Origin: an uncultured Selenomonadaceae bacterium
Lineage (GTDB): Bacteria > Bacillota > Negativicutes > Selenomonadales > Selenomonadaceae
Length of the DNA: 36,620 bases
Reading direction: 5' to 3'
Assembly (NCBI GenBank): GCA_905234365.1
Contig: CAJOHI010000011.1
Coordinates: forward strand, 1 to 36,620
In this document: positions 1-36,620 of the stretch, one piece after another
Layout of the letters: every line of letters starts with the position of its first letter
Position numbering within the stretch: position 1 is the stretch's first letter
The notes under the pieces: generated by a model
Told to the model about the DNA's origin: nothing
Database searches by the model: none
Seen by the model: only the letters and a program-made list of their open reading frames with translations
Made by a program: the position numbers and the translations under genes

Positions 1-31
1 TTATTTGCCAAATTAATTTGAGGTGAAGATA

Positions 32-568
32 ATGGCATTAAAAATTCCAAACAAGTTAAAAAATTGTGCAAACTGTGGTAAAATGTTTGTTTCCTCTAGA
101 GGCGAAAAAATATGTAGAGATTGTTCAATCAAAGAGGAAGAAAAGGAAATGGCTGTACTTGATTATGTTCGTGAACATCAAGGTTCTTCTATTTCTGAAG
201 TAATGGAAGCTATGGGAGTCACTGATAGATTTATAAAAAACATGATATCGAAGGGACTCTTTGCAAATGTCGAAAGAACGGACCTTTACTATCCTTGTCA
301 ATCCTGCGGAAAACCAATAAGGAACGGCACCTATTGCAGCGATTGTTTAAGCAAGTTGAGAAATGAGACTAAAAAAATGGCAGATCAAATGTCAATTAAA
401 CTCGGTTTAAGCAATAAGCCAATATCTCAAATGTCAACTATCGAAAGGCTTAACATGCAAGCAGAAAGAGAATTTGCAAGAGAAAACAATGTAAAATCCC
501 AAAAGAGTATGTACGAAAGAATCGTAAACAAGAGAGATAATCGAGGTATCGGCACTAAAAAGAAATAA
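32..568 (+). CDS. YvyF-like flagellar operon protein (Zn-ribbon-like CxxC pairs)
   Basis: ORF with CANCGK...CRDC and CQSCGKPI...CSDC motifs; SD-like ttgaggtgaag before ATG at 32 (ORF track starts at 23). Confidence 0.7.
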   Translation: MALKIPNKLKNCANCGKMFVSSRGEKICRDCSIKEEEKEMAVLDYVREHQGSSISEVMEAMGVTDRFIKNMISKGLFANVERTDLYYPCQSCGKPIRNGTYCSDCLSKLRNETKKMADQMSIKLGLSNKPISQMSTIERLNMQAEREFARENNVKSQKSMYERIVNKRDNRGIGTKKK

Positions 569-595
569 CTTTATTATAATAGGAGAGATAATTTA

Positions 596-2320
596 ATGAA
601 AGAATTAATGTTAGGAAATAAGGCAATAGCTCGCGGATTATATGAGGCCGGAGTGTGCTTTGTTTCAAGTTATCCAGGTACGCCTTCTACGGAAATTACC
701 GAAGAAGCTGTAAAATATAATGAAATATACTGCGAATGGGCACCAAATGAAAAAGTCGCTATGGAATCCGCTTTCGGCGCTTCGTTAGCAGGCAGAAGGT
801 CTTTTTGCGCTCAAAAGCACGTCGGTTTAAATGTCGCCGCTGATCCATTATTTACAATGAGTTATACAGGAGTCAATGCCGGTTTAGTCGTAGTCGTTGC
901 TGATGATGCAGGAATGCATTCAAGTCAGAATGAGCAAGACTCAAGACATTACGCCAGAGCTGCAAAAGTTCCAATGCTGGAGCCTTCAGACAGTGCTGAG
1001 GCTTTAGAATTTACCAAGCTGGCTTACGAAATCAGTGAAAAATTTGATACACCTGTAATTATTAAGATGTGCACTCGTGTTGCTCATTCTCAATCAATCG
1101 TTGAGACTTCTGAACGTGTTGTGCCAATTAAAAGTTATGAAAAAAATATTGCAAAATATGTCATGATGCCTGGAAATGCTAAGAAACGTCACCCAATAGT
1201 TGAGGCGAGAACAAAGGCGCTGATTGAGTATGCAGAGACGACACCAATAAACCGCATTGAATTTAATTCCGACGAAATTGGAATTATCACTGCGTCAACT
1301 TGCTATCAATACGTTAAAGAAGTTTTCGGCGATGAGGCAAGTATTTTAAAATTAGGCATGACATATCCGTTGCCTGTTGAACTTATAAAAAATTTTGCGT
1401 CGAAAGTTAAAAAATTATTCGTCGTTGAAGAACTTGATCCAATTATTGAAAACTTTATAAAATCACTCGGAATTGAAGTCAGTGGCAGTGATATTTTGCC
1501 GCGCATTGATGAATTTTCACAGAATTTAATCGCTGATGCTTTCTTTAAAAATAAAACTTCAAAAGGAGTTTCAATCGAAGATCAAATTCCAATGCGTCCG
1601 CCGGTTATGTGTGCTGGTTGTCCGCATAGAGGTTTATTTTACACTCTCAAAAAGCGCAAATGTACTGTTTTAGGCGATATTGGTTGTTATACACTTGGAG
1701 CCGTGCCACCGCTTAGCACGATTGAAATGACTCTTTGTATGGGTGCGTCAATCGGAGCAACTCACGGATTTAATAAGATTCTCGGTAAGGAAAGCGAAGG
1801 CAAAACTGTTGCCGTTATAGGCGATTCAACCTTTGTACATTCAGGAATGACTGCACTCGCAAATGTCGCTTACAATCAATCTAATTCGACGGTGATAATT
1901 CTTGACAATTCAATAACAGGCATGACTGGACACCAGCAGAATCCAACGACCGGTTACAATATTAAAGGCGATCCAGCCGGTAAAATTAATCTTGAAGAAC
2001 TTGTCAAGGCAATGGGAATAAATCGCGTCAGAGTGGTTGACCCTTATAATCTCAAAGAATGTGAAGAAGCCGTCAAGGAAGAATTGTCAGTTGAGGAGCC
2101 GTCAGTTATAATTTCACGTCGTCCTTGTGCGCTTTTGAAATATGTTAAGCATAAGGCGCCATTGAGTGTTGACGCTGAAAAATGTATAGGTTGTAAATCC
2201 TGCATGAAAATAGGTTGCCCTGCCATTTCGATGAAAAACGACAAAGCAACCGTCGATGTTACTCAATGTGTTGGTTGTGGTGTTTGTGCTCAACTTTGTC
2301 CTAAAAAGGCATTTAGCTGA
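596..2320 (+). CDS. iorA: Indolepyruvate ferredoxin oxidoreductase, alpha subunit
   Basis: 574 aa; TPP-enzyme motifs (SSYPGTPSTEI, MCAGCPHRGLFYTL, GDIGCYTLG) and C-terminal 2x[4Fe-4S] motifs (CIGCKSCMKIGCP, CVGCGVCAQLCP); SD aggagag. Confidence 0.95.
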   Translation: MKELMLGNKAIARGLYEAGVCFVSSYPGTPSTEITEEAVKYNEIYCEWAPNEKVAMESAFGASLAGRRSFCAQKHVGLNVAADPLFTMSYTGVNAGLVVVVADDAGMHSSQNEQDSRHYARAAKVPMLEPSDSAEALEFTKLAYEISEKFDTPVIIKMCTRVAHSQSIVETSERVVPIKSYEKNIAKYVMMPGNAKKRHPIVEARTKALIEYAETTPINRIEFNSDEIGIITASTCYQYVKEVFGDEASILKLGMTYPLPVELIKNFASKVKKLFVVEELDPIIENFIKSLGIEVSGSDILPRIDEFSQNLIADAFFKNKTSKGVSIEDQIPMRPPVMCAGCPHRGLFYTLKKRKCTVLGDIGCYTLGAVPPLSTIEMTLCMGASIGATHGFNKILGKESEGKTVAVIGDSTFVHSGMTALANVAYNQSNSTVIILDNSITGMTGHQQNPTTGYNIKGDPAGKINLEELVKAMGINRVRVVDPYNLKECEEAVKEELSVEEPSVIISRRPCALLKYVKHKAPLSVDAEKCIGCKSCMKIGCPAISMKNDKATVDVTQCVGCGVCAQLCPKKAFS

Positions 2321-2324
2321 ATTT
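2194..2324 (+). repeat. 131-bp direct repeat, copy A (3' end of iorA)
   Basis: Aligns without gaps to 3895-4025 with 5 mismatches by eye (about 96% identity). Confidence 0.95.
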
Positions 2325-2349
2325 AAAGATTAACTAGGGAGAAAAATCT

Positions 2350-3839
2350 ATGTTTGATCGTAAAAAAATTATTAATCAAATAAACGAACTTCAAAAATTT
2401 TCTTCGCAACACAATTTGCTTTACGTTGCAGGAATAGTTAATATCGGCTTGCCATTTGCAATTCTTAATAAGCTTAAAATCAATTTAAAGGGAATTCTGT
2501 CACTTAACAATACTACCCCCCCCCTCAGGTTTCCAATTTAACACAATTTAACTTTCCTGTTATACAAATTAGTGAATTGCTTAATGCCCCTTCTTTGGTA
2601 TCATCAAACAACATTGGAATAGTTCTTTTTGATGGAGAAAAACGTAATAGCAATAATCTATTCATTAAAATCAATCTAAATGGTCATCTTGTTCAGATAC
2701 CGGTGTTTGCAATCGAAATAAATGATGCTTCCATAATGTTTGACATTATTAATGCAAATGAGATAATCAATCAGCAACAAATGATTTATGGTTTCACAAA
2801 TATAAAAAAGATGTTGCAGCATCTTTTCAGAGGATTTAATGCAATATCAACGGAGCATGAATTACTATTTTTTATGCATATCAATAGGCAATTCAAATAT
2901 GCGCCGGTATTTCCAATTACAGATACTGCCATTATAATAACAGGACTTATTGAATACGACGATGATATGACGTTGAAAACTGCAATCATGTATCGAAAAT
3001 GGTATCCAAATATTCCGATTATAGTTTCAACTTGGAAAGATCAGCCAACTAAGGAATTTAAAAAAATTTTATCTCAACACAATATTAAAGTTCTCGGCAA
3101 TAATTATCCTAAAGTTCATGAGAGTATCAATTTTCAGTTGGAAGTCACTCGTCGTGCGATAGAACTTGTCAAAAAAAATAAAAATATTAATTACGTTATA
3201 AGAACACGTACTGATTGGAGCATTAATAAACCAGATTTTCTTATATATCTCAAAAATTTATGCAAACAATTTCCTGCTGGTACTCCTAACATGAAGGAAA
3301 GAATTATTTCATTAGGTGGTGAATGTGGACACAAGTTTGTTCCGTTTCATGCAAGTGATTTTTTAGTTTTTGGAAATATAAGTGATATGTATAACATGTA
3401 TTCAATACCTCAACAATCAGAAAGAAATCCTTATGGCTATCGTCATTTAAGTCGAATGTATCCATTGAAAGAAAAATTGGGTTATTATGAACTTTTAAAT
3501 CCTTTTAAATTGAAGAATGATCCTAAATTTAGAGAAAAATTTTCAAAATATAAACGACTTATTGATAAGTCTACAAGTGGTGGTGGTGAAACTTATCTCC
3601 ATAGAATTTTTTATGAAACCTATATTGCAAAGATAGATCATGAGCATTTTTTTGAGGCTTATGAGGATTATCTCAAACGATGTGCAATTATCATTGATCC
3701 TACTCAACTTTTAACTTGTTTTCCAAAATATGAACAATCATATAGATATGAACTTTATCAATGTTATCAATATCCTACAAGTGGTGGATTGGATTTTGCA
3801 ACTTGGCTTGAACTTTATCTTGAATGGAAAAATTCTTAA
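2350..3839 (+). pseudogene. WavE-like polysaccharide synthesis protein, frame-disrupted at a C9 tract (probable phase-OFF state)
   Basis: ORF 2350-2541 and ORF 2577-3839 are consecutive parts of one paralogue of the intact ORF 21422-22882 (shared DTAIxIxG..TxKTAxxYRxxYPNIPIxxSTWK). C7 or C10 gives a continuous ORF: ...NNTTPPPQVSNLTQFNFPVIQISELLNAPSL... Confidence 0.85.
2516..2524 (+). repeat. Poly-C (C9) homopolymer tract in coding sequence
   Basis: Direct reading: tacta CCCCCCCCC tcaggt. Confidence 0.95.
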
Positions 3840-3894
3840 TGAATTACATATAAAAAAGTGGTATCGTTTAGGATAAAATAATTTATTATTATTT

Positions 3895-4025
3895 TAAATC
3901 TTGCATGAAAATAGGTTGCCTTGCCATTTCGATAAAAAACGGCAAAGCAACCGTCGATGTTACTCAATATGTTGGTTGTGGTGTTTGTGCTCAACTTTGT
4001 CCTAAAAAGGCATTTAGCTGAATTT
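3895..4025 (+). repeat. 131-bp direct repeat, copy B (iorA 3'-end remnant)
   Basis: Repeat of 2194-2324; encodes a remnant of the IorA ferredoxin-domain tail with no start or upstream coding sequence. Confidence 0.95.
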
Positions 4026-4034
4026 GCTGCAAAC

Positions 4035-4436
4035 TTATCTTCCAACTTCGCGTTTGGCGATAAGTTCAATTTCGTTGCCTTCTTCGTCAGTGATAACGCT
4101 GGCATAGCAGAGATCGCCGGTTGTTCTTGCTCCGCTAACGACGTTATAGCCGTCTTCCTGCAGTCTCTTAGTCATGTCGTCAACGTCTTTTCTATCGCCG
4201 ACTTCAATCGCGATGTGATGATAACCGGTGCGGTAAGTACCTTTTGGAGGATCGTCCATAGTAGGACGCTGCATGATTTCAAGGTGAGAACCGTCTTCAA
4301 AAGTGAGGAAGTAGGCGCTAAAGCCTGTGCGGAAATTGTGATATTTTTCGGCGCTCTTGGCTTTGAAGTACTTAACGAAAAGGTCTCTGCACTTTTCCAT
4401 ATCGTTGACATACATTGCAACATGTTCAATTCTCAT
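4035..4436 (-). CDS. VOC (glyoxalase/bleomycin resistance) superfamily protein
   Basis: MRIEHVAMYVNDMEKCRDLFVKYF...HHIAIEVGDRKDVDDM...DEEGNEIELI; internal ATG at 4436 preceded by aggag (ORF track starts at 4466). Confidence 0.8.
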   Translation of the reverse strand: MRIEHVAMYVNDMEKCRDLFVKYFKAKSAEKYHNFRTGFSAYFLTFEDGSHLEIMQRPTMDDPPKGTYRTGYHHIAIEVGDRKDVDDMTKRLQEDGYNVVSGARTTGDLCYASVITDEEGNEIELIAKREVGR

Positions 4437-4560
4437 TTCGTTCACACTCCTAAAAAATATTTGCAACAGGTTTATCTTTGAGGCTATAATAACATTAAAA
4501 TCACATATCAGTTATATTAAAATTAACTGACCGATAAGGCAAAATTGATAAGGTGAAAAA

Positions 4561-5448
4561 ATGTATAAATTCAGCGATGAGGTTAATGTTGATTCAGAAG
4601 GACGAGAAATTAGGAAGCATGGCGATTTAGATTATCCGGTTGCCTGTTATTATAACGACATGAATAAAGATTTAGTTATTTGGCACTGGCATGAGGAATT
4701 TGAATTGATAATTGTTAAGCGTGGTTCAGTAAAAATAAGTGTAGGTTCAGTTGAGGAGATTCTAAAAGAAGGAGACGGCTGTTTTATTAATTCCAATGTA
4801 GCACATTCGGTTTTAAAAGTTGATGAGCAGCAGGAAGGAATTATAAATTCAATCGTCTTTCATGCGAAGTTGATAGGCGGAAGGCACAGTATTTATTGGA
4901 AAAAATATCTAAAACCGCTGATTGACAGTAAAAAACGGCAGTTTATGATATTTAAATCGACAGAAGATAAAGAGATAACTCAGCTGATACAAACAGCATG
5001 GCAGACAGAAGCGGAAGAAAAATCCGGTTTTGAATTTGAAGTACGAAATTTTTTATCACGGATAATATTTTTAATTTCAGAAGGCGAGTGCAAAAAGGAT
5101 TATATACCGACAGTGCGAGAAATACGAGATATGGAACGAACAAAAGCAATGATAACATTTATAGAAAATCACTTTAAAGACGAAGTGAGTTTAAGTCAAA
5201 TATCTAGAGTGGTGGCAGTAAGTGAAGGCGAATGTTTGAGGTGTTTTAAGCGAGTAACAGGAATTACACCAATAAGATTTATGAAAGAATATCGACTTAT
5301 AAGAGCAGCAGAACAGATACGAACAACACGGCAAAATATTTCGGAGATAGCGGAAGACTGCGGATTTTTAGACATGAGTTACTTTGCAAAGTCGTTTAAA
5401 GCGATTTTTAAGGAATCGCCAACGGAATATCGCAACGCTAATATTTGA
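4561..5448 (+). CDS. AraC-family transcriptional regulator (cupin N-terminus, HTH C-terminus)
   Basis: C-terminal SLSQISRVVAVSEGECLRCFKRVTGITPIRFMKEYRL...ISEIAEDCGFLDMSYFAKSFKAIFKESPTEYR. Confidence 0.9.
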   Translation: MYKFSDEVNVDSEGREIRKHGDLDYPVACYYNDMNKDLVIWHWHEEFELIIVKRGSVKISVGSVEEILKEGDGCFINSNVAHSVLKVDEQQEGIINSIVFHAKLIGGRHSIYWKKYLKPLIDSKKRQFMIFKSTEDKEITQLIQTAWQTEAEEKSGFEFEVRNFLSRIIFLISEGECKKDYIPTVREIRDMERTKAMITFIENHFKDEVSLSQISRVVAVSEGECLRCFKRVTGITPIRFMKEYRLIRAAEQIRTTRQNISEIAEDCGFLDMSYFAKSFKAIFKESPTEYRNANI

Positions 5449-5595
5449 CGCCTCTCCAGAGCTAAAGCTAAAAAATTCTAATTACCAGTTCATTTTAAAG
5501 ACAACATTTACTGCCTTAAAATGACTTTTTATTATATCACTATTACTAAGTGGCTCGTGCATTTAGGTTAAAATTATAATATCAGGAGGAAAGTT

Positions 5596-7908
5596 ATGGA
5601 AAGCAGACGCGAACGACGAACTACGGAAGGCGCATCAAGTTCAAGTACTTCAAATAGTCGAAGTAGTAAAAATTCGTCGACGTTTACTGTTAAACGAGTA
5701 ATAATTGGCGTTATCATCTTGTCTTTAATGGCAGCAATAGGCGTCGGCATTGGCTTTGTTACAGCTTCAATCAATACTAAGGCGGACTTATCGCAGGATA
5801 TTTTGCCGCCGGTTTCTTCACAAATTTACGATTCGGCAGGAAATGAACTTGCAAATATTCACGCAACGGAAAATCGACTGCCGGTTAAAATTGAACAGGT
5901 ACCAATAAATTTACAACATGCTTTTATTGCCATTGAAGACAACAGATTTTACGAACACAATGGCATTGATCCGCGTGGACTTTTAAGAGCTGCCTGGTCT
6001 AACATAAATGATAGAGAAATCAGCGAAGGCGGTTCAACTATTACGCAACAGTTGGCAAAAAATGCTTATTTGACGCAAGAACGAACTATGCAGCGTAAAA
6101 TTCAGGAAATGTTTCTTGCTATGAAGTTAGAAAAACAGTATACCAAGCAGGAAATTTTAGAATTATATTTGAATCAAATTTATTTTGGTCAAGGTGCTTA
6201 TGGTGTCCAGGCAGCGGCAAAAACTTATTTTGGCAAAAATGTTGAAGAATTAGACTTATCCGAATGTGCGCTCTTGGCAGGTATTCCAAAGAGTCCTAAT
6301 TATTATTCGCCGTTTAATGATGTGCAAGCAGCTAAAGACCGTCGCGGAATAGTTTTAGATCAAATGGTTAAGTACGGCTATATTGGACGCATGGAAGCGC
6401 AAGATGCTAAGGCGGAAGAATTGCATTTGGCGCCTTTGGCACAGCCGACCGACAAGAAGGAAGCAGCCTATTTTATTGATTATGTAACGCAGCTTTTAAT
6501 TGATAAATACGGTGCCGATGCCGTTTACAAAGAAGGTCTTAAAGTTTACACTACTATTGATATGGACATGCAGCACAAAGCTGAAGCAGCAGTTGCAGAA
6601 AATTTGCCTGACTACGGAACAGATGCCAATGGTGTAATGCAGCCGCAAGCCTCACTTGTCGCGATTGATCCGAAAACAGGATATATCAAGGCAATGGTTG
6701 GCGGTCGCGGAACAGATCAATTTAATCGTGCCACTTTGGCAGAACGTCAGCCAGGTTCAGCGTTTAAGCCTTTTGTATTTGCAACGGCACTTGAAAATAA
6801 TTTTACGCCAGATACTACGATTGAAGACAGTCCAATTACAATTAATGGTTGGTCGCCGCAAAATGACAGCCGCAGATTTTCCGGACCGGTTACAATGAGG
6901 ACGGTTGCTACTTTTTCGATGAACGTACCGACAGTTAAAATTGCTCAAAAAGTTGGTATGGATAAAATTATTTATTACGCTCAAGAAATGGGAATTACTA
7001 CTTTTGTACTTGACGGTGACACGAACGACAGAAATTTTGCAACTACTCTCGGCGGCATGACGAAGGGTGTAACACCTTTAGAGTTGACAAGTGCTTACGG
7101 AACTTTTGCCAATAAAGGTATTTATGTGCAGCATACTGCCATCACAAAGGTTTTGGATCGTAACGGCAAAATTTTAGAGCAAGCAGATCCGCAAGGTAAA
7201 ATCGTACTCAGTGAAGAAGGCACAGCAGATTTGACAAGCATGTTAGAAGATGTAATTTTACGCGGCACCGGTAAACGTGCTCAAATTGGCAGACCGGCAG
7301 CAGGCAAAACCGGCACAACTTCCAATTATCACGATGCCTGGTTTGTTGGATACACGCCGGATTTAGTCGCCGGTGTTTGGGTTGGCAATGATAACAATAC
7401 GAGTCTTGACGGAATTATGGGCGGTCAAACACCTGCTGCAATTTGGAGCAATTTTATGCAAAATGCGCTTGCTGATGTTCCTGTTCACGATTTTGATGAT
7501 CTTGTTGTTTACAGACGAAACAGTAAAACTATAAATGAATTACGCGACGATAACAGCAGTAATGAGCGAACTAACAGACGCCGCAACAGAAATTATGATG
7601 ATTCTTATGAAGAATCGACGCCACGTCGTCGTGAATCTACTCAATCGCAGTCACAATCTCAACCACAACAGACTTATGAGGAACCACAACGCCAATCTCA
7701 ACCTGAACCGCAACAAACTTATAATGAGCCAACTTATTCTGAACCGCAGAACTCGTCAGCACCTCAAAGAGAGATGACGCCGGAACCGGTATATAATGAG
7801 CCTGAACCTGAACCGGTTTACAATGAACCACCACCTTCAAGAAATCCGGTTTCAAATGATTACTCAGATGTTCCAACACCTGGCGGCGATACCGTTAAAG
7901 GACGATGA
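5596..7908 (+). CDS. Penicillin-binding protein 1A (transglycosylase/transpeptidase) with low-complexity Q/E/P/R C-terminal tail
   Basis: N-terminal TM, IEDNRFYEHNGIDPRGLLRA, EGGSTITQQLAKNAYL, PGSAFKPFVF, AGKTGTTSNYHDAWFVGYTPDLVAGVWVGND. Confidence 0.93.
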   Translation: MESRRERRTTEGASSSSTSNSRSSKNSSTFTVKRVIIGVIILSLMAAIGVGIGFVTASINTKADLSQDILPPVSSQIYDSAGNELANIHATENRLPVKIEQVPINLQHAFIAIEDNRFYEHNGIDPRGLLRAAWSNINDREISEGGSTITQQLAKNAYLTQERTMQRKIQEMFLAMKLEKQYTKQEILELYLNQIYFGQGAYGVQAAAKTYFGKNVEELDLSECALLAGIPKSPNYYSPFNDVQAAKDRRGIVLDQMVKYGYIGRMEAQDAKAEELHLAPLAQPTDKKEAAYFIDYVTQLLIDKYGADAVYKEGLKVYTTIDMDMQHKAEAAVAENLPDYGTDANGVMQPQASLVAIDPKTGYIKAMVGGRGTDQFNRATLAERQPGSAFKPFVFATALENNFTPDTTIEDSPITINGWSPQNDSRRFSGPVTMRTVATFSMNVPTVKIAQKVGMDKIIYYAQEMGITTFVLDGDTNDRNFATTLGGMTKGVTPLELTSAYGTFANKGIYVQHTAITKVLDRNGKILEQADPQGKIVLSEEGTADLTSMLEDVILRGTGKRAQIGRPAAGKTGTTSNYHDAWFVGYTPDLVAGVWVGNDNNTSLDGIMGGQTPAAIWSNFMQNALADVPVHDFDDLVVYRRNSKTINELRDDNSSNERTNRRRNRNYDDSYEESTPRRRESTQSQSQSQPQQTYEEPQRQSQPEPQQTYNEPTYSEPQNSSAPQREMTPEPVYNEPEPEPVYNEPPPSRNPVSNDYSDVPTPGGDTVKGR

Positions 7909-7970
7909 TAGTAAAACTCATGCTTATTTTGTGAATATAAAAAAATTTTTTGAAAATTTTAAAATTACTA

Positions 7971-8000
7971 TTGCATTTTTCTAATCGTTTGTGCTATACT
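7971..8000 (+). promoter_or_regulatory. Sigma-70-type promoter upstream of fba
   Basis: TTGCAT - 18 bp - TATACT with upstream TG (tgTGcTATACT). Confidence 0.55.
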
Positions 8001-8072
8001 AATTGCAGTTAATGAGTCGGAGTTAAAAAACTCTGCTAAATAATACTTTATATGTTTTAGGAGGTTGATGTC

Positions 8073-9080
8073 ATGCCGTTAATGAATACAAAGGCAATGT
8101 TTGACAAGGCTTATAATGGTGGTTATGCTATTGGTGCTTTCAACGTCAACAACATGGAAATCGTTCAAGGTATTACCGAAGCTGCTGGAGAGCTTAAAGC
8201 TCCAGTAATTCTTCAAGTTTCAAAAGGTGCTCGCGCCTATGCAAATCACACTTATCTTGTAAAATTAGTTGAAGCTGCCGTTAAAGAAAATCCAGATATT
8301 CCAATCGCTCTGCATCTTGATCATGGTGACACCTTTGAACTCTGTAAAAACTGTATCGATGGTGGCTTCACCTCCGTTATGATCGACGCTTCCTCCAAAC
8401 CATATGAGGAAAATGTCGAATTAACTCAAAAAGTTGTTGAATACGCTCATAAGTATGACGTAACTGTTGAAGCTGAGCTTGGAACTCTCGCAGGTATTGA
8501 AGACGAAGTTCAAGTTGAGCATGGCGCAGAAGCATACACCAAGCCAGAAGAAGTTGAAGATTTTGTAAAGAAGACCGGTTGCGATTCACTCGCAATAGCT
8601 ATTGGAACTTCACATGGTGCTTACAAGTTCACTCCGGAACAGTGCACTCGTAATGCTGAAGGTATCCTCGTTCCTCCACCTCTCAAATTCGAAGTTCTTG
8701 AAGCCTGCATGAAGAATATTCCTGGCTTCCCAATCGTCCTTCATGGCTCATCTTCAGTTCCTCAAGAGTTCGTTAAGATGGTCAACGATTACGGCGGAAA
8801 GATGCCGGATGCAGTTGGTATTCCTGAAGAACAACTTCGCAAAGCTGCAAAACTCGCAGTCTGCAAGATCAACATTGACTCTGATATTCGTCTTGCTCTC
8901 ACCGGTACACTTCGCAAATACTTCCACGATCATCCAGATCACTTTGACCCACGTCAATATCTTAAACCAGCTCGTGCGGCTGTCAAAGAGATGGTCGGTC
9001 ACAAGATTAAGGAAGTACTTGGTTGCGATGGACATGCTGCTGAGATTATTGAAGTTTATAACGCAAAATATAAGAAATAA
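8073..9080 (+). CDS. fba: Class II fructose-bisphosphate aldolase
   Basis: IALHLDHGDTFELCKNCIDGGFTSVMIDAS, VEAELGTLAGIEDEV, GFPIVLHGSSSVPQEF; SD aggagg. Confidence 0.95.
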   Translation: MPLMNTKAMFDKAYNGGYAIGAFNVNNMEIVQGITEAAGELKAPVILQVSKGARAYANHTYLVKLVEAAVKENPDIPIALHLDHGDTFELCKNCIDGGFTSVMIDASSKPYEENVELTQKVVEYAHKYDVTVEAELGTLAGIEDEVQVEHGAEAYTKPEEVEDFVKKTGCDSLAIAIGTSHGAYKFTPEQCTRNAEGILVPPPLKFEVLEACMKNIPGFPIVLHGSSSVPQEFVKMVNDYGGKMPDAVGIPEEQLRKAAKLAVCKINIDSDIRLALTGTLRKYFHDHPDHFDPRQYLKPARAAVKEMVGHKIKEVLGCDGHAAEIIEVYNAKYKK

Positions 9081-9130
9081 TTCTTCCTTTTAAAACTAAG
9101 TAAAAAATTTTTCGGATTAAAATAAAAAAT

Positions 9131-9162
9131 AAAGACTGTCATTTGCTTGGCAGTCTTTTTAA
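9131..9162 (+). terminator. Intrinsic terminator after fba
   Basis: Stem AAAGACTGTC / GGCAGTCTTT followed by Ts. Confidence 0.75.
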
Positions 9163-9287
9163 CTTTACAACTTTGCAATATTTAAACACTTTACAAGAAA
9201 AATTATTTAATATTGTTGAAATTATCAAAACATAATGTTACAATATTAATTAGATTTTTAGTAGTTATTTATAAGGAGGATTTTATT

Positions 9288-10076
9288 ATGATGGACGATA
9301 AGGATTGGGAACTGTTTAAACAAAAATTAGATCAGAGAACCGGAATTGATTTACGGCTTTATAAAGAACCGCAGATGAAACGCCGTATCAGCAATCTTGT
9401 AACACGTGCTGAAATGGATTCGTTTGTAAAATATTTCGACAAAGTATCTCAAAATAAAGATGACTTCGCCGAATTTATTGAATATTTGACTATTAACGTC
9501 TCGGAATTTTTCCGTAATCCAGATAAATTTGATCTGATTGAGAAGGAAATTATTCCATATCTTATGAAAAGTTCACCAAAACTTAATATTTGGAGTGCCG
9601 GCTGTTCAATCGGTGCAGAACCTTATTCACTGTCAATAATTATGAAAGAATTAACGCCAAATGTTCGTCATAGAATCCTTGCTACTGACCTTGATATTGA
9701 TATTCTCTCAAAAGCCAGAAAAGGTGTTTACGCTGATAATGAAATTAAAGCAATGCGAGCAGATAGAAAAACCAAGTATTTCACAAAAACTGCCGACGGT
9801 AAATTTGCCGTTAAACCGGAAATAAAATCTGTTGTTGAGTTTAAGCGTCACAATCTTTTAAAGGATCCGTTTGAAAAGGGTTTTGATTTTATTCTTTGCC
9901 GAAATGTCGTTATCTACTTTACTGAGGAAGCAAAAGATCAGCTTTATACTAACTTTTTGGCGTCACTTAAACCAGGCGGTTTGCTTTTCGTTGGTGCAAC
10001 GGAAGCTATTCTCAATTTCCGTAAAATTGGATATACGAGCTATAAGCCGTTTTTCTATCAAAAGCCACTTAAGTAA
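9288..10076 (+). CDS. cheR: CheR-type chemotaxis methyltransferase
   Basis: RTGIDLRLYKEPQMKRRISN, NVSEFFRNPDKFD, IWSAGCSIGAEPYSL, FDFILCRNVVIYF; ATG at 9288 after aaggagga (ORF track starts at 9213). Confidence 0.93.
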   Translation: MMDDKDWELFKQKLDQRTGIDLRLYKEPQMKRRISNLVTRAEMDSFVKYFDKVSQNKDDFAEFIEYLTINVSEFFRNPDKFDLIEKEIIPYLMKSSPKLNIWSAGCSIGAEPYSLSIIMKELTPNVRHRILATDLDIDILSKARKGVYADNEIKAMRADRKTKYFTKTADGKFAVKPEIKSVVEFKRHNLLKDPFEKGFDFILCRNVVIYFTEEAKDQLYTNFLASLKPGGLLFVGATEAILNFRKIGYTSYKPFFYQKPLK

Positions 10077-10096
10077 AATAAATTGAGGTGCCGAAG

Positions 10097-11074
10097 ATGT
10101 ACGCAAATGAACAAATAGAGACCATAAATCGTGAAGATTTAAAAGTATTGCAACTGGAGCGCCTCAAAAAAACGGTTGAATGGGCGTATGAAAAAAGCGC
10201 TTATTACAATCAAGTTTTCAAAAAGCGTAAAATTAAACCAGATTGCATTCAATCATTGGAAGATATTCAAAAATTGCCGGTATTAAATCTCGCAACACTT
10301 CACCGAACAGACGCATTTGATATTTTGACTTTGCCGCTGTCAAGTGTCATGAGATTTAACCACGATATAGAATCAACCGGCGAATTGACTAAATTATACA
10401 CAAAAGCTGATATTGTAAAAAATGTTGAAATGATGGTGCGTTGTTTGATAGCAGCAGACGTTATCAGAGGTTCGGTTGTCGGAATACAAGGCGATTTATC
10501 TGATAGTAAATTTTTAGATGTCCTTTATGCTTTGGAGTCTATAGGCGTAACCGTTGTTCCTCTCGGTACGGATTATCGACAATGGCTGCGGCTTATGGAA
10601 CTTGTTAGTATAGACACTTTAATTACAACACCTCAACTCGTAATGCAGTTAGTCATTCAACTTCAAGCCGTTGGAAAAAATATTATTGATTATCCTATCT
10701 CGAAAATTTTCTGCATAAATACAAGCAATATTCAAAATCCACTGCAACAGCATATTCAAGAGCGTACAAATTCGATTGTTTATAATATGTTTGCTCCGCC
10801 GGAAATTGGTTTTGCCGGAATGATTTACCAATGCAGCGAAAGAAGCGGTTTACATTTGCAGGAAGATTATTATCTGCCAGAGTTGCTGCATTTTGACAGC
10901 GAAGAAGTTTTAAGCGAAAATGACAGAATGGGAGAACTTGTCATTACAACTCTTGCTGCACAAGCAATGCCTTTGATTCGCTATCGTACAGGTCAAGCTG
11001 TTCGCAGAATGAGTGATCCTTGCAAATGTGGAAGAACTTTTACGAGAATTGCAACACCTTACACGAGAAGTTAA
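10097..11074 (+). CDS. Phenylacetate-CoA ligase (PaaK)-like protein, short and divergent
   Basis: PaaK-like REDLKVLQLERLKKTVEWAYEKSAYYNQVFK...PLIRYRTGQAVRRMSDPCKCGRTFTRI; ends before the expected C-terminal domain. ATG at 10097 after gaggtg. Confidence 0.7.
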   Translation: MYANEQIETINREDLKVLQLERLKKTVEWAYEKSAYYNQVFKKRKIKPDCIQSLEDIQKLPVLNLATLHRTDAFDILTLPLSSVMRFNHDIESTGELTKLYTKADIVKNVEMMVRCLIAADVIRGSVVGIQGDLSDSKFLDVLYALESIGVTVVPLGTDYRQWLRLMELVSIDTLITTPQLVMQLVIQLQAVGKNIIDYPISKIFCINTSNIQNPLQQHIQERTNSIVYNMFAPPEIGFAGMIYQCSERSGLHLQEDYYLPELLHFDSEEVLSENDRMGELVITTLAAQAMPLIRYRTGQAVRRMSDPCKCGRTFTRIATPYTRS

Positions 11075-11149
11075 TTGAGAATTGGTAGTTTGGAGTTATA
11101 AAATTTTTTCCGGCTGCCGATTCTTATTTTTATAAAGGTGATAAATCAC

Positions 11150-12280
11150 ATGAAATTTATACATACAGCAGATTGGCATTTAGGCAAAACTTTAAAAAAT
11201 CAGTCTTTGATTGAAGATCAGCGTTACATACTTAAAAAATTCTTGCAGATAGTCGATGATAATAAAGTTGACGCGATTGTAATTGCCGGCGACATTTATG
11301 ATAGAAATATTCCGCCGGAAGAAGCTGTGGATTTATTCAACTGGATTTTAAACAAGCTCATAATTGAACGCAATTTGCCTGTACTTTGTATTTCAGGCAA
11401 TCACGACAGCAAAAGCCGTTTAAATTTCGGCAGCAGAATTTTTGATAATTCAAATTTGCATATTCGGACAAAACTTATTGCTGATATGACGCCGGTTGTT
11501 TTAAATGATGATTATGGTGAAGTTTATTTTTCGTTAATTCCATATTTTGAGCCAATCGATGTTAAAAAACTTTTCAATCTTGATGATGAAACTGAATTAT
11601 CTTACGATGAGGCCGGAAAAATTCTCGTTGACGCTGCACGTTCAAAAATTCCGTCTAATTCTCGCAGCGTTGCTGTAACTCATGCTTTTATAACGGGCGG
11701 CGTCGAATCCGGTTCCGAAAAGAAATTGCCTGGCGGTCTCGGTCAAGTCAATCCTGCTCATTTCAAAGATTATAATTACACGGCGCTTGGTCATTTGCAT
11801 GGTTCAACTTTGACTAATAAAAATATCAGGTACAGCGGTTCTTTGTTGAAATATTCATTTGACGAAGAAAAACAATCAAAAAGTGTTACAATCGTTGAAA
11901 TTGATAGCAGCGGCAATGTTAAAGTTGATTATAATTTGCCATTGACACCGATCAGAGATGTCAGAGTTATTCGCGGCAGCATTGAAGACATTTTGAAAGT
12001 TGAGCCAAAGTCTGACGATTATATTTCTGTGCAGTACGAAGGTCTCAACGTACCAAATTTAAATGCAAAATTGCGTAATAAATTTATAAATCTGCTGGAA
12101 TTTAAACCGGCTGATAAAAATTCAGCGCAATTTGAAGATACAATAAAACGTCAAGAAAATATTTCCAATGTTGAGCTTTTCAAAAATTTTTTTAAGGCAA
12201 CGACCGGCGACAATTTGAACGAAGAAGAACTTTTTGCAGTTACAACACTGATTGAGGATATGGAAAAAAGCAATTATTAA
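11150..12280 (+). CDS. sbcD: Exonuclease SbcD (Mre11-like nuclease subunit)
   Basis: MKFIHTADWHLGKTLKNQSL..DQRYIL, DAIVIAGDIYDRNIPPEEAV, SGNHDSKSRLNFG, TALGHLHG; ATG at 11150 after aaggtgataaatcac. Confidence 0.93.
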   Translation: MKFIHTADWHLGKTLKNQSLIEDQRYILKKFLQIVDDNKVDAIVIAGDIYDRNIPPEEAVDLFNWILNKLIIERNLPVLCISGNHDSKSRLNFGSRIFDNSNLHIRTKLIADMTPVVLNDDYGEVYFSLIPYFEPIDVKKLFNLDDETELSYDEAGKILVDAARSKIPSNSRSVAVTHAFITGGVESGSEKKLPGGLGQVNPAHFKDYNYTALGHLHGSTLTNKNIRYSGSLLKYSFDEEKQSKSVTIVEIDSSGNVKVDYNLPLTPIRDVRVIRGSIEDILKVEPKSDDYISVQYEGLNVPNLNAKLRNKFINLLEFKPADKNSAQFEDTIKRQENISNVELFKNFFKATTGDNLNEEELFAVTTLIEDMEKSNY

Positions 12281-12320
12281 TTTAAAGTGATATTGTTTAT
12301 TAATGAGTGAGGTATTTTAA

Positions 12321-14960
12321 ATGCGGCCAATCGAACTTAAAATTTCGGCTTTCGGACCATATGCAAACCGTCAATGTTTAAATTTTGCCAATGGATTAGC
12401 CGGAAGCAATTTATTTTTGATACACGGTCCAACTGGTTCCGGTAAGACTACAATTCTTGATGCAATGTTGTTTGCGCTTTACGGTAGCAATCGAATTGGC
12501 AATGGACGTGACGCAAAAATGATGCGCTCCGAACATGCCGACGCTGATACACCGACGGAAGTCGATTTTACGTTTGCACTTGGCGAAAAAAATTATAGAG
12601 TTAAACGGACTTTTTCGCCGGATTTGAAAAAGAGCAGTGCCGAGTTCTATGATTTAAACGGCAATTATGATGTTATAACCAAAAATGTTTCCGAACATAT
12701 TGAAAGTTTAATTGGATTCGGCAGTGAACAATTTAGACAGGTCATTTTGTTACAGCAAGGCGAGTTTAAAAAATTTTTGTTTTCCAAAACCAATGAGCGG
12801 CAAGGTATACTTGATGTGCTTTTTAATGCCAGTTTTTACAAAAAAGTTGAGGAGCAGCTAAAAAAGCAATCTGAAATATATAAAAATGAATTGGAAAAAA
12901 TTCAATCACAACGTCGAGAACGGCTTTCAGAATTTGAAGTTGAGAGCGAGGAAGATTTATTAAAACTCATAGAAACAACGGCAGAAGAAGTTAAACAAGC
13001 GCAAAATTTAATACAAGAGTTGGATAAATCACGCAAAACGGCACGAGATGAACTTGAAAAAGGTCGTACACTCTATCAAAAATTTGTTGAATTTGCCGAA
13101 GAAGTTGACAAATTAACTGCAGCAAATAAAGCACTTGAGAAGACCGCAGGAGAATTGCAGACGGCTAAAGTCGAATATGATAAGCAAAAGAATCTTGAAT
13201 CTGAGCGTAAACTTTACGAAAAAAATATTGATGAGCTTAAAAAAATTCGTGATCGTCTGTCTGAATTTCAAAAGGCAAAAAAAGATTTAGAAAACGCTGA
13301 GACACTTAAAATAAAAAAGACCGCTGAAATTGAAAAACTTAACAAAACTATGTCGGCTTATGAAAATCGACTCAATGAATTGGTCAACGAGACAAAATTT
13401 TTTTCCAAGTCAGCGGCAGATTTTGAAAAATATAACGCTTTATTCAAAGAATGTGAAGCACGAGATAAATTAGTCAAAGAAATTGAAAATTTGACTGCAC
13501 AAATTGAGTTAGCTCAAAAAAATTCCGCAATGATTGAGGAAAGGCGAGCCAATCAACAACGAAACGTTGAGCAGTTAAAAGAGTTTGCAAGATTAGGCAG
13601 AGCAGCACTTTTGGCAAAAGATTTGCAAGATGGTCAACCTTGCCCGGTTTGCGGTTCAACAATTCACCCAAAACTTGCCGTATCAAAAGAAATAATCCCA
13701 ACTGATGAAGAAATTCAGCGCAGTGAAGCGGAATTAGATAAACTCACTAAAAAAATGGCGGCAGCAGATAAAAAACTTGCGGAATATAATTCAAAATTGC
13801 AAATGCAGAAGGAGACGTTAGCGCAAAAAGGCGATGTCGACAATACCGAAGAAGTCAAAAAGAAACGTCAAGAGGCGCAGACGGCTAAAGAAAAATTCAA
13901 GGAAAGCAGCGAAAATTTTCAAAAAGGACAACAATTTTTTAAAGACGTTAAAGATGAATTGAAAGCCAAAGAAGATGAATATAAACAGACGGTTGAACTG
14001 GCTGCAAAATTGAAAGGCAGCATTAAAGAAATGGAACGCCAAATTGTTCAACAATATAGAGATGAAGGCGGCATTCAAAAATTGGAAGTTGAATTAAAAA
14101 ATGCTACGACAATTCTCAACGAAATGATGACAGCTTGGACAAAAGCGGAAAAAAATTATCAGTATCTCGAAAGGCAACTGGCAGCGCAAAAGTCAACCGT
14201 TAATGCAGTTAAAGAGGCACACGAGAAATTAGCTGAAGCCTTAAAAGACAAAGTAAAGCCGGATATTGAAGCGTTACAAAAAAAATCATCTGAAGCGGAT
14301 TCAGCTTGGATAACTCAAAATAAAAAGACTTCCGAATTAAATTCAAAATCCGAACGTCTCCAAAAAATTCTTCAAATACTTGGCAACATGGCGAAGCAAT
14401 CAGAACAATATGAAAAAGACTTTGCAATTTGGTCAAGACTTTCTAAGGTTGCAAATGGCGACAATGCACAGAGAATGAAATTTCAAACTTACATACTTAA
14501 TGCGATATTTCAACAAATCATTTATGAAGCAAATCAGCGGCTTAAAATTATGAGCGATGAGCGTTATCGACTGGAATATAAAGTACCGAAAAAAGTTGCA
14601 CAGAATAAATTTTACGGTCTTGATTTTGAAATTTATGACGAATTTACAGGCACAACACGACCGGTCGAAACGCTTTCCGGTGGCGAATCTTTTTTAGCGT
14701 CACTTTCTTTGGCACTTGGATTGGCGGACGTTGTGCAGAATAATGCAGGCGGAATTAAATTAGATACGATTTTTATTGATGAAGGCTTTGGGACACTCGA
14801 CGGCGATACTTTGGATATGACAATCAGAGCGCTGAACGATTTGCAAAAAGACGGTCGCCTGGTAGGAATTATTTCTCATGTTGAAGAATTAAAACAGCAA
14901 ATCAAATCTAAACTTGAGATTATAAAATATAAAACTGGCAGCTACGCTAAATTTACGTAA
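12321..14960 (+). CDS. sbcC: Exonuclease SbcC (Rad50-like ATPase)
   Basis: Walker A GPTGSGKTTILDAM, long coiled coil with zinc-hook CPVCG, ABC signature LSGGESFLASLSLALGLAD, Walker B TIFIDEGFGTLD. Confidence 0.95.
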   Translation: MRPIELKISAFGPYANRQCLNFANGLAGSNLFLIHGPTGSGKTTILDAMLFALYGSNRIGNGRDAKMMRSEHADADTPTEVDFTFALGEKNYRVKRTFSPDLKKSSAEFYDLNGNYDVITKNVSEHIESLIGFGSEQFRQVILLQQGEFKKFLFSKTNERQGILDVLFNASFYKKVEEQLKKQSEIYKNELEKIQSQRRERLSEFEVESEEDLLKLIETTAEEVKQAQNLIQELDKSRKTARDELEKGRTLYQKFVEFAEEVDKLTAANKALEKTAGELQTAKVEYDKQKNLESERKLYEKNIDELKKIRDRLSEFQKAKKDLENAETLKIKKTAEIEKLNKTMSAYENRLNELVNETKFFSKSAADFEKYNALFKECEARDKLVKEIENLTAQIELAQKNSAMIEERRANQQRNVEQLKEFARLGRAALLAKDLQDGQPCPVCGSTIHPKLAVSKEIIPTDEEIQRSEAELDKLTKKMAAADKKLAEYNSKLQMQKETLAQKGDVDNTEEVKKKRQEAQTAKEKFKESSENFQKGQQFFKDVKDELKAKEDEYKQTVELAAKLKGSIKEMERQIVQQYRDEGGIQKLEVELKNATTILNEMMTAWTKAEKNYQYLERQLAAQKSTVNAVKEAHEKLAEALKDKVKPDIEALQKKSSEADSAWITQNKKTSELNSKSERLQKILQILGNMAKQSEQYEKDFAIWSRLSKVANGDNAQRMKFQTYILNAIFQQIIYEANQRLKIMSDERYRLEYKVPKKVAQNKFYGLDFEIYDEFTGTTRPVETLSGGESFLASLSLALGLADVVQNNAGGIKLDTIFIDEGFGTLDGDTLDMTIRALNDLQKDGRLVGIISHVEELKQQIKSKLEIIKYKTGSYAKFT

Positions 14961-14993
14961 TAATTCGTAGATTGTCAAATTAGGACAGGTGTT

Positions 14994-15557
14994 ATGAGTT
15001 CAAGAGGAAAAATTTTATTATCAATATTTGGCATAGCTTTTGTTGCGCTTATAATTTGGGTTGTTCAAACGACGCCGGATTCTCCACCGCCGATTGATAA
15101 AGTTAAGCCGCCTACAAGCATGGAATATGAAGGCAATACAATCAGCGAAGAAGTCAACGGCGTAAAAATTTGGGATTTAACGGCGGATAAAGTCACGATA
15201 GATATAAAGACTCAAAATGCAGAACTTCAAAATATAGTTGGTCATTTTTATCAAGAAGACGGAAAATCCATTGAGTTAAACGCTGATTATGGAACTTACG
15301 AAAACGATAATAAAAATGTACATGTTGAAGGTCATGTTATTGTTACAACAAGTGAAGGAGCAAAGTTGACAAGTGGAAAGTTAGATTGGATTAGCAAAGA
15401 TGAAATTTTAATTGCGAGTGACAAAGTTAAAATTTTAAAAGATGATGTTCAGGCAACAGGTGACAGAGCCGAGAGTAAAGACGGTTTTCGACGTTTTCTG
15501 CTCAAAGGTCGTGCACATATAATTAAAGGTATTAAAAATAATTCGGAAAATAAATAA
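14994..15557 (+). CDS. lptC: LptC-family LPS export protein
   Basis: N-terminal TM plus LptC/OstA-like repeats (DKVTIDIKTQNAELQNIVGHFYQEDGKSIELNADYGTYENDNKNVHVEGHVIVTTSEG). Confidence 0.8.
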   Translation: MSSRGKILLSIFGIAFVALIIWVVQTTPDSPPPIDKVKPPTSMEYEGNTISEEVNGVKIWDLTADKVTIDIKTQNAELQNIVGHFYQEDGKSIELNADYGTYENDNKNVHVEGHVIVTTSEGAKLTSGKLDWISKDEILIASDKVKILKDDVQATGDRAESKDGFRRFLLKGRAHIIKGIKNNSENK

Positions 15558-15604
15558 AATTATGTTATAATAAGGGTATTAAATATCAGGAAAGTGTGAT
15601 ACAA

Positions 15605-16468
15605 ATGAAAGTATTGGTGACAGGAATTACCGGTCAGCTTGGTTTTGATGTTTTAAATGAATTGCATAATAGAAATATCGAAGTTATCGGAACCGCAAGA
15701 AAAGATTTTGACTTGACAAATGAAAATAATATCATAGATTTTATAACGGCTAAAAAACCTAATGCCGTCATTCATTGTGCAGCGTATACTGCTGTTGATA
15801 AGGCAGAAGATGAACCAGAATTGGCAATGAAGGTCAACGGAGCGGCAACCGAAGCTATCGCTAAGGTCTGCCATGACATTAACGCCAAGATGATTTACAT
15901 CAGTACAGATTATGTATTTCCGGGCAATGGCGATAAACCTTATGAAATTGACGATGAAAAAAATCCGCCTAATGCGTACGGTCTTTCTAAACTTGCCGGC
16001 GAAGAAGCAGTTATAAAAAATCTCGACAAATATTTTATTGTAAGAATTTCTTGGGTGTTTGGGCTTAATGGCAAAAATTTTGTAAAAACCATGCTTCGGT
16101 TAAGTGCGACAAAAGATAAATTGACAGTTGTCAACGATCAGATTGGTTCGCCTACGTTTACTGCAGATCTTGCAAATTTGCTGGTTGATATGATTCAAAC
16201 TGATAAATATGGCATTTATCACGCGACAAATGAAGGTTTCTGTTCTTGGGCTGAATTTGCTGCGGAAATTTTTAGACAGGCAGATATCAATACTGAAGTT
16301 ATTCCGATACCTTCGAGTGCTTATCCGACAAGAGCGATTAGACCTAAAAACTCACGCTTGAGCAAAAAGAGTCTTGATAAAGCCGGTTTTAAGCGACTGC
16401 CAAGTTGGAAAGACGCAGTTGGACGTTATTTGATTGAGTTATCATCAGTGGAAACTTTAAAAGGTTAA
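15605..16468 (+). CDS. rfbD: dTDP-4-dehydrorhamnose reductase
   Basis: VTGITGQLGFDV, HCAAYTAVDKAEDEPELA, ISTDYVFPG, YGLSKLAGEEAV. Preferred start is the MKVLV ATG at 15605. Confidence 0.92.
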   Translation: MKVLVTGITGQLGFDVLNELHNRNIEVIGTARKDFDLTNENNIIDFITAKKPNAVIHCAAYTAVDKAEDEPELAMKVNGAATEAIAKVCHDINAKMIYISTDYVFPGNGDKPYEIDDEKNPPNAYGLSKLAGEEAVIKNLDKYFIVRISWVFGLNGKNFVKTMLRLSATKDKLTVVNDQIGSPTFTADLANLLVDMIQTDKYGIYHATNEGFCSWAEFAAEIFRQADINTEVIPIPSSAYPTRAIRPKNSRLSKKSLDKAGFKRLPSWKDAVGRYLIELSSVETLKG

Positions 16469-16508
16469 AATTTTAACTGAATTTGTGTTGAATGAGAGGT
16501 GAGCAGCA

Positions 16509-17129
16509 ATGCGGCTTGAAGAATATTTAGTCGAACTTCAAAAAGTATCAACTTTAAGTTTGGTGCAGGAACGAGAATTGTGGCGACAATTTAAAATTCA
16601 TCAGAATACCGCAGCAAGGCAAAAATTGATTGAGTCGTATCAGCCGCTCGTCTTTAAAACCGCAATGCCATATCGTGATATGGAAAATATTATGGACGTG
16701 ATTCAGGAAGGCACCGTCGGACTGATCGAGGCGGTTGAAAGTTATGACTTCAGTCGAGGTGTAGCCTTTAGTCTTTATGCGGTGCACAGAATACGTGGAC
16801 GAATGATTGATTTTTTGCGTCGCGAAGGCAAAGTTGACTTGCCATGTGAAGCTATGGATTTTACTGAACAAGCTATAAACTTTGCGGACTCAATGCCGAC
16901 AATATTTGAGCAAGTTGAAACGCACGAAATGATTGAGCGATTGCGAAAGGCCATGAACAGGTTGCCGCAAAACGAAAGGGCGGTACTTGAAAGCATATAT
17001 CTTGAGAGCGAGGAAGCAAGGACCGTAGCGCGGAAGCTGGAATTGAGCATATCGCATATATATAGACTTCAAAAACAAGGTATCCGGCGCATTCGCGGCA
17101 TGTTATCAAGGTTTATGCAAAAGTTTTGA
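16509..17129 (+). CDS. RNA polymerase sigma-70 family factor
   Basis: Region 2 (DVIQEGTVGLIEAVESYDFSRGVAFSLYAVHRIRGRMIDFLRR) and region 4 (LPQNERAVLESIYLESEEARTVARKLELSISHIYRLQKQGIRRIR). Confidence 0.9.
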   Translation: MRLEEYLVELQKVSTLSLVQERELWRQFKIHQNTAARQKLIESYQPLVFKTAMPYRDMENIMDVIQEGTVGLIEAVESYDFSRGVAFSLYAVHRIRGRMIDFLRREGKVDLPCEAMDFTEQAINFADSMPTIFEQVETHEMIERLRKAMNRLPQNERAVLESIYLESEEARTVARKLELSISHIYRLQKQGIRRIRGMLSRFMQKF

Positions 17130-17138
17130 GGTGATTCG

Positions 17139-18026
17139 ATGAAGATTGCGGTTATTGATGTTGGCGGCACTTTTATTAAATACGCCTGCATGACAGAATC
17201 GGCGGAAATGATTTTTCGTGGCAAAGTCAAAACGCCAATTAGTGGTCGCGATGAATTTTTAAATGTGCTTGTTGAAATTTATCAATCAATGCCGGAAGTT
17301 GAAGGCATTGCGATTTCGTTGCCTGGAATAATTGACGCTGAACGTGGTTACTGTGTCACGAGTGGCGCTTTGAAATTTAACGATAACTTTGCGATTGTTG
17401 ATGCCCTAAAAAGGATTTGTTCGGTCAACATCACTGTGGAAAATGACGCAAAATGCGCGGCACTTGCCGAAGTGAGACTTGGAAGCCTAAAAGATGTCAA
17501 CGACGGCTTTGTTATGGTCTTTGGAACTGGAATTGGCGGCACGTTCATTAAGAATCGCAAGATTCATAAAGGTCATCACTTTTCTGCCGGTGAAATTTCG
17601 TTTATTGTGACGGACAAAGACGGCGACATCATTGAAAGTAACATTTTCGGTAGTCAATGCGGCACGCTCGGTCTTTGCAAGATGTATGCGGCGGCTAAAA
17701 AAATTTCGATTGCGGAAGTTGACGGAATTAAATTTTTTGATGATGTTCATAATGGTGATGAAGTAGCAATTAATTGCCTTGATAAATTTACAAGGCGAAT
17801 TGCGATTCAGATTGCTAACCTTCAAAATATACTTGATCCGGAAAGATTTGCGATTGGTGGCGGAATAAGTGCTCAAAAGATTTTTATTAACTCAATCAGA
17901 AAGCACCTAGAGGAAATTTATAATAACGCTGAATTTAATTTGCCGCGACCGGAAGTTGTTGCCTGCGAATTTTTGAATGACGCAAATTTAATCGGCGCTT
18001 TACAATTTCATCTTGAAAAGTTTTGA
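17139..18026 (+). CDS. ROK-family sugar kinase
   Basis: IAVIDVGGTFIKYA, ENDAKCAALAEVRLGS, VFGTGIGGTFI, FAIGGGIS. Confidence 0.9.
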   Translation: MKIAVIDVGGTFIKYACMTESAEMIFRGKVKTPISGRDEFLNVLVEIYQSMPEVEGIAISLPGIIDAERGYCVTSGALKFNDNFAIVDALKRICSVNITVENDAKCAALAEVRLGSLKDVNDGFVMVFGTGIGGTFIKNRKIHKGHHFSAGEISFIVTDKDGDIIESNIFGSQCGTLGLCKMYAAAKKISIAEVDGIKFFDDVHNGDEVAINCLDKFTRRIAIQIANLQNILDPERFAIGGGISAQKIFINSIRKHLEEIYNNAEFNLPRPEVVACEFLNDANLIGALQFHLEKF

Positions 18027-18049
18027 GTTATCACAACATATTAAAAACC

Positions 18050-18078
18050 TTGACTTTCTTTTGGCATTTTGTTATATT
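18050..18078 (+). promoter_or_regulatory. Sigma-70-type promoter for the glycan-modification operon
   Basis: TTGACT (18050-18055) - 17 bp - TATATT (18073-18078). Confidence 0.7.
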
Positions 18079-18117
18079 AATGAAAATTTTAGTTTCATTT
18101 TTGTTAGGTGTTAAGAA

Positions 18118-18206
18118 TGTATTTTTGTAATGAATTAAAAAATTATAATGATTTAGTTTTAATGTTATCATTTAAAAATGAAATTTACATGGAGGGGGGG
18201 GGGTAA
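18118..18206 (+). CDS. Short leader ORF (29 codons in the present frame) containing a G10 tract
   Basis: SD-like ttaggtgttaaga then ATG TAT TTT TGT AAT GAA...ATG GAG GGG GGG GGG TAA. Frame and end depend on tract length. Confidence 0.5.
18194..18203 (+). repeat. Poly-G (G10) homopolymer tract
   Basis: Direct reading: acatgga GGGGGGGGGG taaaac. Confidence 0.95.
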
Positions 18207-18238
18207 AACTAACCATAATCTCAATTTGTTTTGTTGTA

Positions 18239-18272
18239 CAGCTCTTTTTGTGTTGAAAAGAGTTGTTTTTTT
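18239..18272 (+). terminator. Intrinsic terminator/attenuator-like hairpin between leader ORF and GDPD gene
   Basis: Stem CAGCTCTTTT (18239-18248) / AAAAGAGTTG (18256-18265), loop TGTGTTG, then TTTTTTT (18266-18272). Confidence 0.75.
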
Positions 18273-18304
18273 GTTTGTAAATATTCAGATTGGAGGCGAG
18301 GGCA

Positions 18305-18937
18305 ATTAATATTTTGTGTCATCGTGGAGTTTGGCATTCCAAAGAAGAAAAAAATACCTTATTGGCTTTGAAACGTTCCCTTGAATTAAATTACGGATTT
18401 GAAAGTGACGTTCGCGATTATTGCGGAAAATTGGTAATTTCACATGATATGGCTGATGAAAATTCACCTGCACTTGAAAATGTTCTGAACCTTCTGGCTG
18501 AAACTGATGACAGATATTGCTTTGCAATTAATATAAAAGCTGACGGCCTAGTATATCCATTGAAAGAACTTTTGCAACATTATGGTTTAAAAAATTATTT
18601 TACTTTTGATATGTCATTACCTCAAATGATATGGTATAAGAATGCAGGTTTAAAGTTTTTCACACGACAAAGTGAGTTTGAAAAAATTCCGCTTTTATAT
18701 GATGAGGCAACAGGTGTATGGTTAGATACTTTTGAATCAGATGATTGGCTGACGATTGAATTAATCAATAAACATTTGAAAAACGGCAAAAAAGTTTGTA
18801 TAGTTTCGCCTGAACTTCATGGCAGAGCTCCACAAAAACTTTGGTCAAAATTAAAACCATTGAAAAATCCTAATTTGTATATTTGCACGGATTTGTCAAC
18901 AGAAATTAAAGATTTTTTTGGGAGGTGTCAATGTTGA
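18305..18937 (+). CDS. Glycerophosphodiester phosphodiesterase (GDPD)-like protein
   Basis: INILCHRGVWHSKEEKNTLLALKRSLELNYGFESDVRDYCGKLVISHD. Start uncertain: SD GGAGG at 18292-18296 points to ATT at 18305; the track's TTG at 18290 lies upstream of the SD. Confidence 0.75.
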   Translation: MNILCHRGVWHSKEEKNTLLALKRSLELNYGFESDVRDYCGKLVISHDMADENSPALENVLNLLAETDDRYCFAINIKADGLVYPLKELLQHYGLKNYFTFDMSLPQMIWYKNAGLKFFTRQSEFEKIPLLYDEATGVWLDTFESDDWLTIELINKHLKNGKKVCIVSPELHGRAPQKLWSKLKPLKNPNLYICTDLSTEIKDFFGRCQC

Positions 18938-19575
18938 AAATTAAAGCAATTATCTTTGACATGGACGGCGTTTTAATTGAAGCAAAAGATTGGCATTATG
19001 AAGCATTAAATAAAGCATTAAGGCTGTTTGGATATACAATCAGTCGCTATGAGCATTTGGTAACTTATGACGGATTGCCAACACGCCAAAAACTGGAAAT
19101 GTTGACGATTGAACGTAATCTTCCAAGAGCGTTACACGGTTTTATAAATGAAATGAAACAGATTTATACAATGGAGATTATTTATCAAAAATGCAAGCCA
19201 ACATTTTATCATGAATATGCACTTTCAAAACTCAAATCAGAAGGCTATAGATTGGCAGTAGCTTCAAATTCGATTCGTAATTCGGTTGAAATGATGATGG
19301 AAAAGAGCCGTCTTTCACAATATTTAGAGTTTATGTTAAGCAATCAAGATGTTACAAAGTCAAAACCGGATCCAGAAATTTATTTAACATCGATTTCAAA
19401 ACTTGGATTAGAACCTTTGGAGTGTTTAATAGTTGAGGATAATCCTAACGGCATTAAGGCAGCAAAGGCTTCAGGTGGACATGTTTATCAAGTTGAAAAT
19501 GTCAGAGATGTAAATTATCAAGCGATAAAAGCAGCAATAAAACAAGCTGAAGAAGGAAGTGAAAAATTAAAATGA
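18931..19575 (+). CDS. HAD-superfamily (subfamily IA) phosphatase
   Basis: AIIFDMDGVLIEAKDWHYEAL, LAVASNSIRNSVE, KSKPDPEIYL, LIVEDNPNGIKAAKASG; ATG at 18931 after gggaggtgtca. Confidence 0.9.
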   Translation: MLKIKAIIFDMDGVLIEAKDWHYEALNKALRLFGYTISRYEHLVTYDGLPTRQKLEMLTIERNLPRALHGFINEMKQIYTMEIIYQKCKPTFYHEYALSKLKSEGYRLAVASNSIRNSVEMMMEKSRLSQYLEFMLSNQDVTKSKPDPEIYLTSISKLGLEPLECLIVEDNPNGIKAAKASGGHVYQVENVRDVNYQAIKAAIKQAEEGSEKLK

Positions 19576-20339
19576 ATGTTGTAATTCCAATGGCAGGAGA
19601 CAGTAAAATTTTTAAAGATTCAGGTTTCAAATACAATAAAAACTTCACTGAAATAAATCGAAAACCGTTATTTCAACATGTGTGTGAATCCGTGCTCAAA
19701 TTACAGGCAAACAAGTTTATATTTATCGTAAATCAAGAAGACGCACGCAAATATCATATTGATCGTTCATTGAAACTGCTTTCGCCGAAGTGTCATATAG
19801 TGGTAACGGAAGGCAAAACGGCCGGTGCAGCATGTAGCGTTCTTTTGGCAGCGGAACTCATAGATAACGAGGAAGAATTAATCATAAATAACGGTGATAT
19901 GATATTGGAATTAGATGTTCCGGCTATAATTGACAAGTTTCGTGCGGCAAATTGGGACGGTGGGATAATCACTTTTGAATCAGTTCACCCTCGTTGGTCA
20001 TTCGTTAGATTAGATGAAAACGATTATGTCATTGAAACTGCCGAAAAAAATCCTATCAGCAATTACGCAACGACAGGAGTTTATTATTTTAAACACGGTT
20101 CAGATTTTATATTTGGTGCTAAAGAGATGATTCGCAAAGATTCTAACGTTGAAGGCAATTATTATGTTTGTCCGGCGTACAACGAAATGATACTAAAACA
20201 AAAGATTATTGGTTGTTACAAAATAGATAATTCCCTTTATCACCCGTTGACAACACCAAAAGAAGTTGACGAGTATGAAGAATATCTAAAAGCAAATGAA
20301 AGACGAGGTTGTAACAGTGAAAAGTTCCAAATTGAGTGA
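19572..20339 (+). CDS. Nucleotidyltransferase-fold (NTP_transferase-like) protein, degenerate N-terminal signature
   Basis: Paralogue of 20668-21417: MNVVIPMAGDSKIF...TEGKTAGAACSVLLAAELIDNEEELIINNGDMIL. Overlaps the upstream HAD gene at ATGA. Confidence 0.8.
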   Translation: MNVVIPMAGDSKIFKDSGFKYNKNFTEINRKPLFQHVCESVLKLQANKFIFIVNQEDARKYHIDRSLKLLSPKCHIVVTEGKTAGAACSVLLAAELIDNEEELIINNGDMILELDVPAIIDKFRAANWDGGIITFESVHPRWSFVRLDENDYVIETAEKNPISNYATTGVYYFKHGSDFIFGAKEMIRKDSNVEGNYYVCPAYNEMILKQKIIGCYKIDNSLYHPLTTPKEVDEYEEYLKANERRGCNSEKFQIE

Positions 20340-20643
20340 TATGGTGCGCGGTTGGTTTGTAGGTAATTTTGATCCTACACTTTATCGTACTAATGATGTT
20401 GAAGTTGCGGTGAAAACTTATAAAGCCGGAGATATGGAAAGCGCACATTATCACAAGATCGCAACAGAAATAACTGTTGTAAATGAAGGTAATATCCGAA
20501 TGTTTAACAAAGTTTGGAAACGTGGTGACATAATCGTTGCCGAACCGAATGACGTTACGAGTTTTGAGGCTTTGACGGAAGCGGTTTTGACGGTTGTCAA
20601 ATTACCTGGTGCAAATAATGATAAATATCCGGCTGAAGAATAA
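20317..20643 (+). CDS. Cupin-like protein
   Basis: AVKTYKAGDMESAHYHKIATEITVVNEGNIRMFNKVWKRGDIIVAEPNDVTSFEA. GTG at 20317 with upstream gagg fits better than ATG at 20296. Confidence 0.65.
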   Translation: MKSSKLSDMVRGWFVGNFDPTLYRTNDVEVAVKTYKAGDMESAHYHKIATEITVVNEGNIRMFNKVWKRGDIIVAEPNDVTSFEALTEAVLTVVKLPGANNDKYPAEE

Positions 20644-20667
20644 TCATTGAATATGGAGTGATAAAAA

Positions 20668-21417
20668 GTGTTAAATATTGTCATACCTATGGCAGGACGT
20701 GGCAGCAGATTTGCAAATGCTGGTTATCAAATGCCAAAACCACTTATTGATGTTCATGGTCATTATATGATTGAATGTGTAACGGAAAATATAAGACCGA
20801 GTAGCGAACATCGTTTTATTTATCTTTGCTTGACAGAGCACCTTCAAAAATATGACTTGGAAACAAAACTCAATTATATTTCACCTAATTGTATAGTGGT
20901 GCCGGTTGACAAAGTTACTGAAGGCGCAGCTTGCACCGTGTTGCTTGCTGAAAAATTTATTGACAACAATGAGCCTTTAATGATTGCAAATTCCGATCAG
21001 TACGTTGACATTAATATTAATGATTATCTTGCAGCAGGTAAAGGATACGACGGTCTTATAATGACAATGTTTGCTGACGATAATAAGTGGTCGTTCATAA
21101 AATATGACGAATCACGAAATGTAACAATGGTGCGTGAAAAAGAAGTCATTTCAAATGAGGCAACTGTTGGAATTTATAATTTTACACATGGTTGCGATTA
21201 TGTTAAATATGCTCATGAAATGATTGATTCCAATCTTCGTGTCAATAATGAATTTTACGTAGCGCCGGTTTACAATATGTTAATTGATGACGGTAAGAAA
21301 ATTACTTTTTACAATATCGGTTCATTAGAGGCAGGAATGTATGGGCTTGGTGTGCCAGAGGATTTAAATAAATTTTTAAACAATCCTTTGTCAAAGAAAA
21401 TTTTTAAAGGAAGATAA
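20668..21417 (+). CDS. Sugar/alcohol-phosphate nucleotidyltransferase (NTP_transferase family)
   Basis: MLNIVIPMAGRGSRFANAGYQMPKPLIDVHGHYMIECV...VTEGAACTVLLAEKFIDNNEPLMIANSDQYV. Confidence 0.88.
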   Translation: MLNIVIPMAGRGSRFANAGYQMPKPLIDVHGHYMIECVTENIRPSSEHRFIYLCLTEHLQKYDLETKLNYISPNCIVVPVDKVTEGAACTVLLAEKFIDNNEPLMIANSDQYVDININDYLAAGKGYDGLIMTMFADDNKWSFIKYDESRNVTMVREKEVISNEATVGIYNFTHGCDYVKYAHEMIDSNLRVNNEFYVAPVYNMLIDDGKKITFYNIGSLEAGMYGLGVPEDLNKFLNNPLSKKIFKGR

Positions 21418-21421
21418 TTTA

Positions 21422-22882
21422 ATGTTTGATATAATAAAAGTAAATCGACTTGTTGAAATGACAGAGCGTCTTTCAAAGGCATATCCAAAAGTTTATTTGG
21501 TACTTGAAGAATTTAATATTGATGCAATTCCAATGTTAAAGTACGCAAAATTTAATCTTCGAGCGGTTTTACAAGAAGCACAAGAATCAATATCAAAAAA
21601 CATATTGGGCGTTCCATTGATGAGGACTGTCGACGCCGTAAAATATTTTGACCGCAAGTCAATGATAGTTATTGTAAAAAAATCGCCATTAGCCGAACCG
21701 CTTAGAGAAATTACAACTAACGTTGCAAATAAACAAATTACATTACCGGCATTAATACTTTCAACAGAAGAAGTAAGTGCCATGCTTGATAGAATGACGC
21801 TTATGAATTTGTATAATCAATATAACATAAACGGCGTAAATATTATTGGCAATCAGTTGATAAGGTTAATGCGCGGATTACAAACATTTACCGGAGTTGA
21901 TTATCATTTAAAGTACCAATTATATGGACCGGAAAATAATATTGCCAAGATTTTTGATATAGATGACACGGCTATTGTAATTCAAGGTCCGTTAATGCAT
22001 GAAAATAATTTTACAATTAAAACCGCTCAAACTTATCGCACACGCTATCCAAACATTCCTATAGTTATATCTACATGGAAAGGCGAGGCCAATGATGACT
22101 TCCGAAATGCATGTAAAAATATTTCTGTGGTACTGCTGGAAAATGATCTGCCTGAAGACGAGGCTTATTCTCACGTAAATCATCAAATTAAAAGTTCATA
22201 TGAAGGCGTTAATTATATAGTCAAGAATACGAATGTAAAATATATTTTAAAAACTCGAACAGATCAAAGGATTAATCGTCCTGATTTTTTGATGTATTTT
22301 AGAAATTTACAAAAAGCATTTCCGCCGATTGATAACAAATTAGAAGGTCGATTAGTTGTCATAAATAATGCAAATACGCACATTTGGATTCCATTTTTTA
22401 TTAGTGATTTTTTGGCTTTCGGTTTTACATCGGACATATTAAAACTTTATTCTTTGAAACTTCAAGATACAAAGAGCGGCGAATCAAAATATTTTTCTCA
22501 TCATAGAAACAGATTTGAATATCATATCAGAGCAGTTCTTGATAAATCAAAATTAAATTTCTACGCTTTTCTGCCTCTTATTTCATCTTTGTCTAAACAA
22601 AATCGGAAACTATATAATTTCAATAGAATGAATAAACGTTTTTTTACTCCGGAAAGTTATATAATGAAAAGTTTTTATGAAAAACATATTGCACCTATAG
22701 ATTATACAAAATATCTTGAAACTTATTGGAAGTTTATGCGTGATTATCTGATAGTTGCAGATAGTGAAACGTTTCTTTTTGATTGGCAAAAATATAACAC
22801 ATATTTTACATATCAAGACTTTGAGGGAAGTCATTTCGATCATGGAAAATGGCTACACTTGTACAACAATCTTAATATTTAA
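21422..22882 (+). CDS. WavE-family polysaccharide/LPS synthesis protein (intact paralogue of 2350-3839)
   Basis: IDDTAIVIQGPLMHENNFTIKTAQTYRTRYPNIPIVISTWKGE...YILKTRTDQRINRPDFLMYFRNL. Confidence 0.85.
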   Translation: MFDIIKVNRLVEMTERLSKAYPKVYLVLEEFNIDAIPMLKYAKFNLRAVLQEAQESISKNILGVPLMRTVDAVKYFDRKSMIVIVKKSPLAEPLREITTNVANKQITLPALILSTEEVSAMLDRMTLMNLYNQYNINGVNIIGNQLIRLMRGLQTFTGVDYHLKYQLYGPENNIAKIFDIDDTAIVIQGPLMHENNFTIKTAQTYRTRYPNIPIVISTWKGEANDDFRNACKNISVVLLENDLPEDEAYSHVNHQIKSSYEGVNYIVKNTNVKYILKTRTDQRINRPDFLMYFRNLQKAFPPIDNKLEGRLVVINNANTHIWIPFFISDFLAFGFTSDILKLYSLKLQDTKSGESKYFSHHRNRFEYHIRAVLDKSKLNFYAFLPLISSLSKQNRKLYNFNRMNKRFFTPESYIMKSFYEKHIAPIDYTKYLETYWKFMRDYLIVADSETFLFDWQKYNTYFTYQDFEGSHFDHGKWLHLYNNLNI

Positions 22883-22911
22883 AACATTTTAACGATGTTT
22901 GCATAAATTAT

Positions 22912-22938
22912 CGCTCCAATTATTCGGAGTGTTTTTTT
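22912..22938 (+). terminator. Intrinsic terminator at end of glycan operon
   Basis: CGCTCC / CGGAGTG stem followed by TTTTTTT. Confidence 0.6.
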
Positions 22939-23053
22939 GTACGATAGATTCAGTTAAAATTATTATGTAAGGCAGGAAAAAATTAATGCGGTGTTGAATA
23001 TTTTTATAAATGTTTTGACATCAAAGCACGAAAGCGATAAAGAGGGCGATATA

Positions 23054-24739
23054 ATGATTAACGAGACACTGCAAAAATTATTGATTGTTGATGAATCTGA
23101 AAACAATCGCATTGCTATTAAAAATATTTTACAAGATGAATATGAATTTGTAGAAGCTGCAAGCATTGAAGAAGCAATTAACACAATCGAAAGATGTACG
23201 ATTGATGTTGTGCTTGCTGATTTAAAATTTATATCGCAACTCAAAGACAATGATAAAATTTTACAAATTCCTCTTATCGCAATGGTAGATTCAAGTGATG
23301 TTGACGCCGGAGCAATAGCTATAGAGAGCGGTGCTTTTGAAGTTATTGCAAAGCCTCTTAATCAGACCTTAGTAAGTTATCGGATTCACAATGTAATTAA
23401 ACATTTTAAAGACGCTGAGAGTGTGCAGATTTTGAAGGATAAGCAAATTATTGAAATGCACAAATATGTTGAAATGGACGCTTTGACAGGACTTATCAAT
23501 CGTGAGACTTTTTACAAGCGTGCAGCGGCACTTATGCAGGTAAACATTGAAACTAAATATTATATAATTTACTTTGACATATCTTGTTTCAAGGCTATTA
23601 ATGATTTGTTTCACATTGAGACTGGTAATTTGATTTTAAGGACAGCAGCAAATTATTTTAGAACGGTCATTGATCCTAAAGTTGGATTATGCAGCAGAAT
23701 TGAGGCAGATCATTTTATTATTTGCGTTCCGCAGGATAAAATTGACATTGAAAAATTGATTATCGGTCTTGATGTTACAGTTCAGGCACTTGGCATTGGA
23801 CATAATATTTTATTCTATGCTGGAATTTATCCGGTCAATAATCCTTCGCTTCCGGTCGATCAGATGTGTGATCGTGCGAATATGGCGCTTCGTAAAATTA
23901 AAGGCAATTATATGAATCGCTACGCTTATTATGATGCCGGAATGCGCGAATTAATGTTACAGGATCAAATGATTGTCAGAGATATGGAAACGGCACTTCA
24001 AGAAAATCAATTTTCGATCTTTTTGCAACCGATTTATGATATAAAGCGCAACACGATAAACAGTGCTGAAGCGCTTGTACGTTGGTTTCACCCGATCAAT
24101 GGCATGATTTCACCTGGTAAATTTATACCGGTTTTTGAGCGAAACGGATTTATTGTTAAGACTGACAGATTTGTTTGGGAAGAAGTTTGTAAATTTATTC
24201 AACGTCAGCGCGAGGAAACGGGCGAGGTCACACCTGTCTCCGTTAATGTGTCGCGTCTGAACTTTTATAACCTTGACCTGTTGGAATTTTTACTTGGACT
24301 ACTTGAAAGGTACGAACTTGAATCTTGGATGTTGAAACTTGAAATAACTGAAAGTGCATATATGGACAATTCTCATCAACTCATGTCAATTATAAAGGTC
24401 TTTCGCGAAGAAGGTTTTCCGGTACTTATGGACGATTTTGGCAGTGGTTACTCGTCGCTCAATATGCTTAAAAATCTGCCGGTTGACGTATTGAAAGTTG
24501 ACATGGCGTTTGTACGCGAATTGGAAGAATCGGAACGTGCTTATATGATCTTGAAATTTATTATGAATTTAGCTAAAGATTTAGGAATGGACGTGATAGT
24601 TGAAGGCGTTGAGACGAAAAAGCAGTTGGATTATCTTGTACATCTCGGTGCTGATAAGATTCAAGGGTACTACTTCTCGAAGCCGCTGCCTGTACCGGAA
24701 TTTAAAAAGTTGTTAAAAGAAAATAAAATTTGTAAGTGA
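23054..24739 (+). CDS. Receiver - degenerate GGDEF - EAL protein (predicted c-di-GMP phosphodiesterase)
   Basis: LLIVDESENNR receiver-like N-terminus; SRIEADHF in place of GGDEF; EAL domain SAEALVRWFHP, LEITESAYMDN, LMDDFGSGYSSLNML, DVIVEGVETKKQLDYL, QGYYFSKPLP. ATG at 23054 after gagggcgat. Confidence 0.88.
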   Translation: MINETLQKLLIVDESENNRIAIKNILQDEYEFVEAASIEEAINTIERCTIDVVLADLKFISQLKDNDKILQIPLIAMVDSSDVDAGAIAIESGAFEVIAKPLNQTLVSYRIHNVIKHFKDAESVQILKDKQIIEMHKYVEMDALTGLINRETFYKRAAALMQVNIETKYYIIYFDISCFKAINDLFHIETGNLILRTAANYFRTVIDPKVGLCSRIEADHFIICVPQDKIDIEKLIIGLDVTVQALGIGHNILFYAGIYPVNNPSLPVDQMCDRANMALRKIKGNYMNRYAYYDAGMRELMLQDQMIVRDMETALQENQFSIFLQPIYDIKRNTINSAEALVRWFHPINGMISPGKFIPVFERNGFIVKTDRFVWEEVCKFIQRQREETGEVTPVSVNVSRLNFYNLDLLEFLLGLLERYELESWMLKLEITESAYMDNSHQLMSIIKVFREEGFPVLMDDFGSGYSSLNMLKNLPVDVLKVDMAFVRELEESERAYMILKFIMNLAKDLGMDVIVEGVETKKQLDYLVHLGADKIQGYYFSKPLPVPEFKKLLKENKICK

Positions 24740-24751
24740 GGGTTAAGTCTT

Positions 24752-25608
24752 ATGAATCATATTAATGAAATTGTTTTAGATTTTGAGCCACGAAAAAATG
24801 TATTATCTAAAATTCCAGTAGTTCCTAATGAACCAGAGATGTCTGAATTTGAATCAGCGTTTCTTTGTGGTCTCTTGAAGAAATTTAAACCAAAAAAAGT
24901 TCTTGAAATTGGTGTAGCAGGTGGAGCTACTACCGCAATAATGCTACAATGTTTAGAGGATATAAAAGTAAGTAAGGGGGGGGGGAGAGAGATTATTACA
25001 TGTACTCGGTAGATTTTTCTCAAAAGTTTTACCGGGATACAAGTAAACAAAGTGGTTTTATCGCAGAAGAAGCTAAAAAATTATTAAATTTGAAAAATCA
25101 TAAATTTTATTTAGGTGCTGGAGTAACATCATTTTTAGAGGAAATAGGAAAAGATATAGATTTTGTTATGTTAGATACCATGCACATAACTCCAGGCGAA
25201 ATTTTAGATTTTTTAGTAATTCTTCCTTATTTGAAAAGTAATGCTGTTGTTTGTTTACATGATGTAGCACTTTGTCAACGTGGTCCAGAAGCCAGGAATG
25301 CTACTGCAACCGGTTTGTTATTCAGTTCTGTAACGGCTGATAAAATGATCAATTTGATTCCAGATGATGGAAATATTAAATTTTTGTATCCTAATATCGG
25401 TGCATTTCAAATCAATCAATATACATTAAAAGAAATCATTAATGTTGTGATGGCACTTATGATACCCTGGTCGTATGTGCCTCAAAATATTGAATTGAAA
25501 AATTATACAAAATTTATACATCATTACTATGATAAAAATATTTGTAGTATTTATGATGAAATGGTAAAAATGAATCTTTATAACATGATTATGACGTCAT
25601 ATAAATAA
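24752..25608 (+). pseudogene. Class I SAM-methyltransferase / cephalosporin-hydroxylase-like gene, frame-disrupted at a G10 tract (probable phase-OFF state)
   Basis: N-part ORF 24752-25012 (KKVLEIGVAGGATTAIMLQCLEDIKVSKGGG) and C-part ORF 25000-25608 (MYSVDFSQKFYRDTSKQSGFI...DFVMLDTMHITPGEILDFLVILPYLK). G8 or G11 gives continuous ...VSKGG(G)ERDYYMYSVDFSQKF... Confidence 0.85.
24976..24985 (+). repeat. Poly-G (G10) homopolymer tract in coding sequence
   Basis: Direct reading: agtaa GGGGGGGGGG agagag. Confidence 0.95.
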
Positions 25609-25643
25609 AAGATTAAATTAATTTATGGTTGGGGGTAATTTTA

Positions 25644-26402
25644 ATGCCGGCTATTAAAAAGGAAAATTTTGGAACACTTAGCAACGGACAAACGGCGTCA
25701 ATTTACACACTTCGCAACAACAAGGGCAATGAGCTTAAAGTCACTGATTATGGTGCTCGTGTCGTGTCTTTGAGGTTTCGCAATAAGGATTTTGAAAACA
25801 AATTTGTGCTTGTTGGTTATGATAATGTCGCTGATTATGAAAAAGATGACAAAGGTCGCGGCGTAGTTTATGTTGACGGCATTGAAAATCTTGACAAAAA
25901 GATTTGGGATACTTCTGAGCATGTTGAGGGCGTCACTTTTTCGACGAGAGACGGCGACAAGGAAATTTCTGTCACTTATAGTATTTCAAACGACAATGAG
26001 ATTAGCGTCAAATATGAAGGCAAGGGCGTCAACGATGTTACATCTTCGTTTACTTTCAGTGCCGACGTGATGACGAATCCTGACTTTAAAATCTTTTCTG
26101 ACGAGTTTAAAGGCGGCAATTCCGGTGCATGGACACTTATTAATAAGCCGGCTGAAGTTGAATTTGTTGAAGGCATGTTTGGCTTTGATATTGGCTGTCC
26201 GATTGATTATTATGACGCAGGTCTCAAAAATGCGGCTGAAATTCTTTCTGATGAAGCGAATATGTTGTTGCAGATTTATGCCAATCAAGATAAAATTCAC
26301 GTTGACAATGCTGACGGTGGTTTTGCGATTAAGACTTCGGGCAGTAAGTTTGATAACGGCGTAATTAAATCGCAAACAGTTTACGTTATTAAAAATAAAT
26401 AA
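25644..26402 (+). CDS. Aldose 1-epimerase (GalM)-fold protein, short and divergent
   Basis: FGTLSNGQTASIYTLRNNKGNELKVTDYGARVVSLRF...FVLVGYDNVADYEKD; ATG at 25644 (MPAIKKENFG). Confidence 0.7.
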   Translation: MPAIKKENFGTLSNGQTASIYTLRNNKGNELKVTDYGARVVSLRFRNKDFENKFVLVGYDNVADYEKDDKGRGVVYVDGIENLDKKIWDTSEHVEGVTFSTRDGDKEISVTYSISNDNEISVKYEGKGVNDVTSSFTFSADVMTNPDFKIFSDEFKGGNSGAWTLINKPAEVEFVEGMFGFDIGCPIDYYDAGLKNAAEILSDEANMLLQIYANQDKIHVDNADGGFAIKTSGSKFDNGVIKSQTVYVIKNK

Positions 26403-26448
26403 AGCACAAATCATAGTAACGAGCATTACAGTTTAGGGGGGTCTTTTT

Positions 26449-27639
26449 TTGAATATTCATGAATATCAGAGCAAAGCTATCCTCAATAGTTACGGTGTTG
26501 CGGTTCCCAATGGCAAGCCGGCTTTTAGCGTTGAGGAAGCTGTCAAGAACGCTGAAGAAATTGGGAGTAAAGTTATCGTTGTAAAGGCACAGATTCATGC
26601 AGGTGGTCGCGGAAAGGCAGGTGGAGTTAAACTTGCCAAGTCCATTGATGAGGTTAAAAATTATGCAGCAGAGTTGCTTGGCAAAGTTTTAGTTACTCAC
26701 CAGACCGGACAAAGCGGCAAGAAAGTCAATCGCCTGTTGATTGAGGAAGGTTCAAATATCAAGAAGGAATATTATTTAAGTTTCGTCATTGACAGGCAAA
26801 CGGCTCGTGTTGTGATGATTGGCAGTTCCGAAGGCGGCATGGAGATTGAAAAGGTAGCTGCCGAAATGCCGGATAAGATTGTCAAGGAGTATATTGATCC
26901 GGTGATTGGTCTTGCTCCGTTCCAAGCGTCAAGAATGGCTTATGCAATGGGTTTTCCGGCGGCGGCAATTCGCAAGGTGACTAAATTGATGAATTGTCTT
27001 TATAATGCCTTCATTGACAAAGATTGTTCGCTGGCTGAAATTAATCCGCTTGTTGTCACTGAAGATGATGACGTTATTGCACTTGACGCAAAACTTAATT
27101 TTGATGACAGTGCCATTTTTAAACACCCGGATATTGAGGAACTTCGCGACGAGACGGAAGAAGATTCTAAGGAACTTCGTGCGAACAAAGCCGGTCTTAG
27201 TTATGTCAATCTTGGTGGAAATGTTGCCTGTATGGTCAATGGTGCCGGTCTTGCAATGGCGACGGTTGATATTTTGAAGCATTACGGCGGCGAACCGGCT
27301 AACTTTCTTGATGTTGGCGGCGATTCCTCACCGGAAAAAATTGCTGAGGCGTTCCAAATTATGCTTGACGGCGGGCAGTCAAAGGGCATTTTCGTAAATA
27401 TTTTTGGCGGCATAAATCGTTGTGACGCGATTGCAAATGGCATTATCGAAGCGGCAAAGATTATCTCCGAAGACGGAAAGTCAATTCCGGTGCCGGTTGT
27501 TGTTCGCCTTGAAGGTACTAACGTTGAACTTGGTCGTCAAATTTTGAAAGACTCACCGATTAAAAATGTCATTATGGCACCGACAATGGAAGACGGCGCT
27601 AAGGAGATAGTTCGTCTGGTTGAAGAAGCGACTAATTAA
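26449..27639 (+). CDS. sucC: Succinyl-CoA ligase (ADP-forming) beta subunit
   Basis: TTG start, [62 protein letters not shown]. Confidence 0.95.
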
Positions 27640-27660
27640 TTAATTGTAGGTGAAATAAAT

Positions 27661-28566
27661 ATGAGTATACTTGTAAATAAAGATACGAAAGTCATTGTTC
27701 AAGGCATTACCGGCAAGCAAGCGACTTTTCATACGAAACAAATGATTGCATACGGCACCAAGATTGTTGGCGGCGTCACGCCTGGCAAGGCTGGTCAGCA
27801 GGTTGAAGGCGTTGCGGTTTTCAACACTGTCAAAGAAGCAGTTGAGGCTACAGGTGCTACGGCATCTGTCATTTACGTTCCGGCGAGGTTTGCGGCGGAT
27901 TCGATAATGGAAGCTGTCGACGCGGCTCTTGATGTCGTCGTTTGCATTACTGAACACATTCCGGTGCTTGAAATGGTTAAAGTTCGCCGTTATATGGAAG
28001 GCAAAAAGACTCATTTGATTGGTCCTAACTGTCCGGGAATTATGACTACCGGCGAATGCAAACTTGGAATTATTCCAGGCAACGTGCAGAAAAAGGGTCA
28101 TGTTGGATTGGTTTCACGATCTGGAACCTTGACTTATGAAGCAGCATTTCAACTCATGAACGCTGGAATTGGCATTACGACTTCAGTTGGTATCGGCGGA
28201 GACCCAGTTAAAGGCACTGATTTTATTGATGTGCTGGAACTTTTTAAAGCTGATCCGGATACTAAGGCCGTACTTATGATTGGCGAAATTGGCGGCAGTG
28301 CTGAAGAAGACGCCGCGAAGTGGATTTCCGAAAACATGCCTGACAAACCGGTGACGGCTTTTATTGCTGGTCGTCAAGCGCCGCCGGGTAAACGTATGGG
28401 TCATGCAGGTGCAATTATCAGCGGCGGTAAAGGCACGGCTGGCGATAAGATTAAGGCACTAAACGCCGTCAACATTCAAGTTGCAGACACAGTTGCTCAC
28501 ATTGGTGACACTGTGGTTGACACCCTTAAAAAAGCTGGAATTTACGACATTTGTCACACTTGCTAA
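27661..28566 (+). CDS. sucD: Succinyl-CoA ligase alpha subunit
   Basis: [76 protein letters not shown]. Confidence 0.95.
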
Positions 28567-28675
28567 TCAATTATATTATTAGACAGGTTTTGATTGCCTG
28601 TATTTTTTTTGCGATTGATTTTTTTGCAACTATGAGATAAAATATAAAAATACTTGAAATGAGGAGTGAATTATT

Positions 28676-31600
28676 TTGTATCGAAAAGTTGATACTAATT
28701 TAAATTTTGCAAGTCGCGAAAGTGAAGTTGAAAAATTTTGGAAAGAAAATGACATTGCACAAAAGGCTATTGATAACCGTGAAGGCTGTCCGGATTATAC
28801 TTTTTATGACGGTCCGCCGACTGCAAACGGTCAACCACACATTGGTCACGTTTTGACTCGCGTTATCAAGGACTTATTTCCGCGTTATCACTCAATGAAA
28901 GGTCAAAAGGTGCTTAGAAAAGCCGGTTGGGACACTCACGGGTTGCCGGTTGAAATTGAAGTTGAAAAGTTAATCGGTATCAGCGGCAAAGAGCAGATCG
29001 AGGAGTATGGGATTGAACCTTTTATCAAAAAATGTCGTGAATCCGTTTGGAAATATAAGGGCATGTGGGAAGAATTTAGCGGCGTTGTCGGTTTTTGGGC
29101 TGACATGGAGCACCCATATATCACTTACGAAAACGATTATATCGAGTCCATTTGGTGGGCATTGAAAAAGATTTACGAGCGCGATTTGCTTTACAAGGGT
29201 CATAAAGTCGTTCCGTATTGTCCACGCTGCGGCACTCCGCTTTCCAGTCATGAGGTTGCTCAAGGTTACAAAGATGTCAAGGAACGCAGCGCTATGGTTA
29301 AATTCAAAGTCAAAGGTGCTGACGCTTACTTTTTAGCCTGGACGACTACGCCCTGGACGTTGCCTTCAAATTTGGTTTTATGCGTCAATCCTGATGTCAA
29401 TTATGTTAAAATTCAAGTTGGCGGCACTAATTATATCCTTGCCGAAGCGCTTGTTGACAGCGTATTTGCTGACATTGACGGCGATCGCAAAATTATTGAA
29501 AGATACAAAGGCAAAGATTTGGAGTACAAGGAATATGAGCCGCTTTATCCTTTTGCTGACGAGATCGTTGCCAAGAGCGGCAAGAAGGCATTTTTCGTGA
29601 CTTGTGACGATTACGTTACGACTGAGGACGGCACCGGCATTGTCCATTGTGCTCCGGCTTTTGGCGAAGATGACAATAGGGTTTGTCGAAAGTACGATAC
29701 GCCGTTTGTTCAATTCGTTGATACTAAGGGACTCATGACCGCCGAGACGACTTGGGCGGGAACGTTTGTTAAGGACGCGGATCCACTAATTCTTGATGAC
29801 CTCAAAAAGAGCGGTAAACTTCTCAAGGCGCCGAAATTTGAACACAGCTATCCGCATTGTTGGAGATGTGATACGCCGCTTATTTATTACGCTCGCGAAT
29901 CCTGGTTTATCAAAATGACCGCCGTCAAAGATGATTTACTTGCCAACAACGGCACCGTGAATTGGATTCCGCCTTCGATTGGCAAAGGCAGGTTTGGCGA
30001 TTGGCTGGAGCATGTGCAGGATTGGGGGATTAGTCGCAACCGTTATTGGGGAACGCCGCTTAACATTTGGCAGTGCGATTGCGGTCATTTGCATTCGATC
30101 GGTTCCATTGCGGAGTTGAAGCAGTTATCAAAAAATTGTCCAGATGACATTGAGCTTCACAGACCTTACATTGACAAGGTGACTTTTGATTGTCCTAAGT
30201 GCGGTCATGAAATGCGTCGAGTGCCGGAAGTGATTGATTGTTGGTTTGACAGTGGCGCAATGCCTTTTGCTCAATGGCACTATCCTTTTGAGAATGTGGA
30301 AATTTTCAACGAGAGATTTCCTGCGGACTTTATCAGTGAGGCAGTCGATCAAACTCGCGGCTGGTTCTATTCGCTCATGGCGATTTCGACGCTGCTCTTT
30401 AATAAGTCGCCGTTCAAAAATTGCATTGTTCTTGGGCATGTTCAAGATAAAGACGGTCAGAAGATGAGCAAGTCAAAAGGCAATGCGGTAGACCCGATGA
30501 CGGAGCTTAGGGCGCATGGTGCCGACGCTATTCGCTGGTATTTTTATATTAATTCTGCACCGTGGTTGCCAAACCGTTATCATGATGAAGCTGTCAAGGA
30601 ATGTCAACGCAAATTTCTTGGCACGCTTTGGAATACTTATGCCTTTTTTGTCCTCTACGCCAATATTGACAACTTCGATGCCACTAAATATGAGATTGAT
30701 TATGAAAAGTTGACTGTTATGGATAAGTGGTGCCTGTCCAGATTAAATTCTACGGTCAAGGCGGTTGACGATTTTCTGACTAATTACAAAGTTACTGAAG
30801 CGGCTAAATGTCTGCAGGACTTTGTTGAGCAACTTTCTAATTGGTACGTTCGCAGAAGTCGTGCCAGATTTTGGGCAAAGGGCATGGAGCAGGATAAGAT
30901 CAACGCCTTTTTGACGCTTTATACTGCACTTGTGACGATTGCAAAGGCGGCGGCGCCTATGGTTCCGTTTATTACCGAAAGTATTTATCAGAATCTCGTC
31001 TGCTCAATCGACAAATCAGCGCCGCAGAGTGTTCATCTTTGCGATTATCCAACTGTTGACGAATCGTTGATTGATTCTGCACTTGAAAGCAACATGGAAA
31101 CGGTTTTGGAAATTGTCGTGCTTGGTCGTGCTGCTCGTAACATCACAAATATTAAAAATCGTCAACCGATCGCTGATATGTTCGTCAAGACGCCGGTTAA
31201 GTTGTCTGACTTTTTCGTTGCGTCAACGTCAAGAATGTCGAATTTAAAGACGATATGGACGAATTTATTAAATATAATATCAAGCCTAATTTTAGGGTAC
31301 TCGGCAAGAAAGTCGGCAAGGCGATGAAGGAAGTCAAGTCGCTTTTAGATAGTATTGACGCTGCCGCCTCTAAAGCTGAACTCGACAAGACCGGCGAATT
31401 GAAAATTAAATTACAATCCGGCGATGAAATTATTTTGACGAGCGAAGACATTGAAATTACAATGGAGCAAAGTGAAGGCTTCAACTGTCAGAAGTCCGGC
31501 GAAGTTACCATTGCGCTTTCCACGACGTTGACACCTGATCTCATTGAGGAAGGCTTTGTTCGTGAGATCATCAGCAAAGTGCAGACAATGCGCCGCGATT

Positions 31601-31797
31601 CCAATTTTGAGGTCATGGATAAAATCACTCTTTATGCTTACGGCAATGACAAACTCGTTGACATCATGAAACGCAACGAAGACGAAATCAAGAAGATCGT
31701 TTTGGCTGACAATGTTGAATATAACAAAACCGTTGACTTTGCCAAAGAATGGAATATCAACGGCGAAAATATTTATCTTGCTGTCAAGGTTGTTTAA
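28676..31797 (+). pseudogene. ileS: Isoleucyl-tRNA synthetase, frame-disrupted near 31220 (true frameshift or sequence error)
   Basis: ORF 28676-31327 has GPPTANGQPHIGHVLTRVIKD and KMSKSKGNAVDP; the C-terminal domain continues in another frame (VNVKNVEFKDDMDEFIKYNIKPNFRVLGKKVGK..., ORF 31255-31797). Confidence 0.85.
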
Positions 31798-31809
31798 ACA
31801 GGCAGTGAC

Positions 31810-32277
31810 ATGGCAAAGGAAATTGAGAGAAAATTTTTAGTTGACAAAAATATTTTTAAGCCGACAGGTGAAGGTGAATGTATCGCGCAAGGTTATTTGT
31901 CCTCGATGCCTGAACGAACGGTTAGAGTCAGAATTAAAAATCAATGTGGATACTTGACCGTTAAAGGCAAGACCGACGGTATCAGCCGCAGCGAATTTGA
32001 ATATAAAATACCTGAATCTGACGCCGAAGAACTGCTTAGATTATGCGAACCGTCAATTATTGTCAAACGCAGATATACTGTCAACGTTAATGGCTCTATT
32101 TGGGAAGTTGATGTTTTTGAAGGCGACAATGCCGGTCTTGTCGTTGCGGAAATTGAGCTGCAGTCAGAAGGTGAAGACTTTGTTAAGCCGGATTGGCTTG
32201 GCGCCGAAGTTTCATTTGACGCCAAATATTACAATTCAAATTTAAGCAAAAATCCTTATAAATTATGGAAGTCTTAA
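31810..32277 (+). CDS. CYTH-domain protein (triphosphate tunnel metalloenzyme family)
   Basis: MAKEIERKFLVDKNIF (ExExK signature), YLTVKGKTDGISRSEFEYKIP, KRRYTV. Confidence 0.9.
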   Translation: MAKEIERKFLVDKNIFKPTGEGECIAQGYLSSMPERTVRVRIKNQCGYLTVKGKTDGISRSEFEYKIPESDAEELLRLCEPSIIVKRRYTVNVNGSIWEVDVFEGDNAGLVVAEIELQSEGEDFVKPDWLGAEVSFDAKYYNSNLSKNPYKLWKS

Positions 32278-33116
32278 ATTAAATTTAACTTTTTGAAAGC
32301 GTTATAAATTCCGTCGTCCATAACGGCACTTGTTACGAAAGTTGCGGCAGCTTTGGCGTCCTCACTGCCGTCACCGACACAAACACTCACGGCGCAAAAA
32401 TTAAACATGTCGATATCCCATTTTGAATCGCCAAAAGCGATAGTCTCAGACCTGTCAACTTTAAGGTAGTCAAGTAAATCAGCAATTCCGCGAGATTTCG
32501 ACAAATCCTTAACGCCAAAGTCGCCGAACAACGCAGTATCACCCTTACCACCCCAAGTACCAACTTTGAGATCCGGAAAATCTTCCTTAGCCGCAAGATA
32601 GTCATCATAAGTATTGAGGATAAAGCTGACCTTGTTGAGGTCGTCGCGATAAAGGTTGTCGCTGTCAAAAATCATATCGGGAAAAATCTTGCGAACGGTT
32701 ATATCATTTGCGTCGTCTCTACCTTTATAGGCGGCGTATTTTTTTATGACCGGGTTTCCGGCACTCTCAAAATTCTCACTTGCAAAGAGACCGTTATTGC
32801 TCTCAAGATAAAATTCAAGTTTACGCCTGTGAAGCCAGTCAACAATTCGTTTACACTGTTCCAAAGTAATAAGTCGATGTACAACGACTTTGCCTTCACT
32901 TTCAACGTAGGCGCCATTGCCACCAATCATTCCGTCAAGTCCGATTGCCCAAATTTCGGGATAAATTTCAGCCTTAGAACGGCCGGTGCAAAGGTAAACC
33001 TTGTTGCCGTTTTGCCTTGCCTTGCGGATCGCCTCAACGGCGGATTGTGGCAGCCGGTTCTCATAGTCAACCAAAGTTCCGTCGACGTCAATAAAAATAT
33101 CGCTCATTATATCCAC
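32274..33116 (-). CDS. Cof-type HAD-IIB phosphatase
   Basis: SDIFIDVDGTLVDYENRLPQSAVEAIRKARQNGNKVYLCTGRS...ETIAFGDSKWDIDMFNFCAVSVCVGDGSEDAKAAA. M at codon 4 is an alternative start. Confidence 0.88.
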   Translation of the reverse strand: MDIMSDIFIDVDGTLVDYENRLPQSAVEAIRKARQNGNKVYLCTGRSKAEIYPEIWAIGLDGMIGGNGAYVESEGKVVVHRLITLEQCKRIVDWLHRRKLEFYLESNNGLFASENFESAGNPVIKKYAAYKGRDDANDITVRKIFPDMIFDSDNLYRDDLNKVSFILNTYDDYLAAKEDFPDLKVGTWGGKGDTALFGDFGVKDLSKSRGIADLLDYLKVDRSETIAFGDSKWDIDMFNFCAVSVCVGDGSEDAKAAATFVTSAVMDDGIYNAFKKLNLI

Positions 33117-33119
33117 ACC

Positions 33120-33413
33120 TCAATTAATAATGCCGTGCTTAACCCTGTCGCGTTCTTCGGCTTTCTTGGCGTCGTTCCAGCGGTCCAGCGTGCCGGTTAA
33201 GTAGCCTGTGATCCTGCGGATACGCTCAAATTTCTCGCCTTGAAGTCTGTAGTTGAGATCAACCATGCCGTCCTGACAAAGCACAACCTCAATGGCACTG
33301 ACGGGATCGCAAGTGTTGGTTCTGACATAATCGACATAATTTTTGGGCTCATTATCGCCAACGTCATCAAAGCCAACAAAGGTAAGCTCAACGCCGTCAT
33401 AAAATTTAATCAT
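33120..33413 (-). CDS. Small protein with NrdD C-terminus-like motif (RRITGYLTGTLDRWNDAKKAEERDRVKHG)
   Basis: Resembles the glycyl-radical-bearing C-terminal segment of anaerobic ribonucleotide reductases; ATG at 33413 after gaggcggtgg. Confidence 0.5.
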   Translation of the reverse strand: MIKFYDGVELTFVGFDDVGDNEPKNYVDYVRTNTCDPVSAIEVVLCQDGMVDLNYRLQGEKFERIRRITGYLTGTLDRWNDAKKAEERDRVKHGIIN

Positions 33414-33485
33414 AAAAACCACCGCCTCAATAAATTTAAAAAGATTCATTAAGACATTTTAACAAAGGGCAAAACGGCTGTCAAG

Positions 33486-34451
33486 TTAGAAATTGTTGAT
33501 GACGTCCTCAACAGTTGGAGCATAAGAACCGGGTTGGCTAACGGCGATACCGGCAACGATATTGCTAAGTTTGGCGGCAAGTTCCAACTTAACACCTGCG
33601 GCAATGGCAAGCGAGGCAGCAGCACAAACGGCGTCGGCGGCACCGGCAGGATCAATAAGTAACTGCTGCTTAGTTCTAAAATGCTGACTGATATTAGGCG
33701 AGACAAGAGTCAAACCGTATCCACTGCGAGTCGCCAAAACGCTGCGAATTGCAAATTTCCTGCTGACATAATGCGCGGCGGCAAGAGAGGCGTTGTCGTC
33801 AGAGGCAGATATCGGCGAAAGCAGAATCCTATTGAGCTTGGCAACATTTGGCACGATATAATCGGCATGCTGATATTTGATCCAGTTGACGCCATAGGGC
33901 AGGATAATCACGGGCGTGCCATGCCAATGACAATCGGCAATGAGTGCCTGACAAAAATGTTCGGTGCAAACGCCCTTTTCATAGTCGGCGATAACTACGG
34001 CGTCAAGAGTATGATTGAGGTGCTTGTGAATATATCTGAGCAACTTTTCAAAAAGCTCATCGGGATATTGAGTATCCACCTCAAAGTCAAGCCGAAAAAC
34101 CTGGTGATTCTTAGCAATGACGCGAACTTTGGTAGTAGTCGGATAGTCAGTAAAAAAAAGTCCGTGTGTGTCCGTATGACTTTTATAAAGCAGCTCCATT
34201 AAGGATTCGCAGTTGTGATCCCTGCCGACAAACCCGGCAAGCAGAGGCTTGGCACCTAACGCAGCCAGACAGCGTGCAACATTGGCACTGCCACCCGGAC
34301 AGGCCTCTCGACGAGTTATCTTTGCAACCGGAATTGGCGCGTCAGAGGAAAATTTATCAAGCTTAGCAAGATAAAACTTATCCAACATCACGTCGCCAGC
34401 AACCAAAATGCGCTTGTTGCTGACAATTTCAAAGAATTTTGAATCAAACAC
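33486..34451 (-). CDS. D-glycero-beta-D-manno-heptose-7-phosphate kinase domain (PfkB family, RfaE1/HldE-like)
   Basis: KRILVAGDVMLDKFYLAKLDKFSSDAPIPVAKITRREACPGGSANVARCLAALGAKPLLAGFVGRD; no C-terminal nucleotidyltransferase domain. Confidence 0.85.
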   Translation of the reverse strand: MFDSKFFEIVSNKRILVAGDVMLDKFYLAKLDKFSSDAPIPVAKITRREACPGGSANVARCLAALGAKPLLAGFVGRDHNCESLMELLYKSHTDTHGLFFTDYPTTTKVRVIAKNHQVFRLDFEVDTQYPDELFEKLLRYIHKHLNHTLDAVVIADYEKGVCTEHFCQALIADCHWHGTPVIILPYGVNWIKYQHADYIVPNVAKLNRILLSPISASDDNASLAAAHYVSRKFAIRSVLATRSGYGLTLVSPNISQHFRTKQQLLIDPAGAADAVCAAASLAIAAGVKLELAAKLSNIVAGIAVSQPGSYAPTVEDVINNF

Positions 34452-34518
34452 GTTATCACTCCTATTGACAATTTTGCATTCAAATGATATGATAACATAA
34501 ATTTTAATTAAAATCTAG

Positions 34519-35811
<1,293 letters not shown>

Positions 35812-35873
35812 TTGTTATTCCTCCACATCTAGCGGATCGCCGTACAGTCCCGGCATGGACAAAGATCACGCTA

Positions 35874-35940
35874 CGTTAATTAAGTCACCGCGATACTGAC
35901 CTCGCGGCACGGTCTACACATTTTTGACATTAACGGCGGC
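35874..35940. repeat. Imperfect direct repeat with hairpin, copy 1
   Basis: cgttaattaagtcaccgcgatactgacctcgcgg...tttttgacattaacggcggcg; contains CCGCGA(35888-35893)/TCGCGG(35902-35907). Confidence 0.7.
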
Positions 35941-36016
35941 GGCACATTTGCTCAAAATGGTTGCTATCGAGCCTTTTAAGGCCATAAAGTTGCCAATTTG
36001 CATTCGTGTCACTTCC

Positions 36017-36087
36017 CGTTAATTAAGTCGCCGCGATACTGTCCTCGCGGTCCGGACAAACAGACAATTTTTGACGCTAACGGAGGC
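36017..36087. repeat. Imperfect direct repeat with hairpin, copy 2
   Basis: cgttaattaagtcgccgcgatactgtcctcgcgg...tttttgacgctaacggaggcg; contains CCGCGA(36031-36036)/TCGCGG(36045-36050). Confidence 0.7.
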
Positions 36088-36580
36088 GATACGGATCACA
36101 GAAGTCATTGACGTAATCTGCGATACATTGCGTAATTGGCAGTGCAAGAGATCGAGTATAATTGAGGTCCGCGTTGTTACGAAGGTTTCCAACAAGGATT
36201 TCACAACACGGTATTTGCTGTGCACACAACTTATCGAAAGATTCGTAGTTACACTTGGTCATTTCGAATGACAGGAGTCGATATTTGATATATAATCCGA
36301 GTATGAATGATTGCCGTGTAATTTCGGAAGTGTAGAATTCGGGGTATTTGATCCGTCGACAGGACCCAGTCGTATCGCCGACTAATGCAGATAATCTGAT
36401 GACCACGTCACCTTTTCGACCGTATTGATAGAGTTTCTGCAGCGAGACACCCTTGCAAACTGCAACGAGTGGCGCCAGTAATTTGATTCGGTCTGCGAGA
36501 TCGCCGCAAACGTTGTACGGGGTTACTTCAGAGTGCTTACTAATCGGCGTACGAACTTGGGTAGTTGTTAAATAAATCAT
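36077..36580 (-). CDS. Hypothetical protein (167 aa)
   Basis: ATG at 36580 after aaaggtgatatac; family not recognised. Confidence 0.5.
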   Translation of the reverse strand: MIYLTTTQVRTPISKHSEVTPYNVCGDLADRIKLLAPLVAVCKGVSLQKLYQYGRKGDVVIRLSALVGDTTGSCRRIKYPEFYTSEITRQSFILGLYIKYRLLSFEMTKCNYESFDKLCAQQIPCCEILVGNLRNNADLNYTRSLALPITQCIADYVNDFCDPYRLR

Positions 36581-36620
36581 ATGTATATCACCTTTCTATT
36601 GCGAATTTCAAGACGAAACC

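Follow-up and report, generated by a model that had tools for sequence, protein, structure and literature searches.

A putative slippage-controlled attenuator ahead of a glycan operon in an uncultured Selenomonadaceae bacterium

Described leader switches and the layout of the present locus

In Streptococcus gallolyticus, slippage in a repeat within the leader-peptide sequence of pil1 and pil3 sets the position at which the ribosome stops and thereby controls a terminator (Danne et al. 2014, PMC3894217). Expression is low when the stop lies well before the terminator and high when it lies within or after it, and pil1 isolates with the leader stop at least 28 nt before the terminator were wild-type-like; the proof came from variants, qRT-PCR, chloramphenicol treatment, and mutants (PMC3894217). 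In E. coli, termination at tR2 reached its maximum once the stop codon and the hairpin downstream of it were separated by more than about 27 nt, and insertion of a single G, by which the distance of the stop shrank from 28 to 5 bp, lowered termination from about 90% to under 10%; terminators located within 100 bp of the beginning of a coding region were hardly repressed, the ribosome not having caught up (PMC4824070). Two other leader-based systems are of interest here. A variable G-repeat in the H. pylori tlpB-hp0102 leader has been proven to control an LPS gene via the small RNA RepG (PMC8295292), while the flagellar switch of C. difficile relies on DNA inversion and Rho termination in the 5' leader (PMC7446863).

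We analyzed a window of 36,620 nt. It belongs to a 2.3-Mb metagenome-assembled genome in 148 contigs (G000) of an uncultured gut or rumen bacterium, and the matching records of the same genus are uncultured Selenomonadaceae or Selenomonadales originating from rumen and other samples. The features considered below are as follows:

17139 to 18026, + strand: ROK-family gene (sugar kinase/regulator type), 5' of the leader (Pfam PF00480, E 4e-41)
18050 to 18078, + strand: predicted sigma-70 promoter, TTGACT-17-TATATT, with a TG extended -10 box (consensus scan, 10/12)
18091 to 18185, + strand: predicted long-range leader stem, 18091-18103 with 18173-18185 (RNA folding)
18117 to 18206, + strand: leader ORF of 29 codons at tract length G10, MYFCNELKNYNDLVLMLSFKNEIYMEGGG, ending in TAA at 18204 (translation)
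18194 to 18203, + strand: G10 homopolymer, putative slippage site (direct reading)
18238 to 18272, + strand: predicted intrinsic terminator, 12-bp stem, 5-nt loop, T7 (scan and RNA folding)
18291 to 18303, + strand: GGAGG (18291-18295) and GAGGG, ribosome-binding site (RBS) of the GDPD gene (direct reading)
18305 to 18937, + strand: GDPD-like gene opening the operon, with ATT in the start position (homologue comparison; GDPD name from the HRG motif and the first-pass annotation)
18925 to 19575, + strand: HAD phosphatase/beta-phosphoglucomutase-like gene (PF13419; PDB 3e58)
19572 to 20339, + strand: nucleotidyltransferase 1 (PF00483; PDB 4evw)
20296 to 20643, + strand: small cupin-like gene, conserved in the operon (syntenic homologues 57-71% identical; family from the first-pass annotation)
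20668 to 21417, + strand: nucleotidyltransferase 2 (PF00483)
21422 to 22882, + strand: WavE-type LPS/glycan gene (PF07507, E 2e-16)

Judged by sequence, the locus resembles pil1/pil3 in possessing a promoter, a short leader ORF with an RBS, an internal frame-shifting repeat, an intrinsic terminator, and a surface-structure operon. One reading frame stops tens of nucleotides (31 nt) before the hairpin and the others within or beyond it, as in pil1/pil3. However, the pil1/pil3 repeat is the pentanucleotide (GCAGA)n, proven and conserved among strains, whereas here it is a G10 homopolymer seen in one genome only. Furthermore, the present locus belongs to a member of the Selenomonadaceae, precedes a glycan operon, and has an ATT start codon 3' of the terminator. 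With tlpB-hp0102, it has in common a homopolymeric G tract in the 5' leader and an LPS/glycan gene downstream, but there the tract acts by small-RNA pairing, with no leader ORF or terminator described in the available part of that report (PMC8295292), while here it lies in a reading frame. As in the C. difficile flagellar switch, phase variation is proposed to act after transcription initiation, via termination in the 5' leader, though through slippage and an intrinsic terminator rather than DNA inversion and Rho.

Anatomy of the leader and the reading frames through the G tract

The promoter motif claimed in the first-pass annotation was read directly at 18050 to 18078, together with a TG ahead of the putative -10 box. 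A consensus scan of 18079-18304 found no further promoter-like site on the + strand, so that, by this criterion, any transcript reaching the operon would have to pass through the terminator. The leader ORF with its Shine-Dalgarno (SD) sequence was also present (SD-like AGGTG, direct reading), but its ATG occupies 18117-18119 and does not start at 18118; according to RNA folding, both the SD and the start would be enclosed by the predicted stem 18091-18103/18173-18185. The hairpin with T7 before the GDPD gene was confirmed as a prediction, although with a stem of 12 bp from 18238 instead of 10 bp from 18239: the arms were placed at 18238-18249 and 18255-18266 and the loop at 18250-18254, with -12.1 kcal/mol and T7 from 18266. 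The hairpin starts 121 nt after the leader ATG. In dinucleotide-preserving shuffles of the local sequence, which were chosen after the sequence was seen and hence give rough values only, P was 0.010 for such a promoter (10/12 plus TG) in a 90-nt region (0.04 without the TG), 0.044 for an ATG ORF of at least 77 nt open to the G tract, about 0.002 for an ORF of at least 70 nt with an SD, and 0.0025 for a hairpin of -12 kcal/mol or below plus T6. Promoter, terminator, and leader ORF are thus each unlikely by chance, and the anatomy is unlikely to be random. A search for known riboswitch and leader RNA families (Rfam) gave none in the window at gathering thresholds, the weak matches lying far below the cut-off. 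We also considered pairing of the poly-G with the terminator strand and rejected it, as the stem is predicted to form at every tract length (mean stem probability 0.96-0.98 across G6 to G15).

The G10 tract was read directly inside the leader ORF, as had been claimed. The leader was then recomputed with tract lengths from 7 to 14. With G7, G10, and G13 it ends at TAA 18204-18206, with G8, G11, and G14 at TGA 18254-18256, and with G9 and G12, having read through the whole hairpin, at TAA 18307-18309 at the GDPD start. This reproduced the stops that had been assigned to each frame, with two corrections: the gap between the G10 stop and the hairpin is 31 nt rather than about 32, and the G11 stop, which had been placed in the loop, spans the last loop base and the beginning of the 3' arm. 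Both this 31-nt distance and the alternative stops agree with the distances measured for pil1 and tR2. However, the pattern of one phase stopping early and two reaching the hairpin had P = 0.46 in shuffles, so that the frame logic is not evidence by itself. The TAA directly 3' of G10 is attributed to a genome-wide habit of TA after G tracts, described below. A fusion of the leader to the N terminus of the GDPD was ruled out by stops at every tract length, and no tract-length variants were found in viral contigs.

Operon conservation and G tracts across the genus

The operon that had been described after the terminator (GDPD-HAD-NTase-cupin-NTase-WavE) is present, and its HAD, both nucleotidyltransferase, and WavE genes are backed by Pfam. 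The GDPD-like gene gave no family match in Pfam, NCBIfam, or PDB sequences, and the small cupin-like gene at 20296 to 20643 gave no Pfam match. The ATT at 18305, located 9 nt after GGAGG, is the codon at which GDPD homologues carry ATG or TTG. The GDPD would be either weakly translated, or started at TTG 18290 or 18314, or dependent on coupling; the ATT may also be a sequence error. Translational coupling to ATT 18305 is a possibility read from the sequence only.

Synteny with parts of the operon was seen in several relatives as well as in Oribacterium and Selenomonas. The comparison of the leader with related genomes, which the first-pass annotation had put forward as a check, turned out negative: no homologue of the leader DNA or peptide was found in 66 genomes of the genus. 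Neither leader nor tract nor terminator preceded the GDPD homologues examined. Other species, among them G014, G049, and G023, have the operon without the leader, which makes membership of the locus in the pil1-type attenuators less likely without excluding it; in G014, G023, and others the tract is absent as well. On the other hand, the GDPD orthologues of two relatives carry an in-gene tract at the same site (C9 in G028, L046:1643; C10 in G049, L047:1498), and both are out of frame as assembled; one base fewer restores the G049 gene to 211 codons and extends that of G028 to 141 codons. The operon is therefore apparently a phase-variation target in these relatives by an in-gene route, and this makes a switching role of the leader tract more plausible here.

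In the stretches of G000 that were read, there are about 22 tracts of at least nine Gs, 20 of them in open frames; the two others are one in a promoter region (L020) and the leader G10. Many of the tract-bearing genes are of glycosyltransferase, WavE, WcbI, epimerase, methyltransferase, or nucleotidyltransferase type, and some are out of frame as assembled. Slippery G tracts pervade the genus, mostly in glycan, methyltransferase, and similar genes, which suggests that slippage switching is a local habit. The in-gene poly-G/C tracts are of the same kind as the leader tract, occur in the same genome, and lie mostly in glycan-type genes, including the GDPD of the two relatives, but they would switch the enzyme's own frame, whereas the present tract sits in a leader. 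This genome and its relatives yielded 102 distinct tracts with sufficient flanks, of which 91 lie in long frames and 11 (about 11%) outside genes, approximately as expected for random placement, and the leader G10 is the only one of the 102 in a leader ORF before a terminator. The idea that the combination of tract and terminator recurs elsewhere in the genus was considered and rejected, as the other clear cases are either a tract at a gene end with the gene's own terminator or lack a leader ORF. In three species (L149, L152, L170), a long gene carries a G tract close to its 3' end and is followed by its terminator; the C terminus of the gene resembles an outer-membrane protein (YIDLNLQIRFK).

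Several further observations concern the tracts themselves. TA follows 16 of 21 G000 tracts of at least nine (L009-L024 and window positions 2516 and 18194), whichever strand they occupy relative to the gene, as compared with 7% of short G runs (p about 4e-15). Species seem to differ in the dinucleotide preferred (CA in G016, TT in G004, AT and TA in G008). Short G runs rarely exceeded 4, and none of 7-8 was present in the DNA read, a sample picked for long tracts. The TA anomaly suggests that something besides plain growth by slippage is at work. Within the window, G10 at 24976-24985 splits a methyltransferase gene (24752-25012 / 25000-25608), and one extra G would join the frames; similarly, a second WavE-type gene (PF07507, 2577-3839) has C9 at 2516-2524, close to its 5' end, and one extra base would join it to an upstream start. 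About half of the 11 non-coding tracts are located just 3' of a perfect TTGACA (L020, L115, L125, L126, L155, L156), and in L125 (TTGACA-19-TATAAT) and L115 (TTGACA-19-TATGAT) the tract falls within the spacer; promoter-spacer phase variation apparently recurs in the genus. In L103 and L150, a G9-G10 tract lies about 7-15 nt 3' of the -10 box, near the expected transcription start. In L014 (G000:C21), a citrate lyase ligase frame ends with G24, which exceeds the other tracts by far and may be a sequencing artefact.

The proposed switch and its alternatives

These findings led us to propose, at about even chance, that the locus is a phase-variable transcription attenuator of the pil1 type, controlled by slippage. 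Transcription would start near 18085, and ribosomes starting at 18117 would translate the leader peptide through the G tract. In the assembled G10 state, and likewise with G7 or G13, the ribosome would come off at 18206, which leaves 31 nt to the hairpin; the terminator would then fold, and the operon would be mostly off. Should slippage yield G11 or G8, or else G9 or G12, the ribosome would stop on the hairpin or cross it, and RNA polymerase would enter the glycan operon, with a presumed effect on surface glycans. In the G9 and G12 states, the leader end at 18309 overlaps the GDPD start, and GDPD translation might be coupled. We count in favor of the attenuator that promoter, SD-ATG-ORF, tract, terminator, and operon are all present in the required order, and as caveats against it the predicted burial of the leader start, the hairpin only 121 nt after the ATG, and the singular position of this tract among the 102 of the genus. 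Phase variation of an attenuator, as it had been put forward, is thus credible, the layout matching pil1/pil3 and the E. coli stop-distance rule, but it represents no new principle, contrary to what had been implied by setting it apart from switching enzyme ORFs and promoter spacers, and the element was found in no relative. A more elaborate version, in which G10 is off, G11/G8 gives transcription with poor GDPD translation, and G9/G12 gives transcription with coupled GDPD, seems to us unlikely; if true, a single tract would govern the amount of the operon products as well as their composition.

The genus keeps making G tracts, and one of them could simply have landed in an unremarkable operon leader that carries a terminator, or in the transcript end of the ROK gene, where its length may vary without consequence. 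The number of tracts outside genes (11/102, close to random placement), the frame pattern expected by chance in nearly half of the shuffles (P = 0.46), the TA signature shared with coding tracts, and the absence of the leader from all relatives searched agree with such an incidental origin. Nevertheless, an SD-ATG ORF open to the tract and a terminator are each rare in shuffles, and the downstream operon is a probable switching target in two relatives, so we regard this explanation as doubtful, though a serious one. It would also be conceivable that the leader is the broken N-terminal remnant of a former phase-variable gene which the terminator once ended, since most G000 tracts lie within genes. 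However, the 29-aa peptide matched no protein in the 66 genomes (best other match E 0.2), the leader DNA has no paralogue in its own genome, and the longest frame through the tract, at any length, is 66 codons, all of which makes this origin improbable.

Two readings assign the tract a role other than that of a coding repeat. As leader RNA, it might act through its length on pairing with a C/U-rich small RNA, in the manner of RepG, or with the terminator strand. Control of an LPS gene by a leader G-repeat is proven in H. pylori (PMC8295292), but direct pairing is not predicted here (stem probability 0.96-0.98, G6 to G15), no known RNA family was matched, and about 100 nt separate the tract from the GDPD RBS; we hold this to be distinctly improbable. 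The tract might otherwise be a promoter spacer (TTTACA - TGGA G10 - TAAAAC), its slippage tuning promoter strength, as the genus tracts found 3' of TTGACA would suggest, those of L115 and L125 being directly followed by a near-perfect or perfect -10 box. In the present case, the -35 box matches at 5/6 positions and the -10 box at only 4/6, the spacer is 14 nt at G10 versus about 17 nt, and the transcript would run untranslated straight into the terminator, which renders this reading very improbable indeed.

If the slippage-controlled attenuator works as proposed, the pil1 mechanism would extend from a streptococcal pilus to a Selenomonadaceae glycan operon, and the repeat unit from five nucleotides to one, suggesting a wider distribution of slippage attenuators than the two loci of a single species. 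Surveys of phase variation limited to in-gene or promoter-spacer tracts would miss such switches. The comparison also offers a test case, in which the same operon is apparently under the control of a tract in the leader in one species and of a tract within the gene in two others.

Follow-up and report, generated by a model that had tools for sequence, protein, structure and literature searches.

When a run of ten guanines breaks the reading frame of a methyltransferase gene, is the gene dead, or is it a switch caught in one of its two positions? The question is raised by a locus on a 36,620-nucleotide stretch of DNA (the window) from an uncultured member of the Selenomonadaceae. The genome, assembled to 2.30 Mb in 148 contigs, is 89% complete, and the window corresponds to its contig C11. 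As assembled, the frame that opens at the ATG at 24752 ends in a TAG at 25010–25012 after 86 codons; the -1 frame has no stop between the tract and a TAA at 25606–25608. The elements of the locus are as follows:

24738..24742, + strand: GAGGG, a Shine-Dalgarno-like motif read from the sequence, 9 nt 5' of the ATG and overlapping the stop of the upstream EAL gene
24752..25012, + strand: assembled (OFF) frame, 86 aa, matching family profile positions 1–73
24902..24925, + strand: SAM-binding motif I, LEIGVAGG, from the translation and alignment with intact homologues
24976..24985, + strand: G10 tract, the proposed slipped-strand switch, from the sequence; on the homologue model it falls in the loop that joins helix A to strand 2
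24986..25608, + strand: downstream methyltransferase part, open in the -1 frame, matching family profile positions 73–279 (E 6e-87)
25171..25185, + strand: LDTMH, the family-invariant L-D-T-x-H of core strand 4, from alignments
25255..25263, + strand: LHD, with the family-invariant H-D, from alignments and a fold match to metal-dependent O-methyltransferases

Read from 24974, the tract and its context are aaG-GGG-GGG-GGG-aga. Tract lengths of the class 3n+2 (8, 11) alone join the two frames, giving 286 codons including the stop. Checking the frames on both sides shows that a change of a single base toggles between a truncated product and a complete one, as found in intact homologues. The original prediction, that G10 shifts the frame into the TAG at 25010–25012 and that G11 or G8 restores one ORF of about 286 codons, is borne out by sequence and translation, and its coordinates, product and size are correct. 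The 86-residue product comprises N-terminal helices, strand 1, the Gly-rich SAM loop, the first helix and a short out-of-frame tail; the downstream part contains strand 2 with SVD, then LDTMH, LHDV and the C-terminal helices. A first-order composition model of the window predicts ~0.00003 G/C runs of at least 10 in the methyltransferase gene: G10 is far longer than chance allows. The probability of 210 stop-free codons at the same base composition is ~2e-8.

If the two parts belong to one gene, then relatives should carry them in one frame. The profile of the intact family runs continuously across the break, and a scan of genome contigs at 20 related loci (Anaerovibrio sp. JC8, other Selenomonadales, and a few Clostridia or other MAGs) found a single uninterrupted ORF at 18, in agreement with the prediction of one gene rather than two. 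Single-ORF, intact homologues occur within the genus as well as in Anaerovibrio sp. JC8 and further genomes. Homologues with the two parts as separate genes were looked for, and none was found. The two non-intact loci are L070, which has a C8 tract of its own elsewhere in the gene, and L065, a homologue from a roe deer MAG with a frameshift near the SAM loop (around 2286–2330) and no long G/C tract. At the place of the window's tract, G/C tracts are absent both from the homologues in G020, G010, G015, G033, G017, G021 and G016 and from the contig scan. In the alignment, homologues read LEDIGEPYEMHSVD where the window has LEDIKVSK, the G run and ERDYYMYSVD; judged by this alignment, the G tract is a local insertion in a loop.

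Intact homologues match Pfam PF13578 (Methyltransf_24) at 6e-12 to 1e-14 (46.9–55.7 bits, against a cut-off of 26.3), and the downstream fragment of the window alone scores 25.7 bits, just below that cut-off. For the fold, an AlphaFold2 model of an intact homologue (19 alignment rows) stands in for the full-length product of the window. The model (pLDDT 92.9) is Rossmann-like, with a strand at 54–58 followed by the SAM loop, a helix at 64–76 after this Gly-rich loop, and a strand at 81–86. The tract of the window maps between residues 76 and 81, in the loop joining the first Rossmann helix to strand 2. On this model, the earlier claim holds that the tract separates the SAM motif from the core strand that follows. 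A Foldseek search of the PDB finds COMT-type O-methyltransferases (TomG, bacterial COMTs and an Anaplasma O-methyltransferase), with E-values down to 3e-8 and TM-scores of ~0.45–0.6. Like these enzymes, the family has a Gly-rich SAM loop, an acidic end to strand 2, D-T-x-H in strand 4 and a COMT-like order of elements; unlike the solved structures, to which identity is 12–18%, it has additional helices at the N-terminus and a long helical region at the C-terminus.

Domain match and model together identify the encoded protein as a class I SAM O-methyltransferase of the Methyltransf_24 family with a COMT-like fold. The locus had been described as methyltransferase/hydroxylase-like; of this the methyltransferase stands (Methyltransf_24, ~1e-14, and the COMT-like fold), and the hydroxylase falls away, neither Pfam nor NCBIfam giving a match to a hydroxylase or to the CmcI family. 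The fold would imply metal dependence, and by analogy with COMT-type enzymes the LHD motif may be a metal or catalytic site. The invariant residues S84, D86, D143, T144, H146, E151, D154, H171 and D172 (numbered as in the homologue) are all encoded 3' of the tract, and the OFF product therefore lacks them. No substrate for this Methyltransf_24 subfamily was found in the literature searched.

The neighborhood of the gene bears on both its origin and its likely substrate. The relevant genes in the window are these:

18290..21417, + strand: GDPD-like, HAD, nucleotidyltransferase, small cupin-like and nucleotidyltransferase genes
21422..22882, + strand: WavE family (LPS synthesis) gene (Pfam PF07507, 2e-16)
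22991..24739, + strand: response regulator-GGDEF-EAL gene, the left neighbor
25629..26402, + strand: aldose-epimerase-like gene, the right neighbor

In genome G061 the GGDEF-EAL and epimerase-like genes are adjacent, with ~31 bases between them and no methyltransferase; this empty site means that the gene was either inserted in the window or lost in G061. Its GC content is 0.29–0.31 and its GC3 0.15–0.21, compared to 0.44–0.47 for sucC, sucD and ileS, and in a tree the window copy groups with the copies of Anaerovibrio and RUG12372 and not with those of its own genus, albeit with support (82–94) that is not strong. Base composition and grouping favor acquisition of the gene. In RUG12372, a rumen member of the Selenomonadaceae (L061), the homologue lies directly 3' of five genes that are 37–69% identical to those at 18290–21417 of the window and in the same order, and it is followed by nucleotide-sugar genes (nucleotidyltransferase, dehydratase and dTDP-sugar epimerase families). 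The Anaerovibrio sp. JC8 copy (L058) is surrounded by genes for GT2 glycosyltransferases, a sugar epimerase/dehydratase and a DegT aminotransferase. These two gene neighborhoods are the best evidence for a role in glycan synthesis, and neighbors and fold together suggest that the substrate of the methyltransferase is a glycan. A flagellin context upstream of the homologues within the genus, suspected from out-of-frame residues, was rejected: by inspection, the upstream gene encodes an ACT-domain-like protein and the downstream gene DNA polymerase III alpha.

Slippage may not be peculiar to one copy of the family. A second methyltransferase copy, in G020 (L057), has a poly-C tract (C9) of its own at another loop and an open frame; the L070 homologue, from a red deer MAG, has C8 at the same place and is split, its N-terminal part being in another frame. 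At this poly-C tract, as the sequences read, the frame is decided by a one-base difference between genomes. C9 open in one and C8 split in the other indicate, on comparison with the window, that members of the Methyltransf_24 family have gained tracts at different loops.

To place the tract in its genomic setting, G/C tracts were collected by sequence pattern searches. The genome contains 38 of length at least 8 and 20 of length at least 10; the first-order model predicts ~0.09 of the latter in 2.3 Mb. Tracts of at least 10 are present in 59 of 60 genomes of the genus (630 in all, median 6 per genome), compared to 50 in total, with a median of 0, in 60 other genomes of the class. Fifteen tract loci in the genome are split into two frames, the shift being -1 in 10 and +1 in 5, and the number of tract loci read through in frame is similar. 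Such a mixture of split and in-frame loci, with shifts in both directions, is as random slippage would give. Most tract genes are surface-glycan genes: three WavE genes (one at window position 2516), three FkbM methyltransferases, and GT2, GT8 and GT90 glycosyltransferases, together with members of the nucleotidyltransferase, GDP-mannose dehydratase/epimerase and UDP-glucose dehydrogenase families, WcbI, formyl- and acetyltransferases, and radical SAM proteins. In L035, a further methyltransferase-like gene, a G8 splits the frame at the corresponding point of the fold, after the SAM loop and ahead of the strand that follows it. The genome has MutS, which rules out loss of mismatch repair as the cause of tract instability; the tract itself would have to be the source of any instability.

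Some further properties of the tracts are worth recording. The base after the G run is T in 34 of the 38 tracts and A in three, one of them the methyltransferase tract of the window. A conserved repeat element around the tracts was considered and rejected, the flanks being unrelated except for the bases adjoining the run. Among the species representatives no other assembly of this species was seen, and a scan of viral contigs with a flank sequence gave no match. A methyltransferase/kinase-like fusion (L024, on G000:C8) has an in-frame G11 just past its SAM loop, at the same fold place as in the window gene. The longest run seen in the genome, G24, lies at the 3' end of the gene for a citrate lyase ligase domain protein (L033, G000:C21:5291-5314). 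A G11 at L048 (G000:C68:3502-3512) lies between TTGACA and TATGGT/TATAAT-like elements, and promoter-spacer phase variation is possible there.

The window itself holds two other candidate slippage sites. At 2350–3839 a C9 tract (2516–2524) splits a WavE-family gene: the ~55 codons that follow an ATG near 2350 and the WavE part, which runs to 3839, lie in different frames; from its sequence, this is probably a second phase-variable LPS-type gene, OFF as assembled. At 18050–18310 a promoter-like site (18050–18078) precedes a leader ORF that starts at ATG 18117 and holds a G10 (18194–18203); a terminator-like hairpin and T run (18238–18266), whose fold is mildly below that of shuffled sequences (z -1.6), separate it from the glycan operon that begins at 18290. 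Depending on tract length, the leader ends at 18204 (before the hairpin), at 18254 (inside it) or at 18307 (at the start of the operon's first gene), an arrangement that could form a phase-variable attenuator or translational coupler. Homologues of gene 18290 (L102/L104 in G011, L103/L105 in G023) have intragenic C10 and C9 tracts, with matches in two separate frames; in this gene family, too, slippage control possibly acts at different places, in the leader in the window and within the gene in G011 and G023.

Is the break at 24976–24985 perhaps permanent? A decaying gene, with the tract as a fixed frameshift and the downstream part as a relic, would account for the broken frame of the assembly and for the presence of an AT-rich extra gene between two genes that are adjacent in G061. 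However, there is no second lesion: 210 codons are open, every family-invariant downstream residue is kept, and the frame breaks only once, at a type of homopolymer of which the genome has dozens of examples. Decay is thus an unlikely explanation. Alternatively, the DNA might never change, and some full-length enzyme might be made constantly by programmed -1 ribosomal frameshifting or by transcriptional slippage on the G run. The shift required is -1, GGG GGG codons would permit tandem -1 slippage, and some leak is plausible; but five of the 15 split loci need +1 and many tracts are in frame, which points to random lengths and not to one programmed shift, no conserved slippery site was found, and the intact homologues have no tract here. 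Most descriptions of transcriptional slippage, moreover, concern runs of A or T (PMC3711429), and here the run is of G. We regard either form of recoding as quite unlikely. The OFF state is read from one homopolymer in one fragmented assembly, and G10 could have been miscounted: sequencing is prone to error at homopolymers, and the true tract might have a single in-frame length, the gene being simply ON. Yet the tract and its genus-wide recurrence in independent assemblies exceed sequencing error, making this very unlikely, and such an error would alter the state shown and not the nature of the site.

Two further readings concern the product. The downstream part might be a protein in its own right, 202 aa from the ATG at 25000, with the purine-rich tract as ribosome site, working alone or with the N-terminal fragment; this ATG is 10 bases 5' of the TAG and 15 bases 3' of the G run. 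The Met that it encodes, however, is a conserved strand 2 residue of intact homologues (M82), the 202-aa fragment would have neither strand 1 nor the SAM loop, and no related locus has two genes by design; we consider two products highly improbable. Least credible, to the point of being nearly negligible, is a phasevarion, in which the enzyme would methylate DNA and its switching would alter expression genome-wide. Weak matches to a PHROG labeled DNA methyltransferase (best 7e-5) hint at it, but the protein has no DPPY/NPPY-type motif, the place of motif IV in core strand 4 being taken by LDTMH, and DPPY-type motifs with a target recognition domain, by which DNA methyltransferases are recognized, were not found in it. 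Its only Pfam family is Methyltransf_24, its fold matches are to small-molecule O-methyltransferases and the neighbors of its homologues are glycan genes.

We consider it likely that the gene encodes an O-methyltransferase of a surface glycan, that it is phase-variable through slipped-strand mispairing, and that the assembly has caught it in the OFF state; phase variability, as originally proposed, is the most likely reading of the genome-wide and comparative evidence. Under this model a single gene would encode a class I SAM-dependent O-methyltransferase whose task is to decorate a glycan of the cell surface, and slipped-strand mispairing at the poly-G during replication would change the tract by single bases. 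Descendants would then alternate between the full-length enzyme (3n+2) and an 86-residue fragment that keeps the SAM loop and lacks strand 2, the LDTxH and LHD residues and the C-terminal part. With tracts mostly in glycan genes, switching would shuffle the structure of the surface glycan from cell to cell. We infer that slippage would occur within the species, that activity would be lost in the OFF state, and that switching would bring a selective benefit (phage, immune or protist evasion).

Campylobacter jejuni offers the closest parallel. Of the 29 poly-G/C tracts of strain NCTC11168, six lie in capsule genes, and its cj1426 is a poly-G phase-variable capsule heptose 6-O-methyltransferase that switches at ~2-3 x 10^-2 (PMC8437040). 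As in cj1426, an intragenic poly-G would here switch a sugar methyltransferase by frameshift, the sugar substrate of the present enzyme being the one that its context suggests, and, as with the capsule/LOS poly-G genes of NCTC11168, the gene is part of a genome-wide tract set of comparable size. Judged from anatomy and sequence comparison, the locus resembles cj1426 in all testable features. The likeness drawn here is one of switch type, and the host, unlike that of cj1426, is a member of the Selenomonadaceae. As in homopolymeric-tract contingency genes in general (PMC2831843), a homopolymer inside a coding gene makes the product frame-dependent; what distinguishes the present tracts is that they are long G/C runs and that, in this Selenomonadaceae genus of the ruminant gut, they are concentrated in genes for glycans. 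The kind of switch is already known from cj1426; in the open-licence literature no report was found for the Selenomonadaceae, nor any paper on SSR phase variation in Selenomonas or Negativicutes.

Most known poly-G contingency genes come from a small number of mucosal pathogens. Taken together, the data make it probable that the poly-G/C phasome of a ruminant-gut Selenomonadaceae genus is large, reaching tens of switchable surface-glycan genes in each genome of some species, and that its Methyltransf_24 glycan methyltransferase genes have gained tracts independently at different loops of one and the same fold, bringing surface methylation repeatedly under slippage control. The loci form a concrete set, and metagenomes that already exist allow their tract lengths to be read directly. 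Dozens of tracts in the glycan genes of a ruminant-gut commensal would point to pressure on surface glycans from phage, protists or the host outside the setting of disease.
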